DNA of 64,000 nucleotides, taken from contig NZ_CP072800.1 in the NCBI RefSeq assembly GCF_017901155.1, positions 1,019,283 to 1,083,282 on the forward strand, in the 5' to 3' direction. Shown here piece after piece: positions 1-64,000 of the stretch. Source of the stretch: Candidatus Thiothrix anitrata (GTDB taxonomy: Bacteria > Pseudomonadota > Gammaproteobacteria > Thiotrichales > Thiotrichaceae). The notes beneath the pieces were generated by a model. That model did no database searches. It was not told the DNA's origin and worked only from the letters and a program-made list of their open reading frames with translations. A program made the translations under genes and the position numbers. Every line of letters starts with the position of its first letter. Positions within the stretch are counted from its first letter, which is position 1.

Positions 1-1710
1 GGCGGTGAATTTATCCACGCTAATCACCATCGCTTTACCTAAATAGCCACGGCGCGGAAAGTGATACACAATGTCTTTGGCAATGGTGGTTAAACGATCA
101 TCCCGCTTAATCACTTCGAGTTCAGTGGAATATTTACGCTCTAACTTTTCGCGCTGGGCATCCGTTAGCTCCTCATCTTCCAGCAATTGGCAAAACTCTT
201 CATTGAGTTCATCTTTGAGAATTAAAACCTTGGGCACACGCTTTTCATAAAACAGCGGCACGGTTGCCCTATCTTCCATCGCCTGCTGAAAGTTATATTC
301 CGACACATAGCTGCCAAACCATTTATTGGTTTTGCGTTGTTGGGTGGCACGATCCCGTTGCAATAAAGGTGTGCCGGTAAACGCCATAAAATGAGCGCCT
401 TGCAAGCCTGCTTTCATGTTTTCGGCTAAGTCTTCGTATTGGCTACGGTGCGCTTCATCAATCATCACAATGATCTCGCGCCCTTCTTTTTCAGGGTCAA
501 ATAAGCGCGGGTAGTGTTTGCCTTTGGGATAATGAAACTTTTGAATCAGGGTAAAAATCAACTTCTTGTTTTGCCCGATATACTCACGCAACTGCTCGGC
601 ACTCTGTGGCATCGCTTTGTCTTTGTCATGCAAAACGCCTGCTTTCAGAAAGTTACGGTAAATTTGCTTATTTAAGTCTTGGCGGTCGGTGACAATCACA
701 AAGCTAAAGTTGCCAGTGACTTTGCGTAAAATTTTACGCACATAAAACACCATTGAATAGCTTTTGCCTGAGCCTTGGGTATGCCAGAAAACGCCTAGCT
801 GGTGATTATTCTGCTCGCGCTCTAAAAAGCGTTGATACGCATTATTCACCCCTAAAAACTGGTGATTTTGCGCAATGATCTTGATTTTATCCTGCTCAAA
901 CAGAATAAAGTTTTCCACATAATCCAGTAAGCGCTGCGGCTCGGCTAAGCCTTCAATCGCGTATTGAATCGAAATGCCTTGAGCTTCTATCGCCTCACGG
1001 TCAACCACTTGCTTCTCATCGGTGGGGCGTAGCCATTGAAAGAAATATTCCCAGCCCGCATTAAAAGCCCCCACACGGGTGTTAATGCCATTGGATAATA
1101 AGCAAAACGCATTCGCTTGAAAGAGTTGGGGGATGTCGTGAATATACTCTTGTAGGTTGATGTCAAACGCATTTTTCAAGGCGATATTGGAGTTTTTGAG
1201 TTCAATAAACACCAGCGGCAAGCCATTCACATACAAAATCACATCAGGGCGGCGGTACTGTGCTTTGGGCGCAGCGGCGGTGGATTTAATCCACAATTGG
1301 GAAACGGCGAGGAATTGGTTGTGTCGTGGCTGTTTGAGGTTAATCAGTGTGAGGGTTTCGTGCTGTTTTTTGCCTTGGGGATTGTCAAATTCGACGGGTA
1401 TGCCTTCGCGGATTTGCTGATAGAGGCTTTGGTTGTGCTTGAATAGGGTGGTGGTTTGTTGGGTGGTGCGTGCCAGTAGTTTGTCGATTTCTTGTTGGAT
1501 AATATTGCGGGGGATTTGTGGATTCAGGGTTTCGCAGGCGTTTTGTAGGCGCTTGGCGAGTATGACGTGGCGTTTGTCGCTGCGTTCGCTGCCGTCGTTG
1601 AGTTGTTCTGGGTTGGCGGTGTAGGCGTTGAGCAATTCGTAGCCGTAATTCTGCTGGAGTTTTTGCAGCAAGCTTTGTTCGATCTGGTCTTCGGAGATGA
1701 AATTCGCCAT
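1..1710 (-). CDS. hsdR: Type I restriction enzyme R subunit, partial (3' end outside window)
   Basis: This is the DNA-translocating and cleaving subunit of a type I restriction-modification complex. The 570 codons present read from ATG at 1710 to the left edge without a stop, so the C-terminal part is missing. The nuclease region near residues 150-175 has PDVILY followed by FIELKN, fitting the D...ExK nuclease core. The motor begins with Walker A-like TQGSGKS (DNA about 755-780), then a DEAH box in VMIDEAHRSQ (about 445-465) and motif III-like AFTGTP. It is the last gene of hsdM-hsdS-hsdR, 63 bp after hsdS. The AGGG ribosome binding site, 7 nt before the ATG, lies inside a hairpin. The identity is secure. 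Confidence 0.95.
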   Translation of the reverse strand, partial: MANFISEDQIEQSLLQKLQQNYGYELLNAYTANPEQLNDGSERSDKRHVILAKRLQNACETLNPQIPRNIIQQEIDKLLARTTQQTTTLFKHNQSLYQQIREGIPVEFDNPQGKKQHETLTLINLKQPRHNQFLAVSQLWIKSTAAAPKAQYRRPDVILYVNGLPLVFIELKNSNIALKNAFDINLQEYIHDIPQLFQANAFCLLSNGINTRVGAFNAGWEYFFQWLRPTDEKQVVDREAIEAQGISIQYAIEGLAEPQRLLDYVENFILFEQDKIKIIAQNHQFLGVNNAYQRFLEREQNNHQLGVFWHTQGSGKSYSMVFYVRKILRKVTGNFSFVIVTDRQDLNKQIYRNFLKAGVLHDKDKAMPQSAEQLREYIGQNKKLIFTLIQKFHYPKGKHYPRLFDPEKEGREIIVMIDEAHRSQYEDLAENMKAGLQGAHFMAFTGTPLLQRDRATQQRKTNKWFGSYVSEYNFQQAMEDRATVPLFYEKRVPKVLILKDELNEEFCQLLEDEELTDAQREKLERKYSTELEVIKRDDRLTTIAKDIVYHFPRRGYLGKAMVISVDKFTA

Positions 1711-1717
1711 GTGGATG

Positions 1718-1757
1718 CCCTGATTTGCACGATGTTTGATTTTAACGCAAATCAGGG
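1718..1757 (-). promoter_or_regulatory. Hairpin covering the hsdR ribosome binding site
   Basis: A perfect 11-bp inverted repeat (CCCTGATTTGC at 1718-1728 and its complement at 1747-1757, loop 18 nt) lies between the hsdS stop and the hsdR start. On the minus-strand transcript the 3' arm ends in CAGGG, and the AGGG is the only Shine-Dalgarno-like match before the hsdR ATG. Folding would hide it. No T-run follows, so a simple terminator is less likely. The repeat is visible directly; a role in delaying restriction is inferred. Confidence 0.6.
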
Positions 1758-1773
1758 TGGTAATTCATGGTTT

Positions 1774-3015
1774 TTATGCCAGTTTTTGCGGAGTTGGCGG
1801 TGTTTGGATGTCGAGTTGATCAACAGGCAGTTTTCCCGAAATTAAACGAGGAAGCAGCATGTTTTTCGTTTTAGCTAAGTTCTTATTAGCATCAAACAAT
1901 GAAGCAATTTGCTTATCTATTTTTTGTGCGTAATTTTCAAATTCATTGATTAAATCAGCTTGTGGTAAAAGTAAAGAAAACTTTAGCAGTTCATCTTTGC
2001 TAACTGAGTTAAAAATAGCTCCATTACCGATAATATCTTCATCTTTAAAAAGGCTTTTTAAGGTGTAAAATAAATAAGATTGCTTATTATTTTTATGGCG
2101 CAATGCAGATAAGCCGCGCCCAATGATGGATTTTTCAGACGCTATATTTAATCTACCTACAGGCGCTCTAACGCTAAATAAAATATCCCCTTTTTGTGCA
2201 ATTCTACCCTTCTCGGAACAATAAATTTCATTTCTGGGAAAACGTTCACCGTAAGTACCAACACCTTGATGAAAAGGTAAGCCATTGCCTAAATCATTAT
2301 AGAATTCAGAGGAAGGTGATTGACCCATAGTAATTTCTACAATGTCACTTAAGCTTACTTTCTCCCACCCCTTCGGAATTCCCTTCTCAAACTCTGCCGT
2401 TTGCCAATTAGGAAAGTGAAAGCGCACAAACCATTCTCGATACAGTTCCTCTGCCATTTTTTCTAATAACGCAATCCGTCGCTGATTGTTTTCAATCAAC
2501 TCATCGTAAGCGGAAAGAATAGCAGCAATTTTATTTTGGGTTTCGATCGGGGGTAGAAAAATAGGTATTTTTTTCAGATCTCTGATTGGAATTTGGGGCT
2601 GCGCTGCCCCTGAAGAAAAGTTCAATATATATGAATAAATAGTGGAGCTAGAAATGTAGTAATATAAAAAACTAGGGTTAATTAAATCACTTGGCGCTCT
2701 AATAATAAGCATTTGAGCATTAATTATTCCATAAATACTTTTAGAAACCAAAGCAGCTTTGCCAACACCATTTCCACGAGTTGTTAACAGAATATCTGAA
2801 GCTTTAAATCTACCTTTTTTTATACTTCTATACTTTTCCTCTGTTATTTTATTTGCATGATCAATGCTGATACTACCACCATTTATGGATTCGGCATTTA
2901 AAAAAAGCACACCACTATCTACAAATTCCTCTCTTTTAGGATACTTAGCAGAGCGATCACCATCAATAAACTGTACGCCACAATCACCAAGATTGATTTT
3001 GATTAACTTACTCAT
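1774..3015 (-). CDS. hsdS: Type I restriction enzyme specificity subunit
   Basis: This is the DNA-recognition subunit that sets the target sequence for methylation and cleavage. It has the usual two half-repeats: a target recognition domain (about residues 1-155), a conserved helix with NKIAAILSAYDELIENN, a second recognition domain starting at GIPKGW, and a C-terminal helix with LPRLISGKLP. ATG at 3015 is chosen; a TTG two codons upstream is also possible. The start overlaps the end of hsdM by 8 bp. The first recognition domain (about 2560-3000) is clearly more AT-rich than its surroundings, as expected for exchangeable HsdS domains. Confidence 0.93.
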   Translation of the reverse strand: MSKLIKINLGDCGVQFIDGDRSAKYPKREEFVDSGVLFLNAESINGGSISIDHANKITEEKYRSIKKGRFKASDILLTTRGNGVGKAALVSKSIYGIINAQMLIIRAPSDLINPSFLYYYISSSTIYSYILNFSSGAAQPQIPIRDLKKIPIFLPPIETQNKIAAILSAYDELIENNQRRIALLEKMAEELYREWFVRFHFPNWQTAEFEKGIPKGWEKVSLSDIVEITMGQSPSSEFYNDLGNGLPFHQGVGTYGERFPRNEIYCSEKGRIAQKGDILFSVRAPVGRLNIASEKSIIGRGLSALRHKNNKQSYLFYTLKSLFKDEDIIGNGAIFNSVSKDELLKFSLLLPQADLINEFENYAQKIDKQIASLFDANKNLAKTKNMLLPRLISGKLPVDQLDIQTPPTPQKLA

Positions 3016-5134
3016 TTTCAAGCAGAACCTTAATTAAGCTATTAATGTTTAAATTGATTTTTTCAGAAATTTCTTCTGACTGAGCAGTCAACAATTTAAG
3101 CTCTTCATTCATCGCTGCCAGTTCCGCTAAAAATTCTTCTTCTGTCTTGCCATCTTCTTCAATCACCACCCCGACATAACGCCCCGCATTTAGGGAATAA
3201 TCCTGCTCCCGCACTTCCTCCACACTCGCCAACTTACAAAGCCCCGTCACATCCTCATAAACCGCCTGTGGAAAACGCGCCTGCAACCACCCAATATGCG
3301 CATAACACAATTCCACCGCCTTCACCTCACGATGCAACTGCTCCAAAGCCGCTTTCAGTTGCCGCGTCTCCTTATCCAAGCTAGCGCGTTTCCCCGCCTT
3401 TTCCGCCTCCGCTACCCGCGCTTTCTCATGCTCGCGCATCACCTTATCCAGCGCCTTCAACCCCGCATGTAAACCCGCAAAAAACGGCTCAAAGGCTGCG
3501 CGTAAAGCCTGTTGTTGCTGATTCATCGCATCTAATCCAGCCTCATCAGCCTTGCCGTTTTCGGTAGCATCCACATAAGCCTGATAACGTTTTTCCAAGT
3601 CTGGCAGTGCTTGCCAAGCGGCTTTGAAATCATTCACCGCCGTTTGACCCTTCTCCTCCTTGAGAACCGCTAACACCTGCTCACAAACCTCATCCACCTG
3701 CGCCTTATGCGCTACAATTGCCGCCCAGCCCTCGGTAAAATAACCATCGACCAACGCCATAAAAGCCGCTCTATCACCACGATGCAGCTTAGAAATTACC
3801 GCAATGTTTTGAATTTGTGCTTCAGAAAACTCCCGATGGGCGCGATCAATCTGGGTAAAGATATTACGCGCATCAATAAAGAGAATCTTACGATTCGTTT
3901 TCGCCTTATCAAAAAACCACAAGGTCGCTGGCAACGTCACGGTGTAAAACATATTAGAAGGCAAGGTCAACATGCCATAAATCAAGTTTTCCTCCACCAG
4001 TTTTTGGCGAATATCCGCTTCCGAATGCCGCGCATCACTGGCGGAATTCGCCATCACTAAGGCTGCCCGACCTTTGTCTTTTAATGAAGTGGCAAACAAA
4101 TTGATCCAGAGGTAATTCGCGTTAGGAATGGTTTCTTTCGCGTCATTTGCTGGGTTTTTGCCTTTAGCGACTTTGGTTTTATTGCGCGGTAAACCGTAAG
4201 TGTTAAAACGCTGGTCATTTTCCACCGTGCTGACTGGCACATCATCCACATTAAACGGCGGATTCGCCATGACATAATCAAACCTGCCAAAACTCTGGTA
4301 CACATCGTCTTGATAGCTATTCGCCTCGGTAATTTCACCGCGCAAGCCATTCACCGCCAAGTTCATTTTGGCAAGCTTCACCGTATCCAAGGTTTTTTCT
4401 TGACCGTAGACCACCAACTCAGCCGAGGATTTGTTTTTATTGGCTTTGCGGTGACGCTGCACAAAGGCTTGGGATTGCACAAACATACCGCCCGACCCAC
4501 AAGCCGGATCGAAAACGCTACCTTCATAAGGCTCAATGATTTCTACCATCAGCTTTACCACGGACGTTGGGGTGAAGAACTCACCGCCTTTTTGCCCCTC
4601 GCTTAAGGCAAACTTGCCCAAGAAATACTCATAAATTTTGCCGAAGACATCACCACTGGCATCACGCGGAATATCCGAAAACTTCTTGATTAAATCGAAT
4701 AAAACCCGCTTTAACTCCGGCTTATCCGTCTTCACAAAGGCTTGGTATTCTTCTTTCGGCAAGATACCGCTCAATTCAGGTTTATATTGTTCAATGGCTT
4801 GCATCGCCGCTTGCACACTTTTCACCATGTCGGCATCTTCTGGCAGCGTGAGCAAATGCTCATAACGCGCTTCAGGTGGCAGGTAAAAGCCGCACTGTTG
4901 CAAAGCAATTTCGTGAATCGGTTTAGCAGCTAAACGCGATGAGGTTTGCAGTCGCTCAAATTCAGCTTGAATCGCCGCTTCGTAATGCTGGTACTTATTG
5001 TCGGCAAAGCGTAAGAAAATCAAGCCTAAAATAGGGGTGGCGTATTCGCTGGATTTTAAGCCGGTATTCGCACGCAAACTATCGGCGGCAGACCATAGAT
5101 CATTTTCTAAACGTTTCAGTTGTTCAGCATTCAT
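3008..5134 (-). CDS. hsdM: Type I restriction-modification DNA methyltransferase subunit
   Basis: This is the N6-adenine methyltransferase of the complex. Residues 1-140 form the N-terminal helical domain (LENDLWSAADSLRAN). The S-adenosylmethionine motif VFDPACGSGGMF and the catalytic motif ANPPFN are both intact. A charged helical region of roughly 200 residues follows and contains a coiled-coil-like stretch (EHEKARVAEAEKAGKRAS). The ATG at 5134 starts the family-typical MNAEQLKRLEN; an in-frame TTG at 5179 would add 15 unlikely residues. The protein is about 708 aa, longer than E. coli HsdM (about 530 aa), as in the long HsdM subfamily. It is first in the operon. Confidence 0.95.
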   Translation of the reverse strand: MNAEQLKRLENDLWSAADSLRANTGLKSSEYATPILGLIFLRFADNKYQHYEAAIQAEFERLQTSSRLAAKPIHEIALQQCGFYLPPEARYEHLLTLPEDADMVKSVQAAMQAIEQYKPELSGILPKEEYQAFVKTDKPELKRVLFDLIKKFSDIPRDASGDVFGKIYEYFLGKFALSEGQKGGEFFTPTSVVKLMVEIIEPYEGSVFDPACGSGGMFVQSQAFVQRHRKANKNKSSAELVVYGQEKTLDTVKLAKMNLAVNGLRGEITEANSYQDDVYQSFGRFDYVMANPPFNVDDVPVSTVENDQRFNTYGLPRNKTKVAKGKNPANDAKETIPNANYLWINLFATSLKDKGRAALVMANSASDARHSEADIRQKLVEENLIYGMLTLPSNMFYTVTLPATLWFFDKAKTNRKILFIDARNIFTQIDRAHREFSEAQIQNIAVISKLHRGDRAAFMALVDGYFTEGWAAIVAHKAQVDEVCEQVLAVLKEEKGQTAVNDFKAAWQALPDLEKRYQAYVDATENGKADEAGLDAMNQQQQALRAAFEPFFAGLHAGLKALDKVMREHEKARVAEAEKAGKRASLDKETRQLKAALEQLHREVKAVELCYAHIGWLQARFPQAVYEDVTGLCKLASVEEVREQDYSLNAGRYVGVVIEEDGKTEEEFLAELAAMNEELKLLTAQSEEISEKINLNINSLIKVLLENE

Positions 5135-5204
5135 CAGTAAGCGCTTGGGGTAAACAGAAAGGGGACGATTGTAGCGCAAGCCTTCCGCATAAGCCTAATG
5201 GCGA

Positions 5205-6089
5205 TTACTGTTCAGGTGTGGCAGTTGGCGTTGCGGGCGTTTGTGCAAGGTTTGCCTCACCACGCTGATTCAGCGGATAGCTATTCGTAGGCCCCACAAA
5301 CGGCTGAATCAGCATCTTATCCAAACGTTCCCATTTCGGGTCACGAAACTGGTTAATGCCAATCGTCATGCCGTCGTGTCCATCGTCAGGCTGGGCACGG
5401 TACGTTCCCATCATACGATCCCAGATACTCAGATTAAAACCAAAATTGCTATTGGTTTCATGCGGATACCAAGAATGGTGTACGCGATGAAAATCCGGGG
5501 TGACGATCAATAAACGCAAGACCCGATCCACTGCTAACGGCATCCGCACATTGGAATGGTTAAACATTGCCAAGGAACTTAAAATGATTTCAAACAATAA
5601 TACCGCGACGGCAGGAACACCCAACGCCACAATAACGGTCGCCTTAATGCCAAAGGATAATAAAATCTCCAACGGATGAAAGCGTAACCCCGTGGTGACA
5701 TCAATATCCAAATCGGCATGATGCATCCGATGCAAACGCCATAACGTCGGTATCGCATGAAACATCACATGCTGCGCCCAAATAGTAAAATCCAGCACCA
5801 CAATGGCAATCAACACCGTCAGCCACAACGGCAAGTTGACGACTTGTAGCAAGCCCCAACCCTGACTTTCCACAAAGACTGCCAAGCCTACCGCCCCCGC
5901 CGGAACCACTAAACGGGTTAACAACGTGCCTAATGCAATCACCCCGAAATTATTTGACCAACGGTAAGCTTTGTTGACTGACAACGCCCGGCGGGGCGCG
6001 ACCCATTCCCATGTCGCCATAATGGCTAAAACACCCAACATCATTGCCATCCGAATAACCGGCTCTTGTTGCATTAACCAGTCGTACAT
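5205..6089 (-). CDS. Sterol desaturase / fatty acid hydroxylase family membrane protein
   Basis: This is a di-iron integral membrane oxygenase-type protein of 294 aa. The eight-histidine signature appears as QHVMFH, HRMHH and HRVHH, with further histidines in HPLEI and FNHSN. Hydrophobic segments cover about residues 13-30, 50-75, 85-110 and 145-170. The substrate cannot be told from sequence. The start ATG at 6089 has AAGG about 10 nt upstream. Its first roughly 100 codons are repeated, with about 94% identity, in the broken copy at 8565-8877. It appears to be a single-gene unit downstream of the TetR-controlled cassette. Confidence 0.85.
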   Translation of the reverse strand: MYDWLMQQEPVIRMAMMLGVLAIMATWEWVAPRRALSVNKAYRWSNNFGVIALGTLLTRLVVPAGAVGLAVFVESQGWGLLQVVNLPLWLTVLIAIVVLDFTIWAQHVMFHAIPTLWRLHRMHHADLDIDVTTGLRFHPLEILLSFGIKATVIVALGVPAVAVLLFEIILSSLAMFNHSNVRMPLAVDRVLRLLIVTPDFHRVHHSWYPHETNSNFGFNLSIWDRMMGTYRAQPDDGHDGMTIGINQFRDPKWERLDKMLIQPFVGPTNSYPLNQRGEANLAQTPATPTATPEQ

Positions 6090-6104
6090 TATCGGTTTTA
6101 CCTT
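5794..6104. repeat. Direct repeat copy A (5' end of the desaturase gene)
   Basis: This 311-bp block recurs in the same orientation at 8565-8877. Comparison by eye gives 17 mismatches and one 2-base insertion in the second copy. The match starts inside the coding region and ends about 15 bp upstream of the start codon. The two copies bracket the TetR-controlled cassette. Confidence 0.9.
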
Positions 6105-6270
6105 GCTTTAATGGATCCGCTGGCATCTTAACACGGTTATGTGCGCTGCCCATATTGCCTCACAGAATTGATTCAAATGAAACAACCGTCGCATCTGAGC
6201 CTTCGATTTCCTTTCAACCAAGTTAGTGGCGGCAGTTGTGCCGTGGGCGCGTAAACTGTAATCCCTTTGA

Positions 6271-6804
6271 TTAAAAATCGCGTTCGACGTGCAGCGCATT
6301 CGACACAATGTCACCTGCCACCATCCATGCGCCCAGTGCTAACCCTTCGTAAATGTCTTCGTCGCTGTAGCCCAATGCCCGTAGTGCATCGACATCCGCT
6401 TGCGTGGTGCTGTTGGAATCTTTCACTGCTTTGAGGATGAACAGTAGCAGTGCCGTTTCACGTTCATCAAGGTTGGCGTTGGCGGGATCAGCTTGCGTTG
6501 CAGCCACTTGTTCCGCTGTCCAGCCGAACATATTCATCAGCATTCCGGCGTTCATGTCGATGCAGTAGGCGCAAGCGGTATTCTGTGAAACCGTCATGCG
6601 TACCGTGGCTTGCAATGCGCCCGACAAATTCGGGTTCTGCATACTGTGCTTGATGAATTCCCATTTTTGGCGCAAATGGAAAGGCACGGCACTATGTACT
6701 TGCATAATGCCCGGTACGCCGCCAAAACTGGCGGTGACTTCTTGGTAAACGTCAGCAACATCGCCAGTGGCTTCACTGGTAGTAACGGTTTTCAGATAAC
6801 TCAT
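6271..6804 (-). CDS. Carboxymuconolactone decarboxylase / AhpD-like peroxidase-fold protein
   Basis: This 177-aa protein has the alkylhydroperoxidase D fold signature. The redox CxxC is seen in TACAYCIDMN, but the histidine that usually follows two or three residues later is replaced by IDMN. The C-terminal half is helical with VALRALGYSDEDIYE-like helices typical of the family. It probably works as a thiol-disulfide peroxidase or a related small-molecule redox enzyme. Its start overlaps the stop of the TusA-like gene by 4 bp, so the two are translationally coupled. It is the last gene of the TetR-controlled unit. Confidence 0.8.
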   Translation of the reverse strand: MSYLKTVTTSEATGDVADVYQEVTASFGGVPGIMQVHSAVPFHLRQKWEFIKHSMQNPNLSGALQATVRMTVSQNTACAYCIDMNAGMLMNMFGWTAEQVAATQADPANANLDERETALLLFILKAVKDSNSTTQADVDALRALGYSDEDIYEGLALGAWMVAGDIVSNALHVERDF

Positions 6805-7559
6805 GTGGCTTCTCCTTGGTTGGTATGGTCAGTAACATTGTTGGTTTTCATATCGAGACCGCGCTCTATATAGAATGAATAACCGTATTCTCCTTCCGCT
6901 AGGGCTATGTGTTTTGAGCCTGTGCATTTGCATAAATATTCAATATCGTTGACAGAACCCGGCTCAATCGTAACGATTTCGAGTATTTCCCCCACGGCTA
7001 AGCGACGCAGTGAGCGGGCAGTATGCACTAACGGAAGCGGACACCCCATGCGTCTAGCATCAAGAGAATCTGCTATCTGTGGGTGTTTTGGTGCGTTGGG
7101 TAGAGCCTTGCCTAAGCTATGATTTTGCAGTTTTGATGCGGTCATTTTATTAGCAGCAAGCTGTGCAGCATCCATTGTTGAGATGACCCAACTGGGCGCG
7201 GGCGTATTGCCATAGATATTGCACATGGAGGTGAGGTATTTGGGGTCAAAAACACGAATTAATGTGGGTGCTGTTAATGAGTCGGCGAATGCGAGTCCGC
7301 AGTAGTCACGTGGATGTGATTGTCGAAGGTAGTCTTTAAGTGCTGTTAAAGCAGAGCTAATGTCACCACTGGTATTGACATCATTGAGCCGAACATAACC
7401 AGCGGTAGAGGCATCATTATTGTGAAAATACCATTGGGTATTATCCGAATGCTGTATGGCATACCAAATCTGATCGAGGGTGTCCCAGTCAATGATACCC
7501 GCAAGCGTATTTGGCATTAACGCGATAGATTGAGCTGAGGTGGCGTTATTCGCTAACAT
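6801..7559 (-). CDS. Two-domain protein: unknown N-terminal domain plus TusA-like sulfur-carrier domain
   Basis: The C-terminal part (about residues 160-240) reads as a TusA/SirA-type domain: DSLDARRMGCPLPLV contains the CPxP motif whose cysteine carries persulfide in TusA, followed by VGEILEIVTIEPGS. The N-terminal 150 residues (WDTLDQIWYAIQHSD, RDYCGLAFADS, LIRVFDPKYLTSMC) were not recognised; they contain cysteines but no clear motif. The TusA domain points to intracellular sulfur transfer or sensing, which suits a sulfur oxidiser. It sits between a small membrane protein and an AhpD-like protein under a TetR regulator. The N-domain function is unknown. Confidence 0.72.
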   Translation of the reverse strand: MLANNATSAQSIALMPNTLAGIIDWDTLDQIWYAIQHSDNTQWYFHNNDASTAGYVRLNDVNTSGDISSALTALKDYLRQSHPRDYCGLAFADSLTAPTLIRVFDPKYLTSMCNIYGNTPAPSWVISTMDAAQLAANKMTASKLQNHSLGKALPNAPKHPQIADSLDARRMGCPLPLVHTARSLRRLAVGEILEIVTIEPGSVNDIEYLCKCTGSKHIALAEGEYGYSFYIERGLDMKTNNVTDHTNQGEAT

Positions 7560-7616
7560 GTTGCAAGTCCTTACGATTTACGGATCAAAAAATGGGTTAC
7601 TCACAGTATTGAACGA

Positions 7617-7826
7617 TCAGGATTTCGGTTTTTCACCAAACAACAGTTGGGAAACTATCAAACCGGGGCAAATGCCCGTTATTGCCGCAAATGCCAACAA
7701 GGTCGCAGGCACATACAAGAGCCAATGAGCTACAGAAAACCCTGTTAGCCACAAGCCTGTCCAAATGACAGAAGCCGCGAAAAAGAAAAAAAAGCGCATG
7801 GAATTGCTCGTCATGTATTTTTTCAT
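7617..7826 (-). CDS. Small inner-membrane protein, DUF2892 (YgaP membrane domain) type
   Basis: This 69-aa protein has two hydrophobic segments (about residues 11-32 and 35-55) and a C-terminal GICPGLIVSQLLFG. It resembles the membrane part of the E. coli rhodanese YgaP (DUF2892), but no rhodanese domain is attached here. The gene starts 30 bp downstream of a strong dyad that is the likely TetR operator and leads the cassette followed by the TusA-like and AhpD-like genes. A role in sulfur transfer across or at the membrane is inferred from the neighbours. Confidence 0.65.
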   Translation of the reverse strand: MKKYMTSNSMRFFFFFAASVIWTGLWLTGFSVAHWLLYVPATLLAFAAITGICPGLIVSQLLFGEKPKS

Positions 7827-7854
7827 AGGTATTCTCCGTGGTTTGGTTGATTGG

Positions 7855-7878
7855 ATTTAACTGACCGGTCGGTTAAAT
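7855..7878. promoter_or_regulatory. Probable TetR operator in front of the cassette
   Basis: This is a 24-bp dyad with halves ATTTAACTGACC and GGTCGGTTAAAT and only one mismatched pair. It lies between the tetR stop and the first cassette gene. Its core TGACCGGTCGGT is nearly repeated in front of tetR at 8516-8530, which suggests both are bound by the regulator encoded between them. Confidence 0.7.
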
Positions 7879-7893
7879 TTCAGTGTAAATTTT

Positions 7894-8502
7894 TTAGGTA
7901 GCCGCAGGCTCTCCAATGCGGATGGTTAACATGGCAACACCGAGTTCACGTATCAATTCGGGATCATTGCGGGTTTTTGCCAACAGCATCAGTCCTTCCA
8001 CAAAGGCAAACATCGCCGAAGCCGTGGCAGCCGTATTGCACGGGGTAATTTCTCCCGTTCGCACACCTTGATCCAGTGCAGTTTTCAGTGACATCTCCAT
8101 TTGCTGCAACAAACCGTCAAGGCGCTGGCGGATGATTTCATCTTGCGTACTCATTTCCGACGACATATTCCCGTAAGGGCAACCCAGCGTTTTACCGATT
8201 TGTTCTTTGGTGTTTTTCTGAAATAGATAAATATTTTCCAACAGGGCATTCAGTTGCTGCATCGCAGACCAATCAGAGCGAAACGAACGGGAGAAAATTT
8301 CCTGTTTTGAAATAATGAAAAACTCATCCAGCACCGCCAATGTCAGTTCCTGCTTGGAAGGAAAAAAGTGGTAGAAACTGCCTTTTTGCACCCCCGCCAC
8401 GTCACAAATTTCCTTCACACCCACATTGCCATAACTGCGCGAGTAGAGCAGTTCACGGGCACTGTTGAGCAGGCGTTGGCGGGTGTCGGTTACGGTATTC
8501 AT
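7894..8502 (-). CDS. TetR/AcrR family transcriptional regulator
   Basis: The 202-aa protein has a TetR DNA-binding domain at residues 5-55 (RQRLLNSARELLY, then VKEICDVAGVQKGSFYHFFPSK). The C-terminal ligand-binding helices contain TLGCPYGNMSSE, a cysteine-containing stretch seen in YcdC- and NemR-like relatives. It is the first gene of the minus-strand unit and is followed by the three cassette genes. A near-dyad overlaps its promoter and a better one precedes the cassette, so it probably represses both itself and the cassette. The inducer is unknown; a reactive electrophile or sulfur species would fit the targets. Confidence 0.88.
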   Translation of the reverse strand: MNTVTDTRQRLLNSARELLYSRSYGNVGVKEICDVAGVQKGSFYHFFPSKQELTLAVLDEFFIISKQEIFSRSFRSDWSAMQQLNALLENIYLFQKNTKEQIGKTLGCPYGNMSSEMSTQDEIIRQRLDGLLQQMEMSLKTALDQGVRTGEITPCNTAATASAMFAFVEGLMLLAKTRNDPELIRELGVAMLTIRIGEPAAT

Positions 8503-8515
8503 AGGAACATCCTAG

Positions 8516-8530
8516 TTGACCAGTCGGTAA
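8516..8530. promoter_or_regulatory. Probable autoregulatory TetR operator
   Basis: TTGACCAGTCGGTAA lies 14 bp upstream of the tetR start and shares TGACC-GTCGGT with the longer dyad at 7855-7878. The dyad is less perfect than the cassette operator. The pairing of the two sites is visible; binding is inferred. Confidence 0.6.
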
Positions 8531-8564
8531 AATGCAAGTGTGATTACAGTACAAATCTACCACA

Positions 8565-8877
8565 AGCACCACAATGGCAATCAACACCGTCAGCCACAAC
8601 GGCAAGTTGACGACTTACAGCAACCCCCAACCCTGACTTTCCACAAAGACTGCCCCAAGCCTACCGCCCCAGCCGGAACCACTAAACGGGTTAACAACGT
8701 GCCTAACGCAATCACCCCGAAATTATTCGACCAACGGTAAGCCTTGCTGACTGACAACGCACGGCGTGGCGTGACCCATTCCCACGTCGCCATAATGGCT
8801 AACACACCCAACAGCATTGCCATCCGAATAATCGGCTCTTGTTGCATTAACCACTCGTGCATTATCGGTTTTACCTT
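8565..8877 (-). pseudogene. Truncated, frameshifted copy of the desaturase gene (direct repeat copy B)
   Basis: This copy encodes the first roughly 100 residues of the desaturase from the ATG at 8862 (MHEWLMQQEP). After LVVPAGAVGL a 2-base insertion (GCCCC for GCC) shifts the frame, and the similarity stops at 8565. The six amino-acid differences from copy A are all conservative (for example Asp/Glu, Val/Ile, Met/Leu). This suggests two alleles that diverged while functional before one was broken. It abuts the end of the DUF2063 gene, which may mark the ancestral position of the desaturase gene. Confidence 0.88.
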
Positions 8878-8878
8878 T

Positions 8879-9628
8879 TTAAGTTGTCCCCAGCAGTACT
8901 TGCTGCGAATGCAGTTGTTGCATGATCTGTACAGCAAATGCCAGTAGTTGCGTGGGTTCAGGGTGTTGCATTTCCTGCGCGAGTTGCGCAACCGTTGCTT
9001 GCGTATCCAAGCCTTCTTGTAATAACTGCAACAGGCGGGCAGTAACCGCATTTACTTCCACAAAATCCACCTTCCCTTGCGTATTGCGTAACAAAACAAG
9101 ATGGGTGGGTTCTGGTTCATCAGGCAGGCATTCAGGGCTGATACGGTGAACTGGGTATTGGTAGCTTTGCAGTAACATGACCGGGTTCACGTCCCAGCTT
9201 TTATGGTTTAACTCAGCATTTTCTGTGTCCAATGGTCGCCAGCTAACGTCGGCTTCATCCAGCATCAACGGTATTTCCACCCATTCGTAATGCGCCAACT
9301 CCAGTAAAAACGGGAAGGATTTGTGCAAAGGTAGAGTTGCAAAACTTGCCTGCAACCATTGCATAAATTCAGCCGGGATTTCCCGGAAATACGGCGTTTG
9401 GCAGGCATGATCGGCGTAAAACTGTCGCACCACCCCGTTCCACTGCTTGTCATCCAAAATGCTGCGCATGACAGGGAAACAACCACTGAGAAAGTCTTCC
9501 ACGTTATTGAACAACAGTTCCACGTAAACATCCATGCGCTGCGGATTCACCCCGGCGGGAGCTGGGTTGGCTTGTGGGTTGCGCAAATGAGCGGCAAAGG
9601 TGTGTTGGTACTGTTCAGTGGTGTTCAT
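8879..9628 (-). CDS. DUF2063 protein, BufC/HvfC-like MNIO partner (locus 1)
   Basis: This 249-aa protein has the DUF2063 N-terminal domain (YQHTFAAHLRNP, RMDVYVELLFNNVEDFLSGCFPVM). In MNIO systems such proteins bind the precursor peptide and present it to the DUF692 enzyme. A C-terminal helical domain (VTARLLQLLQEGL) follows. The start overlaps the DUF692 stop in an ATGA, so the two are coupled. It has about the same length as the second DUF2063 protein in the window but looks only distantly similar, so a recent duplication is unlikely. Confidence 0.85.
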   Translation of the reverse strand: MNTTEQYQHTFAAHLRNPQANPAPAGVNPQRMDVYVELLFNNVEDFLSGCFPVMRSILDDKQWNGVVRQFYADHACQTPYFREIPAEFMQWLQASFATLPLHKSFPFLLELAHYEWVEIPLMLDEADVSWRPLDTENAELNHKSWDVNPVMLLQSYQYPVHRISPECLPDEPEPTHLVLLRNTQGKVDFVEVNAVTARLLQLLQEGLDTQATVAQLAQEMQHPEPTQLLAFAVQIMQQLHSQQVLLGTT

Positions 9629-10473
9629 GCGGTGTATTTCCTCTGCAAATGAGCAATTTGTTCCACTTCAGGAAGGAGTTCTTCCAACGGCGGGATATTG
9701 TAATCGCGCTCTAGCAAGGTGGGGTGTACCCCAAACTGCGCATAGGTGAAATCCAGCAAGTCCCACACCGGGTCAATGATGGCTGCGCCGTGAGTGTCGA
9801 TCAGCAAGTTCGGTTCTTGTTGGTAATGCCCTGCCATGTGCAGGTAAACCACCCGCTCTTTGGGTAATTGACGTAAAAAGGCGCAAGGGTCGTAAGCATG
9901 ATTGACGCTGTTGACGTAGACATTGTTGACATCCAGATGCAGCAGGCAATCGGCTTCTTCCAATACTGCATTGATGAACGTGGTTTCATCCATTTCACTG
10001 ATAGGAGCTTGCAGGTAAAACGAGGCGTTTTCAATACCGATGCGTTCCCCCAAAACATCCTGAACCTGACGGATGCGGGCGACAGTATGTTTAATCGCAT
10101 CCTCGGTAAACGGGATGGGCAGCAAGTCGTATAACTGCCCATGATCCGAACACCATGATAAATGCTCGGTATACAGTGGAATTTGATGGTCGCGTATGAA
10201 CTGCTTGAGTTTGCCCAGCAAATCCAGATTCAGCGGGTTTAAACCACCCAGCGATAAGGAAAGCCCGTGGCACACAAACGGGAAACGCTCCGTGAAAGCC
10301 CGCAGACGTTGGCTGCTAGTTTTATCCGTTCCGATCCAATTTTCAGGCGCTATTTCAAAAAAACGAATGCAGTCAGGAACATGGGTTTCCAAAGTTGCTA
10401 AGTGGTCACGGCGCAAGCCAAGCCCAGCACCGTAGAAACGTGGCATAGCTGTTGGAGTGAGGACTGTTTGCAT
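9625..10473 (-). CDS. DUF692 multinuclear iron oxidase (MNIO), BufB/HvfB-like (locus 1)
   Basis: This 282-aa TIM-barrel protein belongs to the MNIO family, whose studied members modify cysteines of ribosomal peptides using an iron cluster. Likely metal ligands appear in order: ENWIG, CHGLSLSLGG, YTEHLSWC, GIENASFYL, LHLDVNNVYVN, HMAGHY, IDTHGAAI and LLERDYN. ATG at 10473 has AGGAA upstream. The DUF2063 gene follows with a 4-bp overlap, and the likely substrate gene is divergent at 10627. The exact cysteine chemistry (thiooxazole, oxazolone-thioamide or other) cannot be read from sequence. Confidence 0.9.
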   Translation of the reverse strand: MQTVLTPTAMPRFYGAGLGLRRDHLATLETHVPDCIRFFEIAPENWIGTDKTSSQRLRAFTERFPFVCHGLSLSLGGLNPLNLDLLGKLKQFIRDHQIPLYTEHLSWCSDHGQLYDLLPIPFTEDAIKHTVARIRQVQDVLGERIGIENASFYLQAPISEMDETTFINAVLEEADCLLHLDVNNVYVNSVNHAYDPCAFLRQLPKERVVYLHMAGHYQQEPNLLIDTHGAAIIDPVWDLLDFTYAQFGVHPTLLERDYNIPPLEELLPEVEQIAHLQRKYTA

Positions 10474-10626
10474 GATGATTCCTGTTGCGGATTATGATTA
10501 TCGTCTATGCTTGTTACGTATCGACGTGATGATTGGATGCACTTTAAAATTTTTTTACGGAAATTGCATCTAAGTTTAAACCTGCTGCGTACATGATGAC
10601 GAACCACAACAAAAGGAGCGTTCACG

Positions 10627-10905
10627 ATGAAATCTAACAAACTTTCCCTTGCCCTGTCTTTGGGTACGATTATTCTGGCGGGTAGCGCACTCACCGCGTG
10701 CGGCACTTCCCCTTTTTCTGCCAAAAGTGCTGACACCACAACAACCGCAAAATCAACGAATGGTTCTTGTGGTGCAAAAAAGGATGGTAGCTGCGGAGCC
10801 AAGAAAGACGGTTCTTGTGGTGCAAAAAAGGATGGTAGTTGCGGAGCCAAGAAAGAGGGTTCTTGCGGCGCGAAAAAGGATGGTAGCTGCGGTACGAAAA
10901 AATAA
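10627..10905 (+). CDS. Putative MNIO-modified lipopeptide precursor with six GSCG repeats
   Basis: This 92-aa precursor has a signal sequence (residues 1-25) ending in LTAC-G, a good lipobox, then a Thr/Ala/Ser linker (26-44). Residues 45-92 are six tandem octads of the form [N/D/E]GSCG[A/T]KK. It resembles HvfA-type proteins with EGKCG repeats that accompany DUF692/DUF2063 genes and take part in copper binding. The DUF692 and DUF2063 genes are divergent, 150 bp away, and AAAGGAG precedes the ATG. A lipobox is unusual for this type and predicts an envelope-anchored modified peptide. The substrate role is inferred from context and repeat type. Confidence 0.78.
   Translation: MKSNKLSLALSLGTIILAGSALTACGTSPFSAKSADTTTTAKSTNGSCGAKKDGSCGAKKDGSCGAKKDGSCGAKKEGSCGAKKDGSCGTKK
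10759..10902 (+). repeat. Six tandem 24-bp repeats (three 48-bp dimers) encoding GSCGAKK octads
   Basis: Octads 1-2 and 3-4 form an almost exact 48-bp dimer: odd octads use GGTTCTTGTGGTGCA, even octads GGTAGCTGCGGAGCC. The third dimer (octads 5-6) has more changes (TTGCGGCGCG, GGTACG). The alternating codon use shows growth by doubling of a two-octad unit, so copy number may vary between strains. Confidence 0.88.
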
Positions 10906-11001
10906 GCGGATTGGGTTAAACCTAGACTTAAGTGTCAGCTATGTTCTGTTAAAATGTCTTCATTAACTATTTCCAATACCAAAATAAAATAAGGTGATGA
11001 C

Positions 11002-12426
11002 ATGCCTGAACAGACCGTGCTGATTGTTGACGGCAACCCTGCCGAACGCGAACGTCTGGAATTGACCCTGCTGCGGATGGGGCTGGATACCTTGACCGCG
11101 CCTTCTATTGCCGATGCCGTTACGCAAGCAGCTCGTTACCCGCCGTTCTTGTGTCTGACGGAACTGACGTTGCCGGATGGTGACGGGCTGGCCTTGTTGC
11201 AACAGATGCACCAGCAGCAACCGCCCGTGCCCGTGGCTTTCATCAGTGGTAGTGCCACGGTCAATTCGGCGGTGGCGGCGATGAAAGCCGGAGCGTTGGA
11301 TGTCATTCCCAAACCACTGGAGCTGGCACGTTTGCGCGAATTGCTACAAACCGTGCTGCACCCCAAACCCAGCAAGGCACGCAAAAGTGCGGTTTCCGCC
11401 ACATCTGACACACATCAAAGCAGCATCATCGGCAATGCGCCGATCATGCAGCAATTGCAGGTAACCATCCGCAAGCTGGCACGTGGGCAAGTTCCCGTTT
11501 ACATTCACGGCGAATCCGGTAGCGGCAAGGAACGGGTGGCACACGCAATCCATCAGCAGGGAGCGCGTGCCAATGCGCCATTCATCCCGGTCAACTGCGG
11601 AGCGATTCCTGAAAACTTGATGGAAAGCGAATTTTTTGGGCACAAAAAAGGCAGTTTTACTGGCGCAGTCACGGATAAGCAAGGGTTGTTTCAAGCAGCA
11701 CACAAGGGCACGCTGTTTTTGGATGAAGTTGCTGATTTGCCGCTGATCATGCAGGTCAAGCTGTTGCGTGCCATTCAGGAAGGTGCGGTCAAACCAGTCG
11801 GTGGATTGGAGGAAATTCCGGTGAATGTGCGCATCCTCAGTGCTACCCACAAGGCGCTGGAAGATGAAGTGCTGGCGGGGCGTTTCCGGCAGGATTTGTA
11901 TTACCGCCTCAATGTTATCAAGCTGGATGTACCACCGCTGCGGGAGCGTCAGGATGATATTTTGCTGCTAGCTGATGTTTTCCTGCAACGCATTGCCGAA
12001 CGCTGGCAAACCGCCTCCATTGTTTTGTCACCCGCTGCCCGCGCTGCGTTGCTGACTTACACGTTCCCCGGCAATGTGCGTGAACTGGAAAATATTCTCG
12101 AACGCGCCTGCACCCTGTGTGATGATGACCTGATTGAAGTGAAGGATTTGCGTTTGCAGGCGATGCGTTTTGATCAGCCTGCCACGGTTACCGTCCAGCC
12201 GATTCCGCCAGTGGAGGAACAACCGCAGGCAATCGAAGGTGACTTGCTGCCGGATGATGTGTGGAATCCGGAAGACGAGGATGCCGAACGCGATCTGGTG
12301 CTAAGAGCACTGGACTATACCCGCTGGAATCGCACGCGTGCGGCTCGCATCCTCGGCATGACTTTCCGCCAATTGGGTTACCGTATCCAGAAATACGGGC
12401 TGGATGAATCGGAGGAGGGATTGTAG
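11002..12426 (+). CDS. Sigma-54 activator with atypical receiver domain (NtrC family)
   Basis: This 474-aa protein has a receiver-like domain (1-120), an AAA+ sigma-54 activation domain (about 140-370) and a Fis-type helix-turn-helix (NRTRAARILGM). Walker A GESGSGKE is present, and the sigma-54 contact loop is GSFTGA instead of GAFTGA. The receiver has lost key acidic residues: the phospho-acceptor position reads LTELTLPDGDG (Glu for Asp) and the first acidic pair is VDGN. It may therefore act without phosphorylation. No kinase gene adjoins it. It lies directly upstream of a secreted repeat protein with a sigma-54 promoter, its most likely target. Confidence 0.9.
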   Translation: MPEQTVLIVDGNPAERERLELTLLRMGLDTLTAPSIADAVTQAARYPPFLCLTELTLPDGDGLALLQQMHQQQPPVPVAFISGSATVNSAVAAMKAGALDVIPKPLELARLRELLQTVLHPKPSKARKSAVSATSDTHQSSIIGNAPIMQQLQVTIRKLARGQVPVYIHGESGSGKERVAHAIHQQGARANAPFIPVNCGAIPENLMESEFFGHKKGSFTGAVTDKQGLFQAAHKGTLFLDEVADLPLIMQVKLLRAIQEGAVKPVGGLEEIPVNVRILSATHKALEDEVLAGRFRQDLYYRLNVIKLDVPPLRERQDDILLLADVFLQRIAERWQTASIVLSPAARAALLTYTFPGNVRELENILERACTLCDDDLIEVKDLRLQAMRFDQPATVTVQPIPPVEEQPQAIEGDLLPDDVWNPEDEDAERDLVLRALDYTRWNRTRAARILGMTFRQLGYRIQKYGLDESEEGL

Positions 12427-12455
12427 AAAACCTACAATCGGGTTGTAGGTTTTTT
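12427..12455 (+). terminator. Intrinsic terminator of the sigma-54 activator gene, possibly also an activator site
   Basis: An 11-bp stem (AAAACCTACAA / TTGTAGGTTTT) with loop TCGGG and a following T-run starts directly after the stop codon. The motif TTGTAG/CTACAA occurs three times around it, and GTAGA-GCT-TCTAC follows at about 12465-12477. Since this lies roughly 100-140 bp upstream of the -24/-12 promoter at 12542, the dyads could double as the enhancer for the activator. The second role is inference. Confidence 0.8.
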
Positions 12456-12541
12456 CCAGTGAACCGTAGAGCTTCTACACACATGGGCTGCTGGTGGTGG
12501 AAGATATTTTTCAAGTTATTGTTTTTATTGATGAGAGGAGG

Positions 12542-12559
12542 TTGGCATGGCTTCTGCAA
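12542..12559 (+). promoter_or_regulatory. Sigma-54 (-24/-12) promoter
   Basis: TTGGCATGGCTTCTGCAA matches the sigma-54 consensus TTGGCACG-N4-TTGCA, with GG and GC separated by exactly 10 bp. It ends 39 bp before the ATG of the repeat protein. A perfect 10-bp inverted repeat (TTATTGATGA at 12525-12534, TCATCAATAA at 12568-12577) flanks it and would place a hairpin arm near the start of the transcript. Confidence 0.7.
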
Positions 12560-12598
12560 TAATCTTTTCATCAATAACTTAACTTTCTGGAGTCTCAC

Positions 12599-13132
12599 AT
12601 GAAAAACACTATCGTTGCAGCAGTTTTCTCCCTTCTGGTTCTGTCTGGTAATGCTTTTGCCGGAACCAACATCAACGGCTTTGCTTATCAGTTACAAAAA
12701 GCCAATGAGATCACCGTAAATGCCGTGGAAGACAAGAACAACAGTGACAAGGATGCAGTAGTCGGTTCACAGGTTATGTATTCCGAGACAGCTTTGAATG
12801 TTAACGGTCGTGCCATGCAGGAAATTCACGTTGCCAATGCGGTGGTTGCTGCTTCTGGTCTCAAGGATGCGGTAGCGGGTATTCAGGTTGCTAAATCCAA
12901 TGGTGTCGTCAACGTGAATGGTTCCATTGAGCAATTGCTGTTTGCCACTGATGTTGCGGTCAAAGCTTCAGATTTAGATAACTCGGTGGTTGGTGCACAG
13001 GTCATTCACGCCAAGGGTGACTTGAACGTGAATGGCTCTGCCAAGCAAATGATGTTTGCTAAGAACATTACGGTAGCTGCTTCTGGTACAGGCAAATCCG
13101 TAGTCGGTGCGCAGGTTATGGCTGGGCGGTAA
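12599..13132 (+). CDS. Secreted four-repeat protein, curli/amyloid-like
   Basis: This 177-aa protein has a Sec signal peptide (cleavage near AFA-GT, residue 21) and then four imperfect repeats of about 35-43 residues. Each starts N-V/I-N-G-x3-Q and has a hydrophobic VxVxAS segment and VVGxQV. Regular Asn, Gly and Gln with alternating hydrophobic residues recall CsgA/HfaA-type amyloid subunits, though no family was recognised. TGGAG precedes the ATG. It follows a sigma-54 promoter and converges on the CsgG-like lipoprotein gene, overlapping its end by 17 bp. A fibre, sheath or holdfast role is inferred. Confidence 0.65.
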   Translation: MKNTIVAAVFSLLVLSGNAFAGTNINGFAYQLQKANEITVNAVEDKNNSDKDAVVGSQVMYSETALNVNGRAMQEIHVANAVVAASGLKDAVAGIQVAKSNGVVNVNGSIEQLLFATDVAVKASDLDNSVVGAQVIHAKGDLNVNGSAKQMMFAKNITVAASGTGKSVVGAQVMAGR

Positions 13133-14243
13133 GGTGTAGGTATAGCCGATCCAGATTGCTTTGCAAATGCGGGGTGTAAAACAGGCCATGCGTTGCTTCA
13201 TAAGCACGTATGGCCTTTTTTGTGGGCGCATCCAGCACGCCGGACTGGTAGTCACCCGCAGCCAGTTGGTCGGCTCGTTCCAGTAATTGCTGGATACGGG
13301 TAATTTTTTCTTTTTCCTTGAGTGTGCTCCAGTCGTTTTGCTGCTTGATGACGTGCGTCGGGTCACTGTTTGTGCCCATGCAGCTATTCAGATTGGCTTC
13401 ATCCGCGTAAGCCAGTCCGATAAACCACAGGGCTGCCGCTTCCAGCAGCATTTGTTGTGTGCCATGCACACCTTCTGCCAGAATGATTTTTTTGCTCAGC
13501 GCGATATTGGTATCGCCCGGAACCATGCTGAACTTGATTTCACCAGAGGTTTTTTGCATCCGTGCTTCAATCAGGGTGGAACTGAGTTCAGTATTGGTTC
13601 CGACATGTCCGATAGACGTGCTCAGGCCAACGATGGATTCTTGTTTGGCTTTGCCGGTACTGAAGGCCACGCCTAGGTCGCCGTCTTCTTTGATGTGCGT
13701 ACCTTGCCCCGCATCGACTTGCGGAGTTTCATTATCCAGCCGGTTGAAAGAGCCGGATAGGTACACGATATTATCCGCATTGTATTGCTGGCTGAGAGCC
13801 AAGTAGTGGGCAGGGTCTAACGTGCCAAATGCAGTGATCGCAGAGCTTTTGAGACTGTTGCGGCGTAGCAATGGAATTTCCCGCGAAGGCAAGGCGACAA
13901 TGTGGCTGGGCAGTAGTCGATTAATGATGGCTTTTATCTGCGCTTGGTTATTGTCTGCTAGTTGACCATCATTCGCGGCTTCTCTACGGACGGTGCCATC
14001 ACCAAATTGGTCTTCCTCAATCACCACCAGCATTTTTTTCACCCCGGCAGGGTTATTTTGACCGTGGTAAGCCCCCTTGTTGTTGTAGGCATCAATGACG
14101 TTGTTGGCAACGCACTGGAGCAAGGGTGTCATGTTGCTGACCGCCACGACCGGGGTTTCCTCATTCAGGGTTTTGGTGGAAAGGGTGGTATTGGAACAGC
14201 CTCCTGCCAATAGCAGAAGGCTCACTAAAGCCGCTTTTTTCAT
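13116..14243 (-). CDS. CsgG/HfaB-like secretion-channel lipoprotein with peptidoglycan-binding tail
   Basis: This 375-aa lipoprotein has lipobox LAGGC at residues 12-16. The middle resembles CsgG: YNADNIVYLSGSFNRLD, then GHVGTNTELSSTLIEARMQ and TSGEI, then LLEAAALWFIGLAYADE. In CsgG such parts build the outer-membrane export pore for curli subunits. The C-terminus (SGVLDAPTKKAIRAYEATHG) looks like a peptidoglycan_binding_1 motif, which classical CsgG lacks. It is encoded with a small secreted protein on the same strand and faces the repeat-protein gene. The CsgG assignment rests on pattern and context, not a search. Confidence 0.6.
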   Translation of the reverse strand: MKKAALVSLLLLAGGCSNTTLSTKTLNEETPVVAVSNMTPLLQCVANNVIDAYNNKGAYHGQNNPAGVKKMLVVIEEDQFGDGTVRREAANDGQLADNNQAQIKAIINRLLPSHIVALPSREIPLLRRNSLKSSAITAFGTLDPAHYLALSQQYNADNIVYLSGSFNRLDNETPQVDAGQGTHIKEDGDLGVAFSTGKAKQESIVGLSTSIGHVGTNTELSSTLIEARMQKTSGEIKFSMVPGDTNIALSKKIILAEGVHGTQQMLLEAAALWFIGLAYADEANLNSCMGTNSDPTHVIKQQNDWSTLKEKEKITRIQQLLERADQLAAGDYQSGVLDAPTKKAIRAYEATHGLFYTPHLQSNLDRLYLHLTAQP

Positions 14244-14275
14244 GATTTTTTATAGAGTTGTTCGATGATTAAGGA

Positions 14276-14581
14276 CTAATTGCAGTTTAAGTTAATCGTG
14301 TCTGCACTTAGTGATTGGTTGGCATCACTGGTGTTATTGGCCAATTGCAGGAAAGCCACGCAACTGGGCGAAGATATGTTATCCACAATAGCGAGTTGAC
14401 CGTTACTTTGATCCAGAGAAATATCGCCGTACTTGCCGGTGGTTTTCGGACTGATACCGCGTGCGGCACTGATCATCATGGTAGCGGTATTCGGGTTGAA
14501 GTCGGGAATTTCGGCGAAATCGTTCGCGCTAACACTAGCCGCGAACAACAGGGGAATGAATACCAGTAGTCGAGTTTTCAT
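14276..14581 (-). CDS. Small secreted protein of the curli-like locus, function unknown
   Basis: The start is ATG at 14581, with GAGGTG 5 nt upstream. The product has about 101 aa with signal peptide MKTRLLVFIPLLFAASVSA and a mature part of about 82 residues rich in Asn, Ser, Asp and Ala with two cysteines (SPSCVAF and the C-terminal NLNCN), which could form a disulfide. It was not recognised. It lies 32 bp upstream of the CsgG-like gene, probably in one transcript, so an accessory or minor-subunit role like CsgE/CsgF or HfaA is conceivable. Confidence 0.6.
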   Translation of the reverse strand: MKTRLLVFIPLLFAASVSANDFAEIPDFNPNTATMMISAARGISPKTTGKYGDISLDQSNGQLAIVDNISSPSCVAFLQLANNTSDANQSLSADTINLNCN

Positions 14582-14779
14582 AGTGCACCTCATCAGGTCA
14601 GGGAAAATGCATACTAAAGCAAACCCCGTGCCATTATTGTTGTATGATTACATAATAAGCCTTGCTCACGGTTGTCGGCAAGCGTATTCGATGATGTTTG
14701 CAGTACTCAGCAGTCGTAAGTTCTTCCGGTTCTCCCAAGCAAAATTGAGGAGGTCGGTTTCTTGATAATAAGCCGGAGC

Positions 14780-14815
14780 GCGTATCGGTGGCTAGTAAAT
14801 CAACCATCGATACGC
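14780..14815. repeat. Stem-loop in the 14.6-14.85 kb intergenic region
   Basis: GCGTATCGGTGG and CCATCGATACGC pair at 11 of 12 positions around a 12-nt loop. It lies 41 bp beyond the end of the cysteine-rich protein gene with no T-run, so it is not a classic intrinsic terminator. Nothing else is seen between 14594 and 14855; the short open frame there lacks a ribosome binding site. Confidence 0.5.
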
Positions 14816-14855
14816 TGTGTTTCACATAAGCTTGACGAGCAGTTTTTGCTATTGG

Positions 14856-15413
14856 CTACTTGCACTTGATCCAGTTAAAACTGTCGCAATGGTGGTATTG
14901 CGGGTCACAAACTGCATTCTGGCCAATGGTCATGGTTTTGACTGACAGGTTATTGGCCTTTGAGTAACTAACTAGCGTGTTGTAACCGTTCACCTGACAA
15001 AAGGCTTTGGCCGCTCCTTGACCGCAGTCATTTTCAAATACCCGACACCAGTCTAAACGATGCCCCTTGTGCATGGGCTTGGTAAATGTCACTTCCTTTT
15101 TCACACATTGAATGGATGAGAACGTATCGCACCGATGATGTTGTGGGTCACAGATTGAATTCTGACCAATAGTCATGGTTTTCACACCGGGATGGTTTCG
15201 CTTTACCCATGAGGCGGCTTTTAAATGGCCTTTAGCCTGACAGTAGGCATTGGCAGCACCCTGACCACAGTTATTTTCAAATATCCGACACCAGTCTAGG
15301 GCGTAACCCTTATGTTTTGGATTATTGTAATTAACCGTAGTATCAGCCGAACCAATCATCGGATGGCACAGCAAAAATATTCCTAAGATAGGTAAAAGTT
15401 TCTTTACTTTCAT
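14856..15413 (-). CDS. Secreted protein with two tandem cysteine-rich domains
   Basis: ATG at 15413 begins MKVKKLLPILGIFLLC, a signal peptide cleaved near GSA-DT; GAGG lies upstream. The mature part is two copies of a domain of about 75 residues with matching motifs: LDWCR-F-N-CGQGAA-A-CQ, then VKTMTIGQN, then CDPQ-H-CD and a final C. Each copy has six conserved cysteines, likely three disulfides. The same pattern (GQxCD near a C-terminal cysteine) is familiar from secreted bacterial proteins without known function. An internal duplication is clear. No adjacent partner is obvious. Confidence 0.7.
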   Translation of the reverse strand: MKVKKLLPILGIFLLCHPMIGSADTTVNYNNPKHKGYALDWCRIFENNCGQGAANAYCQAKGHLKAASWVKRNHPGVKTMTIGQNSICDPQHHRCDTFSSIQCVKKEVTFTKPMHKGHRLDWCRVFENDCGQGAAKAFCQVNGYNTLVSYSKANNLSVKTMTIGQNAVCDPQYHHCDSFNWIKCK

Positions 15414-15624
15414 TGCATTAATCCTCGCACATAAATCGATATACGGGCTTGATGCGGTATTTGGTTTCAAGGGCATCGTGCCCGAACCTCTTGGCTGGCA
15501 ACTGATCTTGATAATCTGCTACCTGCCTCTTAACTATAGTCCATGGGAAAACGCTCTGGCAATTCCCCAATATGGATGTTTTTGCCAAAACTGACAAATT
15601 GGACTAATTCACGGAATCTTGAAA

Positions 15625-15672
15625 ATGTCATGCGGAGCAAAAAAGACGGTTCTTGCGGCACGAAAATGTAAG
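15625..15672 (+). pseudogene. Relic of a GSCGAKK-repeat precursor gene
   Basis: The DNA encodes SCGAKK in one frame and DGSCGTK followed by a TAA stop in another. Compared with the intact precursor at 10627 it has lost one base in the run of A residues. No signal sequence or further repeats precede it. A hairpin terminator follows 20-25 bp later. It looks like the decayed 3' end of a second copy of the precursor gene, next to the second MNIO operon. Confidence 0.7.
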
Positions 15673-15694
15673 CATTAACCTGTAATGTTTGCTA

Positions 15695-15720
15695 AGGGAC
15701 GAAGATATTTCGCCCCTATT
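15695..15720 (+). terminator. Hairpin terminator after the precursor relic
   Basis: AGGG-A-CGAA pairs with TTCG-C-CCCT around GATAT and is followed by ATTTCGTTT. On the plus strand it would terminate the transcript of the former precursor gene; on the minus strand it lies just past the end of the DoxX gene and could serve that operon too. Confidence 0.55.
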
Positions 15721-15730
15721 TCGTTTAGCC

Positions 15731-16195
15731 TTACCGCATTAAACGAAGGATCAAAGGATAATCCGCTGCGAATTTGCCGGGGCCAAACACAAACACCGTC
15801 CAAAGCATTACGCCCCACACGACGTGTTGCCAGAACCCCCCCGCCCCTTCAATCGTGAATAGGTACGGATAAGAAATCACCGCCACAATATTAAACACGA
15901 ACAATCCCAAGGCGGCTGGGCGAGTCAACAGCCCTACTGCCAGCAACACGGGCAACACCAATTCTGCCGCTGTTCCCAAATACGCCGCCAATTCTGGTGA
16001 CAAAATCGGCACAACGTATTCATCCTCAAACAGCGAAAGCGTACTCGACCAGCTTTTCACCTTCGTCAAACCGGAGGCGAAAAATGCCCACGCCACATAT
16101 AGGCGGAAACCCAATAGGGTCAACGGTTTCAAAAAACTATCCAAAGGCCAGCAGTCGCCCATCAGGAAGCCGGGTAAAGTAATGGGATTTTTCAT
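15731..16195 (-). CDS. DoxX family membrane protein, BufD-like (locus 2)
   Basis: This 154-aa protein has four hydrophobic segments and the DoxX pattern (RLYVAWAFFASGLTKVKSW, YLGTAAELVLPVLLAVGLLTRPAA, FWQHVVWGVMLW). DoxX proteins often end bufferin operons and are thought to help electron or thiol traffic at the membrane. It is the last gene after the DUF2282, DUF692 and DUF2063 genes, 25 bp downstream. Confidence 0.85.
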   Translation of the reverse strand: MKNPITLPGFLMGDCWPLDSFLKPLTLLGFRLYVAWAFFASGLTKVKSWSSTLSLFEDEYVVPILSPELAAYLGTAAELVLPVLLAVGLLTRPAALGLFVFNIVAVISYPYLFTIEGAGGFWQHVVWGVMLWTVFVFGPGKFAADYPLILRLMR

Positions 16196-16220
16196 GGTGA
16201 ACTCCTTACGTTATTCATTC

Positions 16221-16994
16221 TTAAACCGTTATTTCAAACGATCGCATCCAGCCCTGCCGGATCGCTGCCATCAACAAAGCAGGCAACTGTTCCTGAAATC
16301 GCCCCGCCAGTTCGGGCAAGGTTTCCCGCTGCTGCACAGCGTTGAGGAATTCCCAGTCTCGCTTGTCCAGTGGGACCTGCTGTAACCGCCGTCCCTTCCG
16401 CCATACCAGTACATACGTTTGCTGTTGTAGCTGGATGCGTTCCAACGGCAATTTTTCGGGGTGATCTTCCGGCTGATGCGCCAACCACACCGCATGAATC
16501 GCGTAATCCGACGGCAACAAGTGGGCGGAATCGGGCGTATGCAGCGTCAAACTTTCCTGCTGCACTTCATCTAAGGTCATCAGTTGGGCAAAGTCGGATG
16601 CGGGCTGGTTGACCGCATTCCATGCCTGATGCCGCGCCCATTCCAGCCGCGCCATATCGGCTATCCACTGCATATTGAGGAGTGCGGGGTGCTGCTGCAA
16701 AAAATTCGCAAATCCATCCCCGTATTCCGCAAGGAACGGGCGGGTGGGTGGCGATTGGTCAACATAACGATCACTGGCTGCCTCAAAAAACGCATCCCCC
16801 AGCAATTGTTGGCACACGGGATACAGCGAGCCGAGGTATTGCAGCAAAATGCCGTGGACACTGTTGCGGTAAATGCCGATTCGTTGCGCCGCATCCAGTG
16901 CGCCGTGCGGTTTGACCAAGACGGCTGCCGCGTCGCGCTTGTCACGATCGAAAATAGCCTCAATAAAACGGTGTTGGAGTTCAGGCAAGGACAT
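16221..16994 (-). CDS. bufC: DUF2063 protein, BufC-like (locus 2)
   Basis: ATG at 16994 starts MSLPELQHRFIEAIFDRD; the gene overlaps the end of the DUF692 gene by 14 bp. About 257 aa: an N-terminal DUF2063 domain (AAQRIGIYRNSVHGILLQYLGSLYPVC) and a C-terminal winged-helix-like part (LDKRDWEFLNAVQQRETLPELAG). In bufferin systems BufC binds the precursor and docks with the MNIO enzyme BufB. A longer in-frame start at 17054 would run far into the DUF692 gene and is rejected. Confidence 0.88.
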   Translation of the reverse strand: MSLPELQHRFIEAIFDRDKRDAAAVLVKPHGALDAAQRIGIYRNSVHGILLQYLGSLYPVCQQLLGDAFFEAASDRYVDQSPPTRPFLAEYGDGFANFLQQHPALLNMQWIADMARLEWARHQAWNAVNQPASDFAQLMTLDEVQQESLTLHTPDSAHLLPSDYAIHAVWLAHQPEDHPEKLPLERIQLQQQTYVLVWRKGRRLQQVPLDKRDWEFLNAVQQRETLPELAGRFQEQLPALLMAAIRQGWMRSFEITV

Positions 16995-17802
16995 GGGCTT
17001 GCACTTCCGTCGCTTTGTGGGCTTCTGCCAGCAATATGTCCAGCTCCGGCACATTATTATCCCACTCGATCAGGGTGGGGACTGCACCGAAACGCCGGAT
17101 AGCTGTTGCGTATAATTTCCAAACCGCATCACTAACTGGGTAGCCGTGCGTATCCAGCAAGTGCGTGCCACGATCTTCGTAGCCAGCCAAGTGCATTTCC
17201 CGCACCCGCTCTACCGGAATGGCGTTCAAATAAGCCAGCGGGTCAAAATCATGGTTGCAGGCACTGACGTAAATATTGTTCACGTCCAGCAAAATGTCAC
17301 AATCCGCCTCTTCCGCCACCGCACACAAGAAATCCCATTCGCTCATGGCTGATTGCTGGTATTGCAGGTAGCTGGAAACGTTTTCGATCACCAACCTGCG
17401 CCCTAGTATGTCCTGCGCTTGGCGGATACGTTGCGCGGCATGGTGGATAGTTTCATCGGTATAAGGCAACGGGATCAGGTCGTGTGTGACCAGCCCGTGA
17501 ACCGATGTCCAGCACAAATGGTCGGAAACCCACGCAGGGTTCACCCGCTCCACCAGTGCTTTGACACGGTTAAAATATTCGGTATCCAGCGGGTCGGTTG
17601 AGCCTAACGACATGCCAACCCCGTGGAACGTCAGCGGATAATGTTCCGCAATTTCGAGCAAATAATCCTGCTGCACACTACCGGGCAGCAGGTAGTTGTC
17701 GGTTAAGATTTCCAGCCAAGGGATGGGCGGCTTGCTGTCCGCAATCGTGTCGATGTGCTGGAAACGCAAACCAATGCCACAACCTTGAACTGGATGATTC
17801 AT
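16981..17802 (-). CDS. bufB: DUF692 multinuclear iron oxidase, BufB-like (locus 2)
   Basis: This 273-aa MNIO enzyme shows GIGLRFQHID, LEILTDNYL, FHGVGMSLGS, WVSDHLCWTSVHG, VIENVSSYLQY, LLDVNNIYVSACNH, HLAGYED, LLDTHGYPV and LIEWDNNVP, the ordered His/Asp/Glu ligands of the family. It lies 3 bp after the DUF2282 precursor gene and overlaps the DUF2063 gene, so the three are surely co-expressed. By family knowledge it would convert cysteines of the precursor to thiooxazole-type copper ligands. Confidence 0.92.
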   Translation of the reverse strand: MNHPVQGCGIGLRFQHIDTIADSKPPIPWLEILTDNYLLPGSVQQDYLLEIAEHYPLTFHGVGMSLGSTDPLDTEYFNRVKALVERVNPAWVSDHLCWTSVHGLVTHDLIPLPYTDETIHHAAQRIRQAQDILGRRLVIENVSSYLQYQQSAMSEWDFLCAVAEEADCDILLDVNNIYVSACNHDFDPLAYLNAIPVERVREMHLAGYEDRGTHLLDTHGYPVSDAVWKLYATAIRRFGAVPTLIEWDNNVPELDILLAEAHKATEVQAHVLA

Positions 17803-17805
17803 GGC

Positions 17806-18075
17806 TTAACCTTTCTTTTCCACGATAGTACCGCCAGTAATTTTTTCGCAAGTGCCTTTCGGTACTTTGATCCATTCATTCGGGTCATTGTCCACTTTGG
17901 CTTGAGCGGCACACGCATGACCGTTTGCACCACAATCATTCATACCTGCTTTGACGATGCCGGAACATTTTTCCATTTCCATCTTTTTTTCTTCGCCTGC
18001 TGACAACGTGCCGGAAGCGGCTGCCATACCCAATGCCATTAATGCTGCTGCCATTACTTGTTTGTTCATGTTCAT
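17806..18075 (-). CDS. bufA1: DUF2282 bufferin precursor, BufA1-like (locus 2)
   Basis: This 89-aa precursor has a signal peptide ([20 protein letters not shown], cleaved near LSA-GE) and the DUF2282 core: [25 protein letters not shown], then [15 protein letters not shown]. The four cysteines match those of bufferin 1, a copper-sequestering RiPP modified by BufB/BufC. AAGGAG precedes the ATG. It heads the bufABCD-type operon. A short inverted repeat lies about 42 bp upstream. No sigma factor/anti-sigma pair, which often accompanies such operons, is encoded nearby. Confidence 0.9.
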
Positions 18076-18116
18076 TGTTTCAACTCCTTAATACACTAAA
18101 GTAATTTTCTGTCGTT

Positions 18117-18140
18117 TACCTGTCAGTCTTATGTCAGGTA
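18117..18140. promoter_or_regulatory. Inverted repeat upstream of the bufferin operon
   Basis: TACCTGTCA and TGTCAGGTA match in 8 of 9 positions with a 6-bp spacer, 42 bp before the bufA1 start. It could be an operator for a metal- or stress-responsive regulator. No regulator gene adjoins it. Confidence 0.4.
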
Positions 18141-18227
18141 CAGTGTCATACGGGGTTTGCAACGGTTTGGATGCAAGCCAGCCAAATTTTCTCGTTAAAA
18201 ACTTATACACACCTTAAAAGGAATCCC

Positions 18228-18566
18228 ATGAGCGATTTACCTGCCTGCCCTCAATGCGGTTCGACTTACACCTACGAAGACGGAGAGATGTACGTTTGCC
18301 CGGAATGCGCCCACGAGTGGTCAAAAACGGCGGCAACAAGCATCGACGATGAGCGCGTGATTAAGGATTCCAACGGTAATGTGTTGCAGGACGGCGATAC
18401 CGTGACGGTGATTAAAGACCTGAAATTGAAAGGTTCGTCACTGGTGGTCAAGGTCGGAACGAAGGTGAAAAACATCCGTTTGGTTGACGGCGATCACGAC
18501 ATTGATTGCAAAATTGACGGTATCGGCGCGATGAGCCTCAAGTCCGAGTTCGTGAAAAAGGTGTAA
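18228..18566 (+). CDS. yjdM: YjdM/PhnA-type zinc-ribbon protein
   Basis: This 112-aa protein has an N-terminal zinc ribbon ([20 protein letters not shown]) and an SH3-like C-terminal domain ([22 protein letters not shown], then [18 protein letters not shown]). It matches the alkylphosphonate utilisation operon protein PhnA/YjdM family, whose real function is unknown. ATG at 18228 is preceded by AAGGA. It is a single-gene unit converging on feoC, with a 29-bp overlap at the 3' ends. Confidence 0.92.
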
Positions 18567-18807
18567 ATTGCAGCGGTATGTCCCGTGCCCGCCATTCGTA
18601 GTGCGTGCCATCACCGCCGCCACAGCTTTTCCCCCCGCAACCGCCTGAACCGCAGGCGGCGTTTACCGCCCGCACTTTGCCGCGTTGTTGCCAGTAATCC
18701 AGCGCGAAACGTGCGGTATCCGGGGCAATGTCGAAATGGGTTGCGACATCGCTGAGACTGGCACTACCGCGTTGTTGCAAGTAATTGCGGATTTCCCCCA
18801 ATAACAT
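18538..18807 (-). CDS. feoC: FeoC-like transcriptional regulator
   Basis: ATG at 18807 has GGAGG upstream. About 89 aa: a winged-helix N-terminus ([36 protein letters not shown] is split here into LLGEIRNYL and SLSDVATHF) and a cysteine cluster ([15 protein letters not shown]) of the kind that binds an Fe-S cluster in some FeoC proteins. The start lies inside the end of feoB (44-bp overlap), the standard feoABC arrangement. It probably tunes FeoB stability or feo expression in response to iron or oxygen. Confidence 0.85.
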
Positions 18808-21085
18808 GCTGTTGCCTCCCCGCCCGATAAAAAGCGTAAACCACGCCACTTAGAGTTCCAAAGATACCCGTTGCCCACAATAGCGAAGCCAGTGGATGTT
18901 GCGCGAGCGTTGCCATTTGGTAAAACAATACCGCCGCTGCGTAACCCAAGCCGGTACTCCACGCTACCCCCAGCATTGCCCAACGCGCCCCGACTTCGCG
19001 ATACATCGCGCCGGTCGCCGCTACGCACGGGAAATACATCAAAATAAACAGCAAGTAAGCAAATGCCCCGATTTTGCCATCAAACCGCTGTTGCATCGCG
19101 CTAAACGTGGCACTGTTCACTTCCGGCGTTTCATTCACTGCCCCAAACCCCAGCGGATCACTCAAACTACCCAGCGCATCACCGACATTGACGGGAATGG
19201 TAGCCACAGCCGCTTGCAAACCCGCCACTAAATCAAACGTGGTATCTGTTGCAGGTTCGCTCTGTGTCGCGCCGCCAGTCGTTTCCATCTGTCCGTAAAG
19301 TGCATCCAATGTACCGACGACGACCTCTTTAGCCAGTAAACCGCTGACAATGCCCACCGTCGCAGGCCAGTTTTCTTGGGTAATCCCCATCGGAGCGAAT
19401 ACCGGCGTTACGGTTTTAGCCGTGGCACTCAGCAGCGATTTTTCGGTATTTTGATTACCGAAACTACCATCCGTGCCGAGACTGTTGGCAATATTAATCA
19501 CCATCACCACCAGCACAATGATTTTACCCGCTCCCACGATAAAGCCTTTCAGCTTACCCCATGTATTCAGCAGGATGTTGTAGACGCTGGGCAATTGGTA
19601 GGTCGGCATTTCCATGACGAAATGATCCGCGCCACCTTGCAGCAAGGTCTTACGCATGATTAACCCGGTCAAAATGGCGAAAGCAATGCCGACCAGATAC
19701 AGCAAAAACACAATGTTTTGCCCGCCTTGCTGGAAAAAAGCCGAAGCAAATAGCGCGTAAACTGCCAATCGCGCCCCGCACGACATAAACGGAGCCATTA
19801 ACACCGTTAAAATGCGTTCGCGCTGACTATCTAGGGTGCGAGCCGCCATAATCGCCGGAACATTGCAGCCAAAACCCACAATCAACGGCACAAACGCTTT
19901 CCCGGAAACCCCCAATTTGCGCATGAACTGATCCATGACAAAGGCGGCACGCGCCATATAACCGGACTCTTCCAACAACGTCAGAAACAAATACAACGCC
20001 GCAATCACCGGAATAAACGTCGCCACCACCTGAATGCCGCCGCCCAAGCCCTCCGCCAGCAAGGTAATCAGCCATTCCGGGAATGCCCACTGGGTCAACA
20101 GGTGACGTACCCCGTCCACCGCAATCGCTTGCACCCCAAGGTCAAAAAAGTCGATGAACGCCCCGCCAAGATTTATGCTGAACAAAAACAGCAAATACAT
20201 GATGGCAAGAAAAATCGGTACGCCCGTCCAACTGCCCAATACCCAACGATCCAGTTTATCCGACACCGTGCGGCTGACTTTACCGCGCTCTTGCACCACA
20301 CTTTGGGCGATACGTGTGGCTAAATCAAAGCGTGCGTCAGCTAATAAAAAGTCTAGTTCTTCGCCGCTGGCAGCTTCAATGCTGCGGTGTGTTGCAGCAA
20401 CTCCCGGCTCTTGTTGACACGTTTGCAGCGCGAACAAGGCATCGCCCCGGCTAATGCTGGCATCGGTTGCCTGCAATTGGATAATAGCTTGCTCGACACT
20501 GGCGTGGTACGGAATATCAAAATGCACCGTGGAAGTGCTGGGCTGGTAATGGCAAATGGCGTGATGTACCGGCGCGAGGTCTTTATCCTGCCGCAGCGAT
20601 ACCGGAATGACCGGGCAACCGAGGCGTTCATGCAATGCCTCGATATTAATGTTCATGCCGCGTCGTTGCGCCACATCCATCATATTTAACACCACGATCA
20701 TTGGCACGTTTAGTTCGCGCAATTGCAACGTCAGGTATAAACCGCGCTCCAAAGTGCTGGCATCGACAATGTTTAAATACAAATGATCCGGGTGTTGCTG
20801 CACGAACATTCGCGCCACTTGTTCGTCGGTGGAGGCATCGCTGAAATCCAGCGAATACGTGCCGGGTAAATCCACCACATGCAAGTCTTCATTGAGTAAA
20901 CGGCACTGGCCTTCTTTGCGTTCTACCGTGACTCCCGGCCAATTGCCGGTGCGTTGGCGTGCGCCCGTCAGTAAATTGAACAGGGTGGTTTTGCCCGCAT
21001 TCGGGTTGCCCAGCAAGGCAATTTCGCGTGGCAATAAGGCTTTGGGGCAACGTCGTTCGGTGGCGTTACAGCACTCCTTCGACAT
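18764..21085 (-). CDS. feoB: Ferrous iron transporter FeoB
   Basis: This 773-aa inner-membrane Fe(II) transporter has an N-terminal G domain: G1 GNPNAGKT (26-33), G3 DLPGTYS (72-78) and G4 NMMD. The membrane part carries the Gate motifs around VGFGCNVPAIMAAR and GCGxxR-like MSCGARLAVY, and ends with a helix YAFYRAGRQQ. The N-terminus has CCN and RRC cysteines. It follows feoA by 3 bp and overlaps feoC. A Fur-box-like site lies upstream of feoA. Iron uptake here may also serve the two iron-dependent MNIO loci nearby. Confidence 0.97.
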   Translation of the reverse strand: MSKECCNATERRCPKALLPREIALLGNPNAGKTTLFNLLTGARQRTGNWPGVTVERKEGQCRLLNEDLHVVDLPGTYSLDFSDASTDEQVARMFVQQHPDHLYLNIVDASTLERGLYLTLQLRELNVPMIVVLNMMDVAQRRGMNINIEALHERLGCPVIPVSLRQDKDLAPVHHAICHYQPSTSTVHFDIPYHASVEQAIIQLQATDASISRGDALFALQTCQQEPGVAATHRSIEAASGEELDFLLADARFDLATRIAQSVVQERGKVSRTVSDKLDRWVLGSWTGVPIFLAIMYLLFLFSINLGGAFIDFFDLGVQAIAVDGVRHLLTQWAFPEWLITLLAEGLGGGIQVVATFIPVIAALYLFLTLLEESGYMARAAFVMDQFMRKLGVSGKAFVPLIVGFGCNVPAIMAARTLDSQRERILTVLMAPFMSCGARLAVYALFASAFFQQGGQNIVFLLYLVGIAFAILTGLIMRKTLLQGGADHFVMEMPTYQLPSVYNILLNTWGKLKGFIVGAGKIIVLVVMVINIANSLGTDGSFGNQNTEKSLLSATAKTVTPVFAPMGITQENWPATVGIVSGLLAKEVVVGTLDALYGQMETTGGATQSEPATDTTFDLVAGLQAAVATIPVNVGDALGSLSDPLGFGAVNETPEVNSATFSAMQQRFDGKIGAFAYLLFILMYFPCVAATGAMYREVGARWAMLGVAWSTGLGYAAAVLFYQMATLAQHPLASLLWATGIFGTLSGVVYAFYRAGRQQHVIGGNPQLLATTR

Positions 21086-21088
21086 GGT

Positions 21089-21328
21089 TTACTCCTGTAC
21101 GTGAACGCTAATTTTATCGGTAATGCTGCGCCCAAGGCTGATACGGTTATTGCCATTGCCCAGCACAATGTCACCGTTACGATTGCGCAACACTTCAATC
21201 CGCGTTCCCGTGCCTATCCCCATGCCGAGTAAGCGGATGCGCAGGGCATTGTCGGTATGCACCGCGTGAACGTGCGCAAAGGCATGTTCTGCCAATTGGG
21301 AAAGTGTTTGAGGGTTGGCTGCGTTCAT
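21089..21328 (-). CDS. feoA: Ferrous iron transport protein FeoA
   Basis: This is a small SH3-like cytosolic protein of about 79 aa that supports FeoB. Visible family traits are the LRIRLLGMGIGTGTRIEV block and the C-terminal ISLGRSITDKISV. ATG at 21328 is preferred, with AGGTGG upstream; a GTG four codons earlier is also open. First gene of feoABC. Confidence 0.93.
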   Translation of the reverse strand: MNAANPQTLSQLAEHAFAHVHAVHTDNALRIRLLGMGIGTGTRIEVLRNRNGDIVLGNGNNRISLGRSITDKISVHVQE

Positions 21329-21348
21329 GGTATTGCCCACCTGTACAT

Positions 21349-21366
21349 GAAAATGATTATCAAATG
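21349..21366. promoter_or_regulatory. Candidate Fur box upstream of feoA
   Basis: GAAAATGATTATCAAATG resembles the Fur consensus GATAATGATAATCATTATC at about 12 of 18 positions and starts 21 bp before the feoA start. Iron repression of feo operons by Fur is well established; binding here is inferred. Confidence 0.6.
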
Positions 21367-21494
21367 TAAATCACATCACGCTAATGTTCAAGTGCGAATG
21401 AACATTTTCTACAAAGCAATGTCATAACCAAGGGTACAGGGGGTATGCTTGCACCATGAAAGGCATTTTTCTACTCACAGGTATGAGGGCTGCT

Positions 21495-22067
21495 GTGAAA
21501 ACAATACATTATTTACTCGCTGGATTGCTGATGCTGAGCTTGACCGGCTGCGAACGCCTCGAAAAAGACATGTTAGCTGCACCAGACGACGATCAGTTAC
21601 AGCGTTATGGCTTGGATAGCGTCAAGCTGGGTGATAAACGCACGGAAGCCGCTCAGCATTTACAGGCATTGCTGAAGCAGCCGTTACAATGTAAATCGGG
21701 CAAAACGGGTTTAGGTGATCAGCGTAAAGCGTATATCACGGAAACGTGTACAGCCACGCCGGTTAATGGGCAGGTTGGTACGCTTTGGGATGAAAAACTG
21801 ACGGCATTGTCAGCAACCTTTGTGGAAAATCAACTGTGCCAGTTAAGCATCCAACTTCAAACCTCCGGTGATTACACCGAGCTGTACGATAAGCACGGTA
21901 AAAAAATCCTCAATTTGTTTGGCAAACCCGATGAAACCAGTGCCCAGCGCGTGCAGTGGTTGCGTCAGGGTGATGAAGCCATCGTCAAGGATAAGGGTGA
22001 GGGCAAAGTAAGTCTTGAGATCAGCAATAAACAAGTTATGCAAGCACTGCATCACAAGAGCAATTGA
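21495..22067 (+). CDS. Uncharacterised lipoprotein
   Basis: A GTG at 21495 with GAGGG 5 nt upstream gives KTIHYLLAGLLMLSLTGC, a clear lipoprotein signal; an ATG at 21483 is also possible. The mature region (about 170 aa) has two cysteines (LQCKSG, ITETCTA) plus one in NQLCQL and ends in a helical segment with LFGKPDETSAQRVQW. No family was recognised. It converges on the two-component regulator with only 3 bp between stop codons. Confidence 0.65.
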   Translation: MKTIHYLLAGLLMLSLTGCERLEKDMLAAPDDDQLQRYGLDSVKLGDKRTEAAQHLQALLKQPLQCKSGKTGLGDQRKAYITETCTATPVNGQVGTLWDEKLTALSATFVENQLCQLSIQLQTSGDYTELYDKHGKKILNLFGKPDETSAQRVQWLRQGDEAIVKDKGEGKVSLEISNKQVMQALHHKSN

Positions 22068-22070
22068 ATA

Positions 22071-23432
22071 TTAACCCGGCTCCTGAAACTGTCCGCGCTC
22101 CAATCCGTATTTTTTCATTTTATCGGTAAGGGTTTTGCGCGGTAAATCGAGTGCGTCCATGACTTCGCGGGTGTTGCCTTTGTGACGGTTGAGGGCTTGT
22201 TCGATCAGGGTTTTTTCAAAGCACGCGACTTGTTGCGCCAGTGACAGGCCATCAAATTTCTCATCGGAATTCATTAATACGGCAAGGTCAAAGTGAAAGG
22301 TTTCGCCCAATAACACGTAACGCTCGGCAATATTACGCAATTCGCGGATATTACCCGGCCAGTCGTGCCCCAATAAAACGTGCAGGGCTTTGCTGTTGAG
22401 TGGTGGCACTTCGGTTTCGCAACGCGCCGCCGCAACCAGCACAAAATGCTGAAATAATAACGGAATGTCTTCACGTCGCGCCCGCAACGGCGGCACTTCC
22501 AGCGTCACTACATTGAGGCGGTAATACAAATCTTTGCGGAATTCGGCGCGTTCAGCCGCGTCTTTTAAATCCACTTTGGTGGCGGCAACCACGCGAATAT
22601 CCAGCGGAATTAGGTGATTGGAGCCGAGTCGCTCAATCTTGCGCTCTTGCAATACCCGTAATAACGGGGCTTGGGTGGATAGCGGCATTCCTTCGATTTC
22701 ATCTAAAAACAGCGTGCCGCCATTGGCGTGTTCAAACTTGCCGATGCGTTTGCCCTTGGCTCCGGTAAAAGCCCCGGCTTCGTGCCCGAATAATTCGCTG
22801 TCGAGCAAACTGGCGGGAATCGCCGCGCAATTGATTGCCACGTAATTGTGATCGCGGCGTTTGCTTTGTTCGTGCAGGGAACGTGCCACCAGTTCCTTAC
22901 CCGTGCCGGTTTCCCCCCAAATCAGTACATCGGCATTCACATTGGCAAGGCGGGTAATCATTTTGCGGAGCTGTATAATCGCAGGCGTTTGCCCAATAAT
23001 GCGCGGGCCGGGGCGCGTTTGGTTTTCGAGAGCTTCTTTGAGGGCACGGTTTTCAAGGGTGAGACGACGTTTTTCAGTGGCGCGTTTAATCACATCCAAC
23101 AACTGGGTATTGCTAAACGGTTTTTCCAGTAAGTCGTAAGCCCCTTGGCGAATGGCGGCAACGGCGGTGGCTACGTCGGCGTGTCCGCTGATTAAAATCA
23201 CCGGCAAATCGCGGTCAATTTTCAATACCCGTTCCAGAAATTCCAAACCGTCCATATCCGGCATTCGGATGTCTGAAATAATCACACCTTCAAATTCCGG
23301 GGTCACTTTCAGCAACGCAGCAGGGGCATTGCTAAAGGTTTCCACTTCGCACCCCGCCAGCAACAGCGATTGCGCGGTGGCATCGCGCACGGCTTTTTCA
23401 TCGTCAATTAACAAGATTGTGCTGGGGATCAT
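22071..23432 (-). CDS. Sigma-54 response regulator, DctD-like
   Basis: This NtrC-type regulator of about 453 aa has an intact receiver (LLIDDEKAVRD, phospho-acceptor in ISDIRMPDMDG, PFSNTQ), an AAA+ domain (GETGTGKE, GAFTGA, FLDEIEGMP) and a Fis-type helix-turn-helix (GNTREVMDALDLPRKTL). ATG at 23432 overlaps the kinase stop in an ATGA. Order and domain type match DctB-DctD. No dicarboxylate transporter is adjacent, and the next operon is the hydrogenase, so the target is open. Confidence 0.9.
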   Translation of the reverse strand: MIPSTILLIDDEKAVRDATAQSLLLAGCEVETFSNAPAALLKVTPEFEGVIISDIRMPDMDGLEFLERVLKIDRDLPVILISGHADVATAVAAIRQGAYDLLEKPFSNTQLLDVIKRATEKRRLTLENRALKEALENQTRPGPRIIGQTPAIIQLRKMITRLANVNADVLIWGETGTGKELVARSLHEQSKRRDHNYVAINCAAIPASLLDSELFGHEAGAFTGAKGKRIGKFEHANGGTLFLDEIEGMPLSTQAPLLRVLQERKIERLGSNHLIPLDIRVVAATKVDLKDAAERAEFRKDLYYRLNVVTLEVPPLRARREDIPLLFQHFVLVAAARCETEVPPLNSKALHVLLGHDWPGNIRELRNIAERYVLLGETFHFDLAVLMNSDEKFDGLSLAQQVACFEKTLIEQALNRHKGNTREVMDALDLPRKTLTDKMKKYGLERGQFQEPG

Positions 23433-25138
23433 GGTGTTGCTCCGCTGCTGGCTGGCTGTAAACTTAAGGTGAAAATCGCTCCACCTGCGGGTGCATTGCA
23501 CACCCCCAAATGCCCGTGCATGTCTTTCGCAAGGCGGTAGGAAATCGATAAACCTAATCCTAAGCCTTTTCCAATGGTTTTGGTGGTAAAGAAAGCTTCA
23601 AAAACGTGTGGCATAGCAGTTTCACTGATGCCAGTACCATTATCTTGAATACTGACAGTGACGTGCGTTGTTGTGGTTTGCAGGGTAATCCACATTTGCT
23701 GATCATGTTGTTCTTGTACTGCTTCGATCGCATTGCTGATGAGGTTGACGAGAATTTGTTCCAACCACACGATGTCCGCCTTGACGTAACGGGTGTTATC
23801 AGCGCGTTGTTGGGTTAAGTGTACTCGGCTGTGAGTGAGTTTGGGCTGCATGATACTGAGTGCGGAATCCACCGCATAATGTAAGTCGCAAATTTCTATT
23901 TGCCCACTGCTTTTACGTGAAAATGTTTTGAGCTGGCGGGTAATCGTTGCCATGCGTTCGGTAAGACCCGTGATTTCACACAAGTTGTTACGGGCAATGG
24001 CAGGTTTGCCCAAGTCCAGAAATTGCACTGCATTATCTGCGTAAGCACGAATTGCCGTCAGCGGGTTGTTGAGTTCGTGGTTTATTCCGGCGGAAAGTTG
24101 CCCCAGTGCTGCCATTTTAGCGGCTTGTACCAACTCTTCTTGGGTTTGGCGCAATTCGCGAGTGCGCTCTTCGACTAGTGCGGCTAATTCCTCGCGGGTG
24201 CGTTGTTCGTAATCACGGCGTTGGCGTTGGTTTTTCCACAGCAAATACATTAGCAGGATGCTTAGCAGTAGCATGATGCCCGCTAGACCTAGCGCGACAC
24301 TCACAGTACGGGTGACGTGTTTCCAATCTGCCAGCAGGTATAATTGCCATCCGGCAGTGGTGCGCATGTCTTGGTAGAGCACCAAATAGTCATGTTTCAG
24401 ATCGTTGGTGCGTTGTTCATGTTGACCAGGTTGTAAGTTTAATACAGTGAGCGGTGGAATTTCGCGGTCATCGTAGCGACGGCTTTGACGTACAGTAGCG
24501 AGTTTTTCCGGGGTTAATGGTTGGAGCGCGTGGTAGTGCCATTCCTTGCGGTCGGACATAAACACCACGTCATCGGAGTCAGTCACAATGAAATTCATAC
24601 CGGGGTATTTGGCAAGGTTTTCTAAGGGATCGACCGCAACCTTTACTACCACCACGCCTTTAATCTCGCCATCACGTGTTTTGACCGGTGCGGAAAAATA
24701 ATAGCCGCGCTCGCCAGAAGTGGTTCCCAACGCGTAATAGCGGCTGGTTTGGTTTTGCATAGCCTCTTGGAAATATGGACGAAACGCAAAGTTTTTGCCA
24801 ATAAAAGTGGTGGGGGATTGCCAGTTGCTGGCAGCAATGGTTAACCCGTCGGTTTGCATCAGGTAAATATCGGCGGTTTCCGCAATGCGGTTGGCCTGTT
24901 CCAGATAGTGGTTTAATGCCTCAATGGATTGTGCGGATGGAGCTTGTTCTAAAAACGCATTGATTTCGTGACCAGTGGCTAACAGTGAGGGTAGATAAGC
25001 ACGGCTTTCCAGTGCACCGAGCAAGTGACCATGCAATCGGGTTAGTGCATTACGTGCCTCACGTTCTAAATGCGCTACTGCATTTTGTTTTACGGTGTGG
25101 TGAACCATCAGTAGCGTCACTATGCTCAATAAACTCAA
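23429..25138 (-). CDS. Sensor histidine kinase, DctB-like
   Basis: This kinase has a transmembrane helix at the N-terminus, a large periplasmic dCache-type sensor (LTRLHGHLLGALESRAYLP, GKNFAFRPYFQEAM, GYYFSAPVK), a second helix (LGLAGIMLLLSILLMYLLW), a coiled coil, the H-box INHELNNPLTAIRAY and an ATP-binding domain (GLGLGLSISY). The TTG at 25138 is the first standard start codon but cuts the first helix short; the frame is open to 25238 and a CTG at 25207 preceded by GAGAGG would supply a basic N-terminus. It is coupled to the response regulator. Confidence 0.88.
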   Translation of the reverse strand: MSLLSIVTLLMVHHTVKQNAVAHLEREARNALTRLHGHLLGALESRAYLPSLLATGHEINAFLEQAPSAQSIEALNHYLEQANRIAETADIYLMQTDGLTIAASNWQSPTTFIGKNFAFRPYFQEAMQNQTSRYYALGTTSGERGYYFSAPVKTRDGEIKGVVVVKVAVDPLENLAKYPGMNFIVTDSDDVVFMSDRKEWHYHALQPLTPEKLATVRQSRRYDDREIPPLTVLNLQPGQHEQRTNDLKHDYLVLYQDMRTTAGWQLYLLADWKHVTRTVSVALGLAGIMLLLSILLMYLLWKNQRQRRDYEQRTREELAALVEERTRELRQTQEELVQAAKMAALGQLSAGINHELNNPLTAIRAYADNAVQFLDLGKPAIARNNLCEITGLTERMATITRQLKTFSRKSSGQIEICDLHYAVDSALSIMQPKLTHSRVHLTQQRADNTRYVKADIVWLEQILVNLISNAIEAVQEQHDQQMWITLQTTTTHVTVSIQDNGTGISETAMPHVFEAFFTTKTIGKGLGLGLSISYRLAKDMHGHLGVCNAPAGGAIFTLSLQPASSGATP

Positions 25139-25360
25139 TAAGCCAACAACCAGTTTTTTACCGGGGCGGTGCTGGGTAAATCGTGTTGGCGATAATAACG
25201 GGTGCAGACGTGATACCTCTCGTTGGTGGATTCAGGGGGTGTATAAGCATACCATGCTCATCGGCTAATCCTCGCTTTCCTAATTAAAATCAAGATTCTT
25301 CCCAACTTTTAGAGTGATGAGCGTTCCTTTTGACCAATGTCAAGCGAGCGTCACGGGAAG

Positions 25361-25378
25361 TTGCCACAATGCTTGCAG
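25361..25378 (+). promoter_or_regulatory. Candidate sigma-54 promoter of the hydrogenase operon
   Basis: TTGCCACAATGCTTGCAG has a perfect -12 element (TTGCA) at the right spacing, but the -24 element reads TGCCAC in place of TGGCAC. It lies 27 bp before the first gene. Sigma-54 control is common for uptake hydrogenases, and two sigma-54 activators lie in this window. Confidence 0.4.
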
Positions 25379-25405
25379 CGAAACTCAAACGATAAGTGAA
25401 TCATT

Positions 25406-25918
25406 ATGTTGGTACTAGGCATTGGTAATAGTCTGTTACAGGACGAGGGCATTGGCATTCATCTGTTGCATTTTATGCAAAAGTTTTTTCCTGCGTTTCC
25501 TGACGTGACGTATGTGGATGGTGGAACCCTTAGTTTCACTCTTGCTGGTGACATTGAGGAGCATGATCACTTGTTGGTGCTGGATGCGGTTGAGTTACAC
25601 GCCAGCCCTGGTACGTTGTGTTGCTATGAAAATGAGGCGATGGATCATTTTCTCGGTACAGCTAAACGCAGTGCGCATGAAGTCGGTTTGTTGGATTTGA
25701 TGGATATTGCACGGCTGACGGGACATTTGCCAAAACACCGTGCGCTTATTGGCATCCAATACCAAACTTTCGGCTGGGGAGAGCAATTGACCCGTGCTGT
25801 CAGGCATAACCTTCCGTTGGCGGGGCGTTTGGCAGCCAATCTATTACTAAAGTGGGAACTCGCAGCGCATCCGCCTTGCGATTTTCGTCAGACACCTAAG
25901 TTGGAGATGGTTAAATGA
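25406..25918 (+). CDS. [NiFe] hydrogenase maturation endopeptidase, HyaD/HupD family
   Basis: This 170-aa protease removes the C-terminal tail of the large subunit after nickel insertion. It shows the family motifs GIGNSLLQDEGIGIHLL, the nickel-sensing Glu and Asp (QDEG, DAVEL) and HEVGLLDLM. The large subunit at the end of this operon has the matching DPCxxCxxH plus a 15-residue tail. It is the first gene of the hydrogenase operon, overlaps the next gene by 4 bp, and has a weak ribosome binding site. Confidence 0.9.
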   Translation: MLVLGIGNSLLQDEGIGIHLLHFMQKFFPAFPDVTYVDGGTLSFTLAGDIEEHDHLLVLDAVELHASPGTLCCYENEAMDHFLGTAKRSAHEVGLLDLMDIARLTGHLPKHRALIGIQYQTFGWGEQLTRAVRHNLPLAGRLAANLLLKWELAAHPPCDFRQTPKLEMVK

Positions 25919-26340
25919 GCTTAAATGATATTCCTGTTCATACTGAGAGGCTTGTTACAGGCAATTTACGTCCGGTACAGCATGAAATTTACCATGGATT
26001 GAGCGCACTGATTACCGACGGTACGCATGGCATGATCGACTTGCACGGTTTGCCGTTTTCGTCACAGGAATATGCGGCCTTGGATGCGTTTCTAGGGGAG
26101 GGTGAGGTTGACATCACTCTGAATGTATTGGGTAAAACCCGTTTGCGTGAAAGTGGTTATTCGGGCGTTTGGCGCGTTGAGCACTTTGATGACAATGGTA
26201 AACGTATCGGTTATTTCATCGAAATCGGGCATGTGCCAGAGATTTTGCGCTCCCAGTGCGACGACATAAAAGAAGGTTTGGCAGCTATGGGCGCGGTTCT
26301 GGCGATGCAGGGAGACGCTAATGAGAATGCAAACACCTAA
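25915..26340 (+). CDS. HupH-like hydrogenase expression/assembly protein, half length
   Basis: This 141-aa protein matches the C-terminal HupH domain: LGEGEVDITLNVLGKTRLRE, SGVWRVEHFDDNG and YFIEIGHVPEIL. Standard HupH/HyaF proteins are about twice this length with two such domains, so this is a single-domain form. It likely helps mature or quality-check the small subunit. It overlaps the protease gene by 4 bp and the small-subunit gene by 20 bp. Confidence 0.8.
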   Translation: MSLNDIPVHTERLVTGNLRPVQHEIYHGLSALITDGTHGMIDLHGLPFSSQEYAALDAFLGEGEVDITLNVLGKTRLRESGYSGVWRVEHFDDNGKRIGYFIEIGHVPEILRSQCDDIKEGLAAMGAVLAMQGDANENANT

Positions 26341-27433
26341 TCCTTATACCCCCACCGTCGGCGAACACCTGCGAGCGCAGGGTATTTCGCGGCGTGGTTT
26401 CCTGAAATTCTGCGGGCTGCTAGCTTCCAGTATGGCGTTGGCTCCGGCGATGATTCCGAAAATTGCCGCCGCTTTGGAACAAGCTAAACGCCCATCGGTG
26501 ATCTGGATGTCATTCCAAGAATGTACCGGTTGTACCGAATCCATTACCCGCTCACACAGTCCCAGCATTGAAGGGCTGATTTTTGACGCGATTTCGCTGG
26601 ATTATCATCACACCTTGCAGGCTGCTTCCGGTGATGCTGCCGAACACGCCCGCGAGGAGGCAATGAAAGAGCATTACGGTAAATACGTGTTGGTGGTCGA
26701 CGGGTCTATCCCGCTGGATAACCCCGGTTACTCCACCATCGCGGGCATCAGCAATCTGGATATGTTGAAGGAAACCGCTGCTGGTGCTGCTGCCATTATT
26801 GCGGTTGGTACTTGTTCTGCTTACGGTGGTTTGCCGAAAGCTGACCCGAACCCGACCGGGGCGGTATCTGTTTCTGACATCATCAAGGATAAGCCGATCA
26901 TCAACGTCCCCGGGTGTCCGCCGATTCCGGTGGTAATTACCGGCGTGATTGCCCATTTCCTAACCTTCGGGCTGCCCGAATTGGATAGCTTGGGTCGTCC
27001 GAAGGCTTTTTACGGGCAAAACATCCACGACCGTTGTTACCGTCGTCCGTTTTATGATCGCGGTTTGTTTGCGGAAACCTTCGACGATGAAGGTGCGAAA
27101 GCAGGCTGGTGTTTGTACAAACTCGGTTGTAAAGGGCCGGTCACTTACAACGCTTGCGCTACCACCAAATGGAATGAGGGGACGAGCTTCCCGATCCAGT
27201 CCGGGCACGGTTGCATTGGCTGTTCCGAACCTGACTTTTGGGATTTCGGTGGGCTATACCGGGCATTGTCGATTCCGACAGGCAGTGTGAGTGAAAAAGT
27301 GGTGTACGCAGCCGCAGCCGGTATTGCTGCTGGGGTTGCCATTGGCGCACTTAACAAGAAAACCAAATCCGACGCAGTAACGGCGCATAAAACCGTTAGC
27401 GTTGCCGAGTTGAATCAGGAGTCACAGTCATGA
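26321..27433 (+). CDS. hynS: [NiFe] hydrogenase small subunit, Isp-type (group 1e-like)
   Basis: This 370-aa electron-transfer subunit has a Tat signal (SRRGFLKF at residues 23-30) and the cysteine ligands of three Fe-S clusters: ECTGCTES, GTCSAYGG and GCPP (proximal), then HDRCYRR, GWCLYKLGCKG and the NACATTKWN and GHGCIGCSEPDFWD regions. A C-terminal hydrophobic helix (YAAAAGIAAGVAIGAL) anchors it to the membrane. Being followed by Isp1 and Isp2 and only later by the large subunit is characteristic of the HynS-Isp1-Isp2-HynL hydrogenases of purple sulfur bacteria. Confidence 0.93.
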   Translation: MRMQTPNPYTPTVGEHLRAQGISRRGFLKFCGLLASSMALAPAMIPKIAAALEQAKRPSVIWMSFQECTGCTESITRSHSPSIEGLIFDAISLDYHHTLQAASGDAAEHAREEAMKEHYGKYVLVVDGSIPLDNPGYSTIAGISNLDMLKETAAGAAAIIAVGTCSAYGGLPKADPNPTGAVSVSDIIKDKPIINVPGCPPIPVVITGVIAHFLTFGLPELDSLGRPKAFYGQNIHDRCYRRPFYDRGLFAETFDDEGAKAGWCLYKLGCKGPVTYNACATTKWNEGTSFPIQSGHGCIGCSEPDFWDFGGLYRALSIPTGSVSEKVVYAAAAGIAAGVAIGALNKKTKSDAVTAHKTVSVAELNQESQS

Positions 27434-28089
27434 ACGAAGTCGATTTCCTGCTGTGGGTCAAAGGCCCCGGATTTACCATCGCCACCGTGATTTTCGTGTT
27501 GGGGTTGGTATTGCGTTTGTTTGAAATTATCTCATTGGGGCGCAAACCCAATTTCGCTCTACCCAAAGGTGAGCCGATGCAAGGCGGCTTGCGTGAAATC
27601 TGGCGACGTTCCATTCCCGACAAGGGAACCTTCCAACGCTCGATGTTTACCGTCGTGGCGGGCTATGTGTTCCACATCGGTTTGTTTGTGGTGATTTTCC
27701 TGCTGGCGGCACATATCGAAGTGTTCAAGGCAGTACTGGGTTTCGGCTGGCCTAACCTGTCCACCCCAGTGGTGGATGCGTTTGCAGTGATTACCATGCT
27801 GGGGTTATTGGCAGTGCTCGTGCACCGTTTAACCCATCCAGTTAAACGCTTTCTCTCTACCAAGAGCGATTACGTGGTGTGGGCAGCAACCTTCATTCCG
27901 CTACTCACTGGCTATATGGCTTACCACCATTTGCTGTTGTCGCCATCGCTAATGTTGGGGCTGCACATCTTGAGTGTGGAAGTGCTGATGGTGCTATTCC
28001 CGTTCACCAAGCTGATGCACACTTTCACGGTGTTCTTGTCTCGCTGGTATAACGGTGCATCCATGGGGATGCGGGGGGTGAAATCATGA
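27430..28089 (+). CDS. isp1: Isp1, cytochrome b-type membrane subunit
   Basis: This 219-aa membrane protein has about five hydrophobic segments and histidines in helices (GYVFHIGLF, LVHRLTHPVKR, YMAYHHLLL, LGLHILSVE) suited to haem b binding, as in NarI/DsrM/HdrE-like subunits. It is expected to carry electrons from the hydrogenase to quinone or to Isp2. ATGA overlap with hynS and a 4-bp overlap with isp2. Confidence 0.9.
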   Translation: MNEVDFLLWVKGPGFTIATVIFVLGLVLRLFEIISLGRKPNFALPKGEPMQGGLREIWRRSIPDKGTFQRSMFTVVAGYVFHIGLFVVIFLLAAHIEVFKAVLGFGWPNLSTPVVDAFAVITMLGLLAVLVHRLTHPVKRFLSTKSDYVVWAATFIPLLTGYMAYHHLLLSPSLMLGLHILSVEVLMVLFPFTKLMHTFTVFLSRWYNGASMGMRGVKS

Positions 28090-29363
28090 GCGCACTGACA
28101 CTCGAACGCGGCATCAATGCTTTCAAGGCACAGATTGACGCGCCTATTGCCAGCTTCTTTTCTTCCTGCGTGTCGTGCGGAATGTGTGCGGAAGCCTGTT
28201 TGTTCTACACCGAAAACCCCGACCCGCGTTACACCCCGATCTACAAGCTGGAACCGATGCGCCGGGTATGGGAACAGGAATACACCCTGATCGGCAAACT
28301 CAAAGCCAGACTGGGCTTGAGTAAACCCGTTACCGATGCCGACCTCGCCGAATGGCAAGAACTGGTTTACAACAACTGTTCCCTGTGTGGGCGTTGCTCC
28401 CTGATTTGCCCAGTTGGTAACGACATCACCTACATGATCCGCAAAATGCGTGAAGGTATGGTGGCTTCCGGTCATGCCCCTGAAGGCTTGATTGGCGCAT
28501 CCACCCGTGCGGTGCAAATCGGTAGCCCAATGGGAGTAAAACTGCCTGCCCTGCAAGCTCAAGTGAAACGGCTGGAAAAATCCACTGGTATGGTCGTACC
28601 TTTCGACAAAGAAGGCGCGGAATACCTGCTGATGCTGTCGTCGATGGAAATCATGAACTACCCGGAATATTTGGGTGCGGTTGCCAAAATCCTTACCAAT
28701 GCTGGTAAGACTTGGACATTGAGCAGCGAATGCTTTGAAGCCACCAACTCCGGTATCCAGATTGGTTCGTCCGACATTGCGCGGGAACTGGTCAGTCGGG
28801 TGGTCAATGTTGCCGAAAAGCTGAAAGTGAAAACCGTGATCAGCCCCGAATGCGGTCATGCTTACACCGCTTTGCGCTGGGAAGGCCCCAACCTGATTGG
28901 GCGGCCTTACCATTTTGCCGCCAAGCACATCGTCGAAGTACTGGACGAATTGCGCGAACAAGGTTTGCTGAAAATCGAGGGTATGGAAGATGCCAAACTC
29001 ACATTCCACGACCCGTGCCAGTTGGTACGTCGGGGTGGTGTGGTGCAGCAGCCACGCAACCTGCTCAACATGGTAGCGACCAACTTTGTGGAAATGTCTG
29101 ATTGTGGCACGCTCAACTGGTGCTGTGGCGCGGGCGGTGGTGTCTCCGCCAACGAAGACGCTGAAGAAGTCAAAATGAAAGCATTTTTACGCAAGAAAAA
29201 GCAACTGGATGAGCTGGGTGTGGATACGTTGGTGACAGCCTGCGCTAACTGTCGCATCCAGTTGGAAGAAGGTCTGGAAGTCAACCAAATGGATATTCCG
29301 GTGGTTGGCCTGACCGAAATGATCGCCGAACATTTGGTGGAACGCGCAGGAGGTGCAGCATGA
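28086..29363 (+). CDS. isp2: Isp2, HdrD/DsrK-like iron-sulfur subunit
   Basis: This 425-aa cytoplasmic-side protein has two 4Fe-4S motifs (SCVSCGMCAEAC and NCSLCGRCSLICPVG) and two CCG-type cysteine-rich domains (around SPECGHAY/DPCQLVRRGG/NWCCGAGGG and ACANCR). Such domains hold a special Fe-S cluster in heterodisulfide reductase HdrD and DsrK. It may link hydrogen oxidation to a thiol-disulfide or sulfur substrate. Coupled to Isp1 and to the next gene by 4-bp overlaps. Confidence 0.92.
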   Translation: MSALTLERGINAFKAQIDAPIASFFSSCVSCGMCAEACLFYTENPDPRYTPIYKLEPMRRVWEQEYTLIGKLKARLGLSKPVTDADLAEWQELVYNNCSLCGRCSLICPVGNDITYMIRKMREGMVASGHAPEGLIGASTRAVQIGSPMGVKLPALQAQVKRLEKSTGMVVPFDKEGAEYLLMLSSMEIMNYPEYLGAVAKILTNAGKTWTLSSECFEATNSGIQIGSSDIARELVSRVVNVAEKLKVKTVISPECGHAYTALRWEGPNLIGRPYHFAAKHIVEVLDELREQGLLKIEGMEDAKLTFHDPCQLVRRGGVVQQPRNLLNMVATNFVEMSDCGTLNWCCGAGGGVSANEDAEEVKMKAFLRKKKQLDELGVDTLVTACANCRIQLEEGLEVNQMDIPVVGLTEMIAEHLVERAGGAA

Positions 29364-29800
29364 TCAGCAATGACAGCGATTTCCGGCAAGCACTCGACAG
29401 GCTGGATGTGGGGCAACAACGTCGTGTAGGTGCTGCCTTCGTGCGTCATGTATTGGCCTTAAACCCGGTGGTCAGTAAGGCAGTGGAGGTAGCAGCCAAT
29501 GCTGGTGCAACCGCCGACGAACTGGCACTCGCGTTCCGGCAAGCTAAGGCCGCAGCACTCGACAGCCACACCCGTTGTGGCTCAGACAGCGATTGGCAGG
29601 CACAAGCCGGTTACTTTGTTGCCCGCGCCGCTGCCGCACTGGTAGCACCGGGCAAACAGGCAAAAGCCCCGGCATGGGAAGCTGCCGCCAATGTGCGGAT
29701 GGCGTGTACTTGCCAGCAGATTGATGCCTCCGACGAATCCATGCACGAGGAAAGCGAAGCACAATACCGCCTCCTTGAGCAATTCCTGAACGACATTTGA
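29360..29800 (+). CDS. Hydrogenase operon protein of unknown function
   Basis: This 146-aa soluble, Ala-rich, largely helical protein was not recognised. It has three cysteines: HTRCGSDSD in the middle and MACTCQQ near residue 115. It overlaps isp2 by 4 bp and ends 10 bp before the large-subunit gene, so it is surely co-expressed. The usual Isp-type operon goes straight from isp2 to hynL, which makes this an extra component, perhaps an assembly chaperone for the large subunit. Confidence 0.8.
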   Translation: MISNDSDFRQALDRLDVGQQRRVGAAFVRHVLALNPVVSKAVEVAANAGATADELALAFRQAKAAALDSHTRCGSDSDWQAQAGYFVARAAAALVAPGKQAKAPAWEAAANVRMACTCQQIDASDESMHEESEAQYRLLEQFLNDI

Positions 29801-29810
29801 GGATACTAAA

Positions 29811-31532
29811 ATGACTGAACGTGTCGTTGTAGACCCTATCACCCGCATCGAAGGCCACTTGCGTATCGAAGCGCAAATGAACGGCAACACCATCGAACAG
29901 GCGTATTCCGCCGGGACTATGGTGCGCGGTATCGAAATCATCCTGCGCGGGCGTGATCCGCGTGATGCGTGGGCGTATGCGCAACGCATTTGCGGCGTGT
30001 GTACGTTGGTGCACGGTATTGCCTCGGTGCGTTCGGTGGAAGATGCGCTCAAATACAAGATTCCGCCCAATGCGCAACTGATTCGCAACTTAATGATCGC
30101 GGCGCAATACGTGCATGACCACGTGATGCACTTCTACCATTTGCACGCGCTTGACTGGGTGGATGTGGTTTCCGCGCTCAAAGCCGACCCGAAGGCGACT
30201 TCCGACCTTGCGCAAAAGATTTCTCCGACTTGGCCTAATTCCTCCGTCGGTTATTTCGCCGACCAACAAGCCAAGCTGAAAAAGTTTGTGGAAGCGGGGC
30301 AATTAGGTATTTTCGCCAAGGCGTATTGGGGGCATCCGGCCTACAAACTGCCACCTGAAGCCAATTTGATGGCAGTATCACACTACCTCGAAGCCCTTGC
30401 ATGGCAACGTGATGTGGTGAAATTGCATACCATTTTCGGTGGTAAAAATCCGCACCCCAACTTCCTCGTCGGTGGTGTGCCTTGCCCGATTGACCTGAAT
30501 TCTGATTCCGCCATCAATATGGAACGGCTGTCGCAGGTGCAGGACATCATCAAGAAAATGCAGGAATTCGTCGACAAGGTGTACGTGCCCGACACGCTCG
30601 CTATCGCCAGTTTCTACAAGGACTGGTTCAAACAGGGTGAAGGCTTGGGCAACTTCATGACCTATGGCGATTTCCCTGAAAAAGGCATGGATGATCCGAC
30701 CTCGTTCCTGATCCCGTCTGGCGTGATCCTCAACCGCAACCTGTCCGAAATTCATCCGGTTGACCTGAATGCTGACGACCAGATTCAGGAGTTCATTGCC
30801 CACTCGTGGTACGACTATAGCGACGGCAAGGACAAGGGTTTGCACCCTTACGCAGGTGAAACCGCACTAAATTACACCGGCCCTAAACCGCCGTATAAGC
30901 AACTGGAAGTCGATCAGTCATATTCGTGGATGAAATCACCGCGCTGGAAAGGGCAGGCGGTCGAAGTCGGGCCACTCGCTCGTGTGTTGATGCTGTACGC
31001 CAAAGGCCACGCGCACACCAAAGAACTGGTCGATTACACCCTGAAGTATCTGGATGCGCCGATCGAAGCTCTGTATTCCACCTTGGGGCGCACCGCTGCC
31101 CGCACGCTGGAAACCAAGGTTATCGCCGACAATATGCAGACTTGGTTCGACAACCTTGTTGCTAATATCAAGGCGGGCGACACCAAAACCTTCAATGAAA
31201 CGCTATGGGAACCCTCCAGTTGGCCGTCCAAAGCGCAAGGGGTTGGTTTTATGGAAGCACCGCGTGGCGCATTGGCACACTGGATTGTGATCGAAGACCA
31301 GAAGATCGCCAACTATCAGGCGGTTGTGCCGAGTACTTGGAACGCCGGGCCGCGTGACACCAATAATCAGGCGGGGGCGTATGAGGCTTCGCTGGCGGGT
31401 CATACGCTGCACGACTCCAAACAACCGATCGAAATTTTGCGCACCATCCACAGTTTTGACCCGTGCATTGCCTGCGCGGTACACGTCACTGACCCGGATG
31501 GGGAAGAACTCGTTAAAGTGCATATACAGTAA
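29811..31532 (+). CDS. hynL: [NiFe] hydrogenase large subunit, Isp-type
   Basis: This 573-aa catalytic subunit binds the NiFe(CN)2CO centre through RICGVCTLVH (Cys61, Cys64) and DPCIACAVH (Cys552, Cys555). The 15 residues after His558 are the tail cut by the maturation protease encoded first in the operon. The family Arg/Pro features (RGIEIILRGRDPRDA) are present. GAGG precedes the ATG. It is the last gene of the operon and is followed by a hairpin. No hyp maturation genes are in the window and must lie elsewhere. Confidence 0.95.
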   Translation: MTERVVVDPITRIEGHLRIEAQMNGNTIEQAYSAGTMVRGIEIILRGRDPRDAWAYAQRICGVCTLVHGIASVRSVEDALKYKIPPNAQLIRNLMIAAQYVHDHVMHFYHLHALDWVDVVSALKADPKATSDLAQKISPTWPNSSVGYFADQQAKLKKFVEAGQLGIFAKAYWGHPAYKLPPEANLMAVSHYLEALAWQRDVVKLHTIFGGKNPHPNFLVGGVPCPIDLNSDSAINMERLSQVQDIIKKMQEFVDKVYVPDTLAIASFYKDWFKQGEGLGNFMTYGDFPEKGMDDPTSFLIPSGVILNRNLSEIHPVDLNADDQIQEFIAHSWYDYSDGKDKGLHPYAGETALNYTGPKPPYKQLEVDQSYSWMKSPRWKGQAVEVGPLARVLMLYAKGHAHTKELVDYTLKYLDAPIEALYSTLGRTAARTLETKVIADNMQTWFDNLVANIKAGDTKTFNETLWEPSSWPSKAQGVGFMEAPRGALAHWIVIEDQKIANYQAVVPSTWNAGPRDTNNQAGAYEASLAGHTLHDSKQPIEILRTIHSFDPCIACAVHVTDPDGEELVKVHIQ

Positions 31533-31571
31533 GCTATGCGGCTGGTTGGATATGTCCAGCCCGTCAAATTG

Positions 31572-31598
31572 GCGACACCCTCCGATAAGAGGGTGCGC
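31572..31598. terminator. Hairpin between convergent hynL and a membrane protein gene
   Basis: CACCCTC and GAGGGTG pair around CGATAA, with outer GCG/CGC pairs and one bulged A. It lies 40 bp after the hynL stop. No T-run follows, so its strength as a terminator is uncertain; it may serve both strands. Confidence 0.5.
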
Positions 31599-31604
31599 AG
31601 GCGA

Positions 31605-31958
31605 TCACGCCCGTTTAACTTCCCGATTATTGTTGCTGGCACGTGCAACGGGGGCGAAAACGCGCTTACCAACGATAATCAGACCTAGCAGAATGCCGGT
31701 TAATGCCGCTATCAATGTCACCCGAATGCTGTCGAGCGCGTCGGTGTATACATACATGCCATCAATCACTAAAACCAGCAGCAACGGTGCTAATAACAGC
31801 ATGGTGCGGGTGTAGGAGAGCCAAAAATCAGCCTGTTTTTCGCTGACGCATAGATCACGTAAGGCATTCAACAGCGGGCGGGAAATAACGAACAGTACGG
31901 TGATGCTCAGACTGAGGCTAATCAGAATTTCAAGGGTGAATAACGCGATAGTATCCAT
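31605..31958 (-). CDS. Small integral membrane protein, unknown
   Basis: This 117-aa protein has three hydrophobic segments (about residues 6-28, 50-70, 78-97) and a basic C-terminus. AAGGAG precedes the ATG. It was not recognised. It is transcribed towards the hydrogenase operon as a single gene. Confidence 0.65.
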   Translation of the reverse strand: MDTIALFTLEILISLSLSITVLFVISRPLLNALRDLCVSEKQADFWLSYTRTMLLLAPLLLVLVIDGMYVYTDALDSIRVTLIAALTGILLGLIIVGKRVFAPVARASNNNREVKRA

Positions 31959-32133
31959 GACGGACTCCTTATGTTGATTGGTAGAGTCAGCATAGGGCAG
32001 CGTGTGGCGCGACAGCCTCCGCTTTGATAGATCAGGAACAAAAATGGGTTATGGAATTATCAAACCGGAGGTTTCTGGCAGCGCAACGCCTTACGCTGAG
32101 GCTTCGATCAACTGCGTATTTCAAGGAATCCTG

Positions 32134-32973
32134 ATGAAGATTTTACTGACGGGTGTCAGCGGCTTTATCGGTCATCACCTTGCGCAAGCATTAACCGCTG
32201 GGGGACATCGGGTCACGCCGGTTTCGCGCCGTAACGGGCAGGATATGCAAACCCTGTTGACCCCGGATGCTTGGCTTCCGCACTTGGAAGGGGTGGATGC
32301 GGTAATCAATAGCGTGGGCATTATTGCCGAAACTCGTGGGCAAACCTTTGAAAAATTACATCACCGTGCCCCAGCAGCGTTATTTCGGGCATGTGAACAG
32401 GCGGGAATTCGTCGCGTGGTGCAAATTTCTGCCTTGGGTGCGGATGCACAAGCGTTTACCCCGTACCAGTTGAGCAAGTATGCGGCGGATGAGGTATTGC
32501 GCCGCTTGCCGCTGGAAGGCGTGGTGTTGCGCCCTTCGCTGGTTTACGGGCAAGGCGGGGCAAGCATGGCATTGTTCCAACGCCTTGCCCGTTTGCCAGT
32601 GATTCCGCTGGTCGGCGATGGGCAATACCGGGTTCAACCCGTACACATTAGCGATGTGGTGGCAACCGTGTTGCAGTGTTTGCACACACTTCCCGCGCAA
32701 CGCACCTTGGATGTGGTGGGTGTGCAGCCGTTGACGTTCGTGGAATGGTTGCAACAGTTGCGCCGTGCTGCCGGTAAACGTCCTGCCCCCACGCTGGCGA
32801 TTCCGTTTGCCGTAGTCATGGCAAGTGCGCACGTCGGGCGATTGGTGATGCCGCTGTTGCACCCGGATAATTTACGCATGTTGCAACGCGGTAATGTCGC
32901 CGACGTAACACCGCTGGCAGCGTTTTTGGGCAGAATGCCGCTGAGTGTGGAGGAGGGTTTATGCTGTATCTGA
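32134..32973 (+). CDS. Atypical SDR (NDUFA9-like NAD(P)-binding protein)
   Basis: ATG at 32134, with AAGGA upstream, starts MKILLTGVSGFIGHHLAQAL with the GxxGxxG nucleotide-binding motif. The 279-aa protein follows the atypical SDR plan: VISALGAD-like QISALGADAQ, YQLSKYAADEV (Tyr/Lys pair) and VLRPSLVYG. It heads a three-gene set with DUF2269 and DUF4166 genes, overlapping the former by 13 bp. The substrate is unknown. Confidence 0.87.
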   Translation: MKILLTGVSGFIGHHLAQALTAGGHRVTPVSRRNGQDMQTLLTPDAWLPHLEGVDAVINSVGIIAETRGQTFEKLHHRAPAALFRACEQAGIRRVVQISALGADAQAFTPYQLSKYAADEVLRRLPLEGVVLRPSLVYGQGGASMALFQRLARLPVIPLVGDGQYRVQPVHISDVVATVLQCLHTLPAQRTLDVVGVQPLTFVEWLQQLRRAAGKRPAPTLAIPFAVVMASAHVGRLVMPLLHPDNLRMLQRGNVADVTPLAAFLGRMPLSVEEGLCCI

Positions 32974-33434
32974 GTTTAAAATACTTACACATTTTGAGCA
33001 TGGTGCTGCTATTCGGCACGGGTTTGGGCAGCGCGTTTTACAAGTGGATGGCGGATCGCAGCGGCAATCTGGCGCATATCGCTGTGGTAAATCGCCATGT
33101 GGTGCTGGCGGATTGGATTTTCACCACACCGACGGTAATTTTCCAGCCGTTGAGCGGGTTGTGGATGGTGTATCTGCTGGGTTTGCCGCTGGCTACGCCG
33201 TGGATTGCGCTTAGTTTGGGCTTGTATGTTTTCGCGGGCTTGTGCTGGTTGCCGGTGGTGTGGCTGCAAATTCGGATGCGTAACCTTGCCGATGCCGCGC
33301 TAATGGCGCAAACGCCGTTGCCTGCCGAATACTGGCGGTATGCACGGGTGTGGTTTTGGTTGGGTGTGCCTGCTTTTGTAGCGATGGTGGGCGTGGTGTT
33401 TTTAATGGTATTCAAAACCAGTTTCGGAGGCTGA
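32961..33434 (+). CDS. DUF2269 family membrane protein
   Basis: This 157-aa protein has four hydrophobic segments and the DUF2269 opening LKYLHILSMVLLFGTGLGSAF. Function unknown. Overlaps the SDR gene and is 1 bp from the DUF4166 gene, so the three probably act on the same lipid-like or redox substrate. Confidence 0.85.
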   Translation: MLYLSLKYLHILSMVLLFGTGLGSAFYKWMADRSGNLAHIAVVNRHVVLADWIFTTPTVIFQPLSGLWMVYLLGLPLATPWIALSLGLYVFAGLCWLPVVWLQIRMRNLADAALMAQTPLPAEYWRYARVWFWLGVPAFVAMVGVVFLMVFKTSFGG

Positions 33435-33435
33435 T

Positions 33436-34020
33436 ATGAGCGCGATTCCCTTGATGCAACAAGCCCTTGGTGCGCAATGGCAGCAATTGCCACCCGCGTT
33501 ACAAGCACATTACCAACAGGGCAGGAACACCGATGTCGGTGCGCTGGATATTGACTACCCCGCGCCGATGCAGCCTTACCTGCATTTCCTGCGGCTGTTG
33601 GGTGCGCTGGTCAACCGGCGTGGCAAAGCTGTGCCGACCAACGTGGAAAAGTGGATGGAAGGCTACACCCAACGCTGGCAACGCACCATTACGTTCCCCG
33701 AAGGCAAGGTGGTGGTGTTCAAAAGCCACTGGGTGTACGCGGGTGGCAATGAAGTGATTGAGTATGTCAGCCCGTTCATGGGCTTGCGCATGGCGGTGTC
33801 GGTGGTGGATGGCAAGCTGCATTACAACGGGCGGCATTTGGTGCTGAAGCTGGGGAGTGTGCTGATCCCGATCCCAGAATGGCTGGTATTGGGGCATACC
33901 ACGATTGTGGAAACGGCGTTGGATACGGGCGGGTTTGCGATGGATTTCCGGCTGACGCATCCGTGGTTTGGGGAAGTGTTTAGCTATGCGGGGACGTTTC
34001 GGACAGAATCATTAGCCTGA
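33436..34020 (+). CDS. DUF4166 domain protein
   Basis: This 194-aa protein has the DUF4166 pattern (ALGAQWQQLPPALQAHY, GKAVPTNVEKW, LTHPWFGEVFSYAGTF). In many proteobacteria the domain occurs with SDR and DUF2269-like genes, as here. No catalytic role is known. Last gene of its operon. Confidence 0.85.
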   Translation: MSAIPLMQQALGAQWQQLPPALQAHYQQGRNTDVGALDIDYPAPMQPYLHFLRLLGALVNRRGKAVPTNVEKWMEGYTQRWQRTITFPEGKVVVFKSHWVYAGGNEVIEYVSPFMGLRMAVSVVDGKLHYNGRHLVLKLGSVLIPIPEWLVLGHTTIVETALDTGGFAMDFRLTHPWFGEVFSYAGTFRTESLA

Positions 34021-34050
34021 AACTAAAATTGCCGCTTTGTTTGATCTGGC

Positions 34051-35259
34051 TTAATGCCCTAAAACCAAGCGGAAGCCACTAACGTCGTCACGGAAATCAG
34101 GCTCGCACCCGCTGCGGTAAGCAGAACGACAAAGCCCACCGCTTGGGCTGAACCACGAGCCGCCACGAGTGACGCGCATAACGCCCACTGGTGAACCCAT
34201 CGGGTTCGTAACTGGTTCTGCCGGATAATCACCGTACCAATCTTGACAAAACTCCCACACATTACCGTGCATTTCATGCAAGCCCCAAGCGTTGGCTGGA
34301 AGTGATTTGACTGGAACAGTTTTTTGCCAAGACAAACCTTTCTTACCGTTAGCGTAAGGATAGATGCCGTAGTGGTTGACCTGTTCGGACGTGATATTGT
34401 CACCAAAAGAAAATGGGGTATTAGTACCAGCACGACAGGCGTATTCCCATTCCGCTTCAGTCGGGAGACGTGCGTTCGAGCCAGATACCATACTGTTTAA
34501 AGTCTGGAGAAATTTCTGTGCGTCATCCCAACTAACCTGCTCCACTGGATTGTTTGCATTGTCTTTGAAATTAGCGGGGTTGTTGCCCAAGACCGTTTTC
34601 CATAAGGCTTGAGTGCAAGTTGTATCACCCATCCAAAAACCCTTGGTCAGAGTTACCTGATGTTGGTTTTCGTCATCTTCCCGTTCTATCTCGGATTCTG
34701 GTGAACCCATCCAGTATGTCCCCGGTTCAATCCAACGAAACTTCTGAGTAATGCCTTTTACCTCCAGATCGGCATAACACCCGTATTGATCTTGACCTGC
34801 ATCGCTTGCCCAGACAGGTCTTTGCTCCCCCTCTACCGCTTGGCGGGAGAGGGGGCCGGGGGGTGAGGGTCTTTCCCCCGCATGATGCCCAATCGCCCCC
34901 AGCAACAAACTCCAATCCACCGCCCCGCAAAAATCCAGCACCTGCAAATGCCGCAACCACAACGGATGACGCACTTTTTCCGCCAGCACTGGAATCACCG
35001 GAATGCCGATTTCCTCCGCCATGCTGACTTCGTTATGCACCCACTTCGACGTGCGCACTTTTTCGGAAACCACCAGCACCATCACATCGCTGCTTTCGAG
35101 TTCAAACTCTAGCTTGTGATACCACACATCACCGGGTTTCAACCCAATCACATCACGGAACACGGCAAAGCCAGCCGCCTGCAACTGCTGCTGAATTTCG
35201 GTAGCAAGGTTTTCACCGTAGCTGCCATCGCGGGCATAACTGATAAAGGCTTTGGGCAT
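34051..35259 (-). CDS. TIR domain fused to formylglycine-generating-enzyme-like (SUMF1) domain
   Basis: ATG at 35259 starts MPKAFISYARDGSYGE, a TIR domain (1-125) with the Glu in WVHNEVSMAEE at the usual NAD-hydrolase position. A Pro/Gly linker follows, partly encoded by a GC-rich hairpin repeat. Residues about 175-402 form an FGE-sulfatase domain (GTYWMGSPESE, PVEQVSWDDAQKF, RLPTEAEWEYACR, GLHEMHGNVWEFCQDWY, RGGSWF, FRLVLG). The start lacks a strong ribosome binding site; ATG 35295 is an alternative. TIR with an FGE module suggests a prokaryotic conflict protein in which FGE acts as sensor or binding part. Confidence 0.85.
   Translation of the reverse strand: MPKAFISYARDGSYGENLATEIQQQLQAAGFAVFRDVIGLKPGDVWYHKLEFELESSDVMVLVVSEKVRTSKWVHNEVSMAEEIGIPVIPVLAEKVRHPLWLRHLQVLDFCGAVDWSLLLGAIGHHAGERPSPPGPLSRQAVEGEQRPVWASDAGQDQYGCYADLEVKGITQKFRWIEPGTYWMGSPESEIEREDDENQHQVTLTKGFWMGDTTCTQALWKTVLGNNPANFKDNANNPVEQVSWDDAQKFLQTLNSMVSGSNARLPTEAEWEYACRAGTNTPFSFGDNITSEQVNHYGIYPYANGKKGLSWQKTVPVKSLPANAWGLHEMHGNVWEFCQDWYGDYPAEPVTNPMGSPVGVMRVTRGGSWFSPSGGLCRSAYRSGCEPDFRDDVSGFRLVLGH
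34825..34869. repeat. GC-rich palindromic repeat inside the TIR-FGE gene
   Basis: CCCCCTCT (34827-34834) pairs with AGAGGGGG (34848-34855), with inner CCGC/GCGG and loop TTG, followed by CCGGGGGGTGAGGG. This looks like the widespread intergenic repeat type translated as PPGPLS. Here it lies in frame in the linker between the two domains. A shorter similar stretch (GCTGGGGGGTGAGG) is at about 37267-37281 near the 3' end of the STAND gene. Confidence 0.65.
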
Positions 35260-35387
35260 GAGATAAAGGTCGGCTGATTGAAAGAAATGCTGCATTAATA
35301 GCAGACTAACGGCTGGATGTGAACGACCTTTGTACTTGCCAGCACCCAACAGCTTAGCTAAAGTTATGACTAACCAAGGAGCTAGCC

Positions 35388-35615
35388 ATGCAAGTCAACA
35401 TCCACGAAGCCAAAACCCAGCTTTCCCACCTCATACAATGCGTGCTGAACGGGGAGGAAGTCATCATCGCCCGCAATAATCAGCCCGTGGTGCGCCTGCA
35501 AGCCCTCACCAAACCACCCGCCAAGCGCAAGCTCGGTTCACTACGCGGTTTGGTCAAACATATCGCTGATGATTTCGACGCACCGCTGGATGATTTTCAG
35601 GAATACATGGCATGA
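35388..35615 (+). CDS. Phd/YefM-family antitoxin
   Basis: This 75-aa antitoxin begins MQVNIHEAKTQLSHLIQCVLNGEEVIIARNNQPVVRL (quoted in two parts: HEAKTQLSHLI and GEEVIIARNNQPVV), the Phd/YefM DNA-binding fold. The acidic C-terminus (DDFDAPLDDF) would wrap the toxin. It overlaps the PIN toxin gene by 4 bp; AAGGAG precedes the ATG. Confidence 0.9.
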   Translation: MQVNIHEAKTQLSHLIQCVLNGEEVIIARNNQPVVRLQALTKPPAKRKLGSLRGLVKHIADDFDAPLDDFQEYMA

Positions 35616-36016
35616 GAGCATTATTGGATACCCATACCCTGCTATGGGTGGTTGATAGCCCTGACAAACTGCCAGCCACCGTCACAGCCATCTGCGAAGA
35701 CGAAAACAATGCCCTTTTCATCAGCATTGCCAGCTTCTGGGAACTCGCTATCAAGATGAGTCTCGGCAAAATCGAGCTGGACAACAATGCATTGACTCAC
35801 CTGAAAACATGGTGTGATGACAATGCTGTCCAGCTTTTGCCGATCAGCTTGAGCCACTGCCAACAGGTTCAAATCCTGCCGTTCCATCACCGTGATCCGT
35901 TTGACCGCTTGCTGATTGCGCAGGCATTGTGCGATCAGTTGGTGCTACTCAGTGCCGACGGGCATTTTGCTGATTACGGCGTTGATGTGATTTGGAAACA
36001 TTCAAAGGATACCTGA
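35612..36016 (+). CDS. PIN-domain toxin (VapC-like ribonuclease)
   Basis: This 134-aa PIN nuclease shows the acidic residues LLDTHTLLW (Asp6), the Glu in SFWELAIK, and HHRDPFDRLLIAQAL (two Asp). Type II toxins of this kind cut tRNA or rRNA. Paired with the Phd-like antitoxin; the stop overlaps the next start in TGATG, so the nuclease gene downstream is part of the transcript. Confidence 0.92.
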   Translation: MRALLDTHTLLWVVDSPDKLPATVTAICEDENNALFISIASFWELAIKMSLGKIELDNNALTHLKTWCDDNAVQLLPISLSHCQQVQILPFHHRDPFDRLLIAQALCDQLVLLSADGHFADYGVDVIWKHSKDT

Positions 36017-37098
36017 TGCCCACAACACCACTAGCCACCGCGCCCGAACAACTCTACACCCAAATCCGCCAACTTTTGCAAACTGCGCAAACGCAGGTGC
36101 AAGCAGCCATCAATCACTCAATGGTGCAATGCTATTGGGAAATCGGGCGCATGATCGTGGAGTATGAACAAGGCGGCGAAGCGCGGGCAGAATACGGCAA
36201 ACAGACCTTGCAATACCTGTCCAACAAGCTCAGCCGGGAGTTTGGCAAGGGTTTCGACGAGCGTAACTTGCGTTACATTCGTGCATTTTACCTGCTGTTC
36301 CCAATTCGGAACGCACTGAGTGCCAAATTGACGTGGACACATTACCGCCATCTGTTACGGGTTGAAAACCCCACCGCCCGCAACTGGTACGCCAACGAAG
36401 CCATCACCCAAGGCTGGAGTACCCGCGCCCTTGACCGCCAAATCAGCACTTTGTTTTACGAACGCCTGCTATCCAGCGGCGATGCGCACAAAGCGGGAGT
36501 CGCTGCCGAAGCCCGGCAATTGATTGCCGAACAAGCTCCGCCCGACCCGCGTGATTTCATCCGTGACCCTTACGTGCTGGAATTTCTGCAAGCCAAGGTG
36601 GATGCGGGTTTGTACGAAAAAGATCTGGAACAGGGTTTGATCAACCAGCTCCAACAATTCCTGATGGAACTCGGCAAAGGCTTCGCCTTCGTCGCACGGC
36701 AAAAGCACCTGCGGGTTGAAGGCGAGGATTGCTTCGTCGACTTGGTGTTTTACAACTACCTGCTGAAATGCTTTGTGCTAATTGACCTCAAAATCGGCAA
36801 GCTGACGCATCAGGATGTAGGGCAAATGGATATGTACGTGCGCGTGTTCGAGGAACAATACCGAGGCGAAGGCGACAACCCGACGTTGGGTTTGCTGCTC
36901 TGTTCCGAGCGCAATCAAGCGGTTGCCAAATATTCACAACTCGCAGATACCCCGCACTTGTTTGCCAGCAAATACAGCCTGTACCTGCCGACCGAAGAGG
37001 AATTGCGGGTGGAACTGGAGCGTGATCGTAGTTTGGTTGAGAGCGCATTGGCGGAACAATCGGCGGTTTATCGAATGCCATCGACTACTGGCGTTTAG
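36016..37098 (+). CDS. PDDEXK nuclease domain protein, DUF1016/YhcG type
   Basis: ATG at 36016. About 360 aa: an N-terminal DUF1016 helical domain (MVQCYWEIGRMIVEYEQGG, FGKGFDERNLRYIRAFY) and a C-terminal nuclease core with FVDLVFYNYLLKCFVLIDLKIG (quoted around D...DLK) and a conserved Gln/Tyr in MDMYVRVFEEQY. Such proteins occur in defence islands and beside type I restriction systems, though the role is unclear. Its end overlaps the convergent STAND-WD40 gene by 14 bp. Confidence 0.9.
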   Translation: MPTTPLATAPEQLYTQIRQLLQTAQTQVQAAINHSMVQCYWEIGRMIVEYEQGGEARAEYGKQTLQYLSNKLSREFGKGFDERNLRYIRAFYLLFPIRNALSAKLTWTHYRHLLRVENPTARNWYANEAITQGWSTRALDRQISTLFYERLLSSGDAHKAGVAAEARQLIAEQAPPDPRDFIRDPYVLEFLQAKVDAGLYEKDLEQGLINQLQQFLMELGKGFAFVARQKHLRVEGEDCFVDLVFYNYLLKCFVLIDLKIGKLTHQDVGQMDMYVRVFEEQYRGEGDNPTLGLLLCSERNQAVAKYSQLADTPHLFASKYSLYLPTEEELRVELERDRSLVESALAEQSAVYRMPSTTGV

Positions 37099-40000
37099 CC
37101 TCACAGGCTTGTTTGTCTTCGGCGCGTTGGTAGGCGCATTGCGCTTCCAGAAACCGTACCACCTGCCCCAGTTTGGTTTCATCGGGGTTTGGCATATCCA
37201 GCAAGGGGCGTAGCTTGCGGGTTTCGTCCGTCCATGTGATGTGATAACCCAGCTCAGGGAACAGGGCTGGGGGGTGAGGCTGCTGTTTAATCTGCAATTC
37301 GTCCCGCTGCATTTCCCAGACAAAGCACAGTGCAGCAGACACCGCAGCCGGGTCGAAGTCGTAAATCAGGCGGAAAACCGGGCTATTGAGTTCCCACAGC
37401 CGCACGGTCTTATCCCCTGAACCACTGGCGATCACCTTGCCATCCGGGCTGTACGCCAGTGCATACACAGAATCGCTGTGACCGCTGAGCGTCTTCAGCT
37501 CCTTGCCCGTCGCCGCATCCCACAGCCGCACAGTATTATCCTCTGAACCGCTGGCGATCACCTTACCATCTGGGCTATACGCCAGTGCCGACACAGAATC
37601 CGTGTGACCGCTGAGCGTCTCCAGCTCCTGACCTGTCGTCGCATCCCACAGCCGCAGGGTCTTATCACTTGAGCCGGAGGCGATCACCTTGCCATCCGGG
37701 CTGTACGCCAGTGCATACACAGAATCGCTGTGACCGCTAAGCGTCTTCAGCCCCTTGCCCGTCACAGCATCCCACAGCCGCACGGTCTTATCCCCTGAAC
37801 CGCTGGCGATCACCTTGCCATCCGGGCTGTACGCCAGTGCTTCCACAAAATCCGCATGACCGCTGAGAGTGTTCAGTGCCTTGCCCGTCGCCGCATCCCA
37901 CAATCGCACGGTGTTGTTGTCATCCGACCCGGTGGCAATCACCTTACCATTCGGATTGTATGCCACTGACAGGACAGAACCCGTATGATCTTGTAGCGTT
38001 TTCAGAATTTCGCCCGTGCCCATATCCCACAATCGCACCGTGCCATCTAGTGAGCTGCTGGCGATGACTTTGCCATCCGGGTTGTATGCTAGTTCTGACA
38101 CATAAGACGTGTGACCGCTGAGCGTGTTCAGCTCCTTATTCGATGCCACCTCCCACAGTCGAACTGTGCTATCTCTTAAAGCGCTGGCGATGACCTTACC
38201 ATCGGGGCTGTACGCCATTGACAGGACAAAATCCGTATACCCTTTCAGGGTGTGCAGAGTGTTGCCGCTGCTGGCATCCCACAGCCGAATCGTACCATCT
38301 CTTGAGCCGCTGGCGATGACTTTGCCATCCGGGCTGTACGCCATTGACAGGAGAGAATCCGTATATCCTTGCAAGGTTTTAAGGGGGTAGCCGCTGTTGG
38401 CATTCCACAGCCGCACCGTGCCATCTGCTAAGCCGCTGGCGATGACTTTACCATCCGGGCTGTAAGACACTGAAGTTACCTGGAAGGTATACTTTTGCTG
38501 GATTTTCAGAGGGTAGCCGCTGCTGGTGTACCATAACCGAACCGTTCCATCTATTGAGCCGCTGGCGATGACTTTACCATCCGGACTGTACGCCAGTGCT
38601 GACACATCAACACTGTGACCGCTGAGCGTGTTCAACGCCTTGCCCGTCGCCGCATCCCACAGGCGCACTGTGCCATCTGCTAAGCCGCTGGCGATGACTT
38701 TGCTATCCGGGCTGTACGCCAGTGCTGACACAGAATCACTGTGACCGCTGAATGTGTTCAGCACCTTGCCCGTCGCCGTATCCCACAGCCGCACGGTCTT
38801 ATCCCCTGAACCGCTGGCGATGACTTTGCCATCCGGGCTGTACGCCAGTGTTGACACAGAATCACTGTGACCGTTGAATGTGTTCAGTGCCTTGCCGGTC
38901 GCCGCATCCCACAGCCGCACCGTGTTGTCATCCGAGCCGCTGGCGATCACCTTGCCATCCGGGCTGTACGCCAGTGCATACACAGAATCGCTGTGACCGC
39001 TGAGCGTCTTCAGCTCCTTGCCGGTCGCCGCCTCCCACAGTCGCACAGTATTATCCCCTGAACCGCTGGCGATGACCTTACCATCCGGGCTGTACGCCAG
39101 TGCGTTAACCTGACCGATATTGAGTGACGGGGTTTGCTTGCGTTCGGTTGACAAATCCTGTTCGCGGATGGCACTCAAACGCCCCAGCGTGGCGGGTAGC
39201 ACAGCCTGTTTGCCCTGCGGCACTGACAGTACGGCAGCATTCAGCCCGTACAGCCATGCAGCCCGTATTTGGCGCGGCTGTGCCAGCTCCTCACCCCGGA
39301 TGACTTTATCGGGGATGAGTTGAAACACTTTTTCTTCAAAGACCTTGGCGAGGTTGTAATTGGCTTCCAGTGTTTTGTTATTGGCTTCATCCGCCGACTT
39401 CATCGCAAACCATGCGGTGATGAACATGAACACGGTCAGCACCGCCATGATCCCCGATAACCAGCGGGTACGGGTTAATGCCTTACGCTGTTGCTGTGCC
39501 TGTTGTTCCGCCAGCACCCGCTTTTGCTCTTCCAACTCGGCTTTTTCGCGCAACAATTGCGCTTGCCGTTCCTGCTCGGCTTTTTCGGCTGCCAGACGCT
39601 GTTCTTCTGCCTGTTGGCTTTGTGTCAGAAAAGCCATAACAGCTTCAAAATTCGGGTGGTAGCGTTGCGCCCAAACTCGCGCTGCCTTGCCCGCTGGTAG
39701 CTGTTTGCGCCAGCGCAGCCCTTGTTCCAGATCAGCCTCACGGTAAAGGTTGGTTTGTTTGCGCTGGTAAAGTTGTTCGATTTCGACCAAACGCAGATAG
39801 GTTTTCGCCATCTCCGCTTCGTCATCTGTCCAGCCGCTCAGGGTTTCCCACTGACGAATCAAACTTTCATGGGATATGTCAATGAGAGGATTTTCAGCGG
39901 CATTTTCCGCCGACAGCACCAGAAACGAACGCCCTTGCCCCCTGAAGGTGTTGATGACTTCCATCACCTCGGCAGGGGATGCCCCCGTGAGCGCACACAC

Positions 40001-41050
40001 ATCATGCAGGTGGACAGGGCGACGGATACGGCGGTTGCTGGCATCAACCGTTGTCAGTGCCTGAAAGAGTGCCTTGGCAATACGCCACCGCTGGTTGGGC
40101 GCGGGCGTATAGTGTCGGAGCCAGTTGAAAGATGCGGCGACTACCGTATCAATAACGTCAAGAACGCCCAATTCCTCCAACGCCTCATTGGCATGACGGT
40201 CAATCGCCTGATGGATGGTATGCACCTGCTCATAATGCGCAATATCCAGCATCCCTGCGCCACCCGCCGCCGCCCACGCATCCCAAGTACGCATCAGCAC
40301 ATGCTGCAACACCGGCAAGTCATCGCGGGTATCAATCCCTTCATTCAGCAGCCGATCCACCAGACGCGGCGCAATCCGCGCCCCCGCCAAATGCACCGGA
40401 TGGGTAATCACCTCCTGCCGCTGGCTGCGCGTCAAACGCGGCACTAAAAACTGGCTCTGGTTAATCGCCTCCGGCAAACCATAAAACGCATCGCAATCGC
40501 CCAGAAAATCCGAACGCATGGTCAGGCACACATAAATCGGCAACGCCTGCTGCCGCGCCAGTGCCAGCAGCAGCGCCACAAATTCTTCCGCCTCCTGCCG
40601 CTGTTCCGCCTTACCCTGTTCCAGCCCGAAACGAAACAACTCCTCAAACTGATCCACCAAAATAAACAGATTGGTATCGCTATTGGCAAGCTGCGGAGTC
40701 AGCAGATCGAGGATGGTCTGTGCGCCTTGCTCGCGGATGGCGGCAAGAAGATTTCCCTCCATTCCCAACCCGTCCACTAAATTCCCAATCGGCTCCTCCC
40801 CCGGCTTCATCCGCGCTACCAGCCACTGGTCACGCTCCTGCACCAGGAAACCCGCCTCCAGTTGCGGAATCAACCCGGCACGGATCAGCGAAGACTTGCC
40901 CGAACCCGAACTGCCCACCACCGCCACAAACCGGTGCTGGTGCAACTGGCGCAACAAGGTTTTGACCTGTTCGCCGCGCCCGAAGTAATACAAGCTGTCG
41001 CTGCTCTCGTAAGGGCGCAAACCGACAAACGGGTTTTGCATGGTATCCAT
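37085..41050 (-). CDS. STAND-type NTPase (nSTAND1) with 14 WD40 repeats
   Basis: This 1321-aa protein starts with a STAND NTPase module: NPFVGLRPYESSDSLYYFGR, Walker A GSSGSGKS (46-53), Walker B LFILVDQFEELF (128-139). A helical region, a Gln/Glu-rich coiled coil (about 475-525) and one transmembrane helix (about 530-550) follow. Residues about 647-1220 are 14 WD40 blades of 42 residues, two seven-bladed propellers. STAND-WD40 proteins act as sensors that oligomerise on ligand binding. It starts 1 bp after the stop of a TIR gene, giving a TIR effector plus STAND sensor pair. The membrane helix suggests membrane tethering. Confidence 0.92.
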   Translation of the reverse strand: MDTMQNPFVGLRPYESSDSLYYFGRGEQVKTLLRQLHQHRFVAVVGSSGSGKSSLIRAGLIPQLEAGFLVQERDQWLVARMKPGEEPIGNLVDGLGMEGNLLAAIREQGAQTILDLLTPQLANSDTNLFILVDQFEELFRFGLEQGKAEQRQEAEEFVALLLALARQQALPIYVCLTMRSDFLGDCDAFYGLPEAINQSQFLVPRLTRSQRQEVITHPVHLAGARIAPRLVDRLLNEGIDTRDDLPVLQHVLMRTWDAWAAAGGAGMLDIAHYEQVHTIHQAIDRHANEALEELGVLDVIDTVVAASFNWLRHYTPAPNQRWRIAKALFQALTTVDASNRRIRRPVHLHDVCALTGASPAEVMEVINTFRGQGRSFLVLSAENAAENPLIDISHESLIRQWETLSGWTDDEAEMAKTYLRLVEIEQLYQRKQTNLYREADLEQGLRWRKQLPAGKAARVWAQRYHPNFEAVMAFLTQSQQAEEQRLAAEKAEQERQAQLLREKAELEEQKRVLAEQQAQQQRKALTRTRWLSGIMAVLTVFMFITAWFAMKSADEANNKTLEANYNLAKVFEEKVFQLIPDKVIRGEELAQPRQIRAAWLYGLNAAVLSVPQGKQAVLPATLGRLSAIREQDLSTERKQTPSLNIGQVNALAYSPDGKVIASGSGDNTVRLWEAATGKELKTLSGHSDSVYALAYSPDGKVIASGSDDNTVRLWDAATGKALNTFNGHSDSVSTLAYSPDGKVIASGSGDKTVRLWDTATGKVLNTFSGHSDSVSALAYSPDSKVIASGLADGTVRLWDAATGKALNTLSGHSVDVSALAYSPDGKVIASGSIDGTVRLWYTSSGYPLKIQQKYTFQVTSVSYSPDGKVIASGLADGTVRLWNANSGYPLKTLQGYTDSLLSMAYSPDGKVIASGSRDGTIRLWDASSGNTLHTLKGYTDFVLSMAYSPDGKVIASALRDSTVRLWEVASNKELNTLSGHTSYVSELAYNPDGKVIASSSLDGTVRLWDMGTGEILKTLQDHTGSVLSVAYNPNGKVIATGSDDNNTVRLWDAATGKALNTLSGHADFVEALAYSPDGKVIASGSGDKTVRLWDAVTGKGLKTLSGHSDSVYALAYSPDGKVIASGSSDKTLRLWDATTGQELETLSGHTDSVSALAYSPDGKVIASGSEDNTVRLWDAATGKELKTLSGHSDSVYALAYSPDGKVIASGSGDKTVRLWELNSPVFRLIYDFDPAAVSAALCFVWEMQRDELQIKQQPHPPALFPELGYHITWTDETRKLRPLLDMPNPDETKLGQVVRFLEAQCAYQRAEDKQACEAKRQ
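37385..39115 (-). repeat. 14 tandem 126-bp WD40-encoding repeats
   Basis: Each unit encodes AYSPDGKVIASGSxDxTVRLW plus a 20-residue linker (only part quoted). Stretches of about 80 bp are identical between distant units, for example 37430-37510 and 38942-39022. One unit (about 37900-37925) has one extra Asn codon. The central units (5-9) are more divergent, the outer ones nearly identical, which points to recent duplication or gene conversion. Confidence 0.9.
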
Positions 41051-41051
41051 A

Positions 41052-42557
41052 TCACTGCCCCCCTTTGTGGTTGAGCAATGACATCACTACCTGATCATCA
41101 ATACCCGATGAAGCGGAATTATCCAGACAGTTGATGCGAATCAGTGAGGGGAAAGTGGGCAAGGCTTGTCGACCGGGGCATTCCGGCAACATCAGCACCC
41201 AAATCGCATCAAGTGCGGGCGTACCCGTTTGCAACTGGTTGGCAATCACCTTGATGGTGGTCTGAATACGCCCCTTCACCCACTGCGGCGCAACCTTGCC
41301 AAACATAATGATCAGGTGCTGGACTTCCCCAACCATTTTCTCGAAATTTTCCAGACTTTTGACCGGATCGCTGGTTTCCTTGTTGAACTCCACATCCAGC
41401 TCATGCCCCGACAGTTTCGCGCCCAGCTCAAACGCATACCGTTGGTCTTTCTGATGGGTATCAATCAGGAAACGAGCAGTTCCGCCCTGAGCCGCCGTGG
41501 CGGTTTTGAGCTGCTCCAGCGTTTGCAACACCTGATCAATAAACGCCTGCCGGGAATTGCGCACAAAATGGAAACCACTGGCATCCCGCTGGGCGTGTTC
41601 CATTTCATACAACCAATGGGCGTGTTGTTCGTCTTCGATGTCAGCCGTTTGCAGCGTATCAGCAACCCACACCAGTGATGGCGTAGCGTGTTGCCGCACT
41701 GCCCCGGCGTGCAGGCGTGGAAAGGTCATGTCCGCCATGCCATCAATCTCGCGCCCGCCCCACTGATCCAGCAGGTGAATGCTCAAACTGGCTTGTTCCA
41801 GCGTTTCTGCCAGTTTCTGCTGGTGTTCGCTCGCTGCATACGGTGGCGGCAACGATGGTAAAATAATGGCTTTATCGCCGATTTCTGCCAGCAAACGCTT
41901 TCGGAACGGTTTCAGGGTATCTGCCACATCCGCCAGAAAAATACGGGGCAACTCGCTCGACGCATCCTCAGCAAGCGCTACAACCGGGGCAGGCATCTGT
42001 TTACCCAAGGCATCCATCAGATCAGTGGCAGCTTCCACCAATTGGCGCATCGTCTTGTCGAAAGCGGCAGCCTGCATAGCCAGCGGATACCCAAACTGGG
42101 TGGTCTTATCGGGCGCATCATGCAACTTGAAACCAACCGTGCCCACCAGTTCTTCAGGCCACTTATCATAGTGAATATTGTTGATCAGCACATTGAACAG
42201 CCGCGAATCATTGCCCACCATAATGCCGTTACGGAAACGGCGGTTATGTTCCATAAACCAGCCCAGCTCCTTGCGGCAGTACGCTGAGCCTTGGTAATTG
42301 TGGGAGTGCAGCACCAGAAAAATGGCGGTTTTCTCGATAGCCTGCTGAATTTCAGCATCAAAAGCGGTGCTGCCACGCAAACCCTGATCATCGAACCAGA
42401 TGTTCAGCCCTTTCAAGCCACGCCGTTTTACCAGCCAGTTTTCCAGATAATCCCGGAATTGTGTTACCCAACCTACCGTTTCGCCGGGCAATACCACATT
42501 GTCATCACGCGAATAGCTGATGAAAATGTCGCATTCATAACCGGCGGTGTAAGCCAT
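41052..42557 (-). CDS. TIR domain protein, partner of the STAND-WD40 protein
   Basis: ATG at 42557 starts MAYTAGYECDIFISYSRDDN. The first 150 residues are a TIR domain (LNIWFDDQGLRGS, FLVLHSHNYQGSAYCRKELGWF with the Glu expected for NAD cleavage). Two more alpha/beta parts follow: about 230-370 (FLADVADTLKPFRKRLLAE, LSIHLLDQWGG) and 375-501 (ARFLIDTHQKDQRYAF, VQHLIIMFGKVAPQWV), which may be further TIR-like folds. It is directly upstream of the STAND gene. An NADase effector controlled by the sensor is inferred. Confidence 0.85.
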   Translation of the reverse strand: MAYTAGYECDIFISYSRDDNVVLPGETVGWVTQFRDYLENWLVKRRGLKGLNIWFDDQGLRGSTAFDAEIQQAIEKTAIFLVLHSHNYQGSAYCRKELGWFMEHNRRFRNGIMVGNDSRLFNVLINNIHYDKWPEELVGTVGFKLHDAPDKTTQFGYPLAMQAAAFDKTMRQLVEAATDLMDALGKQMPAPVVALAEDASSELPRIFLADVADTLKPFRKRLLAEIGDKAIILPSLPPPYAASEHQQKLAETLEQASLSIHLLDQWGGREIDGMADMTFPRLHAGAVRQHATPSLVWVADTLQTADIEDEQHAHWLYEMEHAQRDASGFHFVRNSRQAFIDQVLQTLEQLKTATAAQGGTARFLIDTHQKDQRYAFELGAKLSGHELDVEFNKETSDPVKSLENFEKMVGEVQHLIIMFGKVAPQWVKGRIQTTIKVIANQLQTGTPALDAIWVLMLPECPGRQALPTFPSLIRINCLDNSASSGIDDQVVMSLLNHKGGQ

Positions 42558-42709
42558 TCGATACCTTAGGGGAGGGTTTGAGTCATCCAGTGCTTGTAGG
42601 GCAACATACAAAAGCTAACCACAGGTTGCAATAAATGATTGCTGACAAATAGGAAAAACAAATGGAACGCAGTGAGTTCCAAATTGACGCAAACAAACTC
42701 CCGCGACTT

Positions 42710-43870
42710 TTAGCTGAAAATTTCCGCCACTGACGTATACGGCAACGCATCTACCCCATCACTAAACGCCATACGCTCACCGCTATACACCACATGGCTA
42801 CGTGTCAGTGCGGCATTACTTTCCGCAAACCGCTGCAAACCTTTTTTGAAGCTACTATTCCAAGTTGCTGCCGCCTTGATTTCCACCCCAGTCAACTGAC
42901 TACCCGATTTGAACAACAAGTCGATTTCGTTGCCCTGATAATCGCGGAAAAAGTACAAATTCGCGCTCAAACCTTGGTTATAGCGCGTCTTCAACGCCTC
43001 CAACACCACCAGATTTTCAAACAAGCTGCCCATGAGTGGGTCACGCGCTACTTGCGACGGCTTTTCAATATCCAGCAAATAACTCAGCAAGCCGGTATCG
43101 GTGAAGTAATATTTGGGTGATTTAATCACACGCTTGCCAAAGTTTTCAAAATACGGCGGCAATGCAAACGCAATGAACGACGCTTCCAAAATCGACAACC
43201 ACTGTTTAATCGTTTTGCTATCGACCCCAACATCACTTGCCAGCGATTGGTAATTGATGATTTGCCCCACCCGCCCCGCCAGCAATTTGATGAATTTCTC
43301 AAACAAATTCGCGTCTTTCAAGTGAATAAGCTGGCGAACATCACGCTCCACATAAGTCTGGTAGTAATTCGCGTAAGCGGTATACGGGCGTTGCTGCTGA
43401 TCATAAATGCGCGGCAAAAAACCGTGGTGGATGTATTCCGCAAAATCATCGAAACGAATCCCCGCCGCCGTCAATTCCGCTATCGACAACGGCAATAAAT
43501 GCAGGATTCCCGTGCGCCCTGCCAACGATTGCGTAATCGCCGCACGTAACTCCAGTTGATGCGAACCTGTCAATACGAACTGCCCTTGGCGACCGCTCTG
43601 GTCAACGATTCCCTGCAAATAGCTCAATAAGTGCGGTACGCGCTGCACCTCGTCAAAAATGACGTTCCCGGCATAGCGTTTCAAAAACGCCTTGGGGTCA
43701 TCGAGGGCGAACTGGCGCGTTTCGGGCGTTTCCAGACTGACGTATTCGTACTCAGGCAATGCTGCCCGTACCAAGGTGGTTTTGCCAGCTTGGCGGGGGC
43801 CGATCACGGTGACAATCGGATACTCGCGTAACTGGGTCAGAAATTCAGAGGTAATGCTGCGTATAATCAT
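42710..43870 (-). CDS. AAA ATPase with DUF4143 domain
   Basis: This 386-aa protein has Walker A GPRQAGKTTLV, Walker B NVIFDEVQRVPHLL, sensor LTGSHQLEL, and a C-terminal DUF4143 nuclease-like domain (YYFTDTGLLSYLL, LFENLVVLEALK, YFFRDYQGNEIDLLF, GVEIKAAATW). Such proteins are frequent, mobile and of unclear function. Single-gene unit at the right side of the defence-like island. Confidence 0.93.
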   Translation of the reverse strand: MIIRSITSEFLTQLREYPIVTVIGPRQAGKTTLVRAALPEYEYVSLETPETRQFALDDPKAFLKRYAGNVIFDEVQRVPHLLSYLQGIVDQSGRQGQFVLTGSHQLELRAAITQSLAGRTGILHLLPLSIAELTAAGIRFDDFAEYIHHGFLPRIYDQQQRPYTAYANYYQTYVERDVRQLIHLKDANLFEKFIKLLAGRVGQIINYQSLASDVGVDSKTIKQWLSILEASFIAFALPPYFENFGKRVIKSPKYYFTDTGLLSYLLDIEKPSQVARDPLMGSLFENLVVLEALKTRYNQGLSANLYFFRDYQGNEIDLLFKSGSQLTGVEIKAAATWNSSFKKGLQRFAESNAALTRSHVVYSGERMAFSDGVDALPYTSVAEIFS

Positions 43871-44003
43871 AGGATTAGAGCATAGTTCATGAATATCTGG
43901 AGTTCAACTCCGGTATTTACCAGAACTCGCGAGCGATAGACCCTTGCGCCGTATCCGTGTAGCATTGCGCCGCAAATAAACCAATATTAATCAGGAGTTT
44001 CAC

Positions 44004-44945
44004 ATGGCAGGTGCGAGCCTTTTAGCCTTACTGGACGACATCGCCACGATCCTTGACGATGTTTCCGTCATGACCAAAGTGGCAGCGAAGAAAACCGCTG
44101 GCGTACTGGGTGATGACCTTGCCCTCAATGCCCAACAAGTGACTGGCGTGCGAGCCGAGCGTGAATTGCCGGTGGTATGGGCGGTTGCCAAGGGTTCTTT
44201 CATCAATAAGCTGATCCTCGTGCCAGCAGCCTTGTTGATCAGTGTGATTGCGCCTTGGCTGATTACTCCGCTGTTGATGATCGGTGGTGCTTTTCTGTGT
44301 TACGAAGGTTTCGAGAAATTGGCGCACACTTTCTGGCATCACGATGAAAAAACTGCTGAAAAAACCGAACTGCTGGAAGCCGCTCATGATCCCGCTGTCG
44401 ATATGGTCGCGTTTGAGCAGGATAAAATCAAAGGTGCGATTCGTACCGACTTTATCCTTTCCGCCGAAATCATCGTCATTGCCCTCGGTGTTGCAGAAAA
44501 AATGCCCTTCCTGCAACAGTTCCTCACTCTAGCAACCATTGCCATCGTCATGACGGTAGGGGTTTATGGGCTGGTCGCCGCTATCGTGAAACTGGATGAT
44601 CTGGGTTTGCACCTGATCAAGAATGGCGCGACTGGGCTGCGCCGTGCCTTGGGTAATGGCATTCTCGCCTTCGCCCCCAAGCTGATGAAAACGCTCTCGG
44701 TCGTGGGAACTGCCGCCATGTTCCTTGTCGGCGGCGGGATTTTGTTGCATGGCATTCCGCATTCACATGATGTGCTGCACGGAGCGGAACTGTTCGTGCA
44801 ACAGGTTAGCTGGGTGGGTGGTGCATTGGCAGCGATTGCCCCGACAGTGCTGAACGGCTTGTTTGGCGTATTGGCAGGCGCGGTGGTATTAGCTGTGGTC
44901 GCACCTGTTAGTAAGCTCGTTAGCCACTTTCGGCAAGCCGCTTAA
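44004..44945 (+). CDS. DUF808 family membrane protein (YedI-like)
   Basis: This 313-aa integral membrane protein starts [20 protein letters not shown], the DUF808 signature, and has several hydrophobic helices. CAGGAG precedes the ATG. Function unknown. Converges on ppx with a 4-bp overlap. Confidence 0.92.
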
Positions 44946-46426
44946 AACGACAGGGTAAAATCCACCGCCGCCAAAAACGCCTGTTCGCGCTCAAGGTCAG
45001 CCAACAGCAACGGGCGTTTTCCGGCTAAGTCGGTTTCGGTAAAGCGCAATTCCAGACGGTTTTTACCCGGTTTAATGCGCTCAATGCGCGGCGCGTGTTC
45101 GTTATGCGATCGGTGCAATAACACCGCAAGTCGCAATAATACGCTAAGGTATAACGCTGCTTGCCGTTGCCCGGTATCCAGCACTTCAAATAGTTTGGGG
45201 GAAAGCTTTTGGCGATGGGTGCGTACCAAAACGCTTAGCCAGTGCTGTTCCTCGCTGGAAAATCCTAACAAGTCGGCGTTTTCCAGCACATAGCCGCCAT
45301 GCTTGTGATAGCTGCTGTGGGAAATGGCCAATCCCAATTCATGTAAATCCGCAGCCCAACCGAGTAAGGTATCGAGATGCTCCGGTAGTTTCCATTCATC
45401 GCGGCAACGATTAAACAATTTGTGCGCGGTTTTGTGGACAAATTCTGCTTGAGCTAGATTTACCTGAAAGCGTTGCTGCATTACGCTCACGGTTTTCTCG
45501 CGGGAATCTTCACGCTGGTCACGGTCAATGCGGTCGTAAATCAAGCCTTCACGTAAGGCTCCGTCTGATACAAACATCCGGCGAATTTTTAATGCTTCAA
45601 ATACCGCAATCAAAATTGCCAATCCACCGGCAAATACTGGTTTACGCTCATCACTCAAACCGGGTAGCTTGAGCTTATCCACATGCCCCGCATCAGTCAT
45701 CATGCTGCGTAACCGCTGTAAATTGTCTAAGGTAATCCCGTAAGGTGCTAATCCGGTTTGCTGAATCACTTTTTTCACCGCACGAATCGTCCCCGACGCA
45801 CCCGTGGCGGATTCCCAACCGATTTCGCGATAACTGGCCTTGATGGGCATCAGTTCCAGATGAGCGGCGGTCAGAGCCTTTTCCCAGCAACTTTTGCTCA
45901 ATAAACCATCGGGGAAAAAACGTTGGCTGCTGGAAACACATCCCATGTGTAAGCTTTCCAAGTGCAGCGGCTCAAAGCCTTGCCCGATGATTAACTCAGT
46001 GCTGCCACCACCGATGTCCATCACGAAACGTTTACCGGGCTGTTCCTGCGCTAGAGAATGCGCTACTCCCACGTAAATCAAGCGTGCTTCTTCACGCCCA
46101 CTGATAATCGCAATGGGGTGACCTAATGCGGCTTCTGCTAAGACGAGGAATTCACGCGCATTTTTCGTTTGGCGCAAGGTGTTAGTGCCAACCGCTGTGA
46201 CTTGGCTGGAAGGGAATGCACGTAAGCGCTCCCCAAAGCGTTGCAAACATCCAAGGGCGCGTTGTTGTGCTTCTTTACTGAGGTTACCCTTTGAGTCTAA
46301 ACCACCGCCAAGCCGCACTGACTCCCGCAGGCGATCCAACACGGTAAGTTGTCCGTGATTGTCGACTTGCACCACAATCATGTGAAAGCTATTGGAACCG
46401 AGATCAATCGCCGCTAATTTACGCAT
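44942..46426 (-). CDS. ppx: Exopolyphosphatase / guanosine pentaphosphatase
   Basis: The roughly 494-aa product has the ASKHA fold motifs [13 protein letters not shown] and [14 protein letters not shown], and a C-terminal HD-type domain ([13 protein letters not shown]). It degrades polyphosphate and may hydrolyse pppGpp. ATG at 46426 follows the ridA stop by 2 bp. It is the third gene of spoT-ridA-ppx, a sensible grouping for alarmone and polyphosphate control. Confidence 0.93.
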
Positions 46427-46428
46427 GG

Positions 46429-46809
46429 CTATAACACCATGATGCAATCAACTTCGACTTGTGCGCCACGCGGTAACGCTGCTACACCAATCGCCGCCCG
46501 TGCGGGGTAAGGTTCGGTGAAAAACTCCGCCATGACTTCATTAACCACCGGGAAATTCACCAAATCAGTGAGGAATACATGCACTTTCACGCAATCGTTT
46601 AACGACCCGCCCGCCGCCGCTGCCACTGCCGCTAAGTTGCTAAATACTTGGCGCACTTGCGCGGCAATATCACCTTCCACCATTTGCATCGTAGCGGGAA
46701 TCAAGGGAATCTGCCCGGAAAGGTAAACGGTATCGCCAGCACGAACAGCTTGCGAATACGTGCCAATAGCTTGCGGTGCGTCAGTCGTGGAAATGATGAT
46801 GCGGCTCAT
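46429..46809 (-). CDS. ridA: RidA family reactive intermediate deaminase
   Basis: This 126-aa trimeric enzyme hydrolyses enamine/imine intermediates. Motifs: [57 protein letters not shown] (quoted in part) with the catalytic Arg. Overlaps the spoT end by 29 bp, a common arrangement. Confidence 0.95.
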
Positions 46810-48940
46810 GGTAATCCTTTTTCGTCAACCGTGAAACATTTAAGATATTAGGGATGTGTTTTAGCTGACGCATGACCTCTTGTAAATGCTCAAGATCGTT
46901 AACTTGAATGATTAGGGTGTCTTGTTTGACTTGTCCCGCCCCGGTGATGTTCAGGTCTTCAATATTTACATCCATGTCAGCTAAACTTTTGGTGATATTG
47001 TGTAACATGCCGCGCACATCGCGCACGTCAATCACAACCCCCGCCGAGAATTTTTTATCCACCATGTCTTGCGCCCAAGCCACCGAAAATAGTGAGTCGC
47101 CTTGTTGTAAATGATGAATATGCGGGCAATCGGCGCGGTGAATTTCCAAACCGTGCTGCCGGTGTTGCCGCGCCAGAATATTTTCGGGAGGCAAGGGCAA
47201 ACAACATGGCGCGAATTTAACCGCCAAACCCGTGGTTCCCTTGATGAGTAATGGTGTATCTGATTTGGTATCCGTCGTTTTCAAATTACCAAGTAAGCGT
47301 TCTGCAACTAATCTGGAACATTCATCACCACGACCAATGGCTTGGTAGAGGACTTCAATGGTTGGATAATCGGATGCTTGCAAAATGGTTTTAAGACGTT
47401 CAGATTCCAAGCTCTCTAGAACATGACCGTGACCGTGCAATGCACTGATTAAGCGTTCCTGCCCCAGCGACTGCTGTGCTTCAGTGGTTTGTAAGCGTAA
47501 CCAATTGCGGATATAGGATTTTGCCCGGCCTGTCACCACGAAATTTAACCAAGATGGTTGCGGCGAAGCGGCGGGATCAGTAAGGATTTCTACCACCGCC
47601 ATGTGTGGAATGCGGGTATGTAACGGGCGTTCCGTACCGTCGACTTTCGCGCTAACGCAATGTTGCCCGACCTGCGAATGTACTGCATAAGCAAAATCTA
47701 CCAAGGTTGCGCCCTTAGGGAATTCTTTTACATCACCGCCGGGCGTGTACGCATACACTTCCGCGTAGAACAGATCCGCCTGCATGTCCTCGTAAAATTC
47801 ATCGGGATTCCCGGCTTGGCTTTCCAGCTCTTTTACTTGTGCTAGCCACCGCCCTAATACCGCTTGGGTGTATTCAGCCTTACCAGTGGTGCGCATATCT
47901 GGGTAACGCCATTGCGCCGCCAAGCCGTATTGCGCTACTTGGAACATATCGCGAGTTTGAATTTGGAAGCGCACTGATTGATGGCTATTGGCAATAACTG
48001 TGGTTTGGATGGCTTGAAACCCGTAACCGCCTTTCGGCGTTGCAATAAAATCATTCAGCGTACCCAAGCGTGGGCGATACAGCTCGTGCAAAATACCTAA
48101 CACCCGGTAACACTCACTACGTTCACGCACCAATACTCGGATTTCCAGCAAACCGCACTGTTGGTCAAACGTCATGCCTTCACGTTTGCGTTGCTCATAC
48201 ATGCGGAACAAATTTTTATCCCACATAAACGCGGACACATTCGGAATCGCGGCACTCAGCACATCGGTAACTTGTTTCACAATTGCTTCGTATTCTTGTT
48301 CGTGCGCTTCTATGTAAGTCTCGAGTGCTTGTTCCAATATTTGGCTGCGCCAAGGGTATAAGCTTTTGAAAGCATAATGCTGTAAACGGCGGCGAATGTC
48401 GTTCATTCCAAGGCGGCGGGCGAGCGGAATGTATTTGGCGAAAGTTTCATCTGCAATACGTCGCCGGGCATCCGGTTTCATATTATCGAGCGTGCTCATA
48501 TTGTGCAGACGGTCAGCCAATTTGATCAGCACCACCCGAAAGTCATCGGTCATGGCGTGCATCATTTTGCGGTAACTGGCAATGGTGACGGCGTGCTTGG
48601 TGGTCAGCACTTCGTCTTTTTCGAGTTTGGTCACACCGTCGACCAAATTGGCAACCGCTTTCCCGAACGGTTTGCTTAAGTCCTCATGCTGAAAGTCTGT
48701 ATCTTCCAGCACATCATGCAACAGCGCGGCACATAAGGTGTCAGCGTCAAGATGTAAGTCGGCAAGGATATGTGCTACTTCAATCGGATGGGAAATATAA
48801 GGCGTGATACCGTCTTTGCGAAACACGCCATCATGGGCTTCGGCAGCTAAAAGGAACGCATCGTAAACTTTGCGTGCGCTGGGCACGTCCATGTAGCGTT
48901 CTATTAAACGCATCAAGTCTTGGGCGCGGAATATATTCAT
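46781..48940 (-). CDS. spoT: SpoT-type (p)ppGpp hydrolase with degenerate synthetase domain
   Basis: The 719-aa protein has the RelA/SpoT layout: HD hydrolase (1-180), synthetase (230-340), TGS (about 375-440), helical and ACT (650-715) domains. The hydrolase motifs are intact: [16 protein letters not shown] (His75-Asp76, Glu79-Asp80) and ADRLHNM. In the synthetase the catalytic Asp of the usual D-L-x-A-x-R is Gly263 (CGLLEIR), and the catalytic Glu of ExQIRT is Arg324 (VRFQIQT); NGYQSLHTT reads [10 protein letters not shown]. It is probably hydrolase-only. It follows rpoZ on the same strand. Confidence 0.93.
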
Positions 48941-48982
48941 TCAGTCCCCCTCACCCGGCGGTTACTGCCAGCGGCCTGTGGT

Positions 48983-49204
48983 TTAGTTTTGCTCTGGTTC
49001 TACCGGCGTTACCACAACCGGTTTTGGATTCAGCAAGCCTGCGGCAATTTCACGCAAAGCCATTACTGTCGGTTTGTCACCTTCATCGGTAACCAAGGGT
49101 TGCGCCCCGTGAGAAATATCGCGGGCGCGTCTCGCAGCTTTCAAAACCAATGCAAAATTGTTATCGACGTGAACGAGGCAGTCTTCAGTTGTAACGCGAG
49201 CCAT
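48983..49204 (-). CDS. rpoZ: RNA polymerase omega subunit
   Basis: This 73-aa protein starts [28 protein letters not shown] (family pattern TVEDCL..V.NRF.LV..A..RAR) and has [15 protein letters not shown]. It helps assemble RNA polymerase and forms part of a ppGpp site. The usual gmk gene is not upstream. Followed by spoT after 42 bp. Confidence 0.93.
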
Positions 49205-49337
49205 AGTGTTCTATTTCCAAAATTTAATAGGATTACATTAAGCCGGATTATCCTCAAGGTCAACCCTAGTGAATACCAGCCGGAGAAACCCACCAGTCTA
49301 TAGCTTGTTTAACCGTCTTGTATAGGGTTAGTTTTCT

Positions 49338-49529
49338 TTAACCGTTGCGATAAAAGACCGTGCCGCAATGGTGGCAACAGAACTTACCCCGATCATCACG
49401 CAACAGCCATTGCCACCAATGAGTGCGGGAACGCCGCACCAAATGGTTGCAACTTGGACAAGCTGCCACATTCGCCACAAAACAGGGGCGGAGCGGCATG
49501 TTATACGTTGATGCTGATGTCCTTTTCAT
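49338..49529 (-). CDS. Small zinc-ribbon protein, unknown
   Basis: ATG at 49529, AAGGAAG upstream. The 63-aa protein has two CxxC-type pairs (AACPSCNHLV and GKFCCHHCGTVF) with basic residues between, fitting a zinc ribbon. No function known. Its leader contains the strong hairpin at 49555-49582. Confidence 0.6.
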   Translation of the reverse strand: MKRTSASTYNMPLRPCFVANVAACPSCNHLVRRSRTHWWQWLLRDDRGKFCCHHCGTVFYRNG

Positions 49530-49554
49530 GGGGTGTGCTTCCTTACTTAAGATA

Positions 49555-49582
49555 AACACCGGGGCGGGCTATCCCCGGTGTT
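49555..49582. other. Strong GC-rich hairpin upstream of the zinc-ribbon gene
   Basis: AACACCGGGG and CCCCGGTGTT form a perfect 10-bp stem with an 8-nt loop. It lies 26 bp upstream of the minus-strand start and could be a leader structure. On the plus strand it precedes two more hairpins that end in a T-run. Confidence 0.6.
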
Positions 49583-49676
49583 ACCGACCTTTAGCAGTGT
49601 GGACAACAACTGCTTTTCCTCACAACACAACTTAAGGGGGTGTGGTAGGGGTTCCTTCCCCCGCCTATTTTTTATT
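49583..49676 (+). terminator. Two hairpins ending in a plus-strand intrinsic terminator with no known gene
   Basis: AGCAGT/ACTGCT (about 49592-49614) followed by TTTT, then GGTAGGGG-TTCCTT-CCCCCGCC (49644-49665) followed by TATTTTTTATT. No coding region on the plus strand ends here, so an unannotated RNA is possible. The rest of 49677-49972 is AT-rich and shows nothing else recognisable. Confidence 0.4.
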
Positions 49677-49972
49677 GATGAATGTGGTTGTAAACTGAAT
49701 GTAGGCTGAACAAGTTATTTTGTCATTCAGAATTTGTATTTTGGTTAAAACTTCTTCATTGTCAGGCAGACTTCAATCCACTTAGCTCACCGCACGAGTC
49801 AGTAAAAAATCTTTATTTGATGTCAACCGCTTAAGTTCACTAGCGTTTATCTCATTAAGCTAGCGTTCATGAAGTGCTAAAAAACACTGAATCACTGGAA
49901 TGCAGCTTAGTAACGACAATATGTCGTTGCTTCTTAAAATTTAATGATATTAACCAGCAAGGAAGTGACCGT

Positions 49973-50269
49973 ATGAAACTGTTAAACACCATTACCGCAA
50001 TGCTCTTGTCCGCAATGATGGCATCCACTGCCGCCTTCGCCGATACCACCGCAACTGATTCAAGTGCCAACGCTGTCAGCAGCAATGATGCCAGCAACCA
50101 ACCGGGTGGTAATGGCGGAACCGGTAACGGCGGGACGGGCAACAATATCAACATTAATAGCGGTAATACCACCAATACCAACAGCGGTAATACAACCGTG
50201 AACGTTAAGGTTAATGGTGCGCAAGTGTCTGTACCACCTGTTAAAGTGGGTACAATCTCCATTAACTAG
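49973..50269 (+). CDS. Small secreted Asn/Gly/Thr-rich protein
   Basis: ATG at 49973 with AAGGAAG upstream. The 98-aa product has signal peptide MKLLNTITAMLLSAMMASTAAFA, then a low-complexity region (GGNGGTGNGGTGNN, INSGNTTNTNSGNTT) and a beta-like end (VNVKVNGAQVSVPPVKVGTI). Unrecognised. Asn/Gly repeats would suit a surface or fibre protein. Single gene with a hairpin after it. Confidence 0.6.
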   Translation: MKLLNTITAMLLSAMMASTAAFADTTATDSSANAVSSNDASNQPGGNGGTGNGGTGNNININSGNTTNTNSGNTTVNVKVNGAQVSVPPVKVGTISIN

Positions 50270-50278
50270 GGGAGCCAG

Positions 50279-50319
50279 CCAACACCCGTTTTGTTTTTCC
50301 CCAAGCAGGCGGGTGTTGG
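50279..50319 (+). terminator. Hairpin after the secreted Asn/Gly-rich protein gene
   Basis: CCAACACCCG pairs perfectly with CGGGTGTTGG over a 21-nt T- and C-rich loop, 10 bp after the stop codon. The following T-run is short (ATTTAC), so termination strength is moderate. Confidence 0.55.
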
Positions 50320-50435
50320 ATTTACGTTGACGAGGCGATCTAACCAAAAATGGATGGGATTGTAGGCTGGAGGTTGGTCAGTGACAGGAAATCCTGCCAC
50401 TGGTTTTGCGTCGCTGTTAATGCAAAGTGGTATGG

Positions 50436-50651
50436 TTATTTATTGACTAGAAGCGAGCATTCAGCAATCAATTCATCCAATGCCTTAACCGCTGTTTTGG
50501 CCTCGGCTTTGATTTCTTGGAGGAAACTTAATTCGCTTTTGCTGACATCTCCGTCTTTCAGGATCAGCTCACGCAGCAGGTCGACTTCCTTGGTGCTGAT
50601 GTGACCATCACCCAAAGCAAAGCTTTTTGCCACTTTACGCCATTCTGCCAT
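50436..50651 (-). CDS. Small TerB-like helical protein
   Basis: This 71-aa acidic helical protein has ALGDGHISTKEVDLLRELIL and KDGDVSKSELSFL, resembling TerB-type EF-hand-like turns. GGAG precedes the ATG. The role is unknown; single gene. Confidence 0.65.
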   Translation of the reverse strand: MAEWRKVAKSFALGDGHISTKEVDLLRELILKDGDVSKSELSFLQEIKAEAKTAVKALDELIAECSLLVNK

Positions 50652-50807
50652 AGTATTTTCTCCTTGTTTCTTTACGTATCATTAAGTTTTGTAAATACCC
50701 CGTGGAGTTGTTTCCCCAAGCGGTTGGCGATTATGTCCGACTGGTGATTTGCTTACAATTAAACCTATTTGAGTGGTTTTAATACAATCATCAACCCTGG
50801 ATTTTTC

Positions 50808-51941
50808 CTATGGGTCTGTGCTGAGTACGTCTAGCACCTGCTGCAATTGCGCAAACGGTGTGTAGAAATGCGGTGAAAGGCGAATCCCACCACCGCGTGT
50901 CGCACAGAAAATTCCCTGTGTTTGCAAACGTTTAAACAGCGCGTCGTTGCTTTCACGGCGGGAACGGAAGGTGACTATTCCCGAACGCCGTTTTGCTCGC
51001 AAATCACTGAGAATCTCCATCTCCGGCAAGGCTTGCAAACCATCCAGCAAATATTGCACCCGCGCACTAAGCTGTTCCCACACCGTTGCCATGCCGGTTT
51101 CCAGCAATACCCCAAGGCTGGCGTGCAGCGCATGAATCCCCAGCATATTCGGGCTGCCGCATTCAAAACGGCGTGCATCCAGTGCGGGTTGGTAGTCTTC
51201 CATCGTGTAATCGGTCAAACCTTCTGCCATGTGCCAGCCGTATTGGGTTAAGCGCAACGACTCCAACACCTCACGGCGCACGTAAAACAGCGCCAAGCCT
51301 TCCGGCCCTAGCATCCATTTGTGTCCATCTGCCACCACGAAATCGGCTTGCACTTGCTGCACATCAAACGGGATTGCACCAATTTGTTGAATCGCGTCCA
51401 CGCAAAACAGAATGCCGTTGGCGCGGCAAAATGCGCCGACCTTTGCCAAATCCATGCGCAAGCCGTTGGTGTATTGCACCGCGCTAATGCTGATCAAACG
51501 GGTACGTGCATCGCACAATGCCAGCAATGCCGCTTCGGGATCATCGGGGTATTCGCGCAAATCCAATTGGCGGAATTCCACGCCTTGGTTTGCCAACGAT
51601 TGCCATGCATAGCGATTGGACGGGAATTCCTGCCGAATTCCCACCACGTTATCACCCGCTTGCCAGTCCAGCCCGTAGGCGACGAATGACAAGCCTTCCG
51701 AGGTGTTTTTCACTAGCGCAATATCGCCCGCTGCGGGCGCATTCAGCAATTCCCGCGCTTGTTCGCGCAAGGCTTGTTCCACCGTCAGCCAGTGCGGGTA
51801 ATTGAGCGTGCCTTGGCGTGCATTTTCAGCGGCAAATGCTTGCACAGCATCGGCGGTGACTTGCGGCCAGGGGGCAACCGCTGCGTGATTCAAATACAAA
51901 CAGTTTTGCAGGGCAGGGAAGCGGCTTTCAGGTGTCGGCAT
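50808..51941 (-). CDS. egtE: Class V aminotransferase / cysteine desulfurase-like enzyme, EgtE-like
   Basis: ATG at 51941 starts MPTPESRFPALQNCLYLNHAAVAPW (quoted in part). About 377 aa with PLP-fold motifs: NTSEGLSFVAYGLDW, FCVDAIQQIGAIPFD and the PLP lysine in VADGHKWMLGPEGLALFY. It lies 7 bp after egtD, so it probably cleaves the sulfoxide C-S bond in the last ergothioneine step as EgtE does. A start at 52214 would overlap most of egtD's 3' end and is rejected. Confidence 0.83.
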   Translation of the reverse strand: MPTPESRFPALQNCLYLNHAAVAPWPQVTADAVQAFAAENARQGTLNYPHWLTVEQALREQARELLNAPAAGDIALVKNTSEGLSFVAYGLDWQAGDNVVGIRQEFPSNRYAWQSLANQGVEFRQLDLREYPDDPEAALLALCDARTRLISISAVQYTNGLRMDLAKVGAFCRANGILFCVDAIQQIGAIPFDVQQVQADFVVADGHKWMLGPEGLALFYVRREVLESLRLTQYGWHMAEGLTDYTMEDYQPALDARRFECGSPNMLGIHALHASLGVLLETGMATVWEQLSARVQYLLDGLQALPEMEILSDLRAKRRSGIVTFRSRRESNDALFKRLQTQGIFCATRGGGIRLSPHFYTPFAQLQQVLDVLSTDP

Positions 51942-51948
51942 GATCGGC

Positions 51949-52920
51949 TCACACGGTGCAGTAATAGATGCCGAAGAGATTAGCAGCATCTGTCCAATGT
52001 TGCTCACATTTGAAGCCTGCCGCTGTTGCCAATGCGATGAATTCCTCAGGATGGTATTTGTAAGAATTTTCAGTATGAATCCGTTCCCCTCGCGCAAAGT
52101 GAAAGGTTTTGCCCGACACCCGTACTTGCTGCGCTTGCAGGCTCGTGAGGTGCATCTCAATCCGCCCCATTGCCGCGTTGTAACACGCATAATGCGCAAA
52201 TGTTTCCAGATCAAACGTGCCGCCGAGTTCGTTATTAATACGCACCAGCAAGTTGAGGTTAAACGCGGCGGTCACGCCTGCTGCATCGTTATACGCCGTT
52301 TCCAGCACTGCTTTGTCTTTCTTGCGATCCACCCCAATCAGCAAGCCGCCGCCTTTGCCGACCAATTGCGCAATATTGAACAGAAAATGCTGCGCTTCCG
52401 GCAAATCAAAATTGCCCAAGCTAGAGCCGGGGATGAACACCACGCGCCGCCCAGCGGGTACATTTTGCGGCAAGTGCAATTCGCGGGTGAAATCCAAACA
52501 CGCCGCATGAACGTGCAACCAAGGGAATGCAGCCCCTAAGGTTGCTGCCGATTGGCGCAAGAAATCGCCAGAAATATCCATTGGCACATACGCCGCTGGT
52601 CGCAGTGCATCCAGCAACAATTGCACCTTTTCGCAACTGCCGCTACCGGGTTCGATCAGCACCGCATCCTCACCGATTAACGTCGCCATGTCCGCCGCAT
52701 AGTCGCGGTAGAGCTGCTTTTCGACGTGCGGCACGTAGTATTCCGGCTGTTCCAAAATCGCTTCAAACAATTGCGAACCGCGTTCATCGTAGAAAAATTT
52801 CGGCGGAATCTGTTTGTGTTCGTGCGCCAACCCGTTCAGCACGGTTTGGCGGAAATTGTCCAATTCCGGCTGATAATCGTGGAAGCTGACCTTGGTGGCT
52901 TTGGGGCAAATAGCGTTCAT
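51949..52920 (-). CDS. egtD: L-histidine N-alpha-methyltransferase
   Basis: The 323-aa product makes hercynine from histidine with three S-adenosylmethionine. Motifs: PPKFFYDERGSQLFEAI, LIEPGSGSCEKVQLLL, YVPMDISGDFLR, FIPGSSLGNFDLPEA and FHFARGERIHTENSYKY (split in part), typical of EgtD. ATG at 52920 overlaps the egtB stop in an ATGA. Confidence 0.93.
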   Translation of the reverse strand: MNAICPKATKVSFHDYQPELDNFRQTVLNGLAHEHKQIPPKFFYDERGSQLFEAILEQPEYYVPHVEKQLYRDYAADMATLIGEDAVLIEPGSGSCEKVQLLLDALRPAAYVPMDISGDFLRQSAATLGAAFPWLHVHAACLDFTRELHLPQNVPAGRRVVFIPGSSLGNFDLPEAQHFLFNIAQLVGKGGGLLIGVDRKKDKAVLETAYNDAAGVTAAFNLNLLVRINNELGGTFDLETFAHYACYNAAMGRIEMHLTSLQAQQVRVSGKTFHFARGERIHTENSYKYHPEEFIALATAAGFKCEQHWTDAANLFGIYYCTV

Positions 52921-54143
52921 ACGTCCTCCGCGAGACGAATACCGCTGAACTGCCAGCGGTCGTGGGGGTAAAAAAAGTTTCGGTATGTCGGGCGAATATG
53001 GTCGGGTGGTGTTATACACGCCCCGCCGCGCAATACCCACTGGTTGCACATGAATTTACCGTTATATTCGCCCATGCTGCCTTCCAGTGGCTTAAAACGC
53101 GGGTAGGCGGTGTAGGGCGAGGCAGTCCATTCCCACAGCGAGCCGTAGTGTTGCCCCGTGCCTGGTTGCGGGTGGAAGGTATTGCTGTCGGTGAAATGCC
53201 CCGTGATGGGCAATTCGCGCAATTGGTGTTCGAGTTCGGCTTCCAGCGGCAAACGTTTGCCTGACCAACGAGCGAAAGCATCGGCTTCGTAATAACTGGT
53301 GTGGGCAACGGGCGCGGCAAGGTTAAGCGGCTCGAAACCGTGCAGGGTGAATTCGTACCACTGCCCATCACGCTGTTCCCAATACAAGGGTGCTTGCCAG
53401 CCGTGTTGCTTAACGTGATGCCAGCCATCCGCCAGCCATAAGTCGGCGCGTTGATAGCCCCCGTCTTGAATGAAAGCGAGGTATTCGGCATTGGTAGTCA
53501 AACGTGAAGCAAGACGGTGGGGTTCGATCCAGACCTTGTGTTGCGGGCGTTCGTTATCGTAGGCGAAGCTGTCACCGTCGAAACCGCTTTCCAGCAAACC
53601 ACCTTCGCGGGTTTCCCATGTTAGCGGGGCGGCTTCGCGCACCGGTAAGGTTTTGGGTAGGTAAATCGGGCGCAATGGATTGCGCCAGAAGTTGTGTTTA
53701 ATATCCATGTACAGCAGTTCTTGGTGTTGCTGTTCGTGGTGCAAGCCGAGTGTGACCCGTGCGGCGATTGCCTGTGCTTGGCTGGGGTCAGCGTCGGTCA
53801 GCAAATTCGCCATGCGCTCATCAATCGCAGCGCGGTAGGCGTAGACTTCTTCCACCGTCGGGCGTGACATTAAGCCGCGTTCGGCGCGGGGTTGCATTGA
53901 GCCAACGGTTTGGTAATACGAATTGAACAGGTAGTTGTAGTCGGCGTGAAACGGTTGGTAATTTTTCACAAACGCTTGCAGCAAAAAGGTTTCAAAAAAC
54001 CAGGTTACATGCCCTAAATGCCATTTCGGGGGGCTGGTTTCGACAATGCTTTGCAACTGGTAATCGTCACGGGCAAGCGGGGCGCAAATCGCCGCGCTGG
54101 TGTGGCGGATGCGTTGGTATTCCGAAGCTAGGGCAGCAGTCAT
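52917..54143 (-). CDS. egtB: Ergothioneine sulfoxide synthase EgtB
   Basis: This 408-aa non-haem iron enzyme joins hercynine to a thiol and oxidises it. DinB-like N-domain with WHLGHVTWFFE (41-51) and HEQQHQE (136-142) giving the three-His iron site, and a C-terminal FGE-sulfatase domain (NAEYLAFIQDGGY, LPLEAELEHQL, GSLWEWTASPY, RGGACITPPDHIRPTYRNF in part). First gene of egtB-egtD-egtE. No egtA or egtC is in the window, so it may use cysteine directly. Confidence 0.93.
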   Translation of the reverse strand: MTAALASEYQRIRHTSAAICAPLARDDYQLQSIVETSPPKWHLGHVTWFFETFLLQAFVKNYQPFHADYNYLFNSYYQTVGSMQPRAERGLMSRPTVEEVYAYRAAIDERMANLLTDADPSQAQAIAARVTLGLHHEQQHQELLYMDIKHNFWRNPLRPIYLPKTLPVREAAPLTWETREGGLLESGFDGDSFAYDNERPQHKVWIEPHRLASRLTTNAEYLAFIQDGGYQRADLWLADGWHHVKQHGWQAPLYWEQRDGQWYEFTLHGFEPLNLAAPVAHTSYYEADAFARWSGKRLPLEAELEHQLRELPITGHFTDSNTFHPQPGTGQHYGSLWEWTASPYTAYPRFKPLEGSMGEYNGKFMCNQWVLRGGACITPPDHIRPTYRNFFYPHDRWQFSGIRLAEDV

Positions 54144-54295
54144 CTGATATTCCTTGATTGTTTCGTGCTTTGTAATACGTTTTGCGTTGGATAGCAGGTG
54201 GTCGCCATGATTGTGGGGTTTTTATTTTCTGGTCAGCACTGGTAGGGTTGTGGCTATATATTTTTTTAGTAATGAGGTTGTGAGCTACCGTTAAA

Positions 54296-54706
54296 TCAAA
54301 ACCAGTTTTCGAGCCGCAGTCCCTCGAAATGCTGAAAATCCTGTACATTGCGCGTCACGAGTACCAAGCCATTGACCACTGCCACCGCTGCAATCTGCAT
54401 ATCCACAAAACTGGGGATTATGCCGATATTTTTGAGCCGCACAATTTCTGTCGCTTGCCAACAAGCCGCTGCTTCGTCATAAGGTAGTACAGGCAATGTG
54501 GCACGTGTGCCTTCCACGTAATTGCTGATATGGGTGCGCCTATGCCCATCAGGGAGCAAATTCACCCCACGTTGCAATTCGTATAAGGTTTGTGCGGCTA
54601 ACCCCATAATGTCACGGTGTTCGGCGAGCTTGGCAATGACGTTGGCATTCGGGGTAGGTTTACAGGCTTCCGATAAAATATTGGTATCGAGCAAGTAGCG
54701 TAACAT
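54296..54706 (-). CDS. vapC: PIN-domain toxin (VapC/FitB-like)
   Basis: This 136-aa ribonuclease has LLDTNILSEACK (Asp6), ALTLYELQRGV-like QTLYELQRGV (Glu) and IPSFVDMQIAAVAV (Asp), plus TRNVQDFQHF near the end. The start overlaps the antitoxin stop in TGATG. Second toxin-antitoxin pair of the window. Confidence 0.93.
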   Translation of the reverse strand: MLRYLLDTNILSEACKPTPNANVIAKLAEHRDIMGLAAQTLYELQRGVNLLPDGHRRTHISNYVEGTRATLPVLPYDEAAACWQATEIVRLKNIGIIPSFVDMQIAAVAVVNGLVLVTRNVQDFQHFEGLRLENWF

Positions 54707-54984
54707 CAGAAAGCAAAATCCCTGTCGTGTTGTTGATGACGATCGCCGTCAAACAGGCTGGTGTCTTCAATACCAACTTCTTCGTTCATGTGTTGCCGCA
54801 CGTTTGCCAACACATCGCTGAAAGTTAGCCCTTGCCGCCGTTGCAACGCTTGATATTGAGCAGCAGATAACAAAATCGCAATGGGTTTACCGTAGCGGGT
54901 CAAATGGACTTCACCGACTTGGGTGAGATCACGCAGAATGCGGGGAAGCTGATTTTTGGCTTCTGCGATGGAATATGTTTGCAT
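54706..54984 (-). CDS. vapB: Phd/YefM-family antitoxin
   Basis: This 92-aa antitoxin starts MQTYSIAEAKNQLPRILRDL with HLTRYGKPIAILLSAAQY, typical Phd/YefM. It neutralises the PIN toxin encoded next and likely represses the pair. Confidence 0.92.
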   Translation of the reverse strand: MQTYSIAEAKNQLPRILRDLTQVGEVHLTRYGKPIAILLSAAQYQALQRRQGLTFSDVLANVRQHMNEEVGIEDTSLFDGDRHQQHDRDFAF

Positions 54985-55118
54985 GGCGCACCTTTTATAG
55001 CCAAGATGATGGCTATCATCATAGTCTTTATGCTAGAGGGCAACAAGCCTTACGTTTATCCATATTTCACCCAACCAATTACTGTAAGGTAAATTACTGT
55101 AACATTTCTTACGCTAAT

Positions 55119-55970
55119 CTAAATGCGCAAACGCATGGCAACCTGTTCTGCCGCATCAAGCGTATCCGCATACAAAATAGCAATCCTATCCGGCGTTGCC
55201 GCGTCCGGCACAACCGTTACCCCATGCACCGCTGCAATCTTAGCATAATCCGCAGGCAATTCACCGTCGCCAAACAGCGAATAAACATAGCCTTCGCGCA
55301 CGGATTCCAGCCCATGCCAGAGGTGTTTATCCACCAATTCCACCCAAGCGGGTACAAAATGTGCGCCGTAAAAATCGAAAAAGCCATTGGAGCCGCGCAA
55401 ATGCATTTCGATGACTTTGCCACCGATCATTTCCACATTGCACAGCCCGGTGTAACCGGGAAGCTGGGTTTGGATCAAATCGCGAAGCAGCGGCTCTAAC
55501 GCAGGCAAACGTACCCCGATATGCCAATAAATCGGGCGTTGTTTGTCTTTCTGAGCCGCGCCTTGCGTGTGCGCGAACCACAACACTTTACCCGCGAGTA
55601 CCAAACAATCGGTGCTGGTGTGGTCGCCGACCAAGTATTCACCCCAGAAACAGCCGGGGGCGCACTGCGTATGCCCATTCGCCAAATCGCCTGCGGTGGT
55701 GGCTTGCGCATCCAACGACATGCCCAGCAAATTGGTAATCGGCTTAACAAATAGTGGGGTTGTTGCGTCAATACCGACACTCAGCGGGTCAGTCCCACAC
55801 GGTGCGGCTTGCAACCCCTGCGCCAGAGCCAGTTGCAGCTTGTCGTACACATGGCGATGCTCAGGGTTTAAGCGCCACGCATGGGTATCGTTAACGCCAA
55901 TATCATGCAGCGGCTCCGGCTGAAACAAGGCTTGACGGTGGGGTAACACTCCGTGAAACGGCATCGACAA
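55119..55970 (-). CDS. Unknown protein coupled to a molybdopterin oxidoreductase, possibly ATP-grasp-like
   Basis: This 283-aa soluble protein was not recognised with certainty. The segment GYTGLCNVEMIGGKVIEMHLRGSNGF resembles the metal-binding end of ATP-grasp folds (only part quoted as VEMIGGKVIEMHLRGSNG). The N-terminal half has CAPGCFWGEYLVGD. It starts 8 bp after the oxidoreductase stop with GGGAG upstream, so the two are one operon. A role in maturation of, or as a partner to, the oxidoreductase is conceivable. Confidence 0.6.
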   Translation of the reverse strand: MSMPFHGVLPHRQALFQPEPLHDIGVNDTHAWRLNPEHRHVYDKLQLALAQGLQAAPCGTDPLSVGIDATTPLFVKPITNLLGMSLDAQATTAGDLANGHTQCAPGCFWGEYLVGDHTSTDCLVLAGKVLWFAHTQGAAQKDKQRPIYWHIGVRLPALEPLLRDLIQTQLPGYTGLCNVEMIGGKVIEMHLRGSNGFFDFYGAHFVPAWVELVDKHLWHGLESVREGYVYSLFGDGELPADYAKIAAVHGVTVVPDAATPDRIAILYADTLDAAEQVAMRLRI

Positions 55971-55978
55971 TCTCCCTG

Positions 55979-58081
55979 TTAAAGACGTGACACTTCACAC
56001 AACAACGACTTAAACGGCGGAAACCCACTGATCGGGTCAAGCTGGGTATCGTCGGTCAACTCATTGATATTCGCCTCATTCCACCCGTGAAAACAATGCA
56101 CTACACCCGGCTTCATAATATCCGTCACTGCTGCCCGAAACGTCACCGCGCCGCGTCGTGAACGGATTTCGACTGAATCACCGTCTGCAATTCCCCGCGC
56201 TGCTGCATCATCGGGGTGAATTTGCACCCGTGGATACGGGTCATGCGCCAGCATCGCGGGAATATTGTGTTGTTGCGAGTGCGTGAAAAACTTCTGCCGC
56301 CCACCCGACGTTAGCACCAGCGGATAATCTACCAGCAATTCGGGCGTAGACAACGGGCTTTCTGCCGGTTCGCGGTAAGTCGGCAAGCCGTCGTAGCCGT
56401 GCGCTTTCAGTTCCACCGAATCGAATTCGATCTTGCCGGTGGCAGTGCGGAAGCCGTTGATGCGCCATTGCCGATCCGCATCCAAAAAGCCCATTTCCAC
56501 CAATTCTTCGATCACGGGGCTGTAAACGGTTACGCCAGCGGGGTTTTCCCACGCCTCTTTGCGGATGTCGGGGGGTAAACCTTCGCCCATTTCTTCCCAC
56601 GACGCGGCGAGATTGCCGTGCCAAAACTGTTCCGCCATGCCGAGTTTGACACCCAGTTCGAGGAAAATTTGCCCGTCAGGTTTGGCTTCGCCGCGTGGGG
56701 GCAGGGCTTGGTGGCGGTATTTCACTTCGCCCTGATACGCGCAGCCGGGGTAGGCGATTAGCGCGGTGCGTTCCAAACTGGTTGCCGCTGGCAATACGAT
56801 GTCGGCTTGCAAGGTGGCGGGGTTGTGGAAAAAATCGGAGACGGCAAAAAATTCCAGTTCGCCCAAGGCGCGTTCCATGCGTTTGGAATTTGCCCACATC
56901 GCGGTATTAATGCCCATCGCCAGCAGTGCTTTGAGCGGTTGCGGCTTGCCTTCGAGGATGCAATCGGGCATTAACATGCTTTGCGCAGCAGGCCAATATT
57001 TTGTCCAAATCGGGAAGACTTCATCGCCAATGCGCGGGGGCAATTCGTTTTTGCACACGTCGAATAGCTCAATCGGCTTGGGCAATACTTTGTCGTTGAA
57101 GAAGCGATTGCCGCCTTCGCGGTCGATATTGCCCGTGACGGCGGAGAGCAAAATCATCGCGCGGTGATTCTGGAAGCCGTTGCTGTGTTGCACGGTGGAG
57201 GTAGGCGACATGGCGATTTGCGCGGGCTTGGTGGTGGCAAACATTTCCACTGCTGCGCGTAAATCGGCTTCGCTAATGCCGCAAATCGCTGCAACCCGTT
57301 CTGGTGGGAATTCTTGGATGTAGTCGCGGAAAGCGTCCAGTCCGTTTGCCCATTCGTCCAGAAACGCTTGATCTTGCCAGCCATTCGCGAAAATCAGGTG
57401 GTGGAAACCGAGGGCGAGTGCGCCATCCGTACCTGGGCGGATTTGTAGGTGAATATCCGCCAGTTCTGCGGTTTCGGTGCGGCGCGGGTCAACCACGATC
57501 ATCTTGCGCCCTTTTTTGCGGTTGGCAAGGTGGTGGTTTTCAAACGGTGGAATCGAGCCGGAGGCGTTGGTTGACCACACCAACACGCATTGGGTTTTCG
57601 GTGATTCGACGGTGGAGGTGGTTTTGAGCTTGTAGCCGTAGGTGAGTTTTTCCGCGACCATCGTTGCCGAGAAGCAGCAGCCGGATTCGGTGAGGTAATT
57701 CGGGCTGCCGAAAGCGTGGGCGAGGCGTTGCAGTTGCGGGCGAGCTTCTTTGGTGTATCCGGCGAAAAAGCCCACGGCGGGTGCGCCGTATTGTGCCTTG
57801 GTTTTTTGCAGTGCGGCGGTGATGGTGTCGAGGGCTTCTTCCCAACTGATGCGCTCGAATTCGCCAGAGCCTTTGGCACCGACGCGCTTGAGCGGGTAGA
57901 GCAGGCGGTCAGGGTGGTATTGGCGTTCGAGCTGCAATTGTCCGCGTGGGCAATTCGGCAAGCCTTCCACCTTAATAGCGCGACCGCTGGCGTCAATGGT
58001 GACATCAAACAGGCAATTGGCATCGCATTCGTAACAGGTGGTGCTTTTGACCAGGGTGTCGGTATGGGCTGGGGCTGTCAT
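55979..58081 (-). CDS. Molybdopterin (Mo/W-bisMGD) oxidoreductase, DMSO reductase family
   Basis: This 700-aa protein has an N-terminal 4Fe-4S motif (TTCYECDANCLF with CPRGQ) and the catalytic domain. SGCCFSAT at the usual metal-ligand position suggests a cysteine ligand. VDPRRTETAELADIHLQIRPGTDGALALGF (quoted as DPRRTETAELADIHLQ) is the cofactor-binding region, and the C-terminus (VQIHPDDAAARGI, GDSVEIRSRRGAV) is the MoCo-binding cap. No Tat signal and no FeS or membrane subunit adjoin, so it is likely cytoplasmic. The substrate is open; thiosulfate/polysulfide, formate and hydratase relatives are possible. Confidence 0.87.
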   Translation of the reverse strand: MTAPAHTDTLVKSTTCYECDANCLFDVTIDASGRAIKVEGLPNCPRGQLQLERQYHPDRLLYPLKRVGAKGSGEFERISWEEALDTITAALQKTKAQYGAPAVGFFAGYTKEARPQLQRLAHAFGSPNYLTESGCCFSATMVAEKLTYGYKLKTTSTVESPKTQCVLVWSTNASGSIPPFENHHLANRKKGRKMIVVDPRRTETAELADIHLQIRPGTDGALALGFHHLIFANGWQDQAFLDEWANGLDAFRDYIQEFPPERVAAICGISEADLRAAVEMFATTKPAQIAMSPTSTVQHSNGFQNHRAMILLSAVTGNIDREGGNRFFNDKVLPKPIELFDVCKNELPPRIGDEVFPIWTKYWPAAQSMLMPDCILEGKPQPLKALLAMGINTAMWANSKRMERALGELEFFAVSDFFHNPATLQADIVLPAATSLERTALIAYPGCAYQGEVKYRHQALPPRGEAKPDGQIFLELGVKLGMAEQFWHGNLAASWEEMGEGLPPDIRKEAWENPAGVTVYSPVIEELVEMGFLDADRQWRINGFRTATGKIEFDSVELKAHGYDGLPTYREPAESPLSTPELLVDYPLVLTSGGRQKFFTHSQQHNIPAMLAHDPYPRVQIHPDDAAARGIADGDSVEIRSRRGAVTFRAAVTDIMKPGVVHCFHGWNEANINELTDDTQLDPISGFPPFKSLLCEVSRL

Positions 58082-58270
58082 GCGGGTGAATCTCGTCAGA
58101 CTAAGAATGCCGCGAGTTTAGCCTATATTGTGCAGTGCGTTTGAATGCCCTATACGGGTAGTGGGGTATTTGTGAATCTAGCAAAAGAGTATGTGCGAAT
58201 TTGTATGGGGTTCAGAATGTTACTGGCCTATGATTAGGTTTGTTGTATTTGGCAAAAAGGCAGTATCCCT

Positions 58271-58465
58271 ATGCTTAAAGGTATTCACTCGCAACGCTTA
58301 TTCACGCTATTCATTCTTGGCTGGTCGCTGTTGAATTTTCCATTGCTGGCATTGTGGGATCATCAAGCCATGCTATGTGGCGTGCCCCTGTTTCCGGCAG
58401 GTTTATTCCTTATTTGGACGGTGTTAATCATTGCATTGGCATGGTTAATGGAAACACGCGAGTAG
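58271..58465 (+). CDS. Small membrane protein upstream of an SSF-type sensor kinase
   Basis: This 64-aa protein has two hydrophobic helices (LFTLFILGWSLLNFPLLALW, then PLFPAGLFLIWTVLIIALAWL in part), like the small DUF3311/DUF4212-type partners of sodium:solute symporters. It lies 12 bp before the SSF-kinase gene. A partner of the transporter domain is inferred. Confidence 0.7.
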   Translation: MLKGIHSQRLFTLFILGWSLLNFPLLALWDHQAMLCGVPLFPAGLFLIWTVLIIALAWLMETRE

Positions 58466-58477
58466 GGTGGGTAAGCG

Positions 58478-61189
58478 ATGTTATCAAGCTCAGTCGTTAT
58501 TGGCGCATCGTTTGCGTATTTAGTGCTGCTGTTTGCGGTGGCGTGGGTTGGTGATAAACGTGCCGCGCAAGGACGTTCGATTATTGCCAGCCCGTGGGTT
58601 TACGCGCTGTCGATGGCGGTGTATTGCACGGCTTGGACGTATTTTGGCAGTGTCGGGCGTGCTGCGAATGCGGGTGTGTGGTTTTTGCCGATTTATTTGG
58701 GGCCGATGTTGGCGATGGTGCTGGCGTGGATTGTGGTGCGTAAAATGATCCGCATCGCTAAAACTTACCGAATTACCTCAATCGCGGATTTTATTGGAAG
58801 CCGTTACGGTAAAAGCCCGCTGCTGGCAGGATTGGTTGCGCTGATTACCTTGGTGGGGATCGTGCCTTACATTGCATTGCAGTTGAAGGCGATTGCCAGC
58901 GGTTACGCTTTGTTAACTACGCCTAGTGGGGCGCAAATTTTGCCAGCGGCGCATTGGTGGGCGGATAGCACCTTGTACATTGCGCTGGTGCTTGCTGGTT
59001 TTACGATTGTGTTTGGCACGCGCCATCTGGATAGCACCGAACGTCACGAAGGCATGGTGGCAGCGATTGCGTTTGAATCCATTGTGAAATTGGTGGCTTT
59101 TCTGGCAGTCGGGGTGTTTGTCACCTACGTGATGTTTAATGGTGTGACGGATATTTTTGCACAGGCAATGGCGCAGCCAGACCTTGCGGCTTTGCTGCAA
59201 TTTGATCAGGGCAAGCCTTTTGCTTATTCCCAATGGTTCGCGCTCACCTTATTGGCGATGCTTTCGGTTATTTTTTTGCCGCGTCAGTTTCAGGTGATGG
59301 TGGTGGAAAACGTGGATGAGCGTCACCTCAAGCGTGCTGTTTGGGTGTTTCCGCTGTATTTATTGCTGATCAATTTATTTGTGTTGCCGATTGCATTGGG
59401 TGGGTTGCTGTATTTTGGGAATGAACAAAGCAACCCGGAGTTGTTTGTGCTGTCATTGCCGTTGGCACATGGGGAATTGGCATTGGCTCTGTTTGTGTTT
59501 ATCGGTGGTTTGTCAGCGGCTACCGGCATGGTGATTGTGGAGGCCATTGCCGTTTCAACGATGGTATGCAATGACTTGGTAATGCCGTTGTTACTACGCA
59601 CGGCGCGTTTTGCTGGACGGGGGGATGTCACACGCTTGCTTTTAACCATCCGGCGTGTGGCCATTTTGGGAATATTGCTGCTGGGATATGTGTATTTCCA
59701 CCTCGCAGGGGAAGCTTACGCATTGGTTAGCATTGGGTTAATCAGTTTTGCGGCGGTGGCGCAATTTGCTCCGGCGGTGTTGGGCGGTATGTATTGGAAA
59801 CACGGTACGCGGCGCGGCGTATTGGTGGGGTTGTTGTTAGGGTTTGGGTTGTGGACTTATACCTTGATGTTACCGTCGTTGGCAAAATCGGGATGGATGG
59901 ATGCGGGCTTTCTGGAAACCGGTTTGTGGGAGCTGGCATGGCTTAAGCCGGAACAGTTTTTGGGTTTGCAGGGCTTGGATAATTTAACCCATTCGTTATT
60001 TTGGAGCTTGTTCGCCAATGTGAGTGCTTACGTGTTGGTGTCGCTGAGCAGTCGTCCGTCGGCGGCGGAAACCAGTCAGGCATTGCTGTTTGTGGATGTG
60101 TTTGAACGTACTGCATCCACGAATCCGGTGTTTTGGCAAGGTCGTGCTAAAGTCAGCGATTTACAAGCATTGCTAGTGCGCTTTTTGGGGGAAAACAAAA
60201 CCCAAAGCTTGCTGACCCAGTATGCACAGCGGGTGAATGTCACACACATTGCACACATTCCGGCGAATGCTGCATTAGTCCAATTCGTGGAAACCCAGTT
60301 GACGGGGGCAATTGGTAGTGCCTCGGCGCGGGTGATGGTGGCCTCGGTGGTGGAAGAAGAAGCCCTTGAACTGGATGATGTCATGCGTATCTTGGAAGAA
60401 GCTTCGCAATTACGTGCCTATTCGCAAGCACTGGAGCGTGCTACCGCTGAATTACGTGCCGCCAATGAGCAACTCAAGAGCTTGGATCACTTGAAAGACG
60501 ATTTTATGTCGTCTGTTACCCATGAATTACGCACTCCCTTGACATCTATCCGTGCATTGTCGGAAATGATGTTGGATGATGAGGAAATGCCGACGGAACA
60601 CCGCCAGCAATTTTTGGGGATTATCGTAGCAGAAACCGAGCGTCTGAGCCGTTTGGTTAACCAAGTGCTCGACATGGCAAAAATTGAAGCCGGACATGCC
60701 GAATGGGATAACAGCGACGTGGATATGCACGCACTGGTAACGCAAGCCGTCAATAGCATTGCCAGCCGTTATCACGAACAGGGTGCGACTTTGACGGTAC
60801 ATGGCACGGGTGCATTGCCAGCGTTACGAGCAGATGCTGATCGTTTGATGCAAGTGATGTTGAATTTACTGTCAAACGCGCTGAAATTTATTCCGCGAGA
60901 ACACGGACAGGTTGATGTGTACCTGCACGATACGCCCGACGGTATCACCGTGGCAGTGCAGGACAATGGCTGCGGCATTGCTGTTGAGCAACAGACACAA
61001 GTATTTGAAAAATTCCGGCAAGTCAGCGGTATGGAGCAAACCATCCAAGGCACCGGTTTAGGTTTGCCGATCAGTCGGCAGATTGTGGAACATTTTGGGG
61101 GGCGGTTATGGCTGGAATCAGCACCGGGAGAGGGTGCGTGTTTTAGCTTTTACTTGCCCCGCAACCCTAGCACGCAAACTGTAAATTAG
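58478..61189 (+). CDS. Hybrid transporter-sensor kinase (SSF domain plus histidine kinase), CbrA/CrbS-like
   Basis: This 903-aa protein has a sodium:solute symporter domain with about 13 helices (1-515, for example VYCTAWTYFGSVG), a linker, then a dimerisation domain with THELRTPLTSIRALSE and an ATPase domain (NLLSNALKFIP, VQDNGCGIAVEQQ, GTGLGLPISRQI). Kinases of this type (CbrA, CrbS) sense nutrients such as histidine or acetate. It precedes a single-domain response regulator by 17 bp and a membrane exonuclease fusion. Confidence 0.93.
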   Translation: MLSSSVVIGASFAYLVLLFAVAWVGDKRAAQGRSIIASPWVYALSMAVYCTAWTYFGSVGRAANAGVWFLPIYLGPMLAMVLAWIVVRKMIRIAKTYRITSIADFIGSRYGKSPLLAGLVALITLVGIVPYIALQLKAIASGYALLTTPSGAQILPAAHWWADSTLYIALVLAGFTIVFGTRHLDSTERHEGMVAAIAFESIVKLVAFLAVGVFVTYVMFNGVTDIFAQAMAQPDLAALLQFDQGKPFAYSQWFALTLLAMLSVIFLPRQFQVMVVENVDERHLKRAVWVFPLYLLLINLFVLPIALGGLLYFGNEQSNPELFVLSLPLAHGELALALFVFIGGLSAATGMVIVEAIAVSTMVCNDLVMPLLLRTARFAGRGDVTRLLLTIRRVAILGILLLGYVYFHLAGEAYALVSIGLISFAAVAQFAPAVLGGMYWKHGTRRGVLVGLLLGFGLWTYTLMLPSLAKSGWMDAGFLETGLWELAWLKPEQFLGLQGLDNLTHSLFWSLFANVSAYVLVSLSSRPSAAETSQALLFVDVFERTASTNPVFWQGRAKVSDLQALLVRFLGENKTQSLLTQYAQRVNVTHIAHIPANAALVQFVETQLTGAIGSASARVMVASVVEEEALELDDVMRILEEASQLRAYSQALERATAELRAANEQLKSLDHLKDDFMSSVTHELRTPLTSIRALSEMMLDDEEMPTEHRQQFLGIIVAETERLSRLVNQVLDMAKIEAGHAEWDNSDVDMHALVTQAVNSIASRYHEQGATLTVHGTGALPALRADADRLMQVMLNLLSNALKFIPREHGQVDVYLHDTPDGITVAVQDNGCGIAVEQQTQVFEKFRQVSGMEQTIQGTGLGLPISRQIVEHFGGRLWLESAPGEGACFSFYLPRNPSTQTVN

Positions 61190-61206
61190 GAGGAGATGAC
61201 AACATC

Positions 61207-61581
61207 ATGAGCCATACCATTTTGATTGCGGATGACGAACCGAATATCGTGATTTCGCTGGAATACTTGTTGAAGCGCGAAGGTTTCAATGTGTTAGTGG
61301 CACGTGATGGGGAGGAGGCACTCGATACCATTACGCGTGAACAACCCCACTTGGTGTTACTGGATGTCATGATGCCCAAGAAAACTGGGCTGGAAGTTTG
61401 CCAAAGTGTGCGGGCTAATGCAGCCTGCAATCAGGTGTTGATCCTCATGTTAACCGCGAAGGGACGTGATACTGATATATCCAAAGGTCTGGCTTTGGGT
61501 GCGAACGCCTACATGATTAAACCGTTTTCTACCAAAGAACTGGTACAAAAAGTCAGAGCGTTGCTGGAGACGGGCGTATGA
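61207..61581 (+). CDS. Single-domain response regulator
   Basis: This 124-aa receiver-only protein has ILIADDEPNIV, phospho-acceptor VLLDVMMPKKTG, MLTAKGRD and the Lys in MIKPFSTKEL. With no output domain it must act by binding a partner. The kinase is just upstream and the next gene overlaps by 4 bp, so the natural partner is the exonuclease-fusion protein. AGGAGATGAC lies upstream. Confidence 0.92.
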   Translation: MSHTILIADDEPNIVISLEYLLKREGFNVLVARDGEEALDTITREQPHLVLLDVMMPKKTGLEVCQSVRANAACNQVLILMLTAKGRDTDISKGLALGANAYMIKPFSTKELVQKVRALLETGV

Positions 61582-63764
61582 GAAAGGTGGATTGGCGGAT
61601 TATTATCGGAGTCGGCATTGTTGGGGTAGTGTGTTTGGTATGGTTGCTGGTGACTGGTGGGTTGATCTGGGCAGCATTGGGTGAAGCTGATCGTGAAGCC
61701 ATCACGACAGCTATCGGGCCGCGCATTGCGCTATTGGTGGTGATGTGGGCAATTTCGCTGGTCGCGGTTGGGTTGGTGTTACGCCAATTGATTGCCTACT
61801 TCATGACTGCACCGGCACGTTTGGCGGAAGAGGCGCAAGTGTTGCTGGGAACGGATGTCAAACGTCGTTTAGTGGCGCAAGGCAGTGTGGAAAACCGCCG
61901 CCTGACCGATCTGTTTAATCAACTGGTGGAGCAGCGCGAAGCTTTGCGTTCGGAAATGGATGTGCGCGTGCAGGAAGCCAGCCGCAATACCGAAATGGAA
62001 AAAAGCCGCCTCGCAGCGTTAATGTCTGAATTAACCAAAAGCGTGGTGGTGTGCAATTTAGACGGACGCATTTTGCTGTACAACAACCGCGCCCGAATGC
62101 AATTCCGCGCCTTATCCAAAGTTCCCGGTGTCGCGGGTGGTGCGGAACTGGTGGGTTTAGGACGTTCGATTTACAGTGTCTTTGACCGCAAATTAGTGAC
62201 ACACGCGCTGGAAAATATTCAACATCGCCTGCAACGCGGTGCTGCCAGCCCTTCCGCACAATTTGTTACCACCACCCAGGCGGGGCAATTGCTGCGGGTG
62301 CAAATGGCTCCGGTACGCGCGGTGCAATCGCCAGATGGTGCTGCGGATATTGCCGTGAGTAACGACCTTACTGGCTTCGTGCTGATGCTCGACAATATTA
62401 CCCGCGAATTTGAGGCCGACTCAGAAAAAGACCGGGTGCTGTACAGCCTGACCGAAGGTAGCCGCGCCGCACTGGCGAACGCGCAAGCCGCCGTCGAAGT
62501 GCTGGAATATCCCGATATTGAAGCCGAGATGCGTGAGCGTTTACTACACGTGATTCGTGAAGAAATTCAGGGGCTGGGAAAACGCATTGATGAAATGCAA
62601 ACCTCTTCCACCAACAATTTGCGCTCGCGCTGGCCGCTCGAAGACATGCTTGGCGCGGATTTCATTGAGGCTGCCGTGCGCCGTATCGAAACCAGTTTAC
62701 CAGTACGTGCCGAGTGGGATGCGGTGGATACTTCGTTGTGGTTAAAGGTGGAAAGCTTCTCGCTGTTGCAGGCATTGGTACACCTGAGTAGCCGCTTAAA
62801 TATCGAGTGCGGGGTTGATACGGTGCAATTGCGCCTCGCCGAAAACGCGCAGCGTGCTCAACTGGATTTGCTGTGGACACCACAAACACCCGACATCAAA
62901 GCCATGATGAACTGGGAGTTAGAGCAAATCCGTTCCGGCTCAGAAACCCTATCATTGACGGTGCAAGACGTGCTCACGCGCCACGGCGGAGACTCTTGGT
63001 ACGAACGTGATGCTGATGGAGTACGCGCATTTTTCCGCTTTTTGCTACCGCTTGCCGCACCGCAGGAAGAGCTAGCTTCCGCTACGTTTTTGCGCAATGA
63101 AAGCCGCCCGGAATACTACGATTTCGACCTATTCCAAAGCTCCGAACAATCGCGCTCGTTGGAAGACCGCTTATTAACTGAACTGACTTACACCGTGTTT
63201 GACACCGAAACCACCGGGCTTAACCCGGCTGGCGGCGACGAAATCATTCAGGTAGGAGCGGTACGCATTGTTAACGGCAAGCTGTTGCAGCAAGAATTCT
63301 TCGATCAACTGGTTGACCCGAAGCGCACGATTCCTGCCGAAACTATCCCCATCCACGGCATCAAGCCGGAAATGGTCAAAGGCCAACCCACCATCGGGCA
63401 AGTGCTGCCTGCCTTCCACACCTTTGCGCAAGATACTGTGTTGGTGGCACACAATGCCGCTTTCGATATGCGCTGCTTACAGGTCAAGGAAAAAGCCACG
63501 GGAATCGTGTTTGATCATCCGGTGCTGGATACGTTGCTGCTTTCCGCTGTGCTGCACCCCAATCAGGAATCCCACCGCCTGGAGGCGATTGCCGAACGCT
63601 TTAACGTCACCGTCATTGGACGGCATACCGCGCTGGGTGACTCGATTGTAACGGCGGAAGTGTTCCTGAAACTGATTCCATTACTCGCAGAAAAAGGTAT
63701 TCTGACTCTGCGGCAAGCGCGGGAAGAAGCACAGAAAACGTTTTATGCGCGATTGAAGTATTAA
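61578..63764 (+). CDS. Membrane PAS/pseudo-histidine-kinase protein fused to a DEDDh 3'-5' exonuclease
   Basis: This 728-aa protein has two N-terminal helices (about 10-30 and 48-68), a HAMP-like/coiled-coil linker, a PAS-like domain (VVVCNLDGRILLYNNRARM), and a kinase-like core. The H-box position reads SLTEGSRAALAN (no His), and the ATPase end keeps LTRHGGDSWYERDADGVRAFF without clear N- or G-boxes. Residues about 535-715 are a DnaQ/PolC-type exonuclease with Exo I FDTETTGL, Exo II LVAHNAAFDM and Exo III HTALGDSIVT. Coupled to a response regulator. Its substrate may be a nucleic acid or a nucleotide. Confidence 0.88.
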   Translation: MRKVDWRIIIGVGIVGVVCLVWLLVTGGLIWAALGEADREAITTAIGPRIALLVVMWAISLVAVGLVLRQLIAYFMTAPARLAEEAQVLLGTDVKRRLVAQGSVENRRLTDLFNQLVEQREALRSEMDVRVQEASRNTEMEKSRLAALMSELTKSVVVCNLDGRILLYNNRARMQFRALSKVPGVAGGAELVGLGRSIYSVFDRKLVTHALENIQHRLQRGAASPSAQFVTTTQAGQLLRVQMAPVRAVQSPDGAADIAVSNDLTGFVLMLDNITREFEADSEKDRVLYSLTEGSRAALANAQAAVEVLEYPDIEAEMRERLLHVIREEIQGLGKRIDEMQTSSTNNLRSRWPLEDMLGADFIEAAVRRIETSLPVRAEWDAVDTSLWLKVESFSLLQALVHLSSRLNIECGVDTVQLRLAENAQRAQLDLLWTPQTPDIKAMMNWELEQIRSGSETLSLTVQDVLTRHGGDSWYERDADGVRAFFRFLLPLAAPQEELASATFLRNESRPEYYDFDLFQSSEQSRSLEDRLLTELTYTVFDTETTGLNPAGGDEIIQVGAVRIVNGKLLQQEFFDQLVDPKRTIPAETIPIHGIKPEMVKGQPTIGQVLPAFHTFAQDTVLVAHNAAFDMRCLQVKEKATGIVFDHPVLDTLLLSAVLHPNQESHRLEAIAERFNVTVIGRHTALGDSIVTAEVFLKLIPLLAEKGILTLRQAREEAQKTFYARLKY

Positions 63765-63839
63765 GCAGGAGCGCACCAATGGGCAAGGCTTGTGTATACT
63801 CTAGCCTTGCCCGATTGGAAAAGCAGGAAGTTGAAACAC

Positions 63840-64000
63840 ATGAATGCGCTTGAGTTACAAGCAGAAGTCGCGCTAGGAGAAGACAGCGCCCGCCAGTTCA
63901 AGGTGGATGTGCTTGAGAGGTTTCATGCCGATGAGCTACCGACCAAAGCAGGTATCGACAAACTGGATAAACTGCGCTTCAGGGACTTTCTACGCAATGT
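63840..64000 (+). CDS. Partial gene, N-terminus similar to AlbA_2/Schlafen-type ATP-binding proteins
   Basis: ATG at 63840, AGGAAG upstream, reads MNALELQAEVALGEDSARQF, then FKVDVLERFHADELPTK and DKLRFRDFLRN to the window edge. The GEDS-QFK-D pattern resembles the start of AlbA_2 (divergent AAA_4) proteins, and ADE-PTKAGIDKLD resembles a later segment of the same family, as if the intervening part were deleted. Only 53 codons are visible, so identity and integrity are uncertain. Confidence 0.5.
   Translation, partial: MNALELQAEVALGEDSARQFKVDVLERFHADELPTKAGIDKLDKLRFRDFLRN

What the first reader, a model, noticed from the sequence alone, without database searches (positions are those of the whole stretch)
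10627..10905. Lipobox-bearing MNIO precursor with six Cys octads that grew as 48-bp dimers
The signal ends in LTAC-G, which predicts a lipid-anchored modified peptide, whereas known HvfA/BufA precursors carry ordinary signals. The six GSCG[A/T]KK octads alternate between two codon versions, showing expansion by doubling. A membrane-anchored multi-site thio-modified peptide would be new as far as I know.
Basis: partly seen in the sequence, partly recalled or inferred. Interest (0 to 1): 0.7.

Follow-up and report, generated by a model that had tools for sequence, protein, structure and literature searches.

The report
Lipid-anchored Cys-repeat peptide precursor
A sulfur bacterium of the Thiothrix group encodes a small, probably membrane-anchored peptide with six cysteine repeats that is likely altered by a neighbouring iron enzyme and probably made under envelope or metal stress; peptides of this kind are already known, but this repeat type and its wiring are an unusual variant.

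Summary
10627-10905 encodes a 92-aa precursor with a canonical lipobox (LTA|C) and six GSCG octads. The first two 48-bp dimers differ at 2 of 48 bases; the third fits only by codon alternation. hvfB and hvfC (MNIO and partner) diverge from it. Nine of 16 genomes of the genus carry an orthologue; nine of nine keep the lipobox. Five lie beside hvfBC. Seven, including all six not directly downstream of hvfC, carry a TGCATCYA-N15/16-CGTA promoter motif with at most one mismatch. The motif also precedes hvfB, bufA, a soluble EF-hand HvfA, msrPQ and an ECF sigma gene. Best reading: a lipidated, HvfBC-modified, probably copper-binding peptide of an ECF envelope-stress regulon; modification, lipidation and copper binding are inferred. 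'Would be new' fails: a 2025 preprint shows a triacylated, MNIO-modified EGKCG peptide (NedA), and about 16% of Buf2 bufferins have predicted lipoprotein signals. What is left is a variant: Ser-Cys octads, two precursors with different destinations on one hvfBC, and similar precursors beside MNIOs in three delta/Polyangia MAGs. Caveat: the assembly's only lspA match is broken across frames.

The parts
10627..10905 (+). 92-aa precursor: signal peptide, lipobox Cys25, SPF-containing linker, six GSCG octads
   Evidence: no Pfam or NCBIfam match at E 0.1
10627..10698 (+). 24-aa lipoprotein-type signal peptide (...SALTA)
   Evidence: lipobox kept in 9 of 9 genus orthologues
10699..10701 (+). Cys25, predicted lipidated N-terminus of the mature peptide; +2 is Gly (no Asp at +2 in any of 9)
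   Evidence: sorting rule recalled
10762..10809 (+). 48-bp dimer 1 (octads 1-2)
10810..10857 (+). 48-bp dimer 2 (octads 3-4), 46 of 48 identical to dimer 1
10858..10905 (+). third pair (octads 5-6 with stop), diverged
10613..10618 (+). AAGGAG ribosome-binding site
   Evidence: read
10565..10591 (+). ECF-type promoter motif TGCATCTA-N15-CGTA of the precursor gene
   Evidence: function inferred
10515..10541 (-). ECF-type promoter motif TGCATCCA-N15-CGTA of hvfBC, back to back with the precursor's
   Evidence: function inferred
9625..10473 (-). HvfB-type MNIO (DUF692), 282 aa
   Evidence: NF003818 403 bits, cut-off 360; PF05114; PDB 3bww relative
8879..9628 (-). HvfC partner (DUF2063, RRE), 249 aa
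   Evidence: NF050145 286 bits, cut-off 142; PF09836 and PF22106
18149..18175 (-). same promoter motif ahead of the bufferin operon
17806..18075 (-). BufA, DUF2282 bufferin precursor
   Evidence: PF10048
16981..17802 (-). BufB MNIO, the only other MNIO found in the genome at E 1e-20 with the window HvfB
   Evidence: NF050167 375 bits, cut-off 310
16221..17054 (-). DUF2063 partner of the bufferin operon
   Evidence: PF09836; HvfC model below its cut-off
15731..16195 (-). DoxX protein of the bufferin operon
   Evidence: PF07681; HvfX model below its cut-off

Best explanation
The gene encodes a precursor that HvfBC modifies in the cytoplasm at some or all of its six GSCG cysteines (expected chemistry: 5-thiooxazole, -4 Da each). 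It is exported by Sec, lipidated on Cys25 by the lipoprotein pathway, and probably sent to the outer membrane. There the sulfur-rich tail would hold copper or a similar thiophilic metal. It is one output of an ECF sigma regulon that also makes hvfBC, a soluble EF-hand HvfA, the bufferin operon, MsrPQ and a thioredoxin-fold (TlpA-like) protein. One hvfBC pair would thus serve two precursors with different destinations. Shown here: gene, lipobox conservation, linkage, shared promoter motif, excess of synonymous change between octads. Inferred: modification, lipidation, sigma assignment, localisation, metal and function. My estimates: lipoprotein 0.9, HvfBC substrate 0.75, copper 0.6.
For: Lipobox in 9 of 9 genus orthologues; the first Cys comes only at about residue 52-55 in the three ordinary-signal relatives checked. 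hvfBC beside it in 5 of 9: divergent in G000 and G014, directly downstream of hvfC in G003, G007 and G008. Motif TGCATCYA-N15/16-CGTA: 9 sites in 3.5 Mb against 0 for the reversed control, and 103 against 4 over 16 genomes. In the window genome 8 of the 9 lie just ahead of a gene: sigma, DUF3047, hvfB, this gene, bufA, EF-hand HvfA, msrP, thioredoxin-fold; the ninth lies antisense inside an ORF. Orthologues: 5 exact, 2 with one mismatch, starting 62-68 bp before ATG; the 2 without it (G003, G008) sit directly downstream of hvfC. GKCG octads in G003 and G008 and mixed octads in G007 tie GSCG to the Lys-Cys type. Published: FonBC accepts A, R or T at the Lys position and fully modifies DGKCG (PMC13097082). 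Three delta/Polyangia MAG loci have a lipobox, GSCG repeats and an MNIO directly downstream. Lgt and LolB are present.
Against: No mass or lipid data. Ser at the Lys position is not among the variants in the sections I read of PMC13097082. The precursor misses the NCBIfam HvfA model. Four of 9 orthologues are unlinked to hvfBC. An HvfB-type MNIO occurs in 15 of 16 genomes of the genus, so co-occurrence alone says little. The only lspA match in this assembly is split across frames with stops inside, while the 14 other genomes with a match among the 16 searched (10 of the same genus) show no stop inside; whether that is an assembly fault or decay is not known. AlphaFold2 gives no confident fold (mean pLDDT 46.8).
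Confidence: 0.7

Rival explanations
1. A lipid-anchored Cys-rich peptide that binds metal or takes up oxidants with unmodified thiols, like a small membrane-bound metallothionein; HvfBC acts only on the EF-hand EGKCG precursor.
For: Lys-to-Ser change at the position that contacts the enzyme in the published FonB model (PMC13097082); 4 of 9 orthologues away from hvfBC; the genome has a KCG precursor that passes the HvfA model.
Against: Adjacent to hvfBC in two different layouts; same promoter motif as hvfBC; MNIO directly downstream of GSCG precursors in three other loci; FonBC tolerates A and T at that position.
Confidence: 0.2
2. A secreted, not lipidated, HvfA: Cys25 is removed by signal peptidase I, or is kept as a metal ligand.
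For: Close paralogues in G013 have an ordinary ALA-S junction; lspA is broken in this assembly.
Against: Lipobox Cys and Leu invariant in 9 of 9 although positions around them vary; no stop inside lspA in the 14 other genomes with a match.
Confidence: 0.07
3. A repeat-bearing relic with no function.
For: Octad number varies from 2 to 6; no lipobox octad precursor found in 7 of 16 genomes.
Against: pN/pS 0.04-0.18 between octads in 8 of 9; conserved promoter spacing.
Confidence: 0.03

Closest known systems
NedA of Neisseria dentiae, a DAG-RiPP (PMC12636315)
   Same: MNIO and partner protein, Cys-Gly repeats, lipobox; same predicted logic
   Different: NedA has EGKCG repeats and demonstrated triacylation and -12 Da; here GSCG octads and no chemistry shown
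Oxazolin/captophorin HvfA, FonA, MmrA (PMC13097082 sections; PMC12538549 passages; PMC13419390 abstract only)
   Same: HvfB/HvfC-type enzymes next door; octad [D/E]GxCG; xPF after the signal in 8 of 9 orthologues, shared with HvfA proteins of this genus
   Different: Ser replaces Lys; the HvfA model is not matched; gene divergent from hvfBC
Bufferins BufA1/BufA2 (PMC12452194)
   Same: MNIO system; a bufferin operon lies 5-7 kb away under the same motif
   Different: no DUF2282 or BufA2 match in this precursor
Caulobacter sigma-F and Haemophilus RpoE2 regulons (PMC3511200 passages; PMC7907618 passages and section 29)
   Same: ECF control of MNIO operons together with a YedY gene (MsrP, equivalence recalled) or msrAB
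   Different: here inferred from a motif; two soluble precursors and one lipobox precursor

Membership tests
HvfA / Buf_EGKCG oxazolin (Lys-Cys captophorin) | repeated EGKCG motifs / match to NCBIfam HvfA model NF050137 | tested here: not met
   no NCBIfam match at E 0.1; motif is [N/D/E]GSCG; orthologues in G003 and G008 do have DGKCG
HvfA / Buf_EGKCG oxazolin (Lys-Cys captophorin) | encoded with an HvfB MNIO and an HvfC partner | tested here: met
   both equivalog cut-offs passed, divergent neighbours
HvfA / Buf_EGKCG oxazolin (Lys-Cys captophorin) | -4 Da (5-thiooxazole) per Cys | not testable with these tools
   needs mass spectrometry and NMR
DAG-RiPP (RiPP-lipoprotein hybrid) | lipoprotein signal with lipobox | tested here: met
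   by pattern, 9 of 9 orthologues; SignalP not available
DAG-RiPP (RiPP-lipoprotein hybrid) | diacylglyceryl/acyl groups on Cys+1 plus RiPP modification | not testable with these tools
   needs lipid labelling and mass spectrometry
DAG-RiPP (RiPP-lipoprotein hybrid) | lipoprotein maturation genes in the genome | tested here: inconclusive
   Lgt and LolB found; only lspA match broken across frames; Lnt not sought
Bufferin BufA1/BufA2 | DUF2282 or BufA2 model | tested here: not met
   no match
ECF-controlled MNIO regulon | promoter motif shared with an ECF sigma gene | tested here: met
   motif ahead of sigma, hvfB, this gene, bufA, EF-hand HvfA, msrP; that this sigma reads it is inferred

The most novel reading that the evidence does not exclude
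One HvfBC pair matures two precursors for different places, a soluble EF-hand EGKCG peptide and an outer-membrane-anchored GSCG octad peptide, both switched on by one ECF sigma factor. The Ser-Cys octad would be a distinct substrate class of MNIOs, arrived at separately in Thiothrix and in delta/Polyangia bacteria, giving a membrane-bound thiooxazole array that relays copper with its soluble partner.
Probability: 0.35. Interest if true: 0.6.

Novelty: new variant of a known kind. Interest (0 to 1): 0.42.

Why it matters
It adds a Ser-Cys motif to the probable substrates of HvfB-type enzymes and gives a natural pair (soluble and lipid-anchored precursor on one enzyme pair) in a genus of free-living sulfur bacteria. 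That makes it testable why a cell would anchor part of its copper-binding peptide pool. The shared promoter motif also offers a way to find precursors that lie far from their enzyme, which searches limited to MNIO neighbourhoods would miss.

Tried and rejected
Rejected: 'new kind' (NedA and the Buf2 lipoprotein predictions in print). Rejected: an enzyme change matched to Ser; the residue after the catalytic Asp (my mapping by motif) is Tyr in the window HvfB, but also in GKCG genome G008, and Phe in the HvfB of G007 and G010, both of which carry GSCG octads, so it does not follow the motif. Structure prediction of the precursor gave no usable fold. A tree of 15 HvfB proteins did not order the gene layouts: 5 of 12 inner branches, all pairs, are firm and 7 are open; of the four layout classes only the divergent pair G000/G014 forms one side of a branch (100/100), and the firm pairs G007/G010 and G004/G005 mix classes. 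A Thiothrix-copper-RiPP paper search found nothing. A search for 'RiPP lipoprotein', 'DAG-RiPP', 'lipidated oxazolin' and 'lipoprotein bufferin' found only PMC12636315. A search for Myxococcota with MNIO, lipoprotein and precursor terms found two papers: PMC12636315 (read in part) and PMC13174530 (listing only). A search joining bufferin, ECF sigma factor and MsrP gave no listed paper that I used. Supplementary data sets of PMC13097082, which may list GSCG 5-mers, were not readable here. No wider count in Myxococcota could be made: the search cannot be centred on a named locus.

Slips in my own scripts: one search lists five of six octads for G000 (regex; one search has all six). The EF_G000 reading starts one codon late, as do the EF-hand rows. 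In one search the start of L048 was set wrongly, so its site (exact) was missed.

Full report
The object. The window lies in a single-contig genome of 3.55 Mb. The ORF at 10627-10905 encodes 92 residues: a signal ending LTA, Cys25, a linker with SPF, and six octads GSCG[A/T]KK. Pfam and NCBIfam give no match. On the other strand hvfB (9625-10473) begins 153 bp away, followed by hvfC (8879-9628); both pass their NCBIfam cut-offs. A separate bufferin operon with its own MNIO lies at 15731-18075. A search of the genome with the window HvfB found these two MNIOs and no other at E 1e-20.

Repeats. The doubling claim is right for octads 1-4 (46 of 48 identical) and weaker for 5-6. Octad counts in G000, G014, G012, G010, G007, G004, G013, G008 and G003 are 6, 6, 5, 4, 6, 4, 4, 4 and 2. 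Octads are GSCG in six genomes (one octad ASCG in G010 and in G004), mixed GKCG/GSCG/ATCG in G007, and GKCG in G008 and G003. Since the EF-hand HvfA proteins of the genus also use KCG, I infer that Ser is the derived state. Octads differ mostly by synonymous changes.

Lipobox. All nine orthologues keep L-[TAS]-[AG]-C, with the Cys at residue 23 (G004) or 25, and G, S or N at +2. Two paralogues in G013 have ordinary signals and Lys-rich tails; one of them lies about 200 bp upstream of the lipobox gene. Two family-level relatives, G032 and G033, have EGKCG peptides with lipobox-like signals. A sample of 369 genomes of the class gave 3 matches at E 1e-5 including the window itself; of the other two, one is an ordinary-signal EF-hand HvfA and the other showed no Cys-repeat ORF in my listing. 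A scan of the genome collection kept 7 loci out of 77 pattern matches: three of the Thiothrix type (two titled Thiothrix, one Gammaproteobacteria MAG), three delta/Polyangia MAGs with lipobox and GSCG repeats directly upstream of an MNIO, and one ordinary-signal GKCG precursor beside hvfBC. The one MNIO scored from these MAGs (L100) falls below both the HvfB and BufB cut-offs, so separate origin of the GSCG form is plausible but not shown.

Linkage and regulation. Of the nine orthologues, two are divergent from hvfB (G000, G014), three follow hvfC in a cluster that begins with an EF-hand HvfA (G003, G007, G008), and four have no hvfBC in the stretch read (G004, G010, G012, G013; about 8 kb each side, but only 326 bp upstream in G010, whose hvfB is on another contig). 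In G012 a BufB-type MNIO, and in G013 a shortened BufB frame, lie 5-7 kb from the precursor. The nine are not independent: HvfB of G012 and G013 are nearly identical, and G000/G014 are a firm pair. In the window genome the EF-hand HvfA lies about 156 kb away and passes the HvfA domain model. The motif TGCATCYA-N15/16-CGTA occurs three times in the window against 0.01 expected, 9 times in the genome against 0 for the reversed control, and 103 times against 4 across 16 genomes. In the window genome 8 of the 9 sites lie just ahead of genes: an ECF sigma gene with an RskA-type anti-sigma, DUF3047 plus a VTT-domain gene, hvfB, this precursor, bufA, the EF-hand HvfA, msrPQ, and a thioredoxin-fold (AhpC-TSA, TlpA-like) gene; the ninth lies inside an ORF on the opposite strand. 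I did not map the 94 sites of the other genomes one by one. Among the nine orthologues 5 sites are exact and 2 have one mismatch, all starting 62-68 bp before the start codon; these seven include all six not directly downstream of hvfC, plus G007. G003 and G008, directly downstream of hvfC, have none. Shuffled upstream sequences reach one mismatch or better in 20 of 18000. Of 13 distinct EF-hand HvfA genes collected, 9 have an exact site and 2 more have one mismatch; L018 and L068 do not. Among 347 mechanical ORFs of 200 aa or more, real regulon members included, 7 have an exact site, 4 one mismatch and 4 two.

Prior work. PMC12636315 shows lipidated DybA and NedA and coins DAG-RiPP. PMC12452194 predicts lipoprotein signals on about 16% of Buf2 bufferins. 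PMC13097082 assigns 5-thiooxazole and maps FonBC tolerance: A, R and T accepted at the Lys position, F and E poor, DGKCG fully modified, some other motifs modified once. Sigma-F of Caulobacter controls two DUF2282/DUF692/DUF2063 operons and a YedY gene (MsrP by recall) (PMC3511200, passages). RpoE2 of Haemophilus controls msrAB and the DoxX/COG3220/DUF2063 cluster (PMC7907618, passages and section 29). The regulon inferred here is therefore of a known kind.

Weak points. Nothing chemical is shown. The lipoprotein call rests on patterns, not SignalP. The genome's only lspA match is broken across reading frames; of the 15 other genomes searched, 14 have a match without stops inside and one has none. 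Lgt and LolB are present. The function in copper handling is carried over from published relatives.

Verdict. The novelty claim is not: this is a Ser-Cys, lipobox-bearing variant of a known kind. Its most unusual aspect is that one enzyme pair seems to serve a soluble and an anchored precursor under one promoter class.

Noticed in passing
G000:C1:1525063-1525509 (L149): The genome's only match to lipoprotein signal peptidase is split across frames with stops inside; no stop inside in the 14 other genomes with a match. Assembly fault or decay is not known.
   Followed up: partly
L100, L101, L102: Delta/Polyangia MAG loci with lipobox plus GSCG-repeat precursors directly upstream of an MNIO; the one MNIO scored (L100) is below both the HvfB and BufB cut-offs.
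   Followed up: partly
L027 7444-7806; L030 7001-7324: GKCG paralogues with ordinary signals and long Lys-rich C-terminal tails; the first sits just upstream of a lipobox copy.
   Followed up: partly
G000:C1:1010989-1011015 (L105): ECF-type site ahead of a DUF3047 gene followed by a VTT-domain membrane protein gene; role in this regulon unknown.
   Followed up: no
window 8590-9051 (-): Frame containing the first part of what looks like a second copy of the membrane protein encoded at 5205-6089, ending early; perhaps a truncated duplicate.
   Followed up: no
window 14856-15476 (-): Protein with two similar Cys-bearing halves (LDWCR..ENxCGQGAA); only sub-threshold Pfam matches.
   Followed up: no
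window 11002-12426 (+): Sigma-54-dependent response regulator gene directly downstream of the precursor; the precursor's neighbours differ in the related genomes read.
   Followed up: no
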